Shown here piece by piece: positions 1 to 64,000 of a DNA stretch of 64,000 bases (its first letter is position 1; every line of letters starts with the position of its first letter). A model generated the notes under the pieces. It did no database searches. It saw nothing but the letters and a program-made list of their open reading frames with translations, and was not told where the DNA came from. The DNA is from Gammaproteobacteria bacterium (GTDB lineage Bacteria > Pseudomonadota > Gammaproteobacteria > Steroidobacterales > Steroidobacteraceae): the NCBI GenBank assembly GCA_025357835.1, contig JANYLM010000024.1, positions 62,001 to 126,000 on the forward strand, written 5' to 3'. A program made the translations under genes and the position numbers.

Positions 1-2314
1 GTCCGCCGCAATAAAAATACGGGGCTTACCGTCCAACCCAAGCGCTACTCTGACCGCGCAGGGACTGTTGGCCGGGGCGCCGGTGCATGTCGACGCGGCC
101 GTGGAGCGCAGCCCAGCCGGCTCTTTGCGAGCGCTCATTCACCGCGCGGAATGGAAGAGCGCTCACGCGGAAGGCGATATCACGATTGCGTCGGCCACCG
201 CGCAGTCCCACGGCCAATTGCGATTGGAGATCGGGCAACTCGCCGATTTGCACGACTTGCTCGGCATGAATGTCGGCGGCAGTCTCGCGGGAACTGTCGT
301 GTTGCATTCCGAGCGTGGGGCCACCCACGCACAGTTGCAAGTGGACGCCCGTGCCCTCGCGGTGGGGCAGCTCGTTGGGAATATGCGGGTGGCGGCCGAA
401 GGCGTCACCGATGCGTTGGGCTTCAAGTTGGATGTGGAGGTGCCGAACCTGCGCGGTGCGGCGGCGAATATGTCTGCGACTGGATCATTGAACCTCGCAG
501 CGCATTCGATTGCCTTGCGCCACGCGGTGGCGAATTACCGTGGACTGGATCTGCACTTGCTAGCTCCGGCGCACATCGCAGTAGCGAATGGTGTCTCTGT
601 CGACCTGCTCAGGGTAGGAGCGCAAACGGCCGTATTTCAGCTGGAAGGGGAAATCTCGCCCGCGCTTGATGTGCGCGCGGCGCTGCACCGGGTTCAGCCC
701 GCTCTCGTCAATGTGTTCGCTCCGGGCTTGCTGGCGTCCGGCACCATTGAAGCGCTGGCGCAATTGCAGGGCAGCGTGGAGTCGCCCACGGGTCAGGTCC
801 GGCTCACGGCGACGGACATGCGAATGGCGGGCGATGCCGCCTTCGGCCTGCCGCCGCTCGACCTACGAGCCACCGCGCAGTTGCTGGGAGCTGCCGCACA
901 GATCGATGCCCGGTTGGTAGCGGGCACGGAGTCCCGGCTCAGCGTCACGGGTCGCGCGCCGCTGGCCGCAGACGGTGCATTGGATTTGAAGATCGGTGGC
1001 AGCCTTGATGTCGGCATGATTAATCCGCTGCTGGAGGCACGTGGTCAGCATGCCGCAGGTGAAATCACCGTCGATGCGACCGTGGGCGGCAGCGTAGCGC
1101 AGCCGCAAATCGACGGCACGGTGAATCTGACCAAGGGCAGCCTGCATGACTATGGGCGCGGTGTGAGCCTAACGGATATCAAGGCCGCCATTATCGGCAG
1201 CGAAGGAACCTTGCAGATCAAAAGCCTGACGGCGGCGGCCGCACCCGGCACGTTGAGCATGACGGGCAAAGTCGGCGTGCTGCAAGCTGGGGTGCCGGTG
1301 GACCTGCGCATCAAGGCCGACAATGCCCAACCGCTGGTGAGTAAATTGGTGACGGCAAATCTCAATGCGGATTTGCATGTGAGCGGCACCGCCCGCGCGC
1401 GTCTCGACATCGCCGGGACCGTGCAGTTGAATCGCACGCTGATAGGAATTCCGAACGGCCTGCCTCCCAATGTCGCGGTGCTCGACGTGCGCCGGCGCGG
1501 CAAGGCTGCACCGGCGGCCCCGGACCAGCAATTGATCGTGGGCCTGGACGTGATCGTGCAGGCGCCGCAGGAAATTCTAGTGCAGGGACGCGGGCTCGAT
1601 GCTGAAATGGGCGGCGAACTACATCTCGGCGGCACCACGGATGCTCCTCAGGTAAGCGGCGGCTTCGATCTGCAGCGCGGTAGTTTTTCACTCGCCGGCG
1701 GTAAGCTTAATTTCACCTCGGGCCGTGTCAGCTTCAATGGCGCGGGCCTCAAGAATAGGATCGATCCGACTCTGGACTTTACGGCGCAGACGACGGTGGT
1801 GGATACCACCGCGATCTTGCAAATTAGCGGCCTCGCGGATGCGCCGCAGTTCGAATTTACCAGCACCCCGATCAAGCCTCAGGATGAGATCATGGCGCTG
1901 CTGCTGTTCGGGGCGTCCCCTCAGCAGCTCTCGGCGCTGCAGCTGGCGCAAATAGGCGCAGCGCTCGCAACCTTGAGTGGGGTGGGGGGCGACGGCAGTC
2001 TCAATCCGCTCATCAAAATACAGAAAAGCTTGGGGCTGGACCGTTTGTCGGTGGGCGCCGGCACCAGCACCAACGCCACCGGCCCCGAAAATTCGGGCGC
2101 CAGTATCGAAGCCGGGCGTTACATCTCCAAGCGTATTTACGTCGTGGCGAAGCAAAGCACCACGGGAGTCAGCCAACTCGAAGCGGATGTGCAATTGACC
2201 AAGCGCTTGACGCTACAGACGCGAGTGGGCAACGGGACGGGCGCGGTTGTGGGCACTACCCCGGAAAACGACCCGGGCAGCAGCGTGGGCTTGAAGTACC
2301 AATTTGAATATTAG
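1..2314 (+). CDS. tamB: Translocation and assembly module protein TamB, 5'-truncated by the window edge
   Basis: The reading frame is open from base 2, so the gene begins upstream of the window; a TTG at 68 is only an internal codon. The visible 770 or so residues are low-complexity beta-rich sequence ending in the conserved TamB C-terminal (DUF490) domain, including a segment around 1891-1980 with LLLFGASPQQLSALQ, and a terminal aromatic residue (ends FEY), as in proteins that pair with a beta-barrel. TamB proteins span the periplasm as a lipid-conducting beta-taco between inner membrane and the outer-membrane partner TamA. tamA normally lies directly upstream, outside this window. Family assignment is firm; total length cannot be judged. 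Confidence 0.88.
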   Translation, partial: SAAIKIRGLPSNPSATLTAQGLLAGAPVHVDAAVERSPAGSLRALIHRAEWKSAHAEGDITIASATAQSHGQLRLEIGQLADLHDLLGMNVGGSLAGTVVLHSERGATHAQLQVDARALAVGQLVGNMRVAAEGVTDALGFKLDVEVPNLRGAAANMSATGSLNLAAHSIALRHAVANYRGLDLHLLAPAHIAVANGVSVDLLRVGAQTAVFQLEGEISPALDVRAALHRVQPALVNVFAPGLLASGTIEALAQLQGSVESPTGQVRLTATDMRMAGDAAFGLPPLDLRATAQLLGAAAQIDARLVAGTESRLSVTGRAPLAADGALDLKIGGSLDVGMINPLLEARGQHAAGEITVDATVGGSVAQPQIDGTVNLTKGSLHDYGRGVSLTDIKAAIIGSEGTLQIKSLTAAAAPGTLSMTGKVGVLQAGVPVDLRIKADNAQPLVSKLVTANLNADLHVSGTARARLDIAGTVQLNRTLIGIPNGLPPNVAVLDVRRRGKAAPAAPDQQLIVGLDVIVQAPQEILVQGRGLDAEMGGELHLGGTTDAPQVSGGFDLQRGSFSLAGGKLNFTSGRVSFNGAGLKNRIDPTLDFTAQTTVVDTTAILQISGLADAPQFEFTSTPIKPQDEIMALLLFGASPQQLSALQLAQIGAALATLSGVGGDGSLNPLIKIQKSLGLDRLSVGAGTSTNATGPENSGASIEAGRYISKRIYVVAKQSTTGVSQLEADVQLTKRLTLQTRVGNGTGAVVGTTPENDPGSSVGLKYQFEY

Positions 2315-2369
2315 CGGCTAAGTTCTGCGACAGCATAGAATGGGAGTTTGCCCGATCGGAGAATAATTA

Positions 2370-4022
2370 ATGGCTTCAACGATTCGATTTTTCCTTGGCT
2401 GGTCATGCTTGAGTGCCGCGCTCGCGGCGCCGCCGGCATTGAGCGCCGAGCGGGCGCCGTCCGGCGCCGTGCCGGACACCAAAATCTCGATAGTTCCGGA
2501 ACCTACCGAGTCGCCGCGATACTTGCACGATGAGTTCAAGGTAGCTCAGGGATCGACGACGATCGCAGGCCGCGCTCTCGGCTATCATTCCGAAGCAGGC
2601 ATATTGGTGGTGCACGTGAAGGATCCGATGGATGAGGATGCGCCGCCGCAGCGGGAGGACAAGAGCGGGCCGCCCCCGCCGCAGCCGCCCGAGGCCGGGA
2701 TGTCCTATGTCGCCTATTTCCGCGGCGACACGGAGGACTCCCGCCGTCCCATCACGTTTCTGTTCAACGGCGGCCCCGGTTCGTCCACCGTGTGGCTGCA
2801 CATGGGTGCCTTCGGACCGAAGCGGGTGGTGACGGCTGACGATACGCACAGTCCAGCCGCTCCCTATCGAATCATCGACAATGACTACAGCTTGCTCGAT
2901 GTGAGCGATCTGGTGTTCATCGACGCGCCCGGGACGGGTTTCGGTCATTTGCGGGGAGCCGACAAGGAAAAGGCTTTTTACGGGGTCGATCAAGACGCGC
3001 ATGCATTCGCCAATTTCATCGTCGAGTTCCTGTCCCGGCACAACCGCTGGAATTCGGCAAAATATCTGTTCGGCGAGAGCTATGGGACCACGCGCTCCGC
3101 GGCGCTCGCCAACATTCTGCAGGGTGAGAAATCGGTGGACTTGAACGGCGTCATTCTGTTGTCGCAGATCTTGAACTTCGACACCAGCGTGGACCAGCCG
3201 CAATTCAATCCCGGCGTGGATCTTCCGTATGCGCTGGCGCTGCCCACCTACACGGCCACGGCGTGGTACCACCATAAGCTGCCGAATCAAGCTGCCGAGC
3301 TCGAGCCCCTGCTGAAAGAGGTCGAGAACTTTGCCTTGACCGACTACATGCAGGCACTCGCAGCGGGATCGGCTTTAAGTGCCGAGCGCAAGTCGGAAAT
3401 CGCGTCCCGGCTGCACAGCTATACGGGACTGGCGGCCGACTACATCGAGCGCGCCAATTTGCGGGTCAATGGAGGAGAATTCGAAAAGACCCTGCTGGGA
3501 AGCGATATCACTACGGGCCGGCTCGACACTCGTTTTGCGGGACCCACCATCGATCCGATGAGCAAGGAAGCGGATTACGATCCGCAGGCGGCGGCGATTT
3601 CCTCGGCCTATGTGTCGGCCTTTAACGATTATGTGCGAACCGTGCTCAAATTCGGCGAGAGGAAAACCTACAAGGCGGAGATTGAACTCTACAAGGTCTG
3701 GGACATGCTGCATCAGCCGCCGGGTTCGCCGACCAAGGTTCCAGGTCCGGTCAATGTCATGCCGGATCTCGCCGTCGCCATGAAGCAAAACCCCAACCTC
3801 AAAGTGCAGCTCAACGGCGGCTACTACGATCTGGCAACGCCGTATTTCGCCGCGGTGTACGAATTGCGTCAGTTACCCATCCAGAGTGCTCTGCGCGGTA
3901 ATATCGAGATGCATTTCTACACTTCCGGCCACATGGTCTACGCTCATGAGCCCGACCTGAAGGCCCTGCATGCGAATGTTGCGGCATTCATCGAAAAGAC
4001 CCGCAATGCAGCCGGTAAATGA
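2370..4022 (+). CDS. Secreted S10-family serine carboxypeptidase
   Basis: 550 residues with an N-terminal signal peptide (hydrophobic stretch to about residue 26, ending ALSA). The peptidase S10 hallmarks are present: FNGGPGSS near residue 136 (oxyanion/substrate-binding loop), GESYG with nucleophile Ser237, Asp487 in NGGYYDLATP and His521 in SGHMVY, giving the full Ser-Asp-His triad in family order. It probably trims amino acids from peptide C termini in the periplasm or outside the cell. The ATG at 2370 is preceded by CGGAGA at 2357-2362. It stands between tamB and a quinoprotein gene without tight coupling. The Pro-rich stretch around residues 100-108 is a linker typical of bacterial members. 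Confidence 0.9.
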   Translation: MASTIRFFLGWSCLSAALAAPPALSAERAPSGAVPDTKISIVPEPTESPRYLHDEFKVAQGSTTIAGRALGYHSEAGILVVHVKDPMDEDAPPQREDKSGPPPPQPPEAGMSYVAYFRGDTEDSRRPITFLFNGGPGSSTVWLHMGAFGPKRVVTADDTHSPAAPYRIIDNDYSLLDVSDLVFIDAPGTGFGHLRGADKEKAFYGVDQDAHAFANFIVEFLSRHNRWNSAKYLFGESYGTTRSAALANILQGEKSVDLNGVILLSQILNFDTSVDQPQFNPGVDLPYALALPTYTATAWYHHKLPNQAAELEPLLKEVENFALTDYMQALAAGSALSAERKSEIASRLHSYTGLAADYIERANLRVNGGEFEKTLLGSDITTGRLDTRFAGPTIDPMSKEADYDPQAAAISSAYVSAFNDYVRTVLKFGERKTYKAEIELYKVWDMLHQPPGSPTKVPGPVNVMPDLAVAMKQNPNLKVQLNGGYYDLATPYFAAVYELRQLPIQSALRGNIEMHFYTSGHMVYAHEPDLKALHANVAAFIEKTRNAAGK

Positions 4023-4160
4023 CACCGGACGTTGAGTTGCAGGATAGTCGAGATTGGCGTGTAGGCGGGCGCCTACAGTGTGCGCGTTGTTTGCATGCTG
4101 GACGCCGCCGCGCTGCCGGTGGAATACTGCAGGCCTTCGTGTGCCCTTTCAGGAGCCGGT

Positions 4161-5756
4161 ATGCAGTGGAAATTTCCAGCTCTCGCGGCCTCAGGATTAC
4201 TTGTTTTTCCCGCGTGGGTCCAGGCGGCATACAAGGATTGGCCCAGCTATAACAACACGCTCACTTCCGAGCGCTATGTCAATCTCGATGCCATCGACGC
4301 GAAGAACGTGGCCGGGCTCAAAGTGCTGTGCAGCTTCGATACCGGCGAGCAGATGTCATTTCAGACCGGATTGGTGGAAGTAGGGGGCGCGCTGTTTGCG
4401 ACCACCGAGCACGACACCTTTTCCATCGACGCCAATAACTGCAAACAGAACTGGCGCACCCATGGAGAGTTCGCCGCCGGCGCTCTCAAGGTAAATCGTG
4501 GCCTAGCGTGGCTGGACGGCCGAGTATTTCGGGGAACGGCCGACGGCCGGGTCATCGCCTACTCCGCCAAGAACGGTACGCCTCTGTGGTCGACGACTAT
4601 TGCGGACCCGGCAAAGGGAGAGTCGGTGCCGGCTGCGCCGATCGCCTGGAACGGGCTGGTGTTCATCGGCAATGCCGGCGGCGACAACAAGGGCGTGAAA
4701 GGTCGCATGTATGCGCTTGACGCCAAGACCGGCCACATCGTGTGGGAATTCTACATGGTGCCCAAGACTCCGAGCGACGTGGCGCGCGGGCCTGAGGCAC
4801 CGGGTGCTGTGCCGAACGCCGCAACTTCGTGGCAGAACGCCAAGGGAATAGCCATCACCGGCGGCGCAACCTGGACTTCGTATTCACTGGACCCGGTCAA
4901 GGGGCTTTTGTACGTGCCGGGCGGCAACCCCGCGCCGGATTTCGCCAAGGCGCCTCGCCCGGGTGAGAACTTGTTCGTGAGCTCAATCGTGGTTCTCGAC
5001 GCCAAGACCGGTGCCTACCAAAGGCATTTTCAACTAGTGAAAAAGGATTTTCATGATTGGGACATTTCCAGCGCGCCGGTGCTGTTCCTGAGCAAGAAGG
5101 GGCATCGGCTGTTGGCTGAAGCGCCGAAAGATGGGCACTTGTACTTGATCGATCTTAACGACGGCAGGGTGGTGTACAGGAAACCGGTTACCACCGTGTT
5201 TAACGTCGAGGCCCCCATGACGGCGCAGGGCACCCGGTTTTGCCCTGGCTCGCAAGGGGGCGCTGAATGGAATGGTGCGGCGTTCGATCCCGCGGACAAT
5301 CTCATTTTCACCGGTGAAGTGGATTGGTGTACTACGGTGCGAGCGGTGTCCGCCGCATCGCTGGTGAGTGCGCCATTGGGACAGCCTTGGAGCGGTGCGA
5401 CCGAGGGGTTCGGTCGGCAAGACGACCCGAAGGGCTGGAGTGGCTGGATGACTGCCAGCGATGCCGATAGCGGCGAGCGGAAATGGCAATTCCATGCGCC
5501 ATTTCCGCTGATGGGAGGCGTGACCCCGACCGGCGGTCAACTGCTATTGTTCGGCGACATGGGCGGCAATTTCTACGCTTTCGGCGCGGCGAGCGGCAAG
5601 AAATTGTGGTCTATCGATCTCGGCGGGGCGATAGCCGGTGGGGTGATTACTTATGATACCGGCCAGGGGCAAAAAATCGCGGTTGCCGCAGGCATGACTT
5701 CTCCGATTTGGCCGACGCCCAAGATTAACGGCAAGGTAGTTGTCCTCGGCCTATGA
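4161..5756 (+). CDS. PQQ-dependent-type quinoprotein dehydrogenase, secreted beta-propeller
   Basis: I start it at ATG 4161, which has AGGAG at 4151-4155 and opens directly into a signal peptide (MQWKFPALAASGLLVFPAW, cleavage near AQA/A); the longer frame from 4080 lacks these signs. 531 residues with repeated tryptophan-docking propeller units (for example YALDAKTGHIVWEF, VVLDAKTG). Family features kept include GGNPAPD (Asn ligand region), HDWD near the catalytic Asp, and GGAEWNGAAFDP. Two usual methanol/alcohol dehydrogenase features look absent: the adjacent Cys-Cys ring (the equivalent place reads ALKVNRG) and the Glu metal ligand (GGDNKGVKG where GGxEyGvRG is usual). Substrate unknown; no cytochrome or PQQ biosynthesis gene is adjacent. 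Confidence 0.8.
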   Translation: MQWKFPALAASGLLVFPAWVQAAYKDWPSYNNTLTSERYVNLDAIDAKNVAGLKVLCSFDTGEQMSFQTGLVEVGGALFATTEHDTFSIDANNCKQNWRTHGEFAAGALKVNRGLAWLDGRVFRGTADGRVIAYSAKNGTPLWSTTIADPAKGESVPAAPIAWNGLVFIGNAGGDNKGVKGRMYALDAKTGHIVWEFYMVPKTPSDVARGPEAPGAVPNAATSWQNAKGIAITGGATWTSYSLDPVKGLLYVPGGNPAPDFAKAPRPGENLFVSSIVVLDAKTGAYQRHFQLVKKDFHDWDISSAPVLFLSKKGHRLLAEAPKDGHLYLIDLNDGRVVYRKPVTTVFNVEAPMTAQGTRFCPGSQGGAEWNGAAFDPADNLIFTGEVDWCTTVRAVSAASLVSAPLGQPWSGATEGFGRQDDPKGWSGWMTASDADSGERKWQFHAPFPLMGGVTPTGGQLLLFGDMGGNFYAFGAASGKKLWSIDLGGAIAGGVITYDTGQGQKIAVAAGMTSPIWPTPKINGKVVVLGL

Positions 5757-5959
5757 ATGCGGCGCGGCGCACACGTCGCGCAGCGTGCCCATCTGCACGC
5801 CCCACCAAAGAGCGATCATCCGGCTGACGTCGGCGCCCTGCAATCCCTTGTGTGAGATTCGCTCAGCCTCGGGCTGGGCCCCGGTATCCTGAGAATACGC
5901 CGCGGTGGCAGCGGCCGGATGATAGTATTTTCAGCGGGGCTCAAAACATACGTACTAAT

Positions 5960-7384
5960 ATGGCAGTGAAATTCGGCGACTTCATGATCGAAAAGCGCTC
6001 CATAGACTATGTGCCGCTCGCCGAGCGGCATGGCAAGGTATGGCATCTATGGCCGGTTTGGTTTTCCGGCGATGCGCACCTCGCCACGGTTGCCACGGGC
6101 GTGGTCGGTGTCGCTCTCGGCGGTCATCTGTTGTGGATGGCGCTTGCGGTGTTTTTCGGATGCGCGTTCGGCACCTTCTTCATGGCTTTTCATTCCACCC
6201 AGGGGCCGCAGCTTGGATTGCCGCAGATGATCCAATCGCGGCCGCAGTTCGGCTACGTCGGCGCGCTTCTGGTGTGGGGCGTGGCGCTGATTGCCTACAT
6301 CGGATTCAATGCCTTCAATCAAATACTGGCGGCGCAGACCGTGCTGTCCCTGTACGGCGGCGATTCTACCCTGACCATGCTGGCGTTCACGCTGTTGTCG
6401 GTATCGCTGGCCGTGATTGGCTATGACCTGATCCATCTGGCCCAGCGTTGGGTCGCGTACCTGTTGATTGCGGCGCTCTTGGTATTCACCGTGGCGGTGC
6501 TCGCGAAGGTGCATCTGCCGGCGCAGGAAATCGCTTTGCGCGACTTTCGTACGGTGCCGTTTCTGACGCAATTCTTCGCGGCCGCTTCGTATCAGATCGC
6601 CTGGTCCATTTATGTATCCGATTATTCGCGCTACCTGCCGCGGGACGTGGGAGTAGGTGCTTCGTTCTGGTGGACCTACTTAGGAGCTTTCATCGGCGGG
6701 ACTTGGATGATGCTTGTCGGCACATTTGCCGCGTCACTGTACCCGACGCTGGAAGTGGCGACGGCGCTGCGGACAGTGGCCGATACGGTGTTGCCGGGCT
6801 TCGGCAAGCCGCTGCTGCTGTGCTCCTTACTGGGGCTGGTCACCATCACCTCGCTGAATTATTACGGCGCCTCACTGACCTTCTTGAGCGTCATGGATTC
6901 CATCAAGCCCAGCCGCCCGACGGTCGCGAAGCGTCTTCTGACACTGCTCTTTTCGACCGTGATCGCCACCGCTCTCGCCCTCGCATCGACGCAAAATTTC
7001 GTTCAGAAATTTGGAGAATTCCTCGCCGTGCTGCTTTATCTCTTCACTCCCTGGACCGCAATCAACCTCGTGGATTTCTATCTCATTCGCAAAGGGCATT
7101 ACTCGGTGCGTGAGATATTCAATTCGCACGGCATGTATGGACGCTGGAACTGGCGCGGCCTATGGGCCTATGGCATCGGGTTCGTCGCCATGATTCCATT
7201 CTTCAGCACCGAGCACTTCAAGGGGCCTGTAGCTAGGGTGCTCGGCGGCGCCGATATAGCGATGCTCATTGGACTACCAGTATCGGCGCTCGTATACATA
7301 GCTGCTTGCCGCTCGCTCGACGTGACCGCGGATCGTCGCCGGTGTCACGCCGCAGACACAGGGCTCGACCCTGATGCAGCCTAG
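5960..7384 (+). CDS. NCS1-family nucleobase (cytosine/purine) permease
   Basis: 474 residues from ATG 5960, where the family's N-terminal motif IEKRSIDYVPLAERHG follows at once; the longer frame from 5852 has no such support. About twelve hydrophobic segments run through the protein, with the NCS1 signature of helix 1 (WF-GDAHLATVATGVVGVALG) and a conserved NYYGASLTFLSVMDS segment in helix 8. Such proteins import cytosine, purines, allantoin or related compounds by cation symport across the inner membrane. The 203 bases upstream contain no further gene and no clear Shine-Dalgarno, so initiation could be weak or leaderless. No catabolic partner gene is next to it, so the substrate is not predictable. 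Confidence 0.85.
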   Translation: MAVKFGDFMIEKRSIDYVPLAERHGKVWHLWPVWFSGDAHLATVATGVVGVALGGHLLWMALAVFFGCAFGTFFMAFHSTQGPQLGLPQMIQSRPQFGYVGALLVWGVALIAYIGFNAFNQILAAQTVLSLYGGDSTLTMLAFTLLSVSLAVIGYDLIHLAQRWVAYLLIAALLVFTVAVLAKVHLPAQEIALRDFRTVPFLTQFFAAASYQIAWSIYVSDYSRYLPRDVGVGASFWWTYLGAFIGGTWMMLVGTFAASLYPTLEVATALRTVADTVLPGFGKPLLLCSLLGLVTITSLNYYGASLTFLSVMDSIKPSRPTVAKRLLTLLFSTVIATALALASTQNFVQKFGEFLAVLLYLFTPWTAINLVDFYLIRKGHYSVREIFNSHGMYGRWNWRGLWAYGIGFVAMIPFFSTEHFKGPVARVLGGADIAMLIGLPVSALVYIAACRSLDVTADRRRCHAADTGLDPDAA

Positions 7385-7426
7385 ATTGAGGCCGGGACGG
7401 CGGACACGGAAGCATTTGCGGCTGCA

Positions 7427-8215
7427 CTAATTCTTGAGCCGGTATCCCGTTTTGAATATCCAGGCCACCACTCCCAGGCAAAGGGTCAAAAATCCCACGG
7501 TCATGCCCATGCTGATGCCCACCCTCACATCAGCGGTGCCATAGAAGCTCCAGCGAAAGCCACTGATCAGGTACACGATGGGGTTGAATAGGCTGAAGGT
7601 CCGCCAGGCCGGCGGCAGCATGTCGATGGAATAGAAGGCGCCGCCGAGGAATGTGAGCGGGGTGATGACGAGCATGGGTATGAACTGCAAATGCTCGAAT
7701 CCCTTGGCCCAGATGCCGATGATGAACCCGAACAAACTGAACGTGAACGCCGTCATCAAAAGGAAGGCAATCATCCATGCTGGGTGCAAGATTTTGATCG
7801 GCACGAACAGCGAGGCCGTGAGCAGGATGGTGAGGCCCAGAACGACCGACTTGGTCGACGCCGCGCCTACATAGGCGATGATTATCTCAACGTAGGACAC
7901 GGGGGCGGACAGCAATTCGTAAATCGTGCCGGTGAATTTCGGGAAATAAATGCCGAACGAGGCATTGGACAGGCTCTCGGTGAACAGCGCGAGCATGATC
8001 AATCCCGGAACGATGAATGCGCCGTAACTGACGCCGCCCGGCGTGGTTAGCCGCGAACCGATGGCGGCTCCGAAGACCACGAAGTACAGCGAGGTAGTGA
8101 GCACCGGAGTCACCAGGCTCTGCACCAAGGTGCGCAGCGCGCGAGCGATCTCGAACTTATAGATGGCCCAGACGCCGTGCCGATTGAATGCGAAGCGTGA
8201 CATCGACCGGGTCAT
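7427..8215 (-). CDS. ABC-2 type transporter permease
   Basis: 262 residues from the ATG at 8215, whose bases overlap the stop of the ATPase gene as ATGA (8212-8215), so the pair is translationally coupled. About six hydrophobic segments and the ABC-2 signature region ([12 protein letters not shown]-like text, here [16 protein letters not shown], then [17 protein letters not shown]) are visible. The protein resembles the YadH/NodJ-type exporters of drugs, polysaccharide or lipid; substrate unknown. It forms one transporter with the preceding ATP-binding protein. Confidence 0.88.
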
Positions 8216-9135
8216 GGGTGTTCGCTCACTAGTTTGACGAAGATATCTTCGAGAGAGCTTTGCTGAGTCCATAGATCCTTGACCACGATCGATAATTCAC
8301 TCAACCGTTTGAGCAGCGCGGAAATATCGAACCGATTCTCGCCATCGACGGTGTACACGAGATCGTGGCCTTCGGTCTTCAATTCGAGACCCCACGACTG
8401 CAGTTCGACCGGGATGCGTTGCAGCGGCTCCTGCAAATGCAAGGTCAGCTGTTTCTTGCCGAGCTTTTTCATCAGTTGAGTCTTTTCCTCGACAAGCACC
8501 AAGGCGCCCTTGTTGATCACGCCTATTCTGTCGGCCATCTCCTCGGCTTCCTCGATGTAGTGGGTGGTCAGGATGATGGTCACTCCCGTGTCACGCAGGC
8601 CGCGCACCAGGGCCCACATGTCGCGGCGCAGCTCCACGTCCACGCCCGCGGTCGGCTCATCGAGAAATAAAATCTCCGGTTCGTGCGACAGGGCCTTTGC
8701 GATCATTACCCGGCGCTTCATTCCTCCGGACAAGGTCATGATCTTGCTATTGCGCTTGTCAAATAGCGACAAATCGCGCAACAAACCTTCGATGAACGCG
8801 GGATTCGGCGCGCGGCCGAACAGACCGCGGCTGAAGGACACCGTCGCCCACACCGTCTCGAACGCATCGGTGCTCAATTCCTGCGGCACCAAACCAATCT
8901 TGGCGCGGGCCGCGCGGTAGTCGCGCACGATGTCATGCCCGTCGGCGATCACCGTGCCGCCGCTGGCGGTGACGATGCCGCAAATGATATTGATCAGAGT
9001 GGTCTTGCCTGCGCCATTGGGGCCCAGCAGGGCAAAGATTTCGCCCTTGTCGATGTCGAGGTTGATGGGCTTCAAGGCTTGAAAGCCTGAAGCATAGGTC
9101 TTGACGACGTCGCGGATCGATATGACTGGTTTCAT
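8212..9135 (-). CDS. ABC transporter ATP-binding protein (exporter type)
   Basis: 307 residues from ATG 9135; an in-frame TTG at 9144 is less likely. Walker A GPNGAGKT at residues 38-45, Q-loop near 86, signature LSGGM at 136-140, Walker B LFLDEP at 157-162 and switch His193 are all in place, so it should hydrolyse ATP. The C-terminal 90 residues form the extra domain seen in YadG/CcmA-like exporters. It overlaps its permease gene by four bases, and a 47-base gap separates it from idh upstream on the same strand, so all three could share a transcript. Confidence 0.92.
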
Positions 9136-9182
9136 GGCGAACAAGCGTCGGCGATGCGATCCTTGTGCATTGGTTGCGATCT

Positions 9183-10214
9183 TCAGCCGTCAGCTATGCG
9201 CTTGATGAGAGCTCGAGTGAACTCGGCCGTGCTGGTATGCCCGCCCAAGTCACCAGTTCTTGCCTTGTCCACATTGAGGGTCTGTTCGATGGCCGTGCGC
9301 AGGCGCGCGGCCATGTGCGGCAAGTGGCAGTGTTCGAGCATCATCGCCGCAGCGAGCATGAGCGCAATAGGATTCGCTAGGCCCTTGCCGGCGATGTCGG
9401 GAGCGGAACCATGCACGGCTTCAAAGATCGCGGCATCCGCGCCGATATTGGCGCCAGGGGTCATCCCTAAGCCGCCCACCAGGCCCGCGACCAGGTCCGA
9501 CAAAATGTCGCCGAACAAGTTGGTGGTCACCAAGACATCGAATTGCCATGGGTCGAGCACTAGTTTCATGGCGCAGGCGTCGATGATGACGGTGTCCAGG
9601 GCGAAGCGGCCCTGGTACTTGCGTTCGTACAATTCCAGCCCCGTTTCCAGAAAAATCCCGGTCAAGGCCTTCATGATGTTGGCTTTGTGCACGATGGTCA
9701 CTTTCTTGCGGCCGGTGGCCACGGCGTGCTCGAACGCGAATTCCAGCAGGCGGCGACTGCCCTGGCGGGTGTTGATTCCCGTGGCCATGGCGACGGCGTG
9801 CGGGTCGTCGTCGATTTGGATGTAGTGTTCGTGGCCGATGTACAGGCCTTCCAGGTTCTCGCGCACCACCACTAGATCGATGTTGTCGAAGCGGCCGCCC
9901 GGAATCAAAGTGCGCGCCGGTCGTAGATTGGCATACAGCTTGAATTGCTCCCTCAGGCGCACGTTTGACGACCGGTATCCGCCGCCTGATGGAGTTTCGA
10001 GCGGCCCCTTCAATGCCAAGCGCGTTCGTTTGATGCTGTCGATGGTCTTGGGCGGGAGAGGATCGCCGGCGGTCTTGACGCCATCTAGGCCTGCGACCTG
10101 CGTATCCCATTGGAACGGGGCGCCGAGGGCCGCCAGGACGGCCACCGTGGCATCAACGATTTCAGGGCCGATCCCGTCCCCGGGGATCAGTGTGGCTGGA
10201 ATTGATTGCGGCAT
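9183..10214 (-). CDS. Isocitrate dehydrogenase, NAD-dependent type
   Basis: 343 residues of the isocitrate/isopropylmalate dehydrogenase family. The isocitrate signature SSNVRLR (Ser82, Asn84, Arg88) distinguishes it from LeuB, and LRPARTL follows. The cofactor site reads [11 protein letters not shown], with Asp-Ile where NADP-enzymes such as E. coli Icd have Lys-Tyr, so NAD is the likely cofactor. It converts isocitrate to 2-oxoglutarate in the TCA cycle. Length fits the short NAD-type enzymes (about 335-345). Homoisocitrate dehydrogenase is a weaker alternative. Transcribed away from the DUF1415 gene; the 87-base spacer holds a perfect palindrome. Confidence 0.88.
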
Positions 10215-10272
10215 GGGCGTTGGCTCTTGGGTGGCGAGGCGAGGGATTAGGATACTCGAAGTGGGTGAGATT

Positions 10273-10284
10273 AGACTGCAGTCT
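10273..10284. repeat. 12-bp perfect palindrome in the idh / DUF1415 spacer
   Basis: AGACTGCAGTCT is identical to its reverse complement and lies in the divergent intergenic region, five bases before the Shine-Dalgarno of the DUF1415 gene. It could be an operator for either gene. A chance palindrome is possible. Confidence 0.35.
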
Positions 10285-10301
10285 GTTGCGGAGGTTTACT
10301 C

Positions 10302-10841
10302 ATTACAACCGACGAAATTATCGCGGAGACGCGCCGCTGGCTTGAAAGATCCGTCATCGGTTTGAACCTGTGCCCGTTCGCCGAGAGCGTCTATCGCAGC
10401 CATCGGGTGCGCCTGCGCGTCAGTGAACAACGATCCGCGGCAGGGCTGTTGGAAGAATTCCGCTCGGAGCTGATCGACTTGAATGCCATCGACCCCTTGA
10501 AATGCGAAACGAGTCTGTTGATACATCCATGGGTCTTGGCGGACTTCATCCAGTACAACGATTTCCTCGAGGTCTGCGAGTCGGCGATTGCCGAATTGGG
10601 TCTGGAAGGAGTATTGCAGGTGGCCAGCTTTCATCCCCAGTACCAGTTTGCCGGAACCCAGTCCGAGGACATCGAAAATAATACGAACCGCTCTCCCTAT
10701 CCCATGCTGCATGTGTTGCGCGAGGCCAGTATCGAGCGCGCCATTGCCACGGTTCCGGACACGGACGAAATATACCGTAGAAACATTCGCACGCTGCGCG
10801 AATTAGGGCACCTGGGCTGGCAACGGCTATGGCGCGACTAG
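10302..10841 (+). CDS. DUF1415 family protein, probable ATT start
   Basis: 179 residues if translated from ATT at 10302. The frame opens after a TAG at 10272 and contains no ATG, GTG or TTG until TTG 10362, which would cut off conserved residues (TRRWLERSVIGLNLCPF is the family's N-terminal signature). GGAGG at 10289-10294 stands seven bases before ATT, giving ITTDEIIAETRRW, a normal N terminus if the first codon is read as Met. Other conserved parts are CPFAESVYRS and ASFHPQYQFAGT. The function of DUF1415 proteins is unknown; the set of conserved Cys, His and Asp hints at ligand or metal binding. Divergent from idh, convergent with the TauE gene. Confidence 0.85.
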   Translation: MTTDEIIAETRRWLERSVIGLNLCPFAESVYRSHRVRLRVSEQRSAAGLLEEFRSELIDLNAIDPLKCETSLLIHPWVLADFIQYNDFLEVCESAIAELGLEGVLQVASFHPQYQFAGTQSEDIENNTNRSPYPMLHVLREASIERAIATVPDTDEIYRRNIRTLRELGHLGWQRLWRD

Positions 10842-10854
10842 CACCTTGACTCCT

Positions 10855-11718
10855 CTAGCTCTGCGCCCGGCTCGCCGAACGCAGCATAGCGAATGCCGCA
10901 TAGGCAATGACGACGGTCACCAGCCAGCGCAGCGCGACCAGCGGCAGCGATTTGACGATGTATGCGGCGATGAGCACGCCGATTACACCACCGAAAGAGA
11001 GCCCCAGCGAGGGGCCCCACGCAAATTTGCCGGTCTGAAAGAAACGCAGACTCGCCACGGGCTGCAGCAACGCGCAAGCCCCCATCATAATGGGGAAAGC
11101 GGCGAGGGGGTGCATCCCAAGCAGCGCCAGCGTAACCATGCAGGGCGCATACAATCCGATGCCTGCGCTCATGAGCGCACCCAGTACGAAATTGATGCCC
11201 ACGGCTAGCCCAAACTTCCAGCCGCCGAGGCTCATTGCCGTGCCGCCGCCGGGAAGAGCGTTTAAGTTCATGGCGGTGAATACCACTCCTGCGATGAGCA
11301 AGGCGACACCCATCGTGACCTGGATCGCTCGCCGCGGCAGTCGCGCCACCACGCCGGCGCCCAGCCATGCGCCGGCCGCCGCACTTCCTACCACCGTAAC
11401 CAACAAGAGCGGGTCGACCAGAATGGCCGTCACGAAAATAAGAGCTTCGGCGATTGCGGAAGGGGTATGGCCGACGTTTAGCGTGCCGGGTATCAATTCA
11501 TCGGGAACTATGCGCCGTAATTTGTATATCGCCGTGGTTGGCGCGAATGAGCCGATCCCCAGGGTGTCTAAGAAATCGGTGACAAAACCGATGACCAATT
11601 CGATGGGCGTCGGCCAGCGCACCGTGGAGCTGCGCCGCGCCGCGCGTATGCCGCCAATAATAAAGGCTACTCCGGCTAGGCTGATGGCCAGATAAAAAGC
11701 AAGCTGCGCGGAGTTCAT
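10855..11718 (-). CDS. TauE/SafE family membrane transporter
   Basis: 287 residues from ATG 11718; the frame extends to 11796 but that part reads as non-membrane sequence. Eight or so hydrophobic helices, with the family pattern of an internal duplication: GFVTDFLDTLGIGSFAPTT in the first half and VGINFVLGALMSAGIGLYAPC in the second. Members export or import sulfite, sulfoacetate and other small organosulfur or organic anions across the inner membrane. Its start faces the amine dehydrogenase operon with about 200 bases between, so a shared divergent control region is possible. Substrate cannot be read from sequence. Confidence 0.85.
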   Translation of the reverse strand: MNSAQLAFYLAISLAGVAFIIGGIRAARRSSTVRWPTPIELVIGFVTDFLDTLGIGSFAPTTAIYKLRRIVPDELIPGTLNVGHTPSAIAEALIFVTAILVDPLLLVTVVGSAAAGAWLGAGVVARLPRRAIQVTMGVALLIAGVVFTAMNLNALPGGGTAMSLGGWKFGLAVGINFVLGALMSAGIGLYAPCMVTLALLGMHPLAAFPIMMGACALLQPVASLRFFQTGKFAWGPSLGLSFGGVIGVLIAAYIVKSLPLVALRWLVTVVIAYAAFAMLRSASRAQS

Positions 11719-11769
11719 GCCGACAATATACCTGGTGGCGACGGGAAATGACGGGCAACGCACCCCAGT

Positions 11770-11801
11770 ATTCAGTTCGCCGCGCTTCCCGTACACTGAA
11801 T
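11770..11801. promoter_or_regulatory. Inverted repeat in the TauE / amine dehydrogenase control region
   Basis: ATTCAGT at 11770-11776 is matched by ACTGAAT at 11795-11801, giving 7-bp arms with an 18-base spacer and a 25-base centre-to-centre distance, in the only sizeable non-coding region upstream of the operon. This geometry fits binding of a dimeric regulator on two faces of the helix. No convincing sigma-70 boxes were found nearby. Confidence 0.3.
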
Positions 11802-11914
11802 CGCAGGAAGGCGGCGGGCGTCAAATAAATCGTGACAGGTTGCGCGTTGCAATTGCGCCAAGCATCCAGCATGCATGGGCGCTGAGAAATCAGGGCGCGA
11901 AGCGAGATGATGAA

Positions 11915-13066
11915 ATGACAGCAGGCATTCTAAGTGCGAAAGCCGCGGCAATTTGTGCATGTGTCGCAGCTGCCCATGCCGCCGCGGCCGATTTCCCCAA
12001 GCCGCTGCCGACGGACATCATTCCGAAAGTTGAAACGCTACCCGCAAAATATCCGACGACCTGGACTTTTCTGAACTACGCCAGCGATCGCATCGAGCTG
12101 CGCAACGTCGGCAGCGATAGCCGCGAAGTCAAAGCTCAATTGCAGGCGCACGATTCGGCAACGCTCCTGGTTCCCGAAAAGCGTCCGGAATTATATGTGG
12201 CGGATACCGTGTGGTCGCGCGGTACGCGCGGCACGCGCACGGATTTCATCACCGTTTATGATACGCACACCTTGAATCCGATCGGCGAGATCGTGCTGCC
12301 GGGCGCCAAGCGCGCCCTGATCGCCGCCGTGGAAGGATTGATGGCGTTCACCGACGACCAGCGTATGGCGGTGGTGTTCAATTTTACACCCGCCTCGTCG
12401 GTGACGGTCGTCGATCTGGTGAAGCGGCAGGTAGTCGGCGAGGTGGAAATTCCGGGATGTTCGCTGGTGTATCCGTCGGGCACGCGCGGGTTTTCGACTC
12501 TATGCTCGAGCGGCACGATGTTGAGCGTTCGGCTGGACGCCAATGGCGTGGTGGCCGGCCGCGGTGAGTCCAAGGCATTCAATCCGTTGGACACCGATCC
12601 CCTGTTCACCGCGTCGATCGTCGTTGGCGGCGTGCGCTACTTCCCGAGCTTGCATGGCCGCGTCCAGCCGGTCGATATGCGAGGAGACGAGGTGAAGATA
12701 TTGCCGGACTGGCCTTTGGTGTCGGCCGCCGACCAGGCAGGTAATTGGCGGCCCAGCGGTTGGCAAGTCGTCGCCGGCGACGAACAAAAACTGCTGTACG
12801 TGCTCATGCAGCCGAACGCCCACGAAGGCACTCATAAGAATCCCGCCACCGAAGTGTGGGTGTACAACACCGCCACCAGGACTCGCGTCAAACGTTTGCG
12901 GCTAGTGCGGCCGGGTTCGTCGATTTCGTTGACTCATGGTGCCGAGCCGCTGATGCTGGTGCAGGCAGGCGAGCGTCTCGACGTGTACGAGCCGAGCGGC
13001 AATCTGGTGCGCAGTTTGGATTTGCCTGATTTCCGCAGCCGCATGCAAATCGAGCCGTTGCGATAG
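11915..13066 (+). CDS. aauB: TTQ amine dehydrogenase heavy (beta-propeller) chain, aromatic amine dehydrogenase type
   Basis: 383 residues from ATG 11915, opening with a signal peptide (AICACVAAAHAAAADF). The frame extends upstream to 11717, but that part overlaps the divergent transporter start. The protein is the seven-bladed heavy chain of the methylamine/aromatic amine dehydrogenase family: SRGTRGTRTDFITVYD, CSLVYPSGTRGFSTLCSSG and EGTHKNPATEVWVYN are family blocks. From memory, the last block and the GDEV...W segments resemble the Alcaligenes faecalis aromatic amine dehydrogenase more than methylamine dehydrogenase. The periplasmic heterotetramer oxidises primary amines to aldehyde and ammonia. 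Light chain gene follows after 58 bases. Confidence 0.87.
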   Translation: MTAGILSAKAAAICACVAAAHAAAADFPKPLPTDIIPKVETLPAKYPTTWTFLNYASDRIELRNVGSDSREVKAQLQAHDSATLLVPEKRPELYVADTVWSRGTRGTRTDFITVYDTHTLNPIGEIVLPGAKRALIAAVEGLMAFTDDQRMAVVFNFTPASSVTVVDLVKRQVVGEVEIPGCSLVYPSGTRGFSTLCSSGTMLSVRLDANGVVAGRGESKAFNPLDTDPLFTASIVVGGVRYFPSLHGRVQPVDMRGDEVKILPDWPLVSAADQAGNWRPSGWQVVAGDEQKLLYVLMQPNAHEGTHKNPATEVWVYNTATRTRVKRLRLVRPGSSISLTHGAEPLMLVQAGERLDVYEPSGNLVRSLDLPDFRSRMQIEPLR

Positions 13067-13124
13067 CAGCGGCAGTAGCGGCGGTGGTCGACACGAACCG
13101 GGGCGTGCACGTCTGGAGAATTTA

Positions 13125-13691
13125 GTGGCTCAATTCGATAATTTAACGGAAAGCGTATTGCGTAGCTTCGCGAGACATACGTCTCGGCGCAGCATATTCG
13201 GCATGTTGGGTGGTCTACTTGCGGGTGCGGCGGCACTGCCTTTGTTGCCGGTGGCGCGCGCGGGAGAGGGCGATACCAATTCCGCCAGCGATCCTAATTC
13301 CGGCCAATCTGCGCCCCAGGGCGGCAGCAATCCCCAGGATCCCGGCGATCCGACCAAGTGCGATTATTGGCGCTATTGCGCCGTCGACGGCTCGCTCTGC
13401 GCCTGCTACGGCGGCAGCGTCAATTCCTGCCCGCCAGGAACCGAAATGTCGCCGATCACTTGGATAGGCACTTGCCACAATCCGGCCGACCAACGCCATT
13501 ACATCATCTCTTACAACGATTGTTGCGGCGGAGTAGCCTCGGGACGATGCTCCTGTCAGAACAATCAAGGCGATCGCCCACCGGTGCGGCCGCAGAACAG
13601 CAATGAGGTGACTTGGTGTTTCGACACCAAGAGTCAGGTCTACACTTGCACGACGGCAAACATTTTGGGTGCAACCAATGATCACAAATAG
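13125..13691 (+). CDS. aauA: TTQ amine dehydrogenase light (catalytic) chain, aromatic amine dehydrogenase type
   Basis: 188-residue precursor from GTG 13125, with GGAGA at 13115-13119. A twin-arginine signal (SRRSIFGML, residues 20-28) indicates folded export. All cofactor-forming residues are present with exact family spacing: Trp113 and Trp164 (51 apart, as Trp57/Trp108 of methylamine dehydrogenase), Asp88 and catalytic-site Asp132 (equivalents of Asp32/Asp76). The mature part has twelve cysteines, enough for the six disulfides of the family. Thus the protein should carry tryptophan tryptophylquinone. The block SPITWIGTCHNP matches the aromatic-amine type as I remember it. Disulfide-helper genes usually between B and A are missing here. 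Confidence 0.92.
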   Translation: MAQFDNLTESVLRSFARHTSRRSIFGMLGGLLAGAAALPLLPVARAGEGDTNSASDPNSGQSAPQGGSNPQDPGDPTKCDYWRYCAVDGSLCACYGGSVNSCPPGTEMSPITWIGTCHNPADQRHYIISYNDCCGGVASGRCSCQNNQGDRPPVRPQNSNEVTWCFDTKSQVYTCTTANILGATNDHK

Positions 13692-13703
13692 CGCGCCGAG
13701 GCT

Positions 13704-14243
13704 GTGGCGCGGGCCTGCAACGGCGCCGGATTCGTGATCGCCGCGATGCGGTTTGGCGGGTGCGCCGCGGTGCTGCTGGTTGCTGTCTACTTGTCAGCGC
13801 CGGCTGGCGCTACGGGGACTGCAGGCGCGCGAACTCAGGCGCTGGACGCGGCGAACTCTTTGCCGGCCGGCGTCGACAATCCGCAACGCGCCTGGCAGCA
13901 CTGGGCGCTCAATTGCCAGGGTTGTCATCGACCCGACGGCACGGGATCCGCGGCAACGGCACCAAGCCTTGCGGGCACCGCGGCGCGGTTCTTGTCCGTG
14001 CCGGGAGGGCGCGAATATCTGGGCCGCGTACCCGGCGTCGCAGCCTCGCCTCTGTCGAACGTGGAATTGTCCGAAGTGATGAATTGGATGTTGTGGCGCT
14101 TCGACAAAGAACACTTGCCGGCGAATTTCCAACCGTTCACGGCGGAGGAGGTAGGGCGGTTGCGCGCTGCCCCCTTGCGGCTCGAAGCTTCGCAACTGCG
14201 CACTGAATTGCTCAGGAAAGCCGATGAGTCGGAGGCGCCGTGA
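13704..14243 (+). CDS. Monohaem c-type cytochrome, probable electron acceptor of the amine dehydrogenase
   Basis: 179 residues from GTG 13704, or 165 from ATG 13746, which begins a cleaner signal peptide (MRFGGCAAVLLVAVYLSAPAGA); which start is used is unclear. One haem site, CQGCH at residues 71-75, so it cannot be the dihaem MauG enzyme. Candidate axial Met residues lie in ELSEVMNWMLWRF. It sits 12 bases after the light chain gene, and its stop overlaps the next gene's GTG (GTGA), so it belongs to the operon. By position it likely takes electrons from the TTQ enzyme, replacing amicyanin or azurin. A role as subunit of the following oxidoreductase is less likely, as that protein lacks an export signal. 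Confidence 0.82.
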   Translation: MARACNGAGFVIAAMRFGGCAAVLLVAVYLSAPAGATGTAGARTQALDAANSLPAGVDNPQRAWQHWALNCQGCHRPDGTGSAATAPSLAGTAARFLSVPGGREYLGRVPGVAASPLSNVELSEVMNWMLWRFDKEHLPANFQPFTAEEVGRLRAAPLRLEASQLRTELLRKADESEAP

Positions 14244-16279
14244 GAGTGGCCGATTCGCACGACGACGTAGTGCTCACCACCTGCCCGCGTGATTGCTATG
14301 ACACCTGCGGCATGCTGGTTCACAGGCGCCAAGGAGTCGTTACCGCGGTGCGCGGCAATCCGGCTCACGCGGTCAGCCGCGGTACTCTGTGCGGCAAGTG
14401 CTCCACCGGCTATAACCGCGAGTGGCGCGATCCTGCGCTGCGCTTGAGCCAACCCCTGCGCCGCGTGGGCGACAAGGGAGCAGGGCGCTTCGAGCCGATT
14501 ACCTGGGACACGGCATTCGCCGAAATCGCAGGTCGGCTGCAGCAGATAATTGCGGCGCGCGGTGCGCACGCCATTCTTAACGCGCACTACACCGGAACTA
14601 TTTCGCTGCTCGCCGGAATCGCGCCCATGCGCTTCTTTCATCGCTTGGGTGCCACCGAAGTGACTCCGGATACGATTTGCAACATGGCCGGGCATGTCGC
14701 TTTGCGTTACTTGTACGGTTCCTCGGTGGATGGATTCGATCCGCGCACGGCAGAGGCTGCGGCTTGTATCATGGTCTGGGGCGCTAATCCGCATGCCTCG
14801 GCGCCGCACGCCCACGAGCACTGGTTGCCCGAGGCGCGCGGCAAAATCGTGGTGGTGGACCCGATTCGCACGCCGACGGCAGCGCAGGCGGATATTCATC
14901 TGCAACCCTTCCCCGGCAGCGACGCGGCCCTGGCATTCACGCTGCTGCATGTCATTAGGCGCGAGGGCCTGGTCGATGCCGCGTTCATCGCGGCGCACGT
15001 GCAGGGTTGGGACGAACTGCAGCCCTCGCTCGACGCCTGCGACCCGGCATGGGGCGCCGCCGTCACCGGCGTGCCGGCGGCACTGATCGAGGAAGTCGCC
15101 GTCCTGTATGCTCGCGGCCCGTCGCTGCTGTGGTTGGGTCAGGGTTTGCAACGCCAGGCGACCGGCGGCAATGTCATGCGCGCCTGCGGCCTGCTGCCGG
15201 CGGTCACCGGCAATCTTTGCAAGCCGGGAGCCGGGTTCCTGTACTTGAACGCTAGCTTGAAACAACGCTGCATGGATGAGGAGTACCTGGCTGCAACTCA
15301 CTTGGCGCCCCGGGGCGGACTGCCCAGCGTCAGTCACATGGATTTCGCGGCGGCGCTCGAAGATCCGGCGCGCTCGCAGGCGCTCTTCGTGTGGAACATG
15401 AATCCCCTGGCATCTTGCCCGCAACAGGCGCGCCTGCGCCGCGCGTTGCAGCGCGAGGACTTGTTGACAATTGCTTTGGATCTGTTTGCGACCGATACCA
15501 CGGCGCTGGCGGACTATGTTCTGCCGGCGGCGAGTTTCCTCGAGTTCGATGATCTTATTGCGTCGTACTTTCAATTGACTCTGTCGGCGCAGGTGAAGGC
15601 GATGGAGCCCATGGGCAACGCCCTGCCGAACCAAGAGATCTTCCGGCGCTTAGGCCAAGCCATGAAGTATTCCGAGCCTGAGCTACAGGAAAGCGACGCA
15701 TCGATACTTGCCACTCTCATGGAGCGCAGCGGTCTGGGGCTTAGCTTCGCATCGCTGGCGCGGCGTGGGTCGATTTGGGTGCCGGAGCGGCCTGCGGTGC
15801 AATTCGCCGACGGTGTGTTTGCCACGCCGAGCGGCCGCATCGAGATTGCCTGTGCACGCGCTGCGGAGGATGGCCATCCGCGGCTGCCGCAACCCTGGAG
15901 CGATCCCCGGCCCGCGGCGGGTCATTTGCGCTTGCTGTCGCCGGCGCATGCCTGGCTCATGAACACCAGCTTCGGTAATGTAGAAAAAATCGAGAAGCGC
16001 ATCGGCGAAGCGACCATCGCCCTACATCCCGCAGACGCCGCAGCCCGGCAACTGGCGGCGGGAGATTCCGCTCTGGTGCATAACGATTCGGGTCGCCTTG
16101 GGTTGAAGGTGGTCATTTCGGACAAAGTGCCGCGCGGCGTGGCCCTGGCCCATAAGGGCCGCTGGCTGGGTACGGATGCGGCGGGTGCCAACGTCAATGT
16201 GCTGAATCCCGGAGAGAAAAGCGATATGGGTGAGAGTACGGCGGTGCACAGCGTCGAGGTATTGGTGTCGGCCCGATGA
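14240..16279 (+). CDS. Molybdopterin-dependent oxidoreductase (DMSO reductase superfamily), substrate unknown
   Basis: 679 residues from GTG 14240, overlapping the cytochrome stop by four bases. Cys15, Cys19, Cys23 and Cys51 form the N-terminal [4Fe-4S] motif (C-x3-C-x3-C-x27-C). Cys147 in DTICNMAGH stands where the family's molybdenum-binding residue lies, as in formate dehydrogenase or thiosulfate reductase-like enzymes. MGD-binding and C-terminal MopB domains follow (VWGANPHAS, VVVDPIRTPTA, LVHNDSGRLG). No Tat signal precedes the first cysteine, so it is predicted cytoplasmic. It resembles the YoaE-like group of single-subunit enzymes without proven substrate. In this operon it might oxidise the aldehyde or acid made from the amine; that is inference only. 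Confidence 0.85.
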   Translation: MRVADSHDDVVLTTCPRDCYDTCGMLVHRRQGVVTAVRGNPAHAVSRGTLCGKCSTGYNREWRDPALRLSQPLRRVGDKGAGRFEPITWDTAFAEIAGRLQQIIAARGAHAILNAHYTGTISLLAGIAPMRFFHRLGATEVTPDTICNMAGHVALRYLYGSSVDGFDPRTAEAAACIMVWGANPHASAPHAHEHWLPEARGKIVVVDPIRTPTAAQADIHLQPFPGSDAALAFTLLHVIRREGLVDAAFIAAHVQGWDELQPSLDACDPAWGAAVTGVPAALIEEVAVLYARGPSLLWLGQGLQRQATGGNVMRACGLLPAVTGNLCKPGAGFLYLNASLKQRCMDEEYLAATHLAPRGGLPSVSHMDFAAALEDPARSQALFVWNMNPLASCPQQARLRRALQREDLLTIALDLFATDTTALADYVLPAASFLEFDDLIASYFQLTLSAQVKAMEPMGNALPNQEIFRRLGQAMKYSEPELQESDASILATLMERSGLGLSFASLARRGSIWVPERPAVQFADGVFATPSGRIEIACARAAEDGHPRLPQPWSDPRPAAGHLRLLSPAHAWLMNTSFGNVEKIEKRIGEATIALHPADAAARQLAAGDSALVHNDSGRLGLKVVISDKVPRGVALAHKGRWLGTDAAGANVNVLNPGEKSDMGESTAVHSVEVLVSAR

Positions 16280-17634
16280 GCATCGAGACCGTAGTCACCG
16301 GCGGCGGCGCGACGGGCGCCGGCAAACTGAAACGCTCGCTGGGGTATTGGGATTTGGTCCTGTATGGCTTGGCCTATATCGCGCCGTTCGCACCCTTCAG
16401 CACTCTGGGTTTCGTTTGGAGCGAATCGAACGGCCTGATCGTGCTCGCCTACGTGCTGGGCGCGGTATGCATGTATTTCACGGCCCAAAGCTACGCGACC
16501 ATGACCGAGACAATACCGACGGCGGGTTCGGTGTACGGTTTCGCCCGCCATTCACTGGGCGCCTTCCCCGGTTTCATCGCCGGCTGGATGATACTGCTGG
16601 ACTATCTGCTGATTCCCGCATTCGTCTATGTGTTGATCGCGGTGGCCTTGGAGACTCTGCTGCCCGGCATCGATCGTGCAGTGTGGATTCTACTAATGGT
16701 GGCGGTGACCACCGCCGTCAATTGGTTCGGCATCACCGTCACCTCACGGGCCAACTTCATCGCGGTCGGGTTGCAGGTCATTATCCTGGTGGGTTTTTTG
16801 ACATTGGGCGTCATTGCTCTCCAGGCCGGCAAGGGCAATGGCGCACTGACATTCAAGCCGGTATTCGACGCCGCCACCTTCGACGCCGGCAAGATATTCA
16901 GCGCGACCTCGATTTGCATCATGTCTTTTCTTGGTTTCGACGCCGTGTCGACGCTGGCCGAAGAAGTGGCGGGCGGCGACCGGCGAGTCGTCGGCCGGGC
17001 CATCATTGCAACGCTGGTCTTATCCGCAATCTTCTTCGTGGCCGTTACTTGGGTACTCGGCAACCTATTGCCTGGAATCGTAATCAAGGATCAGGCAGCC
17101 GCCGTGTATGAATTGGCGGCGTGGGCCACCGGGCCGTGGACGGCGGTGGTGCTGGCGTGGGCCTATGCCGGCATCGTGGGATTGTCCAATGCGCTGCCGA
17201 TGCAGGTCGGGGTCGCAAGAGTGGTATTCGCTATGGGCCGGGATCGACAGTTGCCGCGAGTCTTGGCACGGGTCCATCCTCGCTACCACACCCCCTATAT
17301 GGGCATGTTGGTCACGGCCGTCTTGTCGCTTGCCGTGGCTCTTTACATGAAAAACCGGCTCGACGATCTGGCATCGATCGTGAACTTCGGCGCCTTGAGT
17401 GGATTTTTATTTCTTCATGTCTCGGTGCTGGCATATTTCGGCATCCGGCGGGGTTCGGTGGCCTGGATAAGGCATCGGTTGGTGCCGGTCTGCGGGATTG
17501 GCGTGGTACTCGCCGTGTTCTCGGGCATGAGCGCACTTGCCGTCAAGGTCGGTGTGTCATGGCTGGCCGTCGGTCTGGCTTACGGAACGGTGCTCAAGGC
17601 CATGCGCCGCGAGGAATTGCGCGTTCCACTGTAG
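16276..17634 (+). CDS. APC-family amino acid / amine permease
   Basis: 452 residues with about twelve transmembrane helices. Helix 1 shows the APC pattern GLAYIAPFAPFSTLG and the region ETIPTAGSVYGFARHSLG is typical of the family. ATG 16276 overlaps the stop of the molybdopterin gene (ATGA), so it is the last member of the operon. The cluster suggests uptake of a primary amine, an aromatic amino acid or polyamine, perhaps the same compound the dehydrogenase oxidises. Only 25 bases separate its stop from the convergent deacetylase gene, with no clear terminator. Confidence 0.88.
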   Translation: MSIETVVTGGGATGAGKLKRSLGYWDLVLYGLAYIAPFAPFSTLGFVWSESNGLIVLAYVLGAVCMYFTAQSYATMTETIPTAGSVYGFARHSLGAFPGFIAGWMILLDYLLIPAFVYVLIAVALETLLPGIDRAVWILLMVAVTTAVNWFGITVTSRANFIAVGLQVIILVGFLTLGVIALQAGKGNGALTFKPVFDAATFDAGKIFSATSICIMSFLGFDAVSTLAEEVAGGDRRVVGRAIIATLVLSAIFFVAVTWVLGNLLPGIVIKDQAAAVYELAAWATGPWTAVVLAWAYAGIVGLSNALPMQVGVARVVFAMGRDRQLPRVLARVHPRYHTPYMGMLVTAVLSLAVALYMKNRLDDLASIVNFGALSGFLFLHVSVLAYFGIRRGSVAWIRHRLVPVCGIGVVLAVFSGMSALAVKVGVSWLAVGLAYGTVLKAMRREELRVPL

Positions 17635-17659
17635 CGGGGCGAGATCGGCGTCGGAGAGG

Positions 17660-18772
17660 TTAGCGCCCAGCTGGGATGTTGCGCACCAGTGCCGCGGCTG
17701 CGTCGATTGCGGTGGCTTGATGCGGCTGTAGTTCCTGTCCGCCCATGCGCGTCAATTCCTCGAGGTAGGGATCGACCACTGCGGTTTTGATGCCGGCGAA
17801 TTCCTCGATGACGGCCAGGCCGCAGAACGGTACGTAGGCATTGGAGTATCCGCCCTCATGCGTGGCCACGAGGCGACCTGCGCACAGGGTATCGGCGGCA
17901 GCGACGACACGCGCGGCCATCGCTCGGTAAGTCTCGCTGGTGCATAGCATGCGCCCGAGAGGATCCATGGCGCTGGCGTCTAGTCCCGATGCGACGACGA
18001 TCAACTGCGGGTGGAAGCGCTGCAATGCCGGCAACACCACGCGGTCGAAGGCGGCAAGATAAGCGCCGTGTCCGGAACCGGCCGGCAGGGGAATATTGAG
18101 GTTGCTGCCGGTGGCGGGGCCGGTTCCGGTGACCTCGAGCTGTCCGGCGTCGATGGGATAACAGCGGTCCTGGTGAATCGACATCGTGAGCACGGATGGG
18201 TCCGCGATGAAGGCGCTCTCGGTGCCGTTGCCGTGATGCACATCCCAGTCGACCACGGCGATTCGCTCCAGGCCATGTATTTTTTGCGCATGGCGGACCA
18301 GCAGCACCACATTGCCGAATACGCAGTAGCCGCGGCCTTGATCGGCTTCGGCGTGGTGACCCGGCGGTCTAACCAAGGCATAGGCATTTTTAATGCGACC
18401 GGCCAAGACAGCGTCCGTGGCCTCGATGCAGCCGCCAGCGGCGAGCAGGGCGATTTCATAGCTGCCGGCGCCGATGCTGGCGCTGTCGCCGATGAGGCCG
18501 CCGGCCGCCGCTGACAGCCGCCGCACGGTTTCGATGTAGCGCTCGGTGTGAAAATAGCGCAACTCGTTGTTCTCGGCAGGACGCGGCCTGATGCGAGTCA
18601 GTTGCTCGGCGAGGCCGCTGACTTCCAGGAGCCCGAGCAGACGGCGCTTGGACTCGGGAGTCTCCGGATGCTGATCGGGCTGTACGAAGGGGCTTGAACT
18701 CGAAAAGCCGGCGCCACTGCCGGGGTCATGCCAAAAGTAGCGCTCGTGAGCGACCAAACCGGTTTGTAACAC
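17660..18772 (-). CDS. Histone deacetylase / acetylpolyamine amidohydrolase family protein
   Basis: 370 residues from GTG 18772, with AAGG upstream and a family-like N terminus (LVAHERYFWHDPGSG); an ATG at 18853 would overlap the preceding gene by 56 bases. Zinc ligands Asp177, His179 (DWDVHHGNGTE) and Asp265 (SGLDAS), tandem His139-His140 (RPPGHHAE) and the transition-state Tyr309 (EGGYSN) are present, so it should be an active zinc amidohydrolase. Bacterial members remove acetyl groups from polyamines, small amines, acetoin-related enzymes or other acyl amides. Lying convergent to an amine permease and amine dehydrogenase, an acetylated amine is a reasonable but unproven substrate. Confidence 0.88.
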   Translation of the reverse strand: MLQTGLVAHERYFWHDPGSGAGFSSSSPFVQPDQHPETPESKRRLLGLLEVSGLAEQLTRIRPRPAENNELRYFHTERYIETVRRLSAAAGGLIGDSASIGAGSYEIALLAAGGCIEATDAVLAGRIKNAYALVRPPGHHAEADQGRGYCVFGNVVLLVRHAQKIHGLERIAVVDWDVHHGNGTESAFIADPSVLTMSIHQDRCYPIDAGQLEVTGTGPATGSNLNIPLPAGSGHGAYLAAFDRVVLPALQRFHPQLIVVASGLDASAMDPLGRMLCTSETYRAMAARVVAAADTLCAGRLVATHEGGYSNAYVPFCGLAVIEEFAGIKTAVVDPYLEELTRMGGQELQPHQATAIDAAAALVRNIPAGR

Positions 18773-18797
18773 GACGAGTGACCTTAAGGTGCCGCGG

Positions 18798-19751
18798 TTA
18801 GGGTATTGCGTTCGGAGATTGCACGGGCGCGCGATTGCGGGAATCGCGCCCATAGTAGTCGGGATAGTCGGCGCTTAGGCCCTTGAAACGACGGTGCACC
18901 CACAGATATTGTTCGGGTACGCGGCGAATCTGCGCTTCTAACAAGGTATTGAAGCGCTCGACGTCACAAATCGGGTCGGCGCCGGGGAAATTCTCGAACG
19001 CGGGCCCGATCACCACGCGATACCCGGCAGTGCCCGGCAGCCGCTCGGGGAAATAGGTCAATACGGCGGCCCCGGAAATGCGCGCCAGACGCGAGGTTGC
19101 GGTGGTGGTGGCGGCCGGGATGCCGAAAAACTTCACCATGGCTGCACCCTTGTTACGGTAACTTTGATCGGGTGCGTACCACACGGCTTCATTGTTCTTG
19201 AGGGCGCGAATCATGGTGCGTATGTCATCGTGCGCGATGGGTTTGCCGTGTCGCGAGAAACTGGCAAACATGGTGTGCGACAGGAGCGCATTTTTCGTCG
19301 GGCGGTAGACCACGTTGAGAGGCACGACAGTGCCGAGGATGCGGGTGGCTATCTCTATAGTGGTGAAATGGCCGCCGATCAGAATGGCGCCGCGGCCCTT
19401 GGCGAGCGCCGCGGTCAAATTTTCCAGGCCCTCCACCCGGGCCAACCTGTGTACCTGCCGGTCGCTGCCCCACCAGGTATTGGCGGTCTCGCACAAAGCC
19501 ACACCCAAGCTCTGGCAATGGCGGTCGACCAACTCGGCCTGATCCCGCGGCGAGAGGGCGGGCATGCACAGTTGGATATTGCGGCGTGCAATGCGCACGT
19601 AGGCCAGCGGCAGCCGCCGAATGAGCGCGCCCAGGGCGAAGCCCACATGCAGCTGCGCCGAGAACGGCAATAGTTCGATGGCCCGCAACAAGCTCAAGCC
19701 TACCCAAGTCGGCCAGTACTTGGGCAGAAAGAGCTCTAACCTCACGCCCAA
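18798..19751 (-). CDS. Lipid A biosynthesis lauroyl/myristoyl acyltransferase family (LpxL/HtrB-like)
   Basis: 317 residues with the LpxL/M catalytic block GGHFTTIE (His-x4-Glu) and the conserved PTKN and PDQSYRNKGA segments. An N-terminal hydrophobic stretch anchors it to the inner membrane, where such enzymes add secondary acyl chains to Kdo2-lipid A. The start is TTG 19751, with a GTG at 19745 as alternative; GAGAG lies a few bases before. The 20-base gap to the deacetylase gene downstream suggests a shared transcript, though the functions are unrelated. Confidence 0.88.
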   Translation of the reverse strand: MGVRLELFLPKYWPTWVGLSLLRAIELLPFSAQLHVGFALGALIRRLPLAYVRIARRNIQLCMPALSPRDQAELVDRHCQSLGVALCETANTWWGSDRQVHRLARVEGLENLTAALAKGRGAILIGGHFTTIEIATRILGTVVPLNVVYRPTKNALLSHTMFASFSRHGKPIAHDDIRTMIRALKNNEAVWYAPDQSYRNKGAAMVKFFGIPAATTTATSRLARISGAAVLTYFPERLPGTAGYRVVIGPAFENFPGADPICDVERFNTLLEAQIRRVPEQYLWVHRRFKGLSADYPDYYGRDSRNRAPVQSPNAIP

Positions 19752-19800
19752 GGCGCGCTCTCTCTCGACGCTGCGCTAAGGTACGCATAGCATTTGGCGA

Positions 19801-20577
19801 ATGTATTCATTGGTTCAGCGATTGAAGTCCCTGCGACACGGCTTTTGGTACGGCCTCTCCGAGCGTATACGTTGGTCGCGCGGGGCGTTCCAGGAAACAC
19901 CCGCCCGCCAACTTTGCATCGCAGACCGCAAGCAGGCGCAAAGAATAGCCGCGTTGCGGGATCGTTACCAGGTGCAGTTTGAGCGGCGGATGAGCGCCGC
20001 GACCAGCGTCAATAATTACGAATACCTCGATATCTTGGATCGCGGATGGGGCGAATCGGGGATGGGCCGGCCGACCGGCGGCGTGCTTTGCGATATCGGC
20101 AGCGCCAGTTTCTGGTATGCGGCAACTCTACAGACCTTCTTTCTACCGGACCGAATGGTGGGAGTAGAGGTCGAAGGCCACCGGCTGTTTCGGGATGGGC
20201 GCGCGCGCATCGACTATGCGGCCGGTTACCTCTCGGCCTTACCCAATGCACAGTTCGTGGTCGCGGACTACGCCGAGTATCAGCAGCCGGCCGACGTGAT
20301 TACCGCATGGTTTCCCTTCCTGACGCCGGCGGCAATACTGGCCTGGCGTCTGCCTCTGACGCTCCTTGCGCCGGCCAAGCTATTTGAGAAAATTAAACTC
20401 AATCTGAAGCCGGGCGGCGTATTCTTTATGGTGAATCATGGCGTGCAGGAAGCGTTTATGGCGGAGGGATTGTGCGCCGCAGCAGGATTGCGGTTTGCCA
20501 GCCGGCGGACGGTGCCGGGACCCTTGAGCAAGCACCGGATGCTGCCCCCCGTTCTCTCATGGTGGCGGGGTGCCTAG
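19801..20577 (+). CDS. Putative SAM-dependent methyltransferase-like protein, function unknown
   Basis: 258 residues. GGVLCDIGSASFWYAA resembles methyltransferase motif I, VGVEVEGHRLF the following acidic motif II, and LKPGGVFFMVNHG motif IV/post-IV, so a Rossmann methyltransferase fold is likely. No substrate-specific signature is recognised. It starts 49 bases from the divergent acyltransferase gene, which could suggest a link to envelope lipids. No strong Shine-Dalgarno is visible. Confidence 0.6.
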   Translation: MYSLVQRLKSLRHGFWYGLSERIRWSRGAFQETPARQLCIADRKQAQRIAALRDRYQVQFERRMSAATSVNNYEYLDILDRGWGESGMGRPTGGVLCDIGSASFWYAATLQTFFLPDRMVGVEVEGHRLFRDGRARIDYAAGYLSALPNAQFVVADYAEYQQPADVITAWFPFLTPAAILAWRLPLTLLAPAKLFEKIKLNLKPGGVFFMVNHGVQEAFMAEGLCAAAGLRFASRRTVPGPLSKHRMLPPVLSWWRGA

Positions 20578-20795
20578 GTAGAAATATTCGTATTTATCAG
20601 TAAATTGCTGTAGCATCCGGCCCGGTTCGTGATTTCTACTTGGTTCGTTTCTGGTCACCGCGCCGCTCCGGCGTCACCTTGACCACAACCCACAAAGCAG
20701 GTTTCTTCGATCCAGGTGGCAGGCACTCTGCACATTGCATCGCAGTACGCACGCGTGACCGGCCGATAGCTTCTTTTGTAGTAGGTATTCTTCAC

Positions 20796-21107
20796 ATGAC
20801 GAAAATGTATGTTGGCAATCTCCCGTTCTCAATGGACGAGTCCGCGGTGCGCGCGTTGTTCGAAAAGCATGGCGCCGTACAGTCGGTGGCGCTGATCAAT
20901 GATCGCGACACCGGTCGGCCCCGCGGCTTCGGCTTCGTTGAAATGGCAAGCGCAGATGCTGCGCGCGCCATGCAGGCCTTGAATGGTCACGATGTCGACG
21001 GGCGAGCGCTGAAGGTGAACGAGGCTCAGGAGCGCACCGGCGGCGGCGGTGGTGGCGGTGGTGGCGGTGGTGGTGGTGGTGGATCGCGCGGTCCGAAGCG
21101 CTGGTAA
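20796..21107 (+). CDS. RRM-domain RNA-binding protein with polyglycine tail
   Basis: 103 residues. One RRM fold with RNP2 MYVGNL at residues 4-9 and RNP1 RGFGFVEM near 47-54, followed by a run of 15 glycines encoded by GGN triplets (about 21040-21085) and a basic end (SRGPKRW). This layout matches the small glycine-rich RNA-binding proteins of cyanobacteria and proteobacteria, often linked to cold stress. I start it at ATG 20796 because the RRM begins there; the frame upstream to 20640 has no coding character. The roughly 215-base upstream region is unusually long for this window and may be a regulatory leader. A hairpin terminator follows. Confidence 0.88.
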   Translation: MTKMYVGNLPFSMDESAVRALFEKHGAVQSVALINDRDTGRPRGFGFVEMASADAARAMQALNGHDVDGRALKVNEAQERTGGGGGGGGGGGGGGGSRGPKRW

Positions 21108-21128
21108 GCGTTTAGCATCGAGCGAAAA

Positions 21129-21161
21129 CTGGGGCCGCAGCGATGCGGCCCCAGTCATTTT
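21129..21161 (+). terminator. Intrinsic terminator after the RRM gene
   Basis: Perfect 11-bp stem CTGGGGCCGCA / TGCGGCCCCAG (21129-21139 with 21144-21154), loop GCGA, then TCATTTTAAA. The U-tract is short, but position and stem strength suit termination. Confidence 0.75.
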
Positions 21162-21186
21162 AAAGTTCGGATTTGCGCAATCAGGG

Positions 21187-21215
21187 TTTACGCCTAAGTC
21201 GGCTTTGCCTATAAT
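21187..21215 (+). promoter_or_regulatory. Sigma-70 promoter of the rimP-nusA-infB operon
   Basis: TTTACG at 21187-21192 and a consensus TATAAT at 21210-21215 are separated by exactly 17 bases. It is the best sigma-70-type match in the window and lies about 120 bases before rimP, leaving a GC-rich leader. Confidence 0.8.
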
Positions 21216-21297
21216 CGCGCCCCTCGGCGGGGGGCCCTTTGAACATTGGGCCCGCGCTCGAAAGGTGTAGGGCCCGACGGGGCTATTGTCGAAGAGA

Positions 21298-21320
21298 GGG
21301 GGCCGATGGTCCCCTTTTTT
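21298..21320 (+). terminator. Leader attenuator hairpin before rimP
   Basis: GGGGGCC at 21298-21304 pairs with GGTCCCC at 21308-21314 (seven pairs, one G-U) around a GAT loop, followed by TTTTTT. It lies between the promoter and rimP, so it would act as a transcription attenuator. Three GGGCCC blocks upstream (21232, 21248, 21270) can pair with each other or with this stem and offer alternative folds. Confidence 0.7.
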
Positions 21321-21341
21321 GTTTTAAGACGGGTTTGGCCA

Positions 21342-21797
21342 ATGCGTGACGTCTTGATGCGCTTGATAGAGCCGCCGATCGAGGCGTTGAACTACGAGCT
21401 AGTCGACGTCGAGTTTGCGCGAGAAGGGCGTGGCGGGGTCTTGCGGATTTTCATCGACGCCCGAAAGGATTCCGGCCTCCGTATCACGGTCGACGATTGC
21501 GCGAACGTGAGCCATGCGGTGAGCCAGGTGCTCGAGACTCAGGATCCGATCAAGGGGCATTACACGCTGGAAGTCTCGTCGCCGGGATTCGATCGGATCC
21601 TGCGCACGCGCGCGCATTTCGAGCGTTTCGTCGGCGAGCGGATCTTCGCCGAGCTGAAGCTGCCCATCGACGGCAGGCGGCGCTATGTGGGAGTGTTGAA
21701 GTCGATTGCGGACGACATAATTGTTATAGAAGTGGACGGCACGGCGTATAGCCTGCCGCTCGAGCGAATTCAGAAGGCGAGATTGCGGCCGGAGTGA
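21342..21797 (+). CDS. rimP: Ribosome maturation factor RimP
   Basis: 151 residues from ATG 21342, the family's normal length. The conserved core (EVSSPGFDRILRTRAHFERFVGE) identifies RimP, which assists maturation of the 30S subunit together with RbfA. The longer frame from 21246 runs through the attenuator and is not coding. First gene of the operon; nusA begins 19 bases later. Confidence 0.95.
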   Translation: MRDVLMRLIEPPIEALNYELVDVEFAREGRGGVLRIFIDARKDSGLRITVDDCANVSHAVSQVLETQDPIKGHYTLEVSSPGFDRILRTRAHFERFVGERIFAELKLPIDGRRRYVGVLKSIADDIIVIEVDGTAYSLPLERIQKARLRPE

Positions 21798-21816
21798 CGA
21801 GGAGTCTAAAAGGACC

Positions 21817-23313
21817 ATGAACAAAGAAATCTTGATGGCGGTTGACGCGGTCTCCAACGAGAAGGGCGTCGATAAGGAAATAATATTCGAAGCACTCGAA
21901 GCCGCGCTCGCATCGGCCACTCGCAAGAAGCACGGCGAAGAACTCGACGTGCGCGTCTCGATCAACCGCAAGACGGGCGGCTACGATACCTTTCGCCGCT
22001 GGAAGGTGTTTGCCGACGAGTCCACCGAGCTCGAAGTGCCCGATCGTGAGCTGCGCTTGGACGACGCGCGCGACATCGACAAGGATGTGGAGCCGGGCGG
22101 CTATGTCGAAGAGCCGATGGAGTCGGTGCCCTTCGGCCGCATTCTGGCGCAGACCGCCAAGCAAGTCATCGTGCAGAAGGTGCGCGAGGCCGAGCGCGCG
22201 CAAGTCGTCGATGCCTACAAGGATAGGGCGGGAACCTTGGTCAGCGGCATCGTCAAGCGCGTCGACCGCAACGGCGTCTACGTGGATCTCGGCGCGAATG
22301 CCGAAGGCTTCATCGCCCGCGAGGAGATGATCCCGCGCGAGCCTGTGCGCTCCCAGGACCGAATCAAAGCCTTCTTGAAGGAAGTGCGCACCGAGCCGCG
22401 CGGCCCGCAGTTGTTTCTGTCGCGCACGGCGCCTGAATTCTTGATCGAATTATTCAAGCTCGAAGTGCCGGAAGTGGGCCAGGGTTTGATCAACATTCTG
22501 GCGGCGGCCCGCGATGCGGGCGTGCGCGCCAAGATCGCCGTGCGCAGCAACGATCCGCGCGTCGATCCGGTGGGCGCCTGCGTTGGCATGCGCGGTTCGC
22601 GGGTACAGGCGGTTTCCAACGAAATCGCCGGCGAGCGCGTCGACATTATTCCTTTCGACGACAACAATGCGCAGTTCGTCATCAACGCCATGGCGCCCGC
22701 TGAAGTCACCTCCATCGTGGTGGATGAGGATTCCCACTCCATGGATATTGCGGTGTCCGAGGACAAGCTCTCCCAGGCCATCGGCAGAGGCGGTCAAAAC
22801 ATCCGCCTGGCAAGCGAGCTGACGGGCTGGGAATTGAACGTGATGAGCGAATCGCAGGCTGAGGCGAAGAGCGAGACCGAGTCGCTGGCATTGCGCGAGA
22901 CTTTCATGAAGCAGCTGGATGTCGACGCCGATGTCGCCAGCATCCTGGTGCAAGAGGGCTTTTCGACCATCGAAGAGATCGCCTACGTGCCCGCCAGCGA
23001 ATTGAACGGCATCGAAGAGTTCGACGAGGAAATCGTCAAGGAATTGCGCACGCGCGCACGCGATGTATTGCTGACTCAGGCCATTGCCAGCGAAGAGTCG
23101 GTGGATGGCGCTGAGGCGGCGGCCGACCTCGTAGAAATCGCGGGTGAGCCTCTGGCTAAAACCCTGGCGCGTAAAGGGGTCCGCACGCGCGACGACTTGG
23201 CCGATCTGGCCGTCGACGAATTAGTCGAGATGGGCGGAGTAGACGAGAAGAAGGCCGCCGATCTGATCATGGATGCCCGCAAACACTGGTTCGCGGAAGA
23301 AGCTAAGGTTTAG
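21817..23313 (+). CDS. nusA: Transcription termination/antitermination factor NusA
   Basis: 498 residues, matching the proteobacterial long form. An N-terminal RNA-polymerase-binding domain ([18 protein letters not shown]) is followed by S1 (about 135-200), two KH domains ([14 protein letters not shown] and [15 protein letters not shown]) and two C-terminal acidic helix-hairpin-helix repeats. NusA modulates pausing, intrinsic termination and rRNA antitermination. A likely Shine-Dalgarno AGGA lies just before the ATG. The operon layout with infB 8 bases downstream is universal in proteobacteria. Confidence 0.97.
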
Positions 23314-23321
23314 GAGCAAGT

Positions 23322-25829
23322 ATGGCAGATGTTACCGTCGCCCAATTCGCCGAGGTACTGAAGGTCCCGGTCGATCGGCTTCTACAGCAGCTCGACCAGG
23401 CGGGTATCCGCGTCGACAGCGCCGAGGACATGATCAGCGAGGATGCCAAGCATGAGCTGCTGACCCATCTGCGGCGCAGCCACGGTCACGACGACGTACA
23501 GGCCGATGCAGCTCCGCGCAAGATCACTCTGCGGCGTAAGTCGCAATCGGAGCTGAAACTCGCCAGCCCGCAGGGGCGCGCGCGCACCGTCAACGTCGAA
23601 GTGCGCAGCAAGCGCACCTACGTCAAGCGCGAGGTGCTAGAGGACCAGGCGCGCCATCAACAGGAAGAAGTCGACCGGCAGCGCGAGACCGACGAGCATG
23701 CCAAGGCCGCAATCGAACGTGCGGAAAATGAGCGGCTCGAGAAGGAGCGCCTAGATCGCGAGCGCCTCGAAGAGGAGAGCCGACGGCGCAGTGACGAGGA
23801 AAATCGCAAGAAGACGGCCGAGGAAGAAGCGCGCCGTCTCGCCGAAGTGCAGGCCCGCGACGTGGCGGAGCGCGAGCGCAAGGCCGCCGCGGCCAAGCCC
23901 GGCAAAGCCGCGCGGGTCGTGGTGGATGACAAGGCGACCCGCTACGGGCGCCAGGAGCTGCACATCGTCGGCGACGTGAGCTCGCGGCACAAGAAGAAGA
24001 AATCGCGCGACGGCCGGCGCCGTTCCATGGGCGGCGACTCCGATGCCAAGCATGGCTTCGAAATGCCGACCGCGCGCGTGGTGCGCGAGGTGGCGATCGG
24101 CGAGGCCATGACGGTCGGCGAGCTGGCGCAGAAAATGGCGGTCAAAGCCACGGAAGTCATCAAAGTGATGATGAACATGGGCGTGATGGCGACGATCAAT
24201 CAAATGATCGAGCAGGACACCGCGGTGTTGGTGGTCGAGGAAATGGGCCACACAGCGGTATTGCGCAAGGAAAATATCATCGAGGACGATCTGCAGGGCG
24301 AAACCGATTCCTCGCTCGAGCTATTGCCGCGTCCGCCGGTCGTGACTGTGATGGGGCATGTCGATCACGGCAAGACCTCATTGCTCGATTACATACGCCG
24401 AACCAAGGTGGCGGCGGGCGAGGCGGGCGGTATTACTCAGCACATCGGTGCGTACCATGTGGAAACCGCCAAGGGGATGGTGACCTTTCTCGATACCCCC
24501 GGTCACGCGGCCTTCACTTCCATGCGCGCGCGCGGCGCGCAGGTTACGGATATCGTGATATTGGTCGTGGGTGCCGACGATGGCGTCATGCCGCAGACCG
24601 TCGAAGCCATCCAGCACGCTCAAGCGGCCAAGGTGCCCATCGTGGTGGCGCTCAACAAAATGGATAAGCCGGAAGCGGACGCGGAAAAGGTCAAGCAGGA
24701 ACTGACGAAGTACGGCGTGATTCCCGAGGAATGGGGTGGAGAGAATATCTTCGTGCCCGTGTCCGCGCGCACCGGACTGGGCGTGGACCAGTTGATAGAC
24801 AGCATCCTATTGCAGGCCGAAGTACTCGAGTTGCAGGCGCCGACCACGGGGCTTGCGGCGGGCTATGTGATCGAGTCCAGTCTCGAGAAAGGCCGCGGCG
24901 CGGTCGCGACCGTGCTGGTATTGCGCGGCACATTGAAGCTGGGCGATCCATTGCTCATCGGCCAGGAATTCGGCCGGGTTCGGGCCTTGTTCGATGAGGC
25001 CGGGCAAGCCGTCGATGCGGCGGGGCCCTCGATTCCGGTGGTGGTGCTGGGTCTGTCGGGCGCGCCGAACGCGGGCGACGAATTGTTAGTGGTCGAGAGC
25101 GAGCGCAAGGCTCGTGAAGTTGCCATGCACCGCCAATCCAAGTCGCGCGACGTCAAGCTCGCGCAGAAGAGCGCGAACATGCAGGACGTGTTCTCGACCA
25201 TGGGCGAAACCAAGGCCGATTTCGTGCAGCTCTTGATCAAAGCCGATGTGCAGGGCAGCGTCGAGGCATTGCGCGACACTCTGAACGGTTTGTCCACCGG
25301 CGAAGTCGCCGTCAACATTGTGGCCTCCGGGGTCGGTGGATTGACCGAATCCGATGTCACATTGGCGGCCGCCTCAAAGGCGCGCATCATTGCGTTCAAT
25401 GTGCGCGGCGATGCCGCGGCGCGTACCGCCATCAAGGATCACGGCGTCGATGTTCGCTACTACAGCATCATTTACGAAGCCATCGACGATATCCGAGCAG
25501 TCCTCACCGGCATGCTGTCGCCCGAGGTGAAGGAGCAGATCGTGGGGTTGGCGGCCGTGCGCAGCGTATTCCGCTCAAGCAAATTCGGCACGGTCGCGGG
25601 CTGCATGGTCATCGACGGCTATGTGCGGCGCAACTTTCCGATCCGCGTACTGCGCAACAACGTGGTCATCTTCGAGGGCGCCTTAGAATCCTTGAAGCGC
25701 TTCAAGGACGACGTCAACGAAGTGCGCGCGGGAACCGAGTGCGGAATCGGCGTGAAGAACTACAACGACGTGCAGGAAAACGACCAGATCGAGTGCTACT
25801 CCCGGGTAGAAGTTGCGCGAACTTTGTAA
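23322..25829 (+). CDS. infB: Translation initiation factor IF-2
   Basis: 835 residues. It has an N-terminal IF2N domain ([15 protein letters not shown]), a highly charged Glu/Arg/Lys helical linker (about 105-195), a second IF2N-like domain, then the GTPase: G1 GHVDHGKT at 345-352, G3 DTPGH, G4 NKMD, and the C-terminal fMet-tRNA binding domains (ending [16 protein letters not shown]). It places initiator tRNA on the ribosome. AGGAGC lies before ATG 23322. Length is normal for a gammaproteobacterium. Confidence 0.97.
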
Positions 25830-25894
25830 GGCGCTACGCGCCACCATTAACGGGGTCGAAGCGACCCCAACCTTTGGTGCTCGCGGTGCGAGCA
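25830..25894 (+). other. Three consecutive three-base-loop hairpins between infB and rbfA
   Basis: Perfect stems follow each other: GGCGC-tac-GCGCC (25830-25842), GGGGTCG-aag-CGACCCC (25852-25868) and TGCTCGC-ggt-GCGAGCA (25878-25894). None is followed by a real U-tract, so intrinsic termination is unlikely; RNA processing, pausing or protection of the transcript are possible. The 97-base spacer holds little else. Confidence 0.6.
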
Positions 25895-25926
25895 GGGGAG
25901 CGGATCGAGGGCGCGGCTGAACACAT

Positions 25927-26454
25927 ATGGCAAGTAAGGACAATCCGCGTGCGCGGCGCTTGGGCGAACAAATCCAGCGGGAGCTGGGGGAGTTGCTGCG
26001 CCGCGACGTGAAGGACGAGCGCATCGGCAATGTGACCATCACGGCTGTCAGCGTCACCGGCGACCTACGTACGGCGCGGGTGTACTACTTGGTATTCGGC
26101 AAGGACGGTCCCGATCCGAAGGTGCAGCGGGGTTTGGAAAGCGCCGCCGGATTCTTGCGAAATGCGCTGTCGAAGTCTTTGATGATTCGCTACACACCGA
26201 CTTTGAGTTTCGAGCTAGACACCTCGATCGAACATGGTGTACGGCTGACCCAGCTGATCGATTCGGTGAATAAGCTCGACCGGCAAGCCGCGCGCGACTT
26301 GGATGGCGAGGCCGCCTCGGCCGAAGAAGCAAAGCAGCTGGCCGTCGAAGGGGACGTCGCCGATAAAGGACCCGTCCGCGACGAGGGCGAGGCACTGGAT
26401 GAGGGGCATGTGGTCGACGCAGGCGACTATATCGATCCCAAGAATCGAGGCTGA
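25927..26454 (+). CDS. rbfA: 30S ribosome-binding factor RbfA with acidic C-terminal tail
   Basis: 175 residues; the KH-like RbfA core (RRLGEQIQRELGELLRRDVKD to SFELDTSIEHGVRLTQLID) ends near residue 120. The remaining 50 or so residues are Asp/Glu/Ala-rich and low complexity, making it longer than the usual 120-135. RbfA binds late 30S precursors and helps cold adaptation. It starts 97 bases after infB and ends three bases before the truB GTG. Confidence 0.95.
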   Translation: MASKDNPRARRLGEQIQRELGELLRRDVKDERIGNVTITAVSVTGDLRTARVYYLVFGKDGPDPKVQRGLESAAGFLRNALSKSLMIRYTPTLSFELDTSIEHGVRLTQLIDSVNKLDRQAARDLDGEAASAEEAKQLAVEGDVADKGPVRDEGEALDEGHVVDAGDYIDPKNRG

Positions 26455-26457
26455 TGA

Positions 26458-27357
26458 GTGCCGACTGACATACACGGAATTCTCCTACTCGATAAGCCGC
26501 TAGGGATGAGTTCCGCTGGCGCCGTTGCACGTGTCAAGCACCTGTTCAATGCTCGCAAGGCCGGGCACACCGGTTCTCTTGACCCGCTGGCGACGGGACT
26601 GCTGCCCATTTGTTTCGGCGAAGCCACCAAGTTTGGCGCGCAGCTTCTCGATGCCGACAAAACCTATCGGGTCACGGTACGCCTCGGCGAGCGCACGCCC
26701 AGTGCCGATCGTGAATCCGAAGTGATTGAAAGGCGTGAATTACCGTCTTTTTCATCCGCGCAGCTTGCCCAAGCGCTGGCGGATTTTCCGCGCGAGTACG
26801 CTCAGGTACCTCCGATGCATTCCGCCCTCAAGCAGGACGGCAAGCCGCTGTATGAATACGCGCGCGCCGGTATTACCCGCGAGCGAGCGGCACGCGCGAT
26901 CGTCATCCACGAGATGCGCCTGCTGGATTGGCAGACACCCGATTTATCATTCGAGGTGCGCTGTTCGAAGGGCACCTATATCCGAGTCCTTGCGGAGGAT
27001 TTGGCTGCGCAATTAGGGACTATTGCCCATTTGGCGGCATTACGCCGGCTCGGAGTGGCGCCATTTGGTGCAGAACCGCAATGGAGCTTCGAGGCCCTGG
27101 ACTCCTTTAGTCCGGCACAGCAGCAGGAAGTATTGCTGCCGGTAGATGCCGCGCTGACAAACTGGCGGCGATTGGATTTGTCCGCGGGTGGGGTCAGTGC
27201 TTTTCGGCAGGGGCAAACCGTGTCCATTCCCGCCGACTTGCCCGGAACCGTGCGTATCTACGCGGCGGGCCTGGGATTTCTGGGTTTGGGGGAAATTCAG
27301 GCCCCAGGCCGCTTGGTTCCGCTGCGACTTATTTCGGCCTTATCGAATCGTGCTTGA
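26458..27357 (+). CDS. truB: tRNA pseudouridine(55) synthase TruB
   Basis: 299 residues from GTG 26458. Catalytic Asp42 stands in GHTGSLDPLATGLLP, and the substrate-binding block RCSKGTYIRVLAEDL and a C-terminal PUA-like part are present. It makes pseudouridine 55 in the T-loop of elongator tRNAs. Start choice rests on the conserved DIHGILLLDKPLGMSS that follows immediately. Confidence 0.96.
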   Translation: MPTDIHGILLLDKPLGMSSAGAVARVKHLFNARKAGHTGSLDPLATGLLPICFGEATKFGAQLLDADKTYRVTVRLGERTPSADRESEVIERRELPSFSSAQLAQALADFPREYAQVPPMHSALKQDGKPLYEYARAGITRERAARAIVIHEMRLLDWQTPDLSFEVRCSKGTYIRVLAEDLAAQLGTIAHLAALRRLGVAPFGAEPQWSFEALDSFSPAQQQEVLLPVDAALTNWRRLDLSAGGVSAFRQGQTVSIPADLPGTVRIYAAGLGFLGLGEIQAPGRLVPLRLISALSNRA

Positions 27358-27428
27358 GGGCGGGTGCGGCGACGCGTACAATGCGCGCCTTCTTAATGGG
27401 TCTAAGTTATTGATTGAGGTTTGATTTA

Positions 27429-27698
27429 ATGCCACTCACTCGCGAAGAAAAGACGGGCGTCGTCGGTAAATTCCAGCGCAGCGCGCAGGACACCGGTTCT
27501 CCCGAAGTTCAAATTGCTTTGTTGTCCGAGCGCATCAATGGCTTGAGCCAGCATTTCACCACGCACAAAGCCGACCATGCGTCGCGTCGCGGGCTGCTGA
27601 AGATGGTCAACCAGCGCCGCAAGCTGCTCGATTATCTCAAGAGCACAACTCCGGACAAGTACACGCAATTGGTCGAACGCTTGGGGTTACGCCGCTAA
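27429..27698 (+). CDS. rpsO: 30S ribosomal protein S15
   Basis: 89 residues from ATG 27429 with TGAGG upstream. The typical helical sequence ([17 protein letters not shown], then [12 protein letters not shown], ending VERLGLRR) is complete. It binds 16S rRNA helix junctions early in 30S assembly; rpsO-pnp order is conserved. Confidence 0.97.
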
Positions 27699-27773
27699 TA
27701 GGCGCCGTTTCAGGCCAGCTGCTTGGATGCAGCGGTCTTCGTTCATACGTTTTCTATTACGCTGAGGGGCTAC

Positions 27774-29861
27774 GTGAGCGCTATCAAAAAAAGTTTTAAG
27801 TATGGTGATCACACCGTAACTATAGAGACGGGCGAACTCGCGCGTCAGGCCGACGGCGCGGTGCTGGTCACCATGAGCGACACGGTGGTGCTGGTGACGG
27901 CGGTGGGCCTGAAGAAGGCGACACCCGGACGAGATTTCTTCCCGCTGACTGTGAATTACCTGGAAAAGACCTATGCGGCGGGCCGCATCCCCGGCGGTTT
28001 CTTCAAGCGCGAAGGCCGCCCGACGGAGAAAGAGACACTGACGTCGCGCCTGATCGACCGGCCGATACGGCCGCTATTCCCGGAAGGCTTCATCAATGAT
28101 GTACAGGTGGTCGCCTCGGTAGTTTCTGTCAATTCAGAAGTGGATCCGGACATCGCATCCCTGCTGGGCGCCTCGGCGGCGCTGGCCATTTCCGGCATGC
28201 CTTTCATGGGCCCCATCGGCGGCGCGCGCGTCGGCTATATCGACGGCAAGTACATTCTCAATCCGACCGCGACCCAGCTCACCGAATCAAAACTCGATCT
28301 GGTGGTCGCAGGCACCGAAGAAGGCGTGTTGATGGTGGAATCCGAGGCCGATGGCTTGAATGAGGAAGTCATGCTCGGCGCCGTCATGTTCGGCCACGAA
28401 CAGATGCAAGTGGCGATCAAGGCGATCAAGGAGCTTGCGGCGGAAGCCGGCAAGGCGAAATGGTCGTGGGTCGCACCGGAACCGAACACGGAATTGCAGA
28501 CCGCAGTGAGCGCGTTCGCCGAGAAGAATCTGGCGGCTGCCTACACGCTGACCGAGAAGCAGCAGCGCTACACGAAGATCAAGGAAATCAAAGCCGCTGC
28601 TGTCGAGGCTCTGACAAAGGGCGATGCGCCGAAATTTACTGCCGATCAGGTCGGCAGTGAATTCTCCAATCTTGAATACCGCTTGGTCCGCGAGCAAATC
28701 CTCGAAGGACGCCCGCGTATCGACGGTCGCGATACCAAGACCGTGCGCGGCATCACTATTCGCACCGGCGTCCTGGCTCGAACTCACGGCTCGGCCTTAT
28801 TTACCCGCGGCGAAACTCAAGCCTTGGTGGTCACTACCTTGGGCACGGGCCGCGATGCGCAGATCATCGATGGGCTCACTGGCGAACGCAAAGAGCCGTT
28901 CATGCTGCACTATAATTTCCCCCCGTTCAGCGTCGGCGAGACCGGCATGATGGGTTCACCGAAGCGCCGCGAGATCGGCCACGGCAACCTGGCTAAACGC
29001 GGCGTCAAAGCCGTGATGCCGGGTGTCGACAAATTTCCCTACGTCATCCGCGTCGTGTCGGAAATTCTCGAATCGAATGGATCAAGTTCCATGGCCTCAG
29101 TGTGCGGCACCAGCCTCGCGCTGATGGACGCCGGAGTGCCGATCAAGGCGCCGGTGGCCGGTGTGGCCATGGGCCTCGTCAAGGAAGGGACGCGCTTCCA
29201 AGTGCTGACGGACATCCTGGGCGATGAGGACCATCTCGGCGACATGGATTTCAAGGTCGCCGGTACGAAGGATGGCATTACCGCACTGCAGATGGACATC
29301 AAGATCACCAGTATCACGCGCGAGATCATGAAGGTGGCTCTGGATCAGGCGCGCGACGGCCGTCTGCACATTCTGGCCGAGATGAACAAGGTGCTCTCCA
29401 AGCCACGCGAGAGCATGTCGGAGTGGGCGCCCACCATCATCACGCTGAAAATCGACCCGGAAAAGATCCGCGACGTCATCGGCAAGGGCGGCGCCGTGAT
29501 TCGGCAAATTACCGAAGAGACCGGTACCTCCATCGATATCGAAAACGATGGTACGGTGAAGATCGCTTCTGTGCAGGGTGCTGCGGGCCGTGAAGCTCAG
29601 CGCCGCATCGAGCTGATCACCGCCGACGTCGAAGTCGGAAGAGTGTACGAAGGTAAGGTCGCGCGCTTGATGGACTTCGGCGCCTTTGTGACCATTCTTC
29701 CGGGCCGCGATGGCTTGGTGCATATCTCGCAGATCTCCGAAGAGCGTGTGGAACGCGTCGGTGACAAACTGAAAGAGGGCGATGTGGTACGCGTGAAGGT
29801 ACTCGAGGTCGATCGTCAAGGGCGCGTGCGCTTGTCCATGCGCAACGTCGACGCCGCCTAA
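27774..29861 (+). CDS. pnp: Polyribonucleotide nucleotidyltransferase (PNPase)
   Basis: 695 residues from GTG 27774, with TGAGGGG at 27763-27769; the frame extends to 27723 but the conserved N terminus ([24 protein letters not shown]) starts at the GTG. Two RNase PH domains, then a KH domain ([19 protein letters not shown]) and an S1 domain ([15 protein letters not shown]) in the canonical order. It degrades RNA 3'-5' phosphorolytically as part of the degradosome. Length is normal. Confidence 0.97.
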
Positions 29862-29957
29862 GCTGGCCTCAGCGGGACAGCACTTAAGCCGACGAACCGG
29901 CTCTGCAAATTGCATCGCGTGGTTCGGCGGCTCGAGCCCAGACGAGGGGTAGGTGTG

Positions 29958-29996
29958 CACGGGGCGAGCACCGGCGGTTTCAGTGCTCGCCCCGTG
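29958..29996 (+). terminator. Strong hairpin downstream of pnp
   Basis: A 14-bp perfect stem CACGGGGCGAGCAC / GTGCTCGCCCCGTG (29958-29971 and 29983-29996) with an 11-base loop. No U-tract follows, so it may protect the 3' end or act with Rho rather than as an intrinsic terminator. The rest of the 284-base pnp-phaR spacer shows no gene. Confidence 0.5.
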
Positions 29997-30145
29997 GGTA
30001 ACTACTCCTTTGCTGGCGGCTTACAGCGACGAGCTGAGCCGATCAAAAGAGCTTTTATTTCGCGCACACACCTCCGTGCGATTGTGCCGCCTTTGTTAGC
30101 CATCATCGTCGAGCTCGCCTCGTTGCGAAGCGCTCGTTACGCCCC

Positions 30146-30562
30146 TTATCGTCGCGTGTCCGGATCGTGGACGGCGCTTTGTATCGTGGGGAGTGCTTTG
30201 AACGAATCGTCCGCTGCCGTACGCACGCGCGGCGGTCGTATCTGTGGCTGCTGACTCATGATCTGCTTCAGGCTCTGTTCCAAGTGTCCGCTCACCACGC
30301 CCTGCATGCTGGTGCCATAGGCGCGGATCACATTGACCATGAATTCCTGACTCAGAATGGGCTCAGCGAGGTGTTCCTGCTCGGCAATCACCTGCAACAA
30401 GATACTGCGCGTAATGTCGGCATTGTTTTTCTTGTCGACGACTACGAACTCGATCCTTTCGACGACCAAGCGCCTGACATCGGCGAGCGTGATGTAACGG
30501 CTTTCCACCGTGTCATACAGACGACGATTCGGGTATTTTTTTATCACTCGCGGCTCGCTCAT
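30146..30562 (-). CDS. phaR: Polyhydroxyalkanoate synthesis regulator PhaR
   Basis: 138 residues. The N-terminal PHB/PHA accumulation regulator DNA-binding domain (IKKYPNRRLYDTVESRYITLADVRRLV) and the following PHB-binding part (FMVNVIRAYGTSMQGVVSGHLEQSL) are clear. PhaR represses phasin and its own gene until it binds PHA granules, so its presence suggests polyester storage. PHA synthase and phasin genes are not in this window. A plausible promoter lies at 30654-30681. Confidence 0.93.
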   Translation of the reverse strand: MSEPRVIKKYPNRRLYDTVESRYITLADVRRLVVERIEFVVVDKKNNADITRSILLQVIAEQEHLAEPILSQEFMVNVIRAYGTSMQGVVSGHLEQSLKQIMSQQPQIRPPRVRTAADDSFKALPTIQSAVHDPDTRR

Positions 30563-30653
30563 ACGGCTCCTCGCTCGTGTTGGCCGGCGCGCCGCCGGAA
30601 GATGCCGGCTCGTGCCTGACCACGCGTGACCAATCCCAGGGACAGACTGAATA

Positions 30654-30681
30654 AGGATAGCGCAATGCAGCGCTAAGGCAA
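30654..30681 (-). promoter_or_regulatory. Candidate promoter of phaR
   Basis: On the minus strand TTGCCT (30681-30676) and TATCCT (30659-30654) are separated by 16 bases, about 90 bases before the phaR start. Moderate match to sigma-70. Confidence 0.4.
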
Positions 30682-30704
30682 ATCCGCATTTTTCGCTATA
30701 TTTT

Positions 30705-31582
30705 TTAGCCGGTTACGCGCACATTCAAGCGTTTTGGGACCCGCTTGATGTCCCATTCACTGATAGCCCAATCCCAGGCCGCCCCCAAGCTGGCCGCTGC
30801 GAGGCAATCGGGCGGCTTCAGGCCCAGCAGCGAAAACACCGCCAGAAGCTGTGGCAGGGCCGAATCCGTATCTAAGCGCACGCTGCGCCGCGACTTGGCG
30901 AGCTTGGTGTCATCGGGCTCGGTGAGCACCGGTACATGCGCATAGACGGGCTGGGGCAGCCCCAAAACAGTTTGCAGGTAGATTTGCCGCGGCGTGTTGT
31001 CGAGCAAATCGGCGCCGCGCACGACATGGTTAACCCCCAGGGCCGCGTCGTCGACGACCACCGCCAGTTGGTAGGCGACTACTTGGTCGCGCCGCTTGAG
31101 AATAATATCGCCCACGGCGCCGGCGACGTCCTGCCGGTAGGTTCCCTGAATGCGATCGGAAAACAGGGTGGACCGCGGCTCGACCCGCAACCGGGTGGCG
31201 GTTGCAACTCCCGGGACCGACGGGTGCAAGCGGCAGGTGCCGGGATAGCGAATCTCGTCCTCGAGCTGCAGGCGGCTGCAGGAACACTCGAAGGTCAGGC
31301 CGCGGGCTTGCAAGCTCCGCAAAGCTGCCATGTACAGTTCTCCGCGATCGCGCTGGCGGACGGGTTCGTCGTCCCACTCGAATCCGAACCCCTGCAAGGT
31401 CTGCAGGATGCGGGCCGCGGAACCCGTGGCCTCGCGCGCACCATCGAGGTCCTCGAGCCGCAGCAGCCAGCGTCCGCCGTGCGCCCGCGCGTCGAGGAAG
31501 CTTGCCGCCGCCGTATACAGGGACCCCAGATGCAGGTCGCCCGAGGGCGTCGGCGCGAACCGGCCTACATAAGGCGGTGCAT
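30705..31582 (-). CDS. gluQ: Glutamyl-Q tRNA(Asp) synthetase, apparent -1 base frameshift at codon 4
   Basis: ATG 31582 overlaps the dksA stop (TAATG), but that frame reads MHRL-M-stop. The conserved protein (YVGRFAPTPSGDLHLGSLYT, starting at 31571) lies in the next frame, with no start codon of its own until an internal TTG at 31397. One extra C in the CC at about 31574 would give MHRPYVGRFAPTPSG. Downstream, HLGS (HIGH), the zinc-binding Cys-x-Cys...Tyr...Cys cluster (ECSCSR, YPGTC) and KLAKS (KMSKS) are complete. The enzyme glutamylates queuosine in tRNA-Asp. The dksA-gluQ pairing is standard in gammaproteobacteria. Sequencing error or real mutation cannot be told apart here. Confidence 0.88.
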
Positions 31583-32436
31583 TATCGGTAGCGGTCGTCG
31601 CGGTCGCCGTACTGCTTTTCGCGGCGTTCGCGCCGCTCCTGGGCTTCCACCGATAGAGTGGCGACGGGTCGCGCTTCCAATCTCTTGATGCCGATTTCCT
31701 CGCCGGTCTCGAGGCAATAGCCGTACGAGCCGTCCTCGATACGCTTCAGCGCCTCGTCAATTTTCCGAATCAGCTTGCGTTCGCGATCGCGAGTGCGCAG
31801 CTCGAGACTGAATTCCTCTTCCTGGGTGGCTCTATCGTTGGGGTCTGGGAAGTTGGCCGCCTCGTCCTTCATGTGCAGGACGGTGCGGTCGACCTCTACC
31901 ATGAGATCCCGTTTCCAGGTTTGCAGTATGCGAGCGAAATGCTCCAACTGCTCCTTGTTCATGTACTGCTCGCCGCGGCGGGCGATGTACGGTTTTACAT
32001 TGCGCGGGCCCGCCAACAGGCTGGCGGGGGTGTTGGGTTCGCCGTCGCCGTCCTCGTCATTTTGCAGCACACGATTGATCACCAACGGACGAGTATCGAA
32101 TTTGAGAGGGGCAACCTTCTCATGGTTTGCTTTGACCGGTGCCGGCTTCGGGCGTGGCGGACTCGCGGCCACGGGTTTCAGCATCACTGGCTTCGCGATC
32201 GCGGGCTTCGCGATCACGGGTTTCGAGGTCGCGGGCTTCGAGATCGCGGGTTTCGCGATCGCGGGTTTGGGAGCTGGCTTATTCGGTTTCACTGTTACCT
32301 TGGATGTGGGAGGCGATGGCACGGGCTTAGCCGGCGGTCGTGCCACCTTTTTGGGAGCGGCTGCTTTGTGGGGCGCTTTCTTGGGTGTAGCCTTTCCTGG
32401 CCGCTTTGCCGCTTTATTGGGTTTCTTCGAGGGCAT
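31582..32436 (-). CDS. dksA: RNA polymerase-binding transcription factor DksA, long N-terminal extension, zinc-site cysteines lost
   Basis: 284 residues against about 150 for E. coli. Residues 1-125 are Lys/Pro/Ala-rich with tandem KPAIA-like units. The DksA core follows: coiled-coil with tip motif FPDPNDRA (Asp-x-x-Asp-x-Ala) and QEEEFSLELR, then the globular end. Of the four zinc cysteines only one remains (YGYCLETGEEIGI; later positions read LSVEAQ), so a zinc finger is unlikely; a natural single-Cys form has precedent among cysteine-poor DksA variants. It mediates ppGpp control of rRNA and amino acid promoters. AGGAGG lies before the ATG, and a TATAAT box upstream. Confidence 0.93.
   Translation of the reverse strand: MPSKKPNKAAKRPGKATPKKAPHKAAAPKKVARPPAKPVPSPPTSKVTVKPNKPAPKPAIAKPAISKPATSKPVIAKPAIAKPVMLKPVAASPPRPKPAPVKANHEKVAPLKFDTRPLVINRVLQNDEDGDGEPNTPASLLAGPRNVKPYIARRGEQYMNKEQLEHFARILQTWKRDLMVEVDRTVLHMKDEAANFPDPNDRATQEEEFSLELRTRDRERKLIRKIDEALKRIEDGSYGYCLETGEEIGIKRLEARPVATLSVEAQERRERREKQYGDRDDRYR
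32164..32262 (-). repeat. 15-bp tandem repeat inside dksA encoding KPAIA units
   Basis: About six and a half imperfect 15-base units, each with a GCGATCGCGGG-like core, encode KPAIA, KPAIS, KPATS, KPVIA, KPAIA, KPVML in register. Such repeats can expand or contract by slippage without changing frame. Confidence 0.8.
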
Positions 32437-32470
32437 TTGAAATCTCCGCCTCCTAACGAAAGAGCGCGCG

Positions 32471-32476
32471 ATTATA
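32471..32476 (-). promoter_or_regulatory. -10 box of dksA-gluQ
   Basis: The minus strand carries a consensus TATAAT here, about 35 bases before the dksA ATG. The -35 region is poor (CTGTAC-like at 17-base spacing). Confidence 0.55.
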
Positions 32477-32551
32477 CCGACGCAATCAGGCGTGTACAGG
32501 CCGTAGAGGCAACATATTTTGCCTATCTAAGCCTATGATTGAAAAGCGAAT

Positions 32552-32572
32552 CCCCGGAGCCTCCGGGCGGGG
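32552..32572 (-). terminator. Possible terminator after queF
   Basis: On the minus strand a GC-rich hairpin (CCCGG-AGGCT-CCGGG within 32572-32552) is followed after five bases by CTTTTC. It would end the queF transcript before dksA. Weak U-tract. Confidence 0.4.
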
Positions 32573-32599
32573 AGGGTGTGGACACGCCGGCCTAACACC

Positions 32600-32986
32600 C
32601 TAGGGAAGCGAAATAGGGGCCGCGCAAGCCCAGCCGGGCTGCCTGTGTTCGGCCACCACAGCGGTGTAAATCCCGCCCCGAACGTTGAATTCGGCCACCA
32701 GGCGCATGAATCGAGGCGCCGTGGCCGCCACCAGGTCGCCTAATATCTCGTTGGTCACCGCCTCGTGGAATGCACCCCGACTGCGGAAGGACCAAATATA
32801 GAGTTTCAAGGACTTGAGCTCCACACAGAGCTCATGGGGAATGTATTCCAGCTTGAGCGTGGCGAAATCCGGCTGTCCTGTTTTCGGGCACAGACAGCTA
32901 AACTCCGGGATGGTCATACGAATGGTGTAGTCCCGTCCGGGCGCAGGGTTTGTAAAAGTCTCCAAGTGGGTGCTGGGTTCGGTCAT
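32600..32986 (-). CDS. queF: NADPH-dependent 7-cyano-7-deazaguanine reductase (preQ0 reductase), short type
   Basis: 128 residues, the unimodular QueF form. The catalytic Cys lies in [17 protein letters not shown], with the QueF motif [13 protein letters not shown] and the acid HEAVTN. It reduces preQ0 to preQ1 in queuosine biosynthesis in the cytoplasm, which fits gluQ nearby, an enzyme that modifies queuosine-containing tRNA. Divergent from smc with a 94-base spacer. Confidence 0.95.
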
Positions 32987-33010
32987 AAGTTGCGCCGAGG
33001 CCGTCGGGGG

Positions 33011-33038
33011 TTTACGAATGTGACGTTTACTTTACACT
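33011..33038 (+). promoter_or_regulatory. Candidate promoter of smc-zipA-ligA
   Basis: TTTACG (33011-33016) and TACACT (33033-33038) are spaced by 16 bases and lie about 43 bases before the smc start. Confidence 0.4.
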
Positions 33039-33080
33039 ACGCGACTCATTGACGGCCACGCGTCTAGGTTCACCGAAATA

Positions 33081-36000
33081 ATGCGCTTAACGAAACTCAA
33101 GATTGCCGGCTTCAAATCCTTTGTCGACCCGACGACCGTCAACTTTCCCAGCAGCCTGACCGGAGTCGTGGGCCCAAACGGATGCGGGAAATCCAACATC
33201 ATCGATGCGGTCCGCTGGGTCATGGGCGAAATTTCCGCGAAGCATTTGCGCGGCGAGTCCATGGCGGATGTCATCTTCAACGGCTCGGGCACTCGCAAGC
33301 CCTTGGGTGCCGCATCGGTCGAGATGGTGTTCGATAATTCCGAGGGCAAAATCGGCGGCGAGTATGCCGCCTACAATGAGGTTGCCCTGCGTCGCGCCGT
33401 TAGCCGCGACGGTAACCCCGATTATTACATCAATGGCACGAAGGTGCGCCGCAAGGACATCACTCAGCTGTTCCTCGGCACCGGCCTAGGTACGCGCAGT
33501 TACGCCATTATCGAGCAGGGAATGATTTCGCGTGTCATCGATGCGCGGCCGGATGATCTACGCGCGTTCTTGGAGGAAGCCGCCGGCATCTCGCGCTATA
33601 AGGAGCGGCGCCGCGAAACCGAAAACCGGATCGGCCATACCCGCGAGAACCTGGATAGGCTGAACGATTTGCGTGAAGAGGTGGAGAAGCAGATCCGCCA
33701 TTTGCAGCGGCAAGCAGCGACCGCGCGGCGCTATCAGTTACTCAAGGAAGAGGAACGCAAGCTACAGGCCGAATTGCTGGCATTGCGGCTGCAGAGTCTG
33801 GACGCGGAGGCCGAAGTGCGCGATGCCGCGACATCGAGCTGCGAGACCGCGATGCATGCCGTACTCGCGGATTTGCGGGAAGTCGAGGCGCAGATTGAGC
33901 GTATTCGCGCCGATCAGGTGTCGAAAGCCGACACCCTGGGCGCGATACAGAGCCGCTTCTATGGGGCGGGATCCGAGGTCACGCGGATCGAGCAAGGCAT
34001 TCAATTCATGCGCGAGCTGCGCCAGCGCCAGCGCTTGGACTTGGAGGCGGCCGAGGCGCAGGTTGTCGAGCTGGGCGGAGTCCTGCAACGCGATCGTGGC
34101 CAGCTTGAAGCGCTATCGCAGGAACTGGCGAGCATGGTGCCGGGCCTCGACTCGGCGCACCACGAGGAGTTGCGTACCTCGCAGGCCTTGGAGGGCTGTG
34201 AACAGGCATTGGCGGCGTGGCAGCAAACCTGGGATGTACATGCGCAGGCCGTGGCGCTCGGCCAGCGAGAGACGGGAGTGGAGCGCGCCCGCATCGAGCA
34301 GCTAGAAAGTCAACAGCGGCGCCTGCTGCAGCAGCGCGAACGCCAGGAGGGCGAGCGCTCAGGCTTGGCCCAGCTGCAGCCGGCGGTTGCGCTGGAAATA
34401 CTCGAACAACGTGCGGAATCGGCCCGCGATGCGGGCGAGAACGCCGCGACCGAGCTGCAAGAATTACTGGCGGAGATCTCGGTCACTCGAGATCGCGAAA
34501 GAGAACAGTCGCAAGCCCTCAATGCGTTGCGTACGCGCTGGCAGGAGGCGCTGGGAAAACACGTGTCCACCGAGGCCTTGCAGCAGGCGGCGCTCGGCAA
34601 GGTCTCCGGCAAGGTCACCGAGTGGCTGAAATCCAAGTCTCTCGACCGGCAGCCCCGTGTGGCGCAGCAGCTGCGGGTGGATCGCGGCTGGGAGCGCGCC
34701 GTGGAAACGGTGCTGGGGTCCTACCTGGAGGCCGTGTGTGTCGACGGCCTGGACAGCGTCATCGATTTGCTGGGGAGCTTCGATGCCGGCCACTTGGCCG
34801 TCGTGAGCATTGGCGTTCCCGCCCCCGATCCCCGCGCCTCGAACTCGTTGTACACCAAAGTCCAGGGCGGGACGGTATTGGGTTCTGTGCTGTCGTCGGT
34901 CTACACCGCCGAGACCTTGAACGAGGCCTTGGGCCGGCGCCGCGACTTGGCGGCCGGCGAGTCCGTGGTGACGCGCGATGGAATTTGGTTGGGAGCGGAT
35001 TGGTTGCGCATTTCGCGCGACGCGGACCCGCATACCGGCGTTATCGAGCGTGAAGAGACTTTGCGCGAAGTCCGCACTCTGGTGAGCGGACTCGAGGATG
35101 CGGTGAAGGACCTCGAACATCGCTTGGAGCTCACGCGTGAGCGCGTGCGCGACCACGAAGACCGGCGCGATACCTTGCAAGCGAATGTCAATCGCCTGCA
35201 CCGCGAACACGTGGACCGGCGTGCCGAACTCGATGCAGCCCAAGCGCGCAGTGTCGATGCAACGCGGCGCATGGAGCAGCTGGAGACCGGACTTACCGAC
35301 GTACGCACCGAGCTCGAGCGCACCGACACGGACGTGCGCGCGGCTCGCGGCCGCATGGAAGCGGCCATCGAAAAGTTGGCTGCTCTCGAACCGCAGCGCG
35401 TAACTTTGGAGCAGGAGCGTGACCGCATGCGCGCAGCAGTGGGCACCGCCCGCGCGGGCGCGCTGTCGGCGCAACAATTAGCACGGGAATTGGCGCTACA
35501 AGTGGAGTCGCGGCGCTCGTCGCACGCCTCCTTGACTACCTCTTTGTCGCGAATCGAGAAACAGCTGGAAGGCTTGGAAACGCGGCGCGATGAATTGGCT
35601 AACCAGCTGAACGAAGGCGAAGCGCCGCTCGCCGCGGCGCAGACCCAGCTCGAGCACGCATTGCGCCTGCGCACGGAAATCGAGGCTGAGCTGCTGGCAG
35701 CCAAGATTGCCACCGATGAATTGGATGCCCAATTGCGCGAGCGTGATGCCGGACGTCTTGCCGTCGAACAGAGCGTCGAAACCGCGCGTTTGAGCTTGGA
35801 CGGGGCGCGGATGGCCGCCTCGCAGGTGCGTGTACGCCGTGAGAGCGTTGCCGAGCAGCTGGCAACCACGAATTTCGAACTGCCCGTCTTGCTTGCGCAA
35901 CTGACCGAGGGCGCCACGGTCGCGACCTGGGAGTCGCAGCTGGAGGATACCAAGGGAAAAATAGAGCGCCTGGGCCAGGTCAATCTTGCGGCCATTGGCG

Positions 36001-36584
36001 AATTCAAGGAGCAATCCGAACGTAAGGAATATCTTGATCGGCAGTGCAAGGATCTGACCGACGCCTTGGAAACACTGGAGTCGGCGATGCGCAAGATCGA
36101 CCGAGAAACCCGCTCGCGCTTCCAGGATACCTTCGATAAAGTGAACGCCGGTCTGAAGGAGAAATTCCCGCGGTTGTTCGGCGGCGGCCATGCCTACCTA
36201 GAGCTCACGGGTGAGGAAGGGGAGGCCGCGGGCGTATCCGTCATGGCGCGCCCGCCGGGCAAGCGCAACAGCACCATCAGCCAGCTGTCCGGCGGCGAGA
36301 AAGCCCTGACCGCGGTCGCGCTGGTGTTCGCGATATTCGATTTGAATCCGGCGCCGTTCTGTCTGCTGGACGAGGTAGACGCGCCGCTCGATGAGAATAA
36401 TGTCGGCCGCTTCTGCGACATCGTGCGCGAGATGTCGCGCAACGTGCAGTTCATATTCATTACGCACAACAAGAGCACCATGGAGCTGGCGTCGCAATTG
36501 GTCGGGGTCACTATGAACGAGCCGGGGGTGTCGCGCTTGGTGACGGTCGACGTCGACGAGGCCGTACGCATGGCAGCGATGTAG
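33081..36584 (+). CDS. smc: Chromosome segregation protein SMC
   Basis: 1167 residues. Walker A GPNGCGKSN near residues 32-40, two long coiled-coil arms, a hinge domain around 515-650 (SLDRQPRVAQQLRVDRGWERA onward), then the ABC signature LSGGEKALTAVAL and Walker B FCLLDEVDAPLDENNV near the end. It forms the bacterial condensin with ScpA and ScpB, both encoded about 8 kb further on. The presence of SMC-ScpAB rather than MukBEF agrees with a Xanthomonadales-like lineage. Confidence 0.97.
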   Translation: MRLTKLKIAGFKSFVDPTTVNFPSSLTGVVGPNGCGKSNIIDAVRWVMGEISAKHLRGESMADVIFNGSGTRKPLGAASVEMVFDNSEGKIGGEYAAYNEVALRRAVSRDGNPDYYINGTKVRRKDITQLFLGTGLGTRSYAIIEQGMISRVIDARPDDLRAFLEEAAGISRYKERRRETENRIGHTRENLDRLNDLREEVEKQIRHLQRQAATARRYQLLKEEERKLQAELLALRLQSLDAEAEVRDAATSSCETAMHAVLADLREVEAQIERIRADQVSKADTLGAIQSRFYGAGSEVTRIEQGIQFMRELRQRQRLDLEAAEAQVVELGGVLQRDRGQLEALSQELASMVPGLDSAHHEELRTSQALEGCEQALAAWQQTWDVHAQAVALGQRETGVERARIEQLESQQRRLLQQRERQEGERSGLAQLQPAVALEILEQRAESARDAGENAATELQELLAEISVTRDREREQSQALNALRTRWQEALGKHVSTEALQQAALGKVSGKVTEWLKSKSLDRQPRVAQQLRVDRGWERAVETVLGSYLEAVCVDGLDSVIDLLGSFDAGHLAVVSIGVPAPDPRASNSLYTKVQGGTVLGSVLSSVYTAETLNEALGRRRDLAAGESVVTRDGIWLGADWLRISRDADPHTGVIEREETLREVRTLVSGLEDAVKDLEHRLELTRERVRDHEDRRDTLQANVNRLHREHVDRRAELDAAQARSVDATRRMEQLETGLTDVRTELERTDTDVRAARGRMEAAIEKLAALEPQRVTLEQERDRMRAAVGTARAGALSAQQLARELALQVESRRSSHASLTTSLSRIEKQLEGLETRRDELANQLNEGEAPLAAAQTQLEHALRLRTEIEAELLAAKIATDELDAQLRERDAGRLAVEQSVETARLSLDGARMAASQVRVRRESVAEQLATTNFELPVLLAQLTEGATVATWESQLEDTKGKIERLGQVNLAAIGEFKEQSERKEYLDRQCKDLTDALETLESAMRKIDRETRSRFQDTFDKVNAGLKEKFPRLFGGGHAYLELTGEEGEAAGVSVMARPPGKRNSTISQLSGGEKALTAVALVFAIFDLNPAPFCLLDEVDAPLDENNVGRFCDIVREMSRNVQFIFITHNKSTMELASQLVGVTMNEPGVSRLVTVDVDEAVRMAAM

Positions 36585-36593
36585 GGGCTTCGC

Positions 36594-39549
<2,956 letters not shown>

Positions 39550-39597
39550 CGAACGCGGAGGCAGGATGCCGGAGCAGACGCCCCGCGCCCGAAGGGT

Positions 39598-39618
39598 GCG
39601 GGCCCAGGATGGGCCCGC
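39598..39618. terminator. Hairpin between the convergent ligA and ppiC-like genes
   Basis: Perfect 9-bp stem GCGGGCCCA / TGGGCCCGC with a three-base loop, in a 111-base convergent spacer. It may terminate in both directions; no strong U-tract on either strand. Confidence 0.55.
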
Positions 39619-39660
39619 GTCAATTCCCGTTAATCCGCTACATTTCTCAGCCGGCTCTCA

Positions 39661-40494
39661 TTACAGCTTCTTTTCGATCTTGGCAGTCTTCTTCAGGCCG
39701 TCGATGTAGTCCTGGAATTTCTTCTGCATGATGCCGTTGCTGAGCTGAGCTTTCATCTGGTCGAATGGCGCGTCGCGCGTATCTTCGAGTTTGATGATGT
39801 GCCAGCCATACTGGGTTTGCACGGGCTCGGACGTCAGATCGCCTTTCTTCAGAGCCTTGACGGCGTCGCCGAAGGGCTTGACCATGCGCGCCGTCGTGAA
39901 CCAGCCGAGGTCGCCGCCGTTCGCCTTCGAGTTGTCGGTGGATTCGGCTTTCGCGACATCTTCGAACTTCGCGCCACCCTTGATCTTCTTGATCAGCTGT
40001 TCGGCCTTTTCCTTGGTCGGCACCAGGATGTGCGAGGCGTGATACTCAGTCTTGTCGGTCGCGGCGTCGTACGCGGCATGCAGTTCCTGGTCCGAGGGCT
40101 CGTTGCTCTTCACGTACTTCTGAGCGGCGGCGTCCGCCAAAATCTGGGTACGCAGCAGGGCGATGCGCGTGGCCGTATCCGGATCCTTCTCCAAGCCGTC
40201 TTTCTCGGCCTGAGTCGCGATGACCTGCATGTTGATCATCTGATCCAGGACCTGATTCTTCTCTTCCGCTGTTACGTCGGCCGCTGGCTTGCCGCGCAGC
40301 AGACCCTTGAGATAGTCATCATAGGCCTCGCGCGAAATGGGCGTGCCGTCGACGATGGCGACCGGAGCCGCTGCCGGCTTGGCGCCGGGCGCGGGCGCCG
40401 CTGCCTGCTGGCCCTTGCCGCAGGCCGCCAGCACTAGGGTCATCGCTGCCACGGTGGACAAGCGGGTCCACTGTGTACTTAAAAATTGCGTCAT
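39661..40494 (-). CDS. Peptidyl-prolyl cis-trans isomerase lipoprotein (PpiC/SurA parvulin type)
   Basis: 277 residues from ATG 40494 with AGAGGA upstream. A lipoprotein signal ends at LAAC (Cys25), then an Ala/Pro linker, a SurA-N-like helical region and one parvulin domain (HASHILVPTKEKAEQLIKKI ... GGDLGWFTTARMVKPFGDAV ... TQYGWHIIKLED). It probably assists folding of periplasmic or outer-membrane proteins, anchored to a membrane. The longer frame to 40533 is not supported. Confidence 0.92.
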   Translation of the reverse strand: MTQFLSTQWTRLSTVAAMTLVLAACGKGQQAAAPAPGAKPAAAPVAIVDGTPISREAYDDYLKGLLRGKPAADVTAEEKNQVLDQMINMQVIATQAEKDGLEKDPDTATRIALLRTQILADAAAQKYVKSNEPSDQELHAAYDAATDKTEYHASHILVPTKEKAEQLIKKIKGGAKFEDVAKAESTDNSKANGGDLGWFTTARMVKPFGDAVKALKKGDLTSEPVQTQYGWHIIKLEDTRDAPFDQMKAQLSNGIMQKKFQDYIDGLKKTAKIEKKL

Positions 40495-40610
40495 TTGAAT
40501 CCTCTTCACACGAAAAAGGCGAATGGCCGACATGACCGGCGCCCGGGGGCGGCAGTTTAGCCGTTACGGCGCGATCACTCCAATTATCGTCAATTCGGCG
40601 AATAGCCGGG

Positions 40611-40895
40611 TTAAGTCGGGCCGGTTGGGGGTGAGGCGTTGATGGCCAAAGCATGGATGTCGGTTTTCAGGAGGTCGTCGACCGCGGCGTACACCAGCCG
40701 GTGACGCGCCACCGGGGGGTGGCCGCGAAAGGCCTCGGCCACGATGGTGATGCGGAAATGGCTATGGCCTCCCGCGGCGCCGGCATGGCCGGCATGCAAA
40801 TGGCTTTCGTCCTCGATGACCAGTAGCGCGGGAGAAAAGCGCTCCTGCAGCCGCTGGCGTAGTCGTTGTTCGCGGTCTGATGCTAGCGGGTGCAT
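40611..40895 (-). CDS. BolA family protein
   Basis: 94 residues with the BolA/IbaG class II KH-like fold: ESHLHAGHAGAAGGHSHFRITIV and HRLVYAAVDDLLKTDIHAL. The conserved His in ARHRLVY is the usual Fe-S ligand in complexes with monothiol glutaredoxin. Lies three bases after the yciB-type gene, on the same strand, so probably cotranscribed. Confidence 0.93.
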   Translation of the reverse strand: MHPLASDREQRLRQRLQERFSPALLVIEDESHLHAGHAGAAGGHSHFRITIVAEAFRGHPPVARHRLVYAAVDDLLKTDIHALAINASPPTGPT

Positions 40896-40898
40896 GGG

Positions 40899-41456
40899 TT
40901 AAACTTGACCCGATTGCGCAGCCTTAGTCTTGCCGCTCAGCCATAGGACCTGCGGCACCATGAATATCAGCATGGCCACGGTGATGCCGAACACTTTGAA
41001 ATTGACCCAGATGCTCTCGTCAAAGTTCCGAGCCACGTAGATATTAGCCGCCGCCAGCAATGCCAGCCAGCCCACCCATAGGCAATTGATCAGCAGCCAA
41101 GTGCGCGCCGCGATATTCAGCGTTTCCTTGAACACCGCCTCCAGCATGCGCCGTGCAAGGGGCTGTTTGCCGATGAACATGCTGCCAAAAAAAGCGGCTG
41201 CCGCCAGTGCCAGCAGCACGGTGGGTTTCCATTGGATGAAGCGGCGGTCGTGCAGCAGCAGGGTGGCGGAGCCCAGCACCAGCACCACCGCCGTAGTGAT
41301 GATGTGCATGGTCTTGAACTCGCCGGAGCGCAGGCGATGCACCACGAGCTGCAGCAGGCAGGTGATCATCAATGCCGCGGTGGCCCAGTAGATCCCCAAA
41401 AGTTTGAAGCCGACGAAAAAAACGATGAGAGGCGCCCATTCGAGTAGCTGGTTCAT
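40899..41456 (-). CDS. yciB: Inner-membrane septation protein A (YciB/IspZ family)
   Basis: 185 residues from ATG 41456, with five or so membrane helices and family text (LLEWAPLIVFFVGFKLLGIYWATAALMI; NFDESIWVNFKVFGIT). It contributes to envelope integrity and division. The frame runs on to 42155 but that part is antisense to yciO and is rejected. Only 21 bases separate its start from that of yciO on the other strand, and no Shine-Dalgarno is seen. Confidence 0.92.
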   Translation of the reverse strand: MNQLLEWAPLIVFFVGFKLLGIYWATAALMITCLLQLVVHRLRSGEFKTMHIITTAVVLVLGSATLLLHDRRFIQWKPTVLLALAAAAFFGSMFIGKQPLARRMLEAVFKETLNIAARTWLLINCLWVGWLALLAAANIYVARNFDESIWVNFKVFGITVAMLIFMVPQVLWLSGKTKAAQSGQV

Positions 41457-41477
41457 CCGCGTATCATAGCCGACGAA

Positions 41478-42113
41478 ATGAGTATCTACCTGCAACTGCA
41501 TCCGGTGTCTCCGCAGCGACGGTTCGTACGCCAGGCGGTCGAGGTCCTGCGCGGCGGAGGGGTGATCGTCTACCCCACCGATTCTTGTTATGCGCTTGGC
41601 TGCCATATCGGGGATAAGGCCGCGCTGGAGCGCATCCGCAACATTCGACAAACGGATCGAAATCATCACTTCACGCTGGTGTGCCGCGACCTTGCCGAGG
41701 TTGGAAAGTACGCCATGGTGGACAATTGGCAGTACCGGCTGCTGCGCGCACACACTCCGGGTCCCTATACCTTCTTGCTCAACGCCTCGCGCGAGACGCC
41801 GCGGCGCCTGAAGCATGAGCGGCGGGGCACCATCGGATTGCGTGTTCCGGACCACCCGGTGACCGCCCTGTTGCTGAGTGAATTGGGCGAGCCCATCATG
41901 AGTTCGACCTTGCTTCTGCCTGGGGAGGAGTGGCCGCGCACCGATGCCAAGGACATCTATGAAAAGCTCGAACGCAGCGTCGAACTGGTGCTGGACGGCG
42001 GCAATTGCGGGCTGATACCCACCACGGTCATCGATCTGTCGGGCGACCGCGCCAGTGTGGTGCGCGAGGGCCGCGGTGACGTTGGCCCCTTTGCGGACTC
42101 CGCATCCGTATAA
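41478..42113 (+). CDS. yciO: L-threonylcarbamoyladenylate synthase family protein, YciO type
   Basis: 211 residues of the Sua5/YciO/YrdC fold: GGVIVYPTDSCYALGC, KRxR/RN-NHHFTLVCRDL and TPGPYTFLL are typical of the YciO branch. Whether YciO proteins make threonylcarbamoyl-AMP for tRNA t6A is unsettled; a separate TsaC may exist elsewhere. Its ATG has no Shine-Dalgarno; a TATCAT box (41462-41467) lies so close that the mRNA may be leaderless. Confidence 0.9.
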   Translation: MSIYLQLHPVSPQRRFVRQAVEVLRGGGVIVYPTDSCYALGCHIGDKAALERIRNIRQTDRNHHFTLVCRDLAEVGKYAMVDNWQYRLLRAHTPGPYTFLLNASRETPRRLKHERRGTIGLRVPDHPVTALLLSELGEPIMSSTLLLPGEEWPRTDAKDIYEKLERSVELVLDGGNCGLIPTTVIDLSGDRASVVREGRGDVGPFADSASV

Positions 42114-42170
42114 TGCCGGCGCGATGCGGGCATTAAAGCTTGTATTTAATTTCAATAACGAGTGTAAGCA

Positions 42171-42827
42171 TTGGATTTATTTGATTTTCTGCATAAAATC
42201 TCCATCTGGGCAATCCCGGTTCTCCTTGCAGTCACCCTGCACGAAGCTGCGCATGGTTGGATGGCCAGATACTTCGGTGACCGCACCGCCGAGCTGCTGG
42301 GGCGTTTGAGCTTGAACCCGCTGCGCCACATCGATCCCATCGGTACTGTGCTGGTTCCCGGACTATTACTTGCGGTCGGTGCTCCATTGTTCGGATGGGC
42401 GAAGCCGGTGCCGGTGGCCACGAGTGCGCTTCGCAATCCGCGTCGGGCAATGATCTTGGTGGCGCTTGCCGGCCCGGCGGCAAATCTCTTGATGGCCCTC
42501 GCCTGGTGCAGCGTGCTGGTCGCGATCACCCAAGTCCACGGGAATGGGACATTGAATCGTTGGATTGGGGCCATGGCGCAGGCGGGAATCTGGACCAATG
42601 CGATTCTTGCGGTGTTCAATCTGCTGCCGATTCCACCGCTCGACGGCGGCCGCGTGCTCGCGGGACTGCTGCCGCCTCGCTTGGGCGCTCGCCTGGAAAA
42701 AATTGAGCCGATCGGCCTGTTCATCGTAATTGGACTAAGCGTATTCGGTCTGTTCGCTTGGCTGTTCGATCCGGCCTTTCACATCGTTGAACGTGTCATC
42801 CATGAACTGGTCAGGTCCTCGGCATGA
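42171..42827 (+). CDS. Site-2 protease family intramembrane metalloprotease (M50)
   Basis: 218 residues from TTG 42171. HEAAH at 24-28 in helix 1 gives the zinc-binding pair and catalytic Glu; the third ligand lies in NLLPIPPLDGGRV. Four to five hydrophobic helices, no PDZ domain, so it belongs to the small rhomboid-sized M50 group rather than RseP. Substrate unknown. Its stop overlaps the trpS start (ATGA), and the order of small M50 protease before trpS and scpA occurs widely in proteobacteria. Confidence 0.9.
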   Translation: MDLFDFLHKISIWAIPVLLAVTLHEAAHGWMARYFGDRTAELLGRLSLNPLRHIDPIGTVLVPGLLLAVGAPLFGWAKPVPVATSALRNPRRAMILVALAGPAANLLMALAWCSVLVAITQVHGNGTLNRWIGAMAQAGIWTNAILAVFNLLPIPPLDGGRVLAGLLPPRLGARLEKIEPIGLFIVIGLSVFGLFAWLFDPAFHIVERVIHELVRSSA

Positions 42828-44038
42828 GTGGTCCAATACAAAATCGACGCGTGCTCTCCGGCATGCGGCCCACTGGGCAATTGCACCTGGGGAACTATCA
42901 CGGTGCCCTGAAGAATTGGATCGAGCTGCAGTACCAGTACGAATGCTATTTCTTCATTGCCGATTGGCATGCCCTCACCACCGGATACGAGGACACCTCG
43001 AAGCTGGAGGAATACGTCTGGACCATGGCCATCGACTGGTTGGCGGCGGGTCTGAATCCCGGTGTGGCCACCCTATTTGTACAGTCCAAGGTACCGGAGC
43101 ACGCGGAGCTGCATCTGTTGTTGTCGATGATTACGCCCTTGGGTTGGCTGGAGCGTGTTCCGACCTACAAGGACCAACAGACTCAACTGGCCAACCAGGA
43201 CCTCAGCACTTACGGCTTTCTGGGTTACCCCTTGCTGCAATCCGCGGATATTTTGTTGTACCGCTCGCAGTTTGTGCCGGTGGGTGAAGATCAAGTGGCA
43301 CACGTGGAAGTCACTCGCGAGGTCGCGAGGCGCTTCAATCACATCTATGGTCGCGAGCCGGAGTTCGAACAAAAGGTTGAAAAGGCCATCAAGAGCTTGG
43401 GTTCGCGCAATTCCGCCATGTACCGCACCCTGCGCAAAGAGTTTCAGGAAAAGGGCGACGCGGACGCTTTGGCCAAGGCACGCGCTCTGGTCGAATCGAA
43501 TGCCCGTTTGACCGTCGCCGACCGCGATCGCCTGTTCGGCTTTCTCGAAGGCACCGGCATCGCGATTTTATTCGAGCCGGAGGTGCTGCTCACTGCAACG
43601 CCCAAGGTGCCCGGGTTGGACGGACGCAAAATGTCCAAGTCTTACGGCAACACCATCGGCCTGCGCGAGGACCCCGACTCCATCGTCAAGAAGCTCAAGG
43701 CCATGCAAACCGATCCGGCGCGCGTGCGGCGCACCGATCCGGGTGATCCCGGCAAGTGTCCGGTGTGGGACCTGCACAAGGTGTATTCAAACGCAGACAC
43801 CCAAGCCTGGGTGCAGCGAGGTTGCCGCAGCGCGGGGATCGGCTGCCTGGAATGCAAAGCGCCTCTGATCGAAAAGATCGTCGAGGAAGTGTCCGCGATC
43901 TCCAAGCGGGCGCTGGAGTTTGAAGAGAATCCAGAACTGGTACGCGGTATCATCGCAGAAGGGTGCGAGCGGGCGCGTGGAGCGGCGCGCGATACGCTGG
44001 ACGCGGTCCGTCAAGCCATGGGCATGGATTACCGATGA
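42824..44038 (+). CDS. trpS: Tryptophanyl-tRNA synthetase with probable [4Fe-4S] motif
   Basis: 404 residues against about 335 for E. coli. HIGH-like HLGN at 21-24 and KMSKS at 269-273 define the class I catalytic core. The C-terminal part carries Cys312, Cys334, Cys341 and Cys344 (C-x21-C-x6-C-x2-C), nearly the C-x22-C-x6-C-x2-C of the Thermotoga iron-sulfur TrpRS. The extra 70 residues include a segment at about 175-230 (EKAIKSLGSRNSAMYRTLRK). It charges tRNA-Trp. Coupled by ATGA overlaps to both neighbours. Confidence 0.95.
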   Translation: MSGPIQNRRVLSGMRPTGQLHLGNYHGALKNWIELQYQYECYFFIADWHALTTGYEDTSKLEEYVWTMAIDWLAAGLNPGVATLFVQSKVPEHAELHLLLSMITPLGWLERVPTYKDQQTQLANQDLSTYGFLGYPLLQSADILLYRSQFVPVGEDQVAHVEVTREVARRFNHIYGREPEFEQKVEKAIKSLGSRNSAMYRTLRKEFQEKGDADALAKARALVESNARLTVADRDRLFGFLEGTGIAILFEPEVLLTATPKVPGLDGRKMSKSYGNTIGLREDPDSIVKKLKAMQTDPARVRRTDPGDPGKCPVWDLHKVYSNADTQAWVQRGCRSAGIGCLECKAPLIEKIVEEVSAISKRALEFEENPELVRGIIAEGCERARGAARDTLDAVRQAMGMDYR

Positions 44039-44949
44039 AACCTGAATTGACCCTTGTGCAAAATATGGCATCGCCGCCGCCTGTAGCCGTGCCGCAGCCC
44101 GCGCAGGCTGAGATGCCATTCGCGATGGTGGAGGGCCAGCCCATCACCGAGATGCCGCGGGATTTGTACATCCCGCCGCAGGCGCTCGAGGTGTTTCTTG
44201 AGGCCTTCGAGGGTCCGCTGGACATGCTGCTGTACCTGATACGTCGGCAGAATCTGGACATTTTGGATATTCCCATCGCAGAGATTACGCGCCAGTACAT
44301 GCGCTACATCGAATTGATGCAGGTGCTGCAATTGGAGTTGGCGGGCGAGTACCTGCTGATGGCGGCGACTCTCGCCGAAGTGAAGTCGCGCATGCTGTTG
44401 CCGCGCATCGGCAGTGAGGAGTCCGCGGAGGAAGGGGATCCTCGGGCAGAGTTGGCGCGCCGCCTGCAGGAATACGAACGCTTCAAGCGAGCCGCCGAAG
44501 GCATAGACAGGATGCCGCGGCTGGAGCGCGATACCTGGGTCGCGTCGGCGGATTTGGTGGACCGAAAGGTCGTGCGCATCCCGCCCCAGGTGACCTTGCA
44601 AGAAATGCTGTTGGCCTTTCAAGAAGTGCTGTCGCGCAGCGATATGTTCGCCCATCACCACGTGCAGCGTGAACCTCTGTCGGTACGGCAGCGCATGACT
44701 GACGTGTTGGCGTCGTTGACGGCGAGCACCTTCGTGGATTTCGTGCAATTGTTTCGCGCCGAGGAAGGCCGTCGCGGAGTGACGGTCACCTTCGTCGCCA
44801 TACTTGAGCTGCTGCGCGAGGGTCTGATCGAAATAGCGCAGGCGCAGGCCTATGCGCCGCTGCACGTACGCCTCGGCAATCCTGCCCGTCACCTGAAACT
44901 GGTGGCCGATGACGGTGCCGCCAATGATGAACTTGCGAGTACCCAATGA
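44035..44949 (+). CDS. scpA: Segregation and condensation protein A
   Basis: 304 residues from ATG 44035, overlapping the trpS stop (ATGA). The kleisin core begins near residue 50 (VFLEAFEGPLDMLLYLIRRQNLDILDIPI) and ends with a winged helix (VTFVAILELLREGLIEIAQ). ScpA bridges the SMC heads. A 48-residue N-terminal extension rich in Pro/Ala precedes the core. Confidence 0.95.
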   Translation: MKPELTLVQNMASPPPVAVPQPAQAEMPFAMVEGQPITEMPRDLYIPPQALEVFLEAFEGPLDMLLYLIRRQNLDILDIPIAEITRQYMRYIELMQVLQLELAGEYLLMAATLAEVKSRMLLPRIGSEESAEEGDPRAELARRLQEYERFKRAAEGIDRMPRLERDTWVASADLVDRKVVRIPPQVTLQEMLLAFQEVLSRSDMFAHHHVQREPLSVRQRMTDVLASLTASTFVDFVQLFRAEEGRRGVTVTFVAILELLREGLIEIAQAQAYAPLHVRLGNPARHLKLVADDGAANDELASTQ

Positions 44950-45782
44950 ACGATACATACGTGAAAAATGTGATTGAAGCGGCGCTGCTCGCCGCCGGCC
45001 GCCCGCTGACGATGGATGAGTTGGTGAGCGTATTCGATGAGCGCGATGGATCCAATGCCGAGGAGGTGCGCAGCGCCCTAGCGGCGTTGACGGCGGATTA
45101 CGAGACGCGTGGGCTGGAATTGCTGGAAGTGGCGAGCGGCTATCGGATTCAAATAAGAGCCGCCGTGGCACAGCCGGTATCGCGGCTATGGCAGGAACGG
45201 CCGGCCAAGTATTCCCGGGCTCTGCTCGAAACCCTTGCATTGGTTGCCTATCGCCAGCCAATTACGCGCGGCGAGATCGAGCAAATCCGCGGCGTAGCTG
45301 TCAATCCCCATATCGTCAAAACGCTGCTGGAGCGTAACTGGATCCGCGTGGTGGGCCATCGCGACGTGCCCGGCAAGCCGGAGCTGCTAGGCACGACTCG
45401 AGAGTTTCTCGATTATTTTAGCCTGAAGAAGCTCGACGACTTGCCGACCCTGGCGCAGCTCAAGGAACTCGAGGACTTGCGAGTGCAGTTGACTCTGCCG
45501 GGCGCGGATCCGGCGGTCGCAACCGACGCGGATGCAGACGCCGATGCGGACACTGACCCGACTGCGGACACTGACGCGACTGCCGGCACCGGTGCCAATG
45601 CCGAAGGGTCGCCGGGTGCCGCCGCGAAAATTTCCCCCGCGGCGGCCGGCGAGTCCGAGTCGTTCGAAGTCGGCGCCGATGATGAGGAGGAGCAGGATTC
45701 CGACAGCGGACAGGATGCGCAAGACCTATCGCCGCGGCAACAGGGATTGGTCGCAAGCGGTGCGCAAGACGACCCGAATTGA
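44946..45782 (+). CDS. scpB: Segregation and condensation protein B, acidic repetitive tail
   Basis: 278 residues, ATGA overlap with scpA. Two winged helices (residues 1-180: VIEAALLAAGRPLTMDEL, YRQPITRGEIEQIRGV, LLGTTREFLDYFSLKKLDDLP) are followed by an 85-residue tail, very acidic, containing a DADADADAD-like repeat with TD units (45520-45590). ScpB dimers bind ScpA in condensin. The tail is longer than in most relatives. Confidence 0.95.
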   Translation: MNDTYVKNVIEAALLAAGRPLTMDELVSVFDERDGSNAEEVRSALAALTADYETRGLELLEVASGYRIQIRAAVAQPVSRLWQERPAKYSRALLETLALVAYRQPITRGEIEQIRGVAVNPHIVKTLLERNWIRVVGHRDVPGKPELLGTTREFLDYFSLKKLDDLPTLAQLKELEDLRVQLTLPGADPAVATDADADADADTDPTADTDATAGTGANAEGSPGAAAKISPAAAGESESFEVGADDEEEQDSDSGQDAQDLSPRQQGLVASGAQDDPN

Positions 45783-46633
45783 TGCGACCCAGAGCGCCAC
45801 GCAAGCCATTATCGCCGCGAAAAGACCAGCCGCCGTCCGAGCGTGTGCAAAAGCTGCTGTCTGCGGCGGGCGTAGGTTCGCGCCGCGAAGTGGAACGCTG
45901 GATACGCGAGGGACGGCTGCAAATTAACGGCGAGGTGCCGGCCCTGGGCGCCAAGCTCACGCCGCGCGACCGCATTACGCTCGATGGCCGGCCGGTCAGA
46001 TTGCATACACCTGCGGTCAAGGAATTGCGCGTGCTGTTGTTTCATCGCTCGCCGGGCGATACCCTAGATTTGAAGGCGGCGACTTCGCGCGCGGCGGAGC
46101 ATCTGAACTTACCGCGCTCCTCCGGACGCTGGCTGGCCATCCAGCCTATGCCGCCGGTCGACGGCGGCTTGGAAATTCTCACCGACGACGGAGCCTGGGC
46201 GCACCGGGTATCGCGCGGTGTGCATGCACTGACCGTCGACTATGTATTGCGGATGCGCGGGCCGCTCAACAATGAACTGGTCGAGGAATTTCGCGCCGCC
46301 ACGGACTGCGAGGGCGAGGCGATGAGCATCTTGCAAGCGGATGCCCAGTACGGCGAAGGATTCAACCACTGGCTGAATGTCACGGTGCGCGCGACGCGTT
46401 CCGCCCAGGTGCGGCATTGGTGGGCGGCACGCGGCATCATCGTAAGCCGCTTGATGCGCGTCCGATTCGGGCCGGTGCACCTATCGCGCGAACTGCCCCG
46501 CGGGCACTCACGCGCCATGTTGAGCAGCGAACGCAACGCACTGGTCAACGAGATCGACGCGGCCAAGCTGGCCGTCGATGCCGCCAAGCTCGGCGAGCCG
46601 CCGCCCGGCGCCGAGGAGCCCGGCTCGATCTAG
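45782..46633 (+). CDS. RluB-family S4-domain pseudouridine synthase homologue lacking the catalytic Asp
   Basis: 283 residues from ATG 45782, coupled to scpB by TGATG. The S4 RNA-binding domain (ERVQKLLSAAGVGSRREVERWIREGRLQING) is intact. In the RluB family the catalytic block reads RWIAVGRLDxNTxGLLL; here it reads RWLAIQPMPPVDGGLEIL, with Pro in place of the essential Asp. Neither shifted frame restores GRLD, and the rest of the synthase fold keeps its frame (LTDDGAWAHRV ... LRMRGPLNNELVEEF). So it probably binds rRNA without modifying it. Context (after scpB) is where rluB normally lies. Confidence 0.88.
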   Translation: MRPRAPRKPLSPRKDQPPSERVQKLLSAAGVGSRREVERWIREGRLQINGEVPALGAKLTPRDRITLDGRPVRLHTPAVKELRVLLFHRSPGDTLDLKAATSRAAEHLNLPRSSGRWLAIQPMPPVDGGLEILTDDGAWAHRVSRGVHALTVDYVLRMRGPLNNELVEEFRAATDCEGEAMSILQADAQYGEGFNHWLNVTVRATRSAQVRHWWAARGIIVSRLMRVRFGPVHLSRELPRGHSRAMLSSERNALVNEIDAAKLAVDAAKLGEPPPGAEEPGSI

Positions 46634-47730
46634 TGGGCCGAGGGCGGCGGCGAGGCCTGCAGCAATTGCGCCAGATACGGCTGCCACAGCGCAGCCCAGG
46701 TGTGCGTGCCATGTCCATGAGTTTGATCGGAGGCCGGCAGCAGCACGAAACGTCCGCCGTTCACCTTTTTGATTTCGCGTTCCGCGATACCCAGCTCCGG
46801 CGGGTTGATGAAGTCATCGGCCGAGTTGACTTGGGTCAGCGGGGCTTTGATTTTCCCGAGTCCGGCGGAGGGATCGTAGTCGCGGGATGCGCTCACCTGG
46901 TAGAGCAGATCGTTGGCGTCTAAGTCCTCGAGTTCACGTTGCATGAATTTTTCCAGGAATTGGTCCGCGGCTTCCCGAGTCGGTAGGGCCTGCTGCATTG
47001 GAATCGGCGCACTGCCGGCGATCAATAGCAGGCCAGCCGCCGTACGCAAGGCACCAGTGGGTTCGCTCTGGTACTCGCCTTGCAGCCACTGTGGATCGGT
47101 GCGAATCGCTTGCACGAGCAGATCGCGCCACAGGCGGTTGCGGCCGGCGATTTGCACCGGCAGGCAGGCGAGGGGCATCAAGGCATCCATGAAATCGGGA
47201 TATGCCTCCCCCCACATGAAGGTGTGCATGCACCCCATCGAAGTTCCCATCACCAACCGTAAGTGGTCAACCTGCAGGCCCTGAAGCAGCAAGGCGTGTT
47301 GCGCGGCCACCATGTCTGCGTAGCCGTATTGGGGAAAGCGCCCATGCAAGGCGTCGCTCGGTTTGCTGGATTTTCCGTGGCCAATGGCGTCGGGCAAAAT
47401 AATGAAATATTTATGCGCATCCAGCAATTGTCCTGGACCGAAGAGCACACCGGCGAAATGCTCGTTGAGCAGGCTGCGGCCGGAACCGCCGGTGCCGTGC
47501 ATGATTAGTACGGCGTTGTCCAATGTGCCGTGCGGGTCGCGATGCGGCTTGCCGAGAGTCGTGAAGTGCAGGCGCAATTCCGGCAGAGTTTCGCCCGACG
47601 TAAAGTGAAAGTCGCGGATGACATAGTCGTTTTCAACCGGCGGCGCCGCGGGGTCGGTAAGGGCCGTGCCCAGCGACGGCGCCAGCGCGGCGACGAGAGC
47701 GCAAGTCGATAGAAATTGCCGTGAACGCAT
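46630..47730 (-). CDS. Secreted alpha/beta hydrolase of the homoserine O-acetyltransferase (MetX)-like family
   Basis: 366 residues with a signal peptide (QFLSTCALVAALAPSLGTA). Nucleophile Ser164 in MGTSMGC, an Asp in NSADDFINPPE and His in QTHGHGTHT give the hydrolase triad. MetX proper is cytoplasmic, so this exported paralogue likely hydrolyses or transfers acyl groups on an unknown periplasmic substrate. Its stop codon overlaps that of the convergent RluB-like gene within CTAG (46630-46633), with no room for a terminator. Confidence 0.85.
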   Translation of the reverse strand: MRSRQFLSTCALVAALAPSLGTALTDPAAPPVENDYVIRDFHFTSGETLPELRLHFTTLGKPHRDPHGTLDNAVLIMHGTGGSGRSLLNEHFAGVLFGPGQLLDAHKYFIILPDAIGHGKSSKPSDALHGRFPQYGYADMVAAQHALLLQGLQVDHLRLVMGTSMGCMHTFMWGEAYPDFMDALMPLACLPVQIAGRNRLWRDLLVQAIRTDPQWLQGEYQSEPTGALRTAAGLLLIAGSAPIPMQQALPTREAADQFLEKFMQRELEDLDANDLLYQVSASRDYDPSAGLGKIKAPLTQVNSADDFINPPELGIAEREIKKVNGGRFVLLPASDQTHGHGTHTWAALWQPYLAQLLQASPPPSAH

Positions 47731-47748
47731 CAGTGCTCCCCTTCGCTG

Positions 47749-48513
47749 CTATTGAGCCTCAATGTACTGCCCATAAATACCGCGACTTTGTACGCTCAGC
47801 AAGTACAAGAAGGTCCCGCTCACCACGGCCGGCGCCGGGACCGTATTAGGATCTTCGGCCGGATAGGCGGCGGCCCGCATCGCCGTTCGCATGCGCCCCG
47901 GATCCACGCTGTTCACGCGAATATTCGGCTCGCCCTCGAGTTCTTGGGAGAGCATGCTGCGCACCGACTCCAATCCGGATTTGGAGACGGCATAGGCTCC
48001 CCAAAAAGGCCGCTGGTTGTGCACGACGCCGCTGCTGACGAAAACCACGGAGGCGTCCGCCGACTTGCGTAGATTGGGCAGCAAAATCTGGGTCAATATG
48101 AATGGCGCCGTCAGATTCACGTGCAGTACCTTGCACCAGGTCGGCACGTCGTATTGTTCCAGCGGCGTTCTGTCCCCCAGCAGCGCGGCGGCATGCACCA
48201 CGCCGTCGAGCTTGCCGAACTCTTCGCCGATGGTTTTCGCCAGATTGTCGTAGTCCACGGCGGTCGCGGTGGCCAGATCCAGCACCGCGATCGCGGGTTG
48301 CTGCTTCCCCACGGCAGCTATTTCATCGTAGACGAGATCGAGTTTGCGGCTGTTGCGGCCCGACAAAATTACAGTGGCGCCGGCGCGCGCGCATTCCACC
48401 GCCAGCGCCCTTCCCAAGCCACTGCCGGCGCCGGTGATCAAGATGTGACGCCCGTCGAGCAAGTCGGCAGAGGGCGTGAACTGTTTGGGAACCATAGGGA
48501 ACTCCGAATTCAT
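47749..48513 (-). CDS. yciK: Short-chain dehydrogenase, YciK-like
   Basis: 254 residues from ATG 48513, overlapping the preceding stop (ATGA). Cofactor loop TGAGSGLG, NVNLTAPF-like region (HVNLTAPFILTQ), Ser in VSSGVV and YAVSK active-site pair are complete. The YciK group is of unknown substrate, near ubiG in many gammaproteobacteria. Likely uses NADP: SGRN follows beta-2. Confidence 0.87.
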   Translation of the reverse strand: MNSEFPMVPKQFTPSADLLDGRHILITGAGSGLGRALAVECARAGATVILSGRNSRKLDLVYDEIAAVGKQQPAIAVLDLATATAVDYDNLAKTIGEEFGKLDGVVHAAALLGDRTPLEQYDVPTWCKVLHVNLTAPFILTQILLPNLRKSADASVVFVSSGVVHNQRPFWGAYAVSKSGLESVRSMLSQELEGEPNIRVNSVDPGRMRTAMRAAAYPAEDPNTVPAPAVVSGTFLYLLSVQSRGIYGQYIEAQ

Positions 48514-49321
48514 AGAGGGGCGCGCCGCGCCGTCGTCCAGGCGAGTAGCATATCTTTGAGCCGTCGGCGCTCCTGCGGCGCGGCACGGCTGTTCAATTGA
48601 GTCAGGCCAAGTGCTGCGAGCACCAGCAGGTGTCGATGGCGACGTCTCTCGGCACGGGGCAGTGCCTGCGCGGCGGCCTCAAAGTAGCCTGCGGCCCGTT
48701 CGCGCAAGCCGTCGAGATAGATCTGTAGATGCGAGGGCGGTGGATCGGAGGCGAGGTCGTCATTGTCGACTCCCGCCGCCATGAGTTCATCGATTGCAAA
48801 GGGCACGCGGCCCATTCGCGCCTCGCGCCGGTAATCGCGAATCGCCCTCGACAGGTAGCCAGCGGCCGCAAGCGCTGTCGTGCAACGGCTCAAGCTTGCC
48901 TCGTCGGGGACCTCGGCCGCAAGCCGCGACACCAGCGCCAAGGGCTCGCCCCACAATGCCCGAGATTGTGATTCGAGATCGGTACCGCGCTCGAGAGGCA
49001 CTCCGCCCACCTGGGTCGCGGCGGCCTTGACCGCGGTAGATAACGCGGTGAAATCGACCAAGGCGGCGCGAGGCAAGCCGGCGAGATAGCCGCTGATAGG
49101 GTGTACGGCGGAGCCGGCGGCGAGCCGTTGCATTTCCTCCTGCCACCAGGCGAGCTTCAAGTGCGCGACGCCGGTTTCGGTGGCCGGATCCATGAGCGCC
49201 TGCCACTCCGCCTCGAGGGCATATATACCGAGCAGGGGCGCACGCGATTCCGCCGCGGCGAAAAGCCAACTCCAGTAGTGCGCCGTGCCCGGCGGCACCG
49301 CGCGCGTTAGGTAGGTCGCAT
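48510..49321 (-). CDS. Squalene/phytoene synthase-like protein, degenerate active site, apparent frameshift at codon 3
   Basis: About 270 residues if read from ATG 49321, which overlaps the rmuC stop (TGATG). That frame stops after MRPT; adding one C at about 49314 would give MRPYLTRAVPPGTAHYWSW. Without it the first canonical start in frame is GTG 49298. The trans-isoprenyl-diphosphate synthase fold is recognisable (AWWQEEMQRL, GYLSRAIRDYRREARMGR), but the first Asp-rich motif is missing (YALEAEWQALMD) and the second is incomplete. It resembles the non-catalytic NDUFAF6-like relatives that help complex I assembly. Whether it makes isoprenoids is doubtful. Confidence 0.8.
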
Positions 49322-50607
49322 CAAGTGCTTTCAGAATCGGCCTCGCCCACTGAGTCTCGCTCGATGCCGGCGTTGCGCGGGATGCGCGCCAGGCTGGCCA
49401 CGGGCTCGATCGGCTCGATCTCTCGATTCACGCGAAGACCGAGTTCCGGGAAGCGGCGCGCGGCAGGCAATACCTGTTGTTCGAGAGACCCGACCGCCTT
49501 ATTGAAGTAATCGACGCTGCTGCCCAAGGATTTTCCCAGCTTGCCGAGATGCTCGCCGAACACGGCCAAGCGCTTGTACACATCTTCGCCGAGGCGGCGG
49601 ATCTCCGCGGCGTTGTCCGCCAGAACCGTTTGCTTCCAGCCGTACGAGACGGCTTTCAATAGAGCGACTAGGCTGGTGGGCGTCGCCAGCATCACGTTCT
49701 GCCGCAGCGAGTCGTCGATCAGTCCCGGATTTTCCTGCAGAGCCGCCGACAGGAATTGATCGCCCGGCAGGAACATGACTACGAAATCCGGGCTGCGTTC
49801 GAACTGCGACCAGTACTGCTTCGAGGATAGCTCGCGAATCCGCGCGCCGACGATTTGCGCGTGGCGGCGCAGCTGCGCGCCGCGTTCCTCGTCATTCTGC
49901 GCCTCGACCGCTGCGAGGTACGCCTCGAGCGGGGTTTTGACGTCCACCACGATATCGCGCTGTTCCGGCATGTGGACGATCATGTCGGGCCGAATTGCGC
50001 CGGCGTCGCCGTTGCGTTGCTGCTGCTCGGTGAAGTCGACGTGGGCGGTCATGCCGGACAATTCGACCAGGCGGCGCAGAGTGATCTCGCCCCATTGGCC
50101 GCGCACATCCGGGCGGCGCAGAGCGGTGACCAAGTTTCGTGTCTCGCGAGATAGCAAGTTCTGGCCGCTGGCCAAGACTTCCATCTGAGCCTTGATGGTG
50201 GCGAAGGCGTCGATGCGATCGCGCTCGATGGATTGAATTTGCGCTTCGGTTTTAGCCAGTGCCTCGCGAATGGGCTGCACCAGGGATTCGATGGCCGTTT
50301 CGCGGGCCTGTAGGGCCTGCGTGGCCTCCCCCTGCTGGCGGGAGAGCCGTTCGCGCGCCAACTGCAGGAATACTTCGCTGTTGCTCTGCAGGCTGTCGCG
50401 GGCGAGTTCGCCGAACACCCCTTGCAACTGTTCGCGCGCTCGCGCCAATTCCTGTTCGCGTTCGGTGCTCACGGTTTCTTCGTTTTTGAGCCGCGCCCGC
50501 AACAGCTCGCTCTCCAGGACCAAGGCTTGTTCGCGGCGCGCACGCCACAGCAGCGCCGCGAGTGCGCCGAGCGCGGCGCCCACGCCCAGCCACACGGCGC
50601 CGTTCAT
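49321..50607 (-). CDS. rmuC: DNA recombination protein RmuC
   Basis: 428 residues. An N-terminal membrane helix (VWLGVGAALGALAALLW), a long coiled coil (about 20-130) and the RmuC nuclease-like domain (GQWGEITLRRLVELSGM, DVKTPLEAYLAA, FVVMFLPGDQF, LLKAVSYGWKQ) in usual order. RmuC limits inversions at short repeats and has restriction-endonuclease-like fold. Start ATG 50607. Confidence 0.95.
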   Translation of the reverse strand: MNGAVWLGVGAALGALAALLWRARREQALVLESELLRARLKNEETVSTEREQELARAREQLQGVFGELARDSLQSNSEVFLQLARERLSRQQGEATQALQARETAIESLVQPIREALAKTEAQIQSIERDRIDAFATIKAQMEVLASGQNLLSRETRNLVTALRRPDVRGQWGEITLRRLVELSGMTAHVDFTEQQQRNGDAGAIRPDMIVHMPEQRDIVVDVKTPLEAYLAAVEAQNDEERGAQLRRHAQIVGARIRELSSKQYWSQFERSPDFVVMFLPGDQFLSAALQENPGLIDDSLRQNVMLATPTSLVALLKAVSYGWKQTVLADNAAEIRRLGEDVYKRLAVFGEHLGKLGKSLGSSVDYFNKAVGSLEQQVLPAARRFPELGLRVNREIEPIEPVASLARIPRNAGIERDSVGEADSEST

Positions 50608-50662
50608 ACGCGGCCGCCGGCGTCGAGTCCGCCCGAAAGATCGCGTCGTAAAGATGACGGCA

Positions 50663-51376
50663 TCAGGCTGCGGGCCGCGAGAAATGTGCGAGGTAGTTGA
50701 CTGCGGGTGTGGGCGAGAGTCGAAACGATCGCGTCAACGGATTGTACGCGATACCCGTCAGATCGCGCAGTTCAAGGCCTGCGTCGCGCCCCCATCGGGC
50801 GAGTTCGGAGGGGCGGATAAATTTCAAATACTCGTGCGTGCCGCGCGGCAGCACGCGCGCAATATATTCCGCTCCCACTATGGCCACAGCGAATGCCAGC
50901 GGATTGCGGTTAAGCGTGGACACGATGACTTCGCCGCCGGGCTTCGCCAGTGCGGCCAGAGCCCTGACGCTGGCAGCCGGATCCGGGACGTGCTCGAGCA
51001 TCTCCATGCAAGTTACCAGGTCGAAGGCGGCGGGCCGTTCCCGCGCCAGCTCCTCCGCGGCGATCGCTCGATAATCGGCGGCGACCTTGCTCTCGAGCGC
51101 ATGCAGCTCCGCCACATCGAGCACCGCCTGCGACAGGTCGATGCCCAGCACCCGGGCGCCGGCGCTCGCCATCGCTTCCGACAGGATGCCTCCGCCGCAG
51201 CCCACGTCCAGCACTTGGGCGCCCTGCAGCGTCACGGCGCGCGCGACATACTGCAGGCGCAGCGGATTCAGGTCATGCAGAGGTTTGGAGGGACCCTTAG
51301 GATCCCACCAGCTCTGTGCCAGGGCCGTGAATTTCGCGAGTTCCGCGGGGTCGGCATTTCGGGTCGATTCACGCAT
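50663..51376 (-). CDS. ubiG: Ubiquinone biosynthesis O-methyltransferase UbiG
   Basis: 237 residues. SAM motif I VLDVGCGGGILSE, acidic motif II GIDLS, and the UbiG-specific N terminus (KFTALAQSWWDPKGPSKPLHDLNPLRL) and VLPRGTHEYLKFIRPSEL are complete. It carries out both O-methylations of ubiquinone synthesis at the inner membrane. The ATG lies three bases after the stop of the MtaD-like gene, so the two are cotranscribed. Confidence 0.96.
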   Translation of the reverse strand: MRESTRNADPAELAKFTALAQSWWDPKGPSKPLHDLNPLRLQYVARAVTLQGAQVLDVGCGGGILSEAMASAGARVLGIDLSQAVLDVAELHALESKVAADYRAIAAEELARERPAAFDLVTCMEMLEHVPDPAASVRALAALAKPGGEVIVSTLNRNPLAFAVAIVGAEYIARVLPRGTHEYLKFIRPSELARWGRDAGLELRDLTGIAYNPLTRSFRLSPTPAVNYLAHFSRPAA

Positions 51377-51379
51377 GGT

Positions 51380-52645
51380 TTACCCTCCGGCTTTCAATCG
51401 CAGCGCCCAGGCATTGGCGCGAGAGGCAACGCCGGGCCAGTCTAAGCGGGTCAATTCGCCGTCGGACAGTAGCTGTCGACCGGCCACCCATGTGTCGCTC
51501 ACCATGTCACGACCGCCGCAGAACACCAATTGTGTCACCGGATCGCCCAAGGGTTGAGTGGCCGGGCCGCTCAGATCGACGCAGCACAGATCAGCCCACT
51601 TCCCGGCCTCGAGCGTGCCGATGTCTCCGTCCAGCCCAAGAACCGAGGCGCCGCCGCGGGTGGCCATTGCCAACGCGTTCCAGGCGGTGTGATCGGGCTC
51701 GCCGGCAGGGTGCGAATTCGACAGGATGAGCGCAAGCAGCCTCATCTCGTTCCATACATCCTGGTTGCGGTAGGGACCGCCCCCGGTACCCAACCCCACG
51801 CGAATTCCGGACTCGATGAGGGAGGCGACCGGCGGCAATTGGCACTCGCGCTGCAGACTTGCCTCGGTGCAAAGGCTGATGGCTATGCCGGTGCGCTGCG
51901 CAAGATCGATATCCGCTGCCGTGGCGTGCGCCACGTGTACTGCATTCAATGCGGGCGTCAACAGACCGAATCGGCCCAGGCGTTCGATAGGCCGCACTCC
52001 GTGCAAGGCGACGCAGCGGGCGATGTTCTGCGCTGACTCGTGCAGATCGATCACGATTCCCGCGTCGAGTTCAGCGGCCAGCGTCGCGACCCGTGCCAAG
52101 GTCGCATCGCTGACTAGATGGGCAGCCGGGGGCGCAAAAACAGTCGAAATCAACGGGTGACCGGTATGTTGGTCGCGGACGCGCAACCCTTCGGTCAAAT
52201 ACTCCTCGGCCACCGGCAAGCCGATGACGGTGCGCATTCCCTGTTCCACGGCGTTCCGGGCGGTTTCATCCGGATGGTTGTAGCGGTCCCCGAAGCAAGT
52301 GACGCCGGATTTGAGCATTTCGGCAATCGCCGCCAAGACGCCGTCGCGGACGAATTCGGGGCCGATGAAATGTCCGTCGAGAGCTGCGGCGGTCTGCCTG
52401 CGTCCGCGAAACAGCGACATGGCGGCATACGTATGCGTGTTGATCATCCCGGGCATCAAGAGATGCGCGGGCCGTTGTATTCTCGCCGTGGCGGCATAGC
52501 GTGCGGCCGCTTCGGCGTTTGGGGCGAGGTCGAGAATTCTACCGTCGCGCACCACCAAAGTATGGTTTTCGAGCACCTGGCCGCGCCTTCCCATCGGCAC
52601 TATCCAACGGGCTTCGATGCTTAAATCGGCAAGAACAGCGGGCAT
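51380..52645 (-). CDS. MtaD/TRZ-ATZ family amidohydrolase homologue, metal and catalytic residues lost
   Basis: 421 residues from ATG 52645. By family and position it equals the methylthioadenosine/S-adenosylhomocysteine deaminase-like gene found beside ubiG. The metal site is broken: the usual NxHxH is NTHTY (His71 kept, Tyr73 for His), GTDG is GTGG (Gly288 for the metal-binding Asp) and the HxPxSN segment reads LCTEAS. His202 (LHESAQ) and His237 remain. The frame is open throughout and the remaining fold well kept, so selection may maintain a non-deaminase role. The frame to 52786 upstream crosses the gyrA promoter and is not coding. Confidence 0.87.
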   Translation of the reverse strand: MPAVLADLSIEARWIVPMGRRGQVLENHTLVVRDGRILDLAPNAEAAARYAATARIQRPAHLLMPGMINTHTYAAMSLFRGRRQTAAALDGHFIGPEFVRDGVLAAIAEMLKSGVTCFGDRYNHPDETARNAVEQGMRTVIGLPVAEEYLTEGLRVRDQHTGHPLISTVFAPPAAHLVSDATLARVATLAAELDAGIVIDLHESAQNIARCVALHGVRPIERLGRFGLLTPALNAVHVAHATAADIDLAQRTGIAISLCTEASLQRECQLPPVASLIESGIRVGLGTGGGPYRNQDVWNEMRLLALILSNSHPAGEPDHTAWNALAMATRGGASVLGLDGDIGTLEAGKWADLCCVDLSGPATQPLGDPVTQLVFCGGRDMVSDTWVAGRQLLSDGELTRLDWPGVASRANAWALRLKAGG

Positions 52646-52679
52646 TCCTCGAGTATATCGGCTAATCCGCGCCGCGGGC

Positions 52680-52708
52680 TTAAGACCTGCGGGGATATGT
52701 GCTAGAAT
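52680..52708 (+). promoter_or_regulatory. Sigma-70 promoter of gyrA
   Basis: TTAAGA (52680-52685) and TAGAAT (52703-52708) with a 17-base spacer, 78 bases before the gyrA ATG. Confidence 0.65.
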
Positions 52709-52786
52709 TCGCCCATGTTGAGACCATGTCTCGCCTCCTTTAAACCCGCTTAAGTTAGCCGCGTAGGCTTCACCGGATTCTCGCAA

Positions 52787-55429
52787 ATGGCCGAGATTGC
52801 TCGCGAAATATTGCCCGTAAATCTAGAAGACGAGATGCGCAAGTCGTATCTGGATTACGCCATGAGCGTGATCGTCGGGCGCGCATTGCCCGACGTTCGC
52901 GACGGTTTGAAACCCGTACACCGGCGCGTGCTGTATGCCATGCGCGAACTGAGCAACGACTGGAATAAACCCTACAAGAAATCAGCGCGCGTAGTGGGCG
53001 ACGTCATCGGCAAGTATCATCCGCACGGCGATGCATCGGTGTACGACGCCATCGTGCGTATGGCGCAAGAATTTTCGATGCGCTACCTGCTGGTCGACGG
53101 GCAGGGCAACTTCGGGTCCGTGGACGGCGATCCGCCGGCCGCGATGCGTTACACCGAAGTGCGCATGTCCAAACTGGCGGGCGAGCTGCTGGCCGACATC
53201 GACAAGGAAACGGTTGACTTCAACCCGAATTACGACGAGTCAGAAAGCGAACCCGCCGTAATGCCGGCGCGCATTCCGAATCTATTGATCAATGGATCCT
53301 CGGGCATTGCGGTGGGCATGGCCACCAATATCCCGCCGCATAACCTGACTGAAATCATAACGGCGTGCATCGCCCTCATCGAGAATCCGGATATCACACT
53401 TGGGCAGTTGATGCAGATCGTTCCCGGCCCCGATTTCCCGACGGCGGGATTCATCAACGGTGCGCAGGAAATCGTTGCCGCATACAAGACAGGTCGCGGC
53501 CGACTGCATTTGCGCGCGCGCACCCACTTTGAGGACGTCGGTAAAGGCGAGCGCCAAGCGATCATCATCACTGAATTGCCTTACCAGGTGAATAAGGCGC
53601 GATTGATAGAGCGCATCGCCGACTTGGTGCGCGACAAGCTCATCGACGGCATCGCTTCGGACGGCTTGCGCGACGAGTCCGACAAGGACGGCATGCGCGT
53701 GGTGATTGAGCTGAAACGCGGCGAAGTGCCCGAAATATTGCTCAATAATTTGTATGCGCAGACTCCCATGGAGCAGGTCTTCGGCATCAACATGGTCGCT
53801 TTGGTGGATGGTCAGCCGCGACTGCTGAGCCTGAAGGAAATGCTCGATGCCTTTCTGCGGCATCGGCGCGAAGTCGTCACCCGCCGCACGGTGTATGAAC
53901 TGCGCAAGGCACGCGAGCGCGGCCACATTTTGGAAGGCTTAGGCATCGCGCTGGCGAACATCGACGAGATCATCGCGGCCATTAAGGCGTCGCCTTCGCC
54001 CGCCGAGGCCAAGGTTGCGCTGATGTCGCGGCCGTGGGCGTCAGGCGCCGTGCCGGAGATGCTGGCGCGTGCCGGCGCTATCAGCACCCGGCCCGACGGT
54101 GAAATCGCGGCTTTAGGGATTGTCGAGGGCGGCTATCGGCTGACCGATACACAGGCGCAGGCGATTCTGGAGATGCGCCTCAATCGGCTCACCGGGCTCG
54201 AGCAGGATAAGATCCTCGCCGAGTTCCAGGAGCTTCTGGAGCAAATCCGCGATCTGTCGGACATCCTGGCGCGGCCGGAACGTCTGCTCGAAGTCATTCG
54301 CAACGAGCTCGAATACATCCGCGAAGCTTTCGGCGACAAACGGCGCACTGAAATTCTCGTCAATCACGAAGACCTGACGACGGAGGATTTAATTTCGCCG
54401 GAGGATGTGGTGGTAACCCTGTCGCATGGCGGCTATGCCAAGGCGCAGCCCGTGTCCGACTACCAGGCGCAACGCCGCGGCGGCCGCGGCAAGGCGGCGA
54501 CCAGCGTCAAGGACGAAGACTTCGTCGACAAACTGTTCGTAGCGAACACTCACGATACACTCCTGTGCTTTTCCGACCACGGCAAGCTGTACTGGCTGAA
54601 GGTGTATCAGTTGCCGCAGGCCAGCCGCGGTTCGCGCGGCAAGCCCATCGTCAATCTCCTGCCTCTGCAGCAGGGCGAACGCATCAGCGCCATGTTGTCG
54701 ATCAAGGATTTCGAGGAAGGCAAGTTCGTTTTCATGGCGACCAGCCTCGGAACCGTCAAAAAGACCTCGCTGGCGCTGTTCTCCCGGCCGCGCGCCAGCG
54801 GCATCATCGCCGTTGCCCTGGATGAGGGCGACAAGCTGGTCGGTGTAGCCATCACTGACGGCACCACGGACATTTTGCTGTTCACCACGGCTGGTAAGGC
54901 CATTCGTTTCAGAGAAGACGAAGTCCGGCCCATGGGCCGAGAAGCGGCAGGGGTGCGCGGCGTGCGATTGGCCGATGATCAGCGGGTCAACGCGCTGATC
55001 GTGGCGGAACAGGGCTTCATTCTCACAGCCTCGCAGAACGGGTTCGGCAAGCTCACGCCGCTCGAGGAATTTCCAAAGCATGGCCGCGGCGGCCAAGGCG
55101 TGATCGCCTTGCAGATCACCGATCGCAACGGACGTATGGTCGGCGCGCTGCAGGTGAGCATCGACGATGAGATCATGCTCATGAGTCAGAACGGCGTTCT
55201 GGTGCGTACGCCGGTGAAGGATATTTCCGTGGTGGGGCGCAACACTCAAGGGGTGCGCCTGATACGGCTCGAGGAGGGCGATCAACTCTCCGGGCTGGAA
55301 CGCATCGACGGTCTGACGGGCGACGCGGACGCGGGTGCGGCGGACGAGGGCTCCGACGCCCAAGACGGCGCGGCCGGCGAACCGGAGGCCGGCGAACCGC
55401 CAGCCGGCGACGCGCCCGCCGACATCTGA
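52787..55429 (+). CDS. gyrA: DNA gyrase subunit A
   Basis: 880 residues. Catalytic Tyr122 in [12 protein letters not shown], and an intact C-terminal pinwheel with the GyrA box (QRRGGRGK). The QRDR reads [10 protein letters not shown]: Ala83-Ser84, where E. coli has Ser83-Ala84, with Asp87 kept. An acidic Ala/Glu/Asp/Pro-rich tail closes the protein. With GyrB it introduces negative supercoils. Separate promoter upstream; serC follows after 10 bases. Confidence 0.97.
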
Positions 55430-55439
55430 TTTCCTCCGG

Positions 55440-56516
55440 ATGCGCGCTTTTAATTTCTCTCCCGGACCCGCGGTGCTGCCGCTGGAGGTATTGGAGCAGG
55501 CGCGCGACGAGTTGCTCGATTGGCATCACAGCGGCATGTCGGTCATGGAAATCAGTCATCGCAGCGAGGCCTACTCGCGGTGCGCCGCCGAGGCCGAGGC
55601 GGATTTGCGCGAGCTGATGTGCATACCGCGCAACTACAAAGTATTGTTCCTGCAGGGCGGGGCATCGGCGCAATTCGCTTTTGTACCCATGAATCTGGCG
55701 ACGCCGCAATCCACGGTTGACTACGTGAATACCGGTCACTGGTCGCAAAAGGCGATCACCGAGGCCGGACGTTATTGCAAGGTACACCTCGCCGGCGATG
55801 CCGGCGGCGACTACCGGCGGGTCCCGCCGCAGAGCGAGTTGCGGTTCAGCGTAAAGCCCGCCTTTGTGCACTACACGCCGAACGAGACCATCGGCGGGGT
55901 CGAGTTCGCCTATGTGCCGGAGACCCGTGGCGTTCCGCTGGTCGCGGACATGTCCTCCAGCATCTTGTCGCGACCCTTAGATGTTTCCAAGTTCGGGCTG
56001 ATCTATGCGGGCGCACAGAAAAACATCGGCCCTTCCGGATTGACTGTGGTGATCGTGCGCGATGACCTTATCGGCCATGCGCGGGCACAGACGCCGCTGG
56101 TGTTCGACTACAAAGCGGTGTTCGACCACCAATCCATGCTGAATACGCCGCCGACCTTCGCCTGGTACATGGCGGGACTGGTGTTCAAGTGGCTGAAGAA
56201 AGCCGGTGGATTGGCGGCGGTGGGCGAGCGTAATCGCGTCAAGGCCGCGGCACTGTATGGCGCCATCGATGCGTCGCAGCTATATAAGAACTCGGTCGCG
56301 AAGGATGCCCGGTCCTGGATGAACGTAACATTCACGCTGAACAAGCCGGAATTGGCTGGCGAGTTTCTCGCCGGGGCGGCCGGCGCTGGATTGCACGGCC
56401 TGAAGGGGCATCGTGTGTCGGGCGGTATGCGAGCGAGCATTTATAATGCCGTGCCGCTGGCCGGGGTCGAGACGCTGATCGCATTCATGAGTGAATTCGA
56501 GCGTCAGCACGTATGA
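55440..56516 (+). CDS. serC: Phosphoserine aminotransferase
   Basis: 358 residues from ATG 55440 (FNFSPGPAVLPLEVLEQA is the family start). PLP lysine in YAGAQKNIGPSG, conserved FLQGGASAQF. It makes phosphoserine for serine synthesis and can serve pyridoxine synthesis. No Shine-Dalgarno is evident, so coupling to gyrA is likely. First of the gyrA-serC-pheA-aroA series. Confidence 0.96.
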   Translation: MRAFNFSPGPAVLPLEVLEQARDELLDWHHSGMSVMEISHRSEAYSRCAAEAEADLRELMCIPRNYKVLFLQGGASAQFAFVPMNLATPQSTVDYVNTGHWSQKAITEAGRYCKVHLAGDAGGDYRRVPPQSELRFSVKPAFVHYTPNETIGGVEFAYVPETRGVPLVADMSSSILSRPLDVSKFGLIYAGAQKNIGPSGLTVVIVRDDLIGHARAQTPLVFDYKAVFDHQSMLNTPPTFAWYMAGLVFKWLKKAGGLAAVGERNRVKAAALYGAIDASQLYKNSVAKDARSWMNVTFTLNKPELAGEFLAGAAGAGLHGLKGHRVSGGMRASIYNAVPLAGVETLIAFMSEFERQHV

Positions 56517-56525
56517 GGGCCGAGC

Positions 56526-57722
56526 ATGGCAAGCCGTAAGAAGCCGCCGAGCAAAACTCGGCCGCACAAACGCCCGTCGACCGCAAGCACGGCGACTCAG
56601 GCGGCGCCCGCCAAGTCGGCTCCGGGCATGACCCCCGCGGGCGGCGGGCTCGGGAATATTCGCGACAGCATCGATGCCATCGACGCGCGCATCCATGGGC
56701 TGCTCAACGAGCGCGCACGCTTCGCTCAGTTGGTCGGTATTTCCAAATCGTCGTCAGGCAAGGCGGTGGATTTCTATCGGCCCGAACGCGAAGCCGAAGT
56801 TCTGCGCATGGCGCTAAAGCGCAACCAGGGACCGCTGCGCGACGAAGAAATCGCTCGGCTGTTTCGCGAAATCATGTCCGCCTGTCTGGCGCAGCAGGAG
56901 CCCCTCAAAGTGGCGTTCCTGGGGCCGGAGGGGACGTTCACCCAGGCCGCCGTGCTCAAGCATTTCGGTTCTTCGGTGCGCGCGCTGCCATTGCCCGCAA
57001 TCGACGAAGTGTTCCACGAAGTCGAGGGCGGCATCGCCGACTTCGGAGTGGTGCCGATCGAGAACTCCAGCGAGGGGACAGTCAATCACACCTTGGATAT
57101 GTTCCTGTCCTCTGCGCTCAAGATCTGCGGCGAGGTGGAACTGCGGATCAACCATTACTTGATGGGCAAGATGAGCGGCACCGATCCCGTCAAACGCGTT
57201 TGCGCCCATGCGCAGGCGCTGGCGCAATGCCGGGGCTGGTTGGATGAGCAACTTCCCGACGCGGAGCGAGTCGCCGTCTCCAGCAACGCCGAGGGCGCCC
57301 GGCGCGCGCGCGACGAGCGCGGCACCGCGGCCATTGCCAGCCAAGCGGCCGCCGAAATTTATGGACTTAACCTGCTCGCCCATGAAATCGAGGATCGGCA
57401 GGACAACACCACCCGCTTCCTGGTGGTTGGTAGAAAATTGTTCAGTGCCAGCGGCGTCGATCGCACCACATTGTTGGTGTCAGGCACTCATACCGATGAT
57501 TCCGGTGCGTTGTTCCGGCTGCTCGAACCTCTGGCCGAGCATCGGGTCAACATGACGCGAATCGAATCGCGCCCCTCGCGCAAGCGCAAATGGGACTATG
57601 TGTTCTTCATCGATATCGAGGGGCATGTGAGCGATCCGCCGGTCGCCAAGGCGCTCGCCGCGCTCGAGGAGCGCGCCTCATTGTTCAAAGTCTTGGGCTC
57701 GTATCCACGAGCCGTGCTCTGA
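56526..57722 (+). CDS. pheA: Bifunctional chorismate mutase / prephenate dehydratase (P-protein)
   Basis: 398 residues: a 40-residue basic, Ala/Pro-rich leader of no known role, chorismate mutase (about 44-130: IRDSIDAIDARIHGLLNERA), prephenate dehydratase (FLGPEGTFTQAA, PIENSSEGTVNHTLD, NTTRFLVVG) and an ACT domain for phenylalanine feedback (LEPLAEHRVNMTRIESRPSR). It commits chorismate to phenylalanine. Nine bases after serC. Confidence 0.96.
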   Translation: MASRKKPPSKTRPHKRPSTASTATQAAPAKSAPGMTPAGGGLGNIRDSIDAIDARIHGLLNERARFAQLVGISKSSSGKAVDFYRPEREAEVLRMALKRNQGPLRDEEIARLFREIMSACLAQQEPLKVAFLGPEGTFTQAAVLKHFGSSVRALPLPAIDEVFHEVEGGIADFGVVPIENSSEGTVNHTLDMFLSSALKICGEVELRINHYLMGKMSGTDPVKRVCAHAQALAQCRGWLDEQLPDAERVAVSSNAEGARRARDERGTAAIASQAAAEIYGLNLLAHEIEDRQDNTTRFLVVGRKLFSASGVDRTTLLVSGTHTDDSGALFRLLEPLAEHRVNMTRIESRPSRKRKWDYVFFIDIEGHVSDPPVAKALAALEERASLFKVLGSYPRAVL

Positions 57723-57728
57723 CTTAGG

Positions 57729-59057
57729 GTGGTCCCGCAGCGCAAATTCGAGGCCCGCCCGGCGCGTAGCGTGACTGGAGCGCTGGTCGTTCCGGGCGAT
57801 AAATCCATTTCACATCGCTCGCTGATGTTGTCCGGGATCGCGGAGGGCGCGAGCGAAGTCACCGGATTTCTGGCGAGCGAGGATTGCTTGGCGACTTTGA
57901 GCGCCATGCGTGCTTTAGGCGTGCATATCGAGCAACTAAGTCCCACGCACGTGGTGATTCGCGGGGTGGGCTTGCGGGGCTTGCGCGACGCGGGCTTCGC
58001 CCTCGACATGGGCAATGCGGGCACGGCCATGCGCCTGTTCACCGGCTTGTTGTCGGCGCAATCCTTCAATTCGCGATTGATAGGCGATGCGTCGCTCATG
58101 CAGCGCCCGATGGAAAGGGTTGCCAAACCGCTGCGCGAAATGGGGGCCGATGTGCGCACTCGCGCCGGCACACCGCCGGTGGATATCGGCGGCGGCCGCA
58201 GTCTGCAGGGCATTGTGTATGCCATGCCGGTGGCAAGCGCGCAGGTGAAGTCGGCGGTGCTGTTGGCCGCACTCTATGCCGATGGCGTTACCACCGTCAT
58301 CGCGCCGGGCATCAACCGCGACCATAGCGAGCGCATGCTCGCGAGTTGCGGAGTGCGGCTCGATATCGACGGCCTGTGCACCACGCTTCACCCGCCCAAA
58401 GCCTTGGTGAATCAGAAGCTCAATGTGCCCGGCGATTTTTCGTCCGCGGCATTTTTTATCGTTGCGGGACTGCTGGGCGCCTCGTCCGAGGGCTTGTTGA
58501 TTCAGAACGTGGGTTTGAATCCGACGCGCACGGGTCTGCTCGATATTTTACGCAGCATGGGCGGGGACATCGAGGTGCTGAATCGGCGCGAGAGCGGGGC
58601 CGAGCCGGTGGCGGACCTGAGGGTTCGCGCATCCGCGTTGCGGGGCGTCCAAGTTCCCGTGGAACTCGTGCCGCTGGCCATCGACGAGCTTCCGGTGCTG
58701 TTGATCGCCGCCGCCTGTGCCGTCGGCGAGACGGTGCTGACGGGAGCCGAAGAGCTGCGCGTCAAAGAGAGCGACCGAATTGCGGCCATGAGCGCCGGCC
58801 TTAAGTCCCTGGGGGTGGCGCACCAGGTGTTGCCCGACGGCATGCGAATCGAGGGCCGCGGCGAAGGCCCGGCGTTTAGCGGCGGCGAAATCGACAGTTT
58901 CGGCGACCACCGGATCGCCATGTCCTTTGCCGTTGCCAGCCTGCGGGCGGCCAAACCCATTTCGATTCGCGATGTGGCGAACGTGGCCACGTCGTTTCCG
59001 GGTTTCGTCGGCCTGGCGCGATCAGTGGGTCTTGATGTGTACGAGTCGGCTGAGTAG
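57729..59057 (+). CDS. aroA: 3-phosphoshikimate 1-carboxyvinyltransferase (EPSP synthase)
   Basis: 442 residues from GTG 57729. PGDKSISHRSLML, GNAGTAMRLFTG, and RVKESDRI-like LRVKESDRIAAM mark a bacterial EPSP synthase; the GNAGTA with Ala at the glyphosate-relevant position resembles class II enzymes. It makes EPSP in the shikimate pathway, feeding pheA just upstream. Six bases after pheA. Confidence 0.96.
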   Translation: MVPQRKFEARPARSVTGALVVPGDKSISHRSLMLSGIAEGASEVTGFLASEDCLATLSAMRALGVHIEQLSPTHVVIRGVGLRGLRDAGFALDMGNAGTAMRLFTGLLSAQSFNSRLIGDASLMQRPMERVAKPLREMGADVRTRAGTPPVDIGGGRSLQGIVYAMPVASAQVKSAVLLAALYADGVTTVIAPGINRDHSERMLASCGVRLDIDGLCTTLHPPKALVNQKLNVPGDFSSAAFFIVAGLLGASSEGLLIQNVGLNPTRTGLLDILRSMGGDIEVLNRRESGAEPVADLRVRASALRGVQVPVELVPLAIDELPVLLIAAACAVGETVLTGAEELRVKESDRIAAMSAGLKSLGVAHQVLPDGMRIEGRGEGPAFSGGEIDSFGDHRIAMSFAVASLRAAKPISIRDVANVATSFPGFVGLARSVGLDVYESAE

Positions 59058-59068
59058 GGGCGCCTAGG

Positions 59069-59758
59069 GTGAACAAAGTGCCGGTCATGACCATTGATGG
59101 TCCCTCGGGATCCGGCAAGGGCACGGTTAGCCGCGCCGCCGCAAAGGCGCTTGGGTGGGCGCTGCTCGATAGTGGTGCGTTATACCGTCTGGTTGCCCTG
59201 GCTGGCCGAAAGGCCGGCGTGAGCCTCGACGATGGGGCGGGATTGGCCCCATTGGCAGAGAAGCTCAATATAAGGTTCGGCTCCGGCGAAACCGGAGAAG
59301 AGCTGGTTTGGCTGGATGATGCGGAGGTCACGGGGGCCATTCGGACCGAAGAAGCGGGAAATGACGCGTCCAAGGTGGCCGCCCTGCCGGTGGTTCGCGC
59401 CGCGCTCCTGGAACGCCAGAGGCGATTTGCGGTACCCCCGGGGTTGGTGGCGGATGGGCGCGATATGGGCACCGTGGTATTCCCCCAGGCGGAGGTAAAG
59501 ATTTTTCTCACGGCAAGCGCGGCTGAACGGGCCGGCAGACGCCATAAGCAGTTGAAAGAAAAGGGGGTTGCTGCTACCCTTGCCGCCCTTTCGCTGGAGA
59601 TAGCGGAGCGTGATCTGCGCGATTCCACGCGCTCCGCCTCGCCTCTGGTCGCAAGCGCGGACGCGATCCTGCTGGATACGACGGGTATGGCCGTCGATGC
59701 GGTGGTCGAGCGCATCTTAGAAGTGGCCCGCGGGCGTCTGTCGAGTCAAGTTGAATAG
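59069..59758 (+). CDS. cmk: Cytidylate kinase
   Basis: 229 residues from GTG 59069. P-loop GPSGSGKGT at about 11-19, DSGALYR substrate motif, VADGRDMGTVVFP and SASPLVASADAILLDTT are diagnostic of CMP/dCMP kinase. It stands before rpsA as in most gammaproteobacteria. Confidence 0.96.
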   Translation: MNKVPVMTIDGPSGSGKGTVSRAAAKALGWALLDSGALYRLVALAGRKAGVSLDDGAGLAPLAEKLNIRFGSGETGEELVWLDDAEVTGAIRTEEAGNDASKVAALPVVRAALLERQRRFAVPPGLVADGRDMGTVVFPQAEVKIFLTASAAERAGRRHKQLKEKGVAATLAALSLEIAERDLRDSTRSASPLVASADAILLDTTGMAVDAVVERILEVARGRLSSQVE

Positions 59759-59853
59759 AAAATTTTGGTTGCGGCTTTCAGGGAATGATCGCCGTATTTT
59801 ATAGGTAACCCCTCGGGCACAAAGGAAGGTGCTAGGGAATAGTAAGAGAACAC

Positions 59854-61524
59854 ATGACAGAAAGTTTTGCGGAACTGTTCGAACAGAGCATCGCGAGCCA
59901 GCGCATTCGTCCTGGCACCATTCTTAACGGATTGATCGTCGAGGTAGGCCAGGACTACGTCATCGTCAATGTCGGATTGAAATCCGAGGCGGTAATTCCC
60001 GCCGATCAATTCAAGAACGAGAAGGGTGAGATCGAGGTCGTCGTCGGTGAAACCGTCGAAGTGGCCCTGGACAGTGTCGAGGATGGTTCCGGCGAAACCC
60101 GTCTCTCGCGCGAGAAGGCCAAGCGCGCCAGAACGTGGACGCGCCTCGAGACGGCCTTCGAGAAGCAAGAGGTGGTCATCGGCATTATCACGGGCCGGGT
60201 CAAGGGCGGCTTCACCGTCGAGATCGACAATGTGCGCGCGTTTTTGCCGGGTTCCCTCGTCGATGTGCGTCCGGTACGCGATCCGTCGTACCTGGAAAAC
60301 AAGCCGCTCGAATTCAAGGTGATCAAGCTCGACCAGAAGCGCAACAACGTGGTGGTGTCGCGTCGCGCGGTGGTAGAGCAGGAATACAGCGCCGAACGTT
60401 CCGCGCTGCTGGATAATTTGCAGGAGGGTGCGGCGGTCAAGGGTGTGGTGAAGAATCTCACCGACTACGGCGCCTTCGTGGATTTGGGCGGCATCGATGG
60501 ATTGCTGCATATCACCGATATGGCCTGGAAGCGCGTCAAGCATCCTTCCGAAGTGGTCAAGGTCGGTGAAGAAATCGATGTGCGGATTTTGAAGTTCGAT
60601 CGCGAACGCCAAAGAGTTTCTTTGGGCCTCAAACAGTTGGGCGCGGATCCGTGGCAGAACATCGCAAGGCGTTATCCCGCCAATACCCGCCTGTTCGGCA
60701 AGGTCACGAACATCGCCGACTACGGCTGCTTTGTCGAAATCGAAGAGGGCGTCGAAGGTCTGGTGCATGTCTCGGAAATGGATTGGACCAACAAGAATGT
60801 GAATCCCGCCAAGGTGGTTCATGTGGGTCAGGAGGTCGAGGTCATGGTGCTCGATATCGACGAGGAACGTCGTCGCATCAGCCTGGGCGTGAAGCAGTGC
60901 AAGACCAACCCGTGGAAGGAGTTCGCCGAGAACTACAACCGCGGCGACAAGGTCAGCGGTCAGATCAAGTCGATCACGGATTTCGGCATATTCATCGGGC
61001 TCGCCGGCGGTATCGACGGCCTGGTGCACTTGTCGGACATCTCCTGGGATATGCCGGGCGAAGAGGCCGTGCGCAGCTATCAAAAGGCGCAGCAGGTCGA
61101 TGCGATGGTGTTGTCCATCGATCCGGAGCGTGAGCGCATCAGCTTAGGCGTCAAACAGCTTGCGAAGGATCCATTCTCCGCATATATCGCCGAACATCCC
61201 AAGGGCAGCATCGTCACCGGTGTGGTGCGAGAAGTGGACGCGAAGGGAGCGGTCATCGATCTGGGCAATGGAGTCGACGGTCAGTTGCGGGCTTCCGAGC
61301 TATCGCGGGATCGCGTGGAAGACGCACGCCTGCTCCTCAAGGTGGGCGAGGAAGTCGAAGCGAAGTTTACGGGAGTGGATCGCAAGGGCCGCAGTATCTC
61401 CCTGTCGATCAAGGCGAAGGACATCCACGAGGAACAAGAAGCCATGCAAAATTATCGGACCGATTCACCGACCGGAACCAGCCTGGGAGATCTTCTCAAA
61501 GAACAAATCTCCGGCCAGGATTGA
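59854..61524 (+). CDS. rpsA: 30S ribosomal protein S1
   Basis: 556 residues with six S1 (OB-fold) domains in series, seen by repeats such as [62 protein letters not shown]. It brings mRNA to the ribosome. GGAAGG and AAGAGAA stretches precede the ATG. The 95-base leader after cmk has AT-rich boxes but no convincing promoter spacing. Confidence 0.97.
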
Positions 61525-61601
61525 GAGGAATGGCTTGGCGCGGCGGTAGCGCCGCGCCCACCCTCTTTATTATGTCCAGCAGCGATGCCCACGGATCGAT
61601 A

Positions 61602-61904
61602 ATGACGAAATCGGAACTCATTGAGATCATTTCGGCCAAACAGAAGCACTTGCCGGCGAAGGACGTCGAACTCGCGGTCAAGCAGCTGCTGGAAATCATG
61701 AGCGATGCACTGGCGACGGGCGAGCGCATCGAGATTCGCGGCTTTGGCAGCTTTTCCCTGCATTTTCGGCCGCCTCGGCAGGGCCGAAACCCGAAGACCG
61801 GAGAGGCCGTCGCGCTTGCCGGCAAGCACGTGCCGCACTTCAAGCCCGGAAAGGATCTGCGCGAGCGGGTCAATGAAGGTGCGGATCTGCCGATCCGAGA
61901 TTAA
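61602..61904 (+). CDS. ihfB: Integration host factor beta subunit
   Basis: 100 residues from ATG 61602, the family start ([17 protein letters not shown]). DNA-bending arms GRNPKTGE and the [12 protein letters not shown] strand identify IHF-beta rather than HU. Follows rpsA as in enterobacteria and Xanthomonadales. An earlier ATG at 61572 in the same frame would add ten unsupported residues. Confidence 0.95.
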
Positions 61905-61930
61905 AGGGTGTTGGGCGGTCTGAAGGCTAA

Positions 61931-63073
61931 ATGACCGACCTACCGCTGCTGACTTGGGGCTTGGTGGTTGCGGCGTTGGTTCTCGGCATACTGGCCGGGC
62001 ACTTCGGCTGGGGTAGACGTTGGCCCGCCTCCCTCAAGCAGCTGCATCCCGATTATCTGGCCGGACTCGATTACCTCGTTACTGAGCAGCCCGACCGGGC
62101 GCTCGACATGTTCTTGAAGCTGATGGACGCCAACGCGGACACCATCGAGACTCATTTCGCCTTGGGTTCCCTGTATCGCCGCCGTGGGGAAGTGGAGCGC
62201 GCTATTCGCATCCACCAAAATTTATTGGCGCGCGATGCACTCGCCACCGAGCATCGCGAGCAGGCGCTGCTGGCGCTCGCACAGGATTATTTGTGTGCGG
62301 GGCTGCTTGATCGGGCTGAAGGTTTGTTTCAGCAAGTCAGCGAGGTGCCGCGCTTGCGCGCCAGTGCGCTCGATGCCCTGCGCCTGGTTTACGAACGCCA
62401 GCATGATTGGCAACAGGCGCTCGGCGCACATAGGCAACTGGCCCGCATCAAGGCCGCGCCGCCGCGCGTCGTCGCGGCCCACTATCTGTGCGAGCTGGCG
62501 ACGCTTGCGATCGAGAGCGACGATAACGTAGAGGCGCGGCGCCTGCTGCGCGAGGCCCGCGATGAAGTAAGGCAGTTTCCTCGGGCGGCACTGCTGCGTG
62601 CGCAGATCGCGGAGCGCGACGCGCAGCCGGAGTTGGCCATACGACTGTTGCGGCAGGCGCTAGCCGAATCACCGGAGCTGCTGCAGGATGAGTTGCCGCA
62701 CCTGCTCAAATTGGTGGAGCCGCAGGCGCGCGATGCGGTGCTTTCCGACCTCGTCGCACAAGCGGCGTCGCGCGGCTTCGGCGAACTAAAGCGTTTTGTA
62801 TTCGCCGCGATCGCGGCCAATTTGGCGGGCGCTGCACCGCTCCGCGCCTCGATAGAAGCGGTCATCTCGCAGGATGCGACACTGCAAGCCGTGTGGAGGG
62901 CGGATCCGGCGCAGTACGATCGTACGGCGCACGAGATCGGGGCGTTGCTGGCGCATGCTGAAAAGTATCGGTGCAATGAATGCGGCTATTCGGGGCGCAG
63001 CTTTTATTGGCATTGCCCGGCCTGTCATTCTTGGGATAGCTTTGAGACGCACGCCATCGTAAAGCTTCGATAG
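61931..63073 (+). CDS. lapB: Lipopolysaccharide assembly protein LapB (YciM)
   Basis: 380 residues: N-terminal membrane helix ([19 protein letters not shown]), TPR repeats across about 30-330, and a C-terminal rubredoxin-like zinc site (CNECGYSG...CPACHSW). LapB steers FtsH degradation of LpxC and so balances LPS synthesis. The small lapA usually before it is absent; the 26-base gap after ihfB leaves no room. Confidence 0.94.
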
Positions 63074-63126
63074 CGTGTGAGAATTGTCTGACGGCGCACC
63101 TCGATGAAATCCGTTATTATTTCGCC

Positions 63127-64000
63127 ATGACATACAAAGCCGTCAAAACAGTCGTATTCCCTGTTGCCGGGCGCGGCACAAGGTTCCTCCCGGTCACCAA
63201 GGCCAGCCCGAAGGAAATGCTGCCGGTCGTCGACAAGCCGCTGATTCAGTATGCGGTTGATGAGGCACTTTCGGCGGGCGCCGACACGTTGGTCTTTATC
63301 ACCGGAAGTTCCAAGCGAGCCATCGAGGATCATTTCGACAGCAATGCCGAACTCGAGGCCGTGTTGCAAGCGCAAGGCAAGCAGGATTTGCTGGATACTC
63401 TGCGTGGGATTCTGCCGAGCTGGGCCTCCTGCGTGTACATCCGTCAATCGGCGCCGCTCGGCCTCGGCCATGCCGTGCTGTGCGCTCGCCCCGTCGTCGG
63501 CGATGCGCCCTTCATGGTGCATCTCGCGGATGATTTAATCGATGCAACCGTTCCCTGTCTCAAGCAGATGGTCGACGTATTCGCGACCTACGGGGGCAGC
63601 GTACTCGGTGTGCATAACGTGCCGAAGCAGGACACGGACAAGTACGGCATCGTGACGTTGGAGCGCAAGATCGCGCCGCGCGTAGGCAAGATATCGCACA
63701 TCGTGGAAAAGCCCAGGCCCGAGAATGCGGCAACCACGCTGGCGGTTGTCGGCCGCTATGTTCTTAGCGGCTCGATATTCGATGACCTTGCGAAAATCGG
63801 CCAGGGTGCGGGCGGCGAGATTCAGCTCACCGACGGCATTGCCCAGCTGATGCAGCGCGAACCGGTGTATGCCTTCGAATTCGAAGGCAAGCGCTACGAC
63901 TGCGGCAGCAAGCTCGGATACTTACAGGCCACCGTGGAGTACGGCCTGAAGCATCCGAGCTTGGGTTCTGAGTTCGCAGACTACCTGCGAGCTCTGGTTC
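63127..64000 (+). CDS. galU: UTP-glucose-1-phosphate uridylyltransferase, 3'-truncated by window edge
   Basis: 291 codons visible from ATG 63127, running off the end. Nucleotidyl motif [35 protein letters not shown], then LADDLID and [24 protein letters not shown] are typical. It makes UDP-glucose for LPS, exopolysaccharide and osmoadaptation. GalF-like paralogues are hard to exclude but the key motifs are complete. Confidence 0.95.

Follow-up and report, generated by a model that had tools for sequence, protein, structure and literature searches.

How does a TTQ amine dehydrogenase mature when its operon carries no maturation genes? The question arises from a predicted five-gene operon in a 64,000-nucleotide stretch of DNA from a member of the Steroidobacteraceae (the window), corresponding to bases 62001–126000 of contig C49 (145,939 bases) in a genome of 4.05 Mb assembled in 148 contigs (94% complete, 4% contaminated). 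The initial annotation had described a minimal TTQ operon fused to a molybdopterin oxidoreductase and a permease, and had offered two readings of the missing genes: either the maturation proteins are encoded elsewhere, or this lineage matures TTQ by another route.

A TTQ amine dehydrogenase operon lacking maturation genes

The operon and its divergent upstream neighbor comprise the following features, in window positions:

10855–11796, minus strand, TauE/SafE-family membrane protein, divergent upstream neighbor (PF01925)
11915–13066, plus strand, TTQ amine dehydrogenase heavy chain, 383 aa, ATG start (PF06433, 128 bits, cut-off 21)
13067–13124, plus strand, 58-base stretch between the heavy- and light-chain genes, in which a GGAG ribosome-site-like stretch precedes the light chain
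13125–13691, plus strand, TTQ light chain, 188 aa, GTG start (PF02975, 158 bits, cut-off 25)
13704–14243, plus strand, one-heme c-type cytochrome, 179 aa, single CxxCH (PF00034)
14240–16279, plus strand, molybdopterin oxidoreductase, 679 aa, N-terminal 4Fe-4S motif (PF00384, PF01568, PF04879)
16276–17634, plus strand, APC-family amino acid/amine permease, 452 aa (PF00324/PF13520)

Profile matches bear out the initial annotation in its identification of five genes on one strand, and all five frames (11915–17634, plus strand) are intact, with no inner stops. The last three genes are joined, as described, by overlaps of exactly 4 bases: GTGA at 14240–14243 between the cytochrome and molybdopterin genes, and ATGA at 16276–16279 between the molybdopterin and permease genes. 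They are nevertheless separate genes, and to call the molybdopterin oxidoreductase and permease "fused" to the operon was wrong. The joint occurrence of a PF06433 heavy chain and a PF02975 light chain identifies the product, in the broad sense, as a TTQ amine dehydrogenase. Residues 3–183 of the light chain align with the precursor methylamine dehydrogenase (MADH) light chain PDB 3c75_L (E 1.1e-52), and its leader appears twin-arginine-like by eye. Trp113, Trp164, Asp88, and Asp132 are all present in the translation, as are the 12 reported cysteines (79, 85, 92, 94, 102, 117, 133, 134, 142, 144, 165, and 175); we take Trp113 and Trp164 to be the TTQ-forming pair, the conserved Asp to be catalytic, and the cysteines to be conserved ones. 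The cytochrome c is likely the electron acceptor of the TTQ enzyme.

The absence of maturation genes is also upheld: the gap between the heavy- and light-chain genes spans 58 bases, and none of the five operon genes or the profile-tested neighbors is mauE, mauD, mauG, or an amicyanin gene. The mau locus of Paracoccus denitrificans (L122) encodes the same two subunit families, but its surroundings include mauF, mauE, mauD, amicyanin, mauJ, and mauG, none of which is found in the window operon.

Type of TTQ enzyme

The window chains fall below the NCBIfam equivalog cut-offs for methylamine dehydrogenase, with 125 of 454.45 bits for the heavy chain (TIGR02658) and 189.5 of 196.85 for the light chain (TIGR02659). 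The heavy and light TTQ chains of aromatic (aralkyl) amine dehydrogenase (PDB 2agl) both have counterparts in the window; however, against 2agl_D the window light chain reaches only 128 bits, compared with 131.4 bits to mature MADH 3l4m_C, and the window heavy chain lies outside the aromatic-type clade. Trees of the heavy and light chains were built without Paracoccus sequences and repeated with these added. Paracoccus MauB fell within a 12-row group (100/97) and MauA within a 13-row group (99/98), both on long branches and both groups excluding the window; in both trees the Paracoccus chains grouped with other rows of the genus. In the two heavy-chain trees, the window is separated from the aromatic-type L007 by a branch supported at 98/98 and 99/98, and the light-chain trees give no resolution between the window and the aromatic-type clade. 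From these placements, the window enzyme is predicted to belong to a separate clade of TTQ amine dehydrogenases, apart from both the Paracoccus methylamine dehydrogenase and the aromatic-type enzymes. The gene clusters of aromatic amine dehydrogenase (aau) include a cytochrome c gene and are not known to carry mauG.

Loss of mauED from the window operon

The surroundings of related genes were labeled with phmmer and tblastn, and orthologous operons were recognized by tree position and partly by common neighbors. The orthologues form a single clade (100/100 in each tree), with 16 rows for the heavy chain and 18 for the light chain. A relative of the TauE-family gene occurs in 10 of the 18 orthologous loci, the window included, which supports orthology, and an isocitrate/isopropylmalate dehydrogenase-family gene occurs in 7 of the 18. 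Among the 16 loci of the heavy-chain tree, 13 carry mauD between the heavy- and light-chain genes, immediately preceded by a MauE match, giving the order heavy–mauE–mauD–light; the three with no mauED in this gap are the window, L056, and L064. By tblastn, performed on 14 loci (10 with mauED, three without, and L076, which yielded no heavy chain), the distance from the heavy-chain end to the light-chain start was 62 bases in the window and 35 and 42 in L056 and L064, compared with 1163–1215 bases in the 10 mauED-bearing loci.

Four orthologous operons of the genus (L043, L049, L052, and L055) share with the window the same upstream neighbors and the heavy-chain, light-chain, and cytochrome genes, the heavy chains being 74–83% and the light chains 71–80% identical to those of the window. 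All four keep mauE and mauD in the heavy–light gap, unlike the window, and among them the molybdopterin gene is present only in L043. In the heavy-chain tree, the window groups with the mauED-bearing L049, L052, and L055 (99/90, or 99/89 with Paracoccus MauB added), whereas the mauED-less L056 and L064 pair together (100/100), separate from the window. Because the window groups with mauED-bearing loci and apart from L056 and L064, two separate losses of mauED are the simplest explanation. The light-chain tree, which places the window with L049 at weak support (84/73), agrees, but weakly; its loci were labeled by MauD alone, and those labeled as without mauED or near it include loci cut by a contig end (L063, L076, L078, L080, and L094). 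The carriage of mauED by 13 of 16 orthologues, together with the trees, shows that what was described as "minimal" is a derived loss rather than a separate design: the window operon is, on gene order and tree position, a derived variant stripped of mauED.

A second TTQ cluster carries mauE and mauD

Contig C49 also encodes another pair of TTQ chains, light and heavy, in a cluster at C49:136675–140722 that adjoins genes for MarR, homogentisate 1,2-dioxygenase, and hydroxyphenylpyruvate dioxygenase:

C49:139548–140132, plus strand, mauE (PF07291, 88.5 bits, cut-off 27)
C49:140129–140722, plus strand, mauD, CPVC motif (TIGR02661, 218.5 bits, NCBIfam equivalog cut-off 188.6)
Remaining genes of the cluster, minus strand, divergent from mauE–mauD: two cytochromes c (PF00034), light chain, and heavy chain

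A mauED pair is therefore present in this genome at C49:139548–140722, on the same assembled contig as the window operon and approximately 60 kb past its end, and a genome-wide search found no other MauD match. A MauE-like match at C133:2531–2752 (28.5 bits, cut-off 27) had no MauD near it and was set aside as DoxX-like by sequence. The light chain of the second cluster is nearest to aromatic amine dehydrogenase (181.5 bits to 2agl_D), which assigns the cluster to that type. It is 52% identical to the window light chain (56% over the mature part), so recognition of the window light chain by the distant MauED is not a given.

In the MauD tree, which used 66 of 120 rows and in which the duplicates L126–L133 displaced L043, L049, and L052–L055, leaving nine other rows to represent the clade of the window operon, the genome's MauD groups with L208 (100/87), from an aromatic-type genome, and apart from the nine MauDs of the window operon's orthologues. 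This placement argues that the distant mauED is not the window operon's own pair relocated. The proposal that the maturation proteins are encoded elsewhere is supported for MauE and MauD, both of them in this second cluster. Of the mauED/mauG set whose presence elsewhere would, in the initial annotation's view, make this merely a split cluster, mauED is found; MauF is not, and the MauG-family protein of this genome is unlinked.

MauF and MauG

No MauF match was found in the genome at E 0.001. A single MauG-family protein, 36–37% identical, is encoded on another contig (C13), unlinked to the TTQ clusters; in the alignment with the Paracoccus MauG precursor, it keeps the Trp and the Tyr at Trp113 and Tyr314 (Trp93 and Tyr294 of the mature protein). 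The initial annotation was correct that MauG is missing from the cluster, but the window operon is not special in this respect: no match to Paracoccus MauG (E 0.001) was found in 5 of 21 light-chain genomes of the genus (G007, G009, G013, G017, and G022), so that completion of TTQ without MauG seems possible in the genus. Three of these five (G013, G007, and G017) are 94–99% complete, and G007 (98%) and G017 (99%) encode two light chains each. In view of these genomes and of its unlinked position, the C13 protein was not assigned a role in TTQ. MauG is described as oxidizing Trp residues to TTQ in the methylamine dehydrogenase precursor (PMC6405878).

Recurrent absence of mauED and co-occurrence of mauD with the light chain

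A light chain was found in 42 of the 148 genomes searched (the window's own genome and relatives). MauD was matched strongly (E 1e-40 or less) in 41 of these 42, the genome studied here included, and in none of the 106 genomes without a light chain. In an even 398-genome sample of the phylum, also including this genome, light chain and strong MauD occurred in the same 11 genomes, with MauD in none of the other 387. The sole light-chain genome among the relatives with neither a MauD nor a MauE match, G069, is an assembly of about 600 contigs.

Within this pattern, operons without mauED recur. In G014 and G018, the hosts of L064 and L056, three light-chain matches stand against a single MauD match per genome, at 82% and 84% completeness, respectively, so that extra mauD copies may be unassembled; their second clusters (L098 and L099) also have no mauED in the heavy–light gap, whereas the relative L085 has it there. 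L057 is without mauED and its sister L089 has it, and the genome of L057 (G029) keeps the pair elsewhere. In L137 and L181, records from other metagenome-assembled genomes, a mauED-less heavy–light pair lies beside a complete cluster; the arrangement in L137 is convergent. The heavy-chain tree includes nine aromatic-type rows from the family, and none of them has mauED in the gap.

Eighteen genomes were chosen for loci without mauED in the heavy–light gap or with a light chain truncated by the end of the contig (L185 and L190); in L180 the heavy chain is cut, and L131, L132, and L204 were excluded as repeats of genomes already covered. MauD was found at E 2e-49 or less in 17 of the 18, with 13 over the cut-off, and the single MauD-less genome appears to be G069 again. 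Since G152, G158, G163, and G164 appear to be G087, G024, G069, and G034, the counts for the 18 and the 148 genomes overlap. Together, the recurrent loss of mauED and the co-occurrence of mauD with the light chain make a MauED-free route unlikely and supply in trans likely; with strong MauD in 41 of 42 light-chain relatives and in 11 of 11 light-chain genomes of the phylum sample, the suggestion of another maturation route in this lineage finds no support.

Genes downstream of the light chain

All 18 orthologous loci include a relative of the cytochrome. The molybdopterin gene was found in at least three (the window, L043, and L076) and the permease in at least six (the window, L049, L055, L056, L064, and L076), with a permease fragment in L052; these counts are lower bounds, as some contigs stop near the cytochrome. 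Since L076 has mauD, the molybdopterin gene, and the permease together, the latter two genes are not tied to the loss of mauED.

The best PDB matches of the molybdopterin enzyme are formate dehydrogenases and thiosulfate reductase. No Tat leader was seen on it by eye, so the protein probably stays in the cytoplasm rather than acting directly with the periplasmic TTQ enzyme. In L166, L168, and L182, aromatic-type TTQ clusters are also followed by molybdopterin enzymes, though different ones (that of L168 shares 26% identity with the window enzyme), which hints that the link is not a matter of chance. Matches to the molybdopterin gene were found in 1199 plasmid records; in the two examined (Methylophaga and Agrobacterium, not the best-scoring), the gene adjoins genes for a ferredoxin-type protein, a flavin or pyridine-nucleotide oxidoreductase, and moaA, and no amine dehydrogenase was in view.

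Selection on the window enzyme

Against three mauED-bearing orthologues, dN/dS was 0.10–0.14 for the window light chain and 0.08–0.14 for the heavy chain, rough values because several dS are near or above 1 (0.79–1.51 for the window pairs). The mauED-less pair L056 and L064 gave 0.08–0.10. At sites that are otherwise conserved, the window light chain has 10 lineage-specific changes, compared with 0–5 in four orthologues; these could mean decay, but a more isolated tip is expected to show more. Its terminal branch is 0.22, compared with 0.017–0.11 for its neighbors; that of the heavy chain, at 0.11 compared with 0.061–0.10, is not clearly longer. The excess of light-chain changes and the long branch would be compatible with partial decay or with the light chain adjusting to a foreign MauED. 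Co-adaptation or gene conversion towards the second light chain was considered and set aside, as 3 of the 10 window-specific residues match it, compared with 5 for the best other row; likewise, none of the four lineage-specific residues of L056 and L064 matches the light chains of their mauED-bearing clusters.

Proposed explanation and alternatives

We propose that, mauED having been lost from the window operon, the second TTQ cluster on C49 probably supplies MauE and MauD in trans to both light chains. The window operon descends from an ordinary heavy–mauE–mauD–light–cytochrome operon, from which mauE and mauD were lost together, with the retention of a mauE–mauD pair by the paralogous cluster as the presumed reason. 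The distant MauE and MauD would serve both light chains, the window light chain would thereby be matured, an oxidant other than a linked MauG would complete TTQ, and the periplasmic window enzyme would pass electrons to its own cytochrome c.

Alternatively, the operon could be a decaying relic, its light chain left unmatured by the loss of mauED and its enzyme inactive, a reading to which the long light-chain branch, the 10 lineage-specific changes, and the survival of only a permease fragment in the relative L052 would lend some weight; yet five intact frames, the retained TTQ and Cys residues, a dN/dS of about 0.1 for both chains, the unremarkable heavy-chain branch, and the similarly low dN/dS of the mauED-less L056 and L064 make this improbable. 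It is less probable still, to the point of being very unlikely, that the window enzyme has been freed from MauED altogether, with its disulfides and TTQ formed through general periplasmic disulfide enzymes and another oxidant, with neither MauED nor MauG taking part. An operon without mauED, two losses in the clade, and the G069 light chain with no MauED match would fit such a route, but the same genome holds a mauED pair, the co-occurrence of mauD with the light chain is near-perfect, and the G069 assembly is highly fragmented.

A further reading concerns the last two genes, whose 4-base overlaps with each other and with the cytochrome gene, like the molybdopterin enzymes that follow three aromatic-type clusters, would fit an operon working as one metabolic unit, with the molybdopterin enzyme oxidizing the aldehyde product or a related compound and the permease serving uptake. 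We regard this as doubtful, given a molybdopterin gene found in 3 of 18 orthologous loci, a probably cytoplasmic enzyme, and closest structural matches to formate dehydrogenases and thiosulfate reductase; with the two plasmid relatives also lying in other surroundings, the initial annotation's assignment of the amine's product to this enzyme is not supported.

Supply of MauE and MauD in trans from the second cluster is therefore the reading we prefer. A search of titles and abstract openings, with most subscription journals outside its coverage, found no account of TTQ clusters sharing mauED, and the novelty of such sharing is unproven. mauED appears to have been dropped several times from TTQ operons whose genomes keep the pair elsewhere, which amounts to a natural experiment on a little-studied step. 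If supply in trans is correct, MauE and MauD would be a promiscuous pair of maturation proteins shared between clusters and acting on light chains approximately 50% identical to one another, a property that would be useful for expressing TTQ enzymes. The near-complete genomes of the genus with no MauG match, in turn, offer a place to seek MauG-independent completion of TTQ by genome comparison.

Gene neighbors and candidate substrates

Features around the TTQ clusters of the window and of related loci, and elsewhere in this genome
Window 17660–18853 (−): histone-deacetylase-family gene (PF00850), convergent with the permease gene
L052 10849–11031: short permease fragment (57 bits) after the cytochrome gene
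L007 14755–17628 (C49:140755–143628): MarR, homogentisate 1,2-dioxygenase and hydroxyphenylpyruvate dioxygenase genes
L166 9516–11609, L168 9502–11616 and L182 9524–11617: molybdopterin oxidoreductase, different from that of the window
L077 4211–6067 (contig C13): unlinked di-haem MauG-family protein

Some members of the histone-deacetylase family are acetylpolyamine amidohydrolases, and the family member beside the window operon is a possible hint of a polyamine-type substrate for its enzyme. By gene labelling, a relative of this gene likewise adjoins the permease in the orthologous operon L049; the permease remnant in a second ortholog, L052, is apparently a decaying copy. The MarR and two dioxygenase genes adjoining the second TTQ cluster on the same contig (L007) would fit an aromatic amine, such as tyramine, as its substrate. 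At the aromatic-type clusters L166, L168 and L182, the molybdopterin oxidoreductase follows two cytochromes; at L166, it is also adjoined by a convergent class-V aminotransferase gene.

Putative maturation proteins encoded elsewhere

Heavy–light pairs lacking mauED adjoin complete heavy–mauE–mauD–light clusters at two loci, convergently at L137 and in tandem at L181. In genomes G014 and G018, the sole MauD-bearing TTQ clusters left (L059 and L058, respectively) fall within the light-chain group containing Paracoccus methylamine dehydrogenase, so methylamine-type MauED may serve two other clades there.

The L077 protein of this genome shares 36% identity with Paracoccus MauG over 310 columns, and retains the Trp and Tyr aligned with Trp113 and Tyr314 of the Paracoccus precursor. 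Three genomes that are 94–99% complete (G007, G013 and G017) encode TTQ light chains and MauD, and searches of these whole genomes returned no match to Paracoccus MauG. These are candidate genomes in which to find the factor that completes TTQ without MauG.
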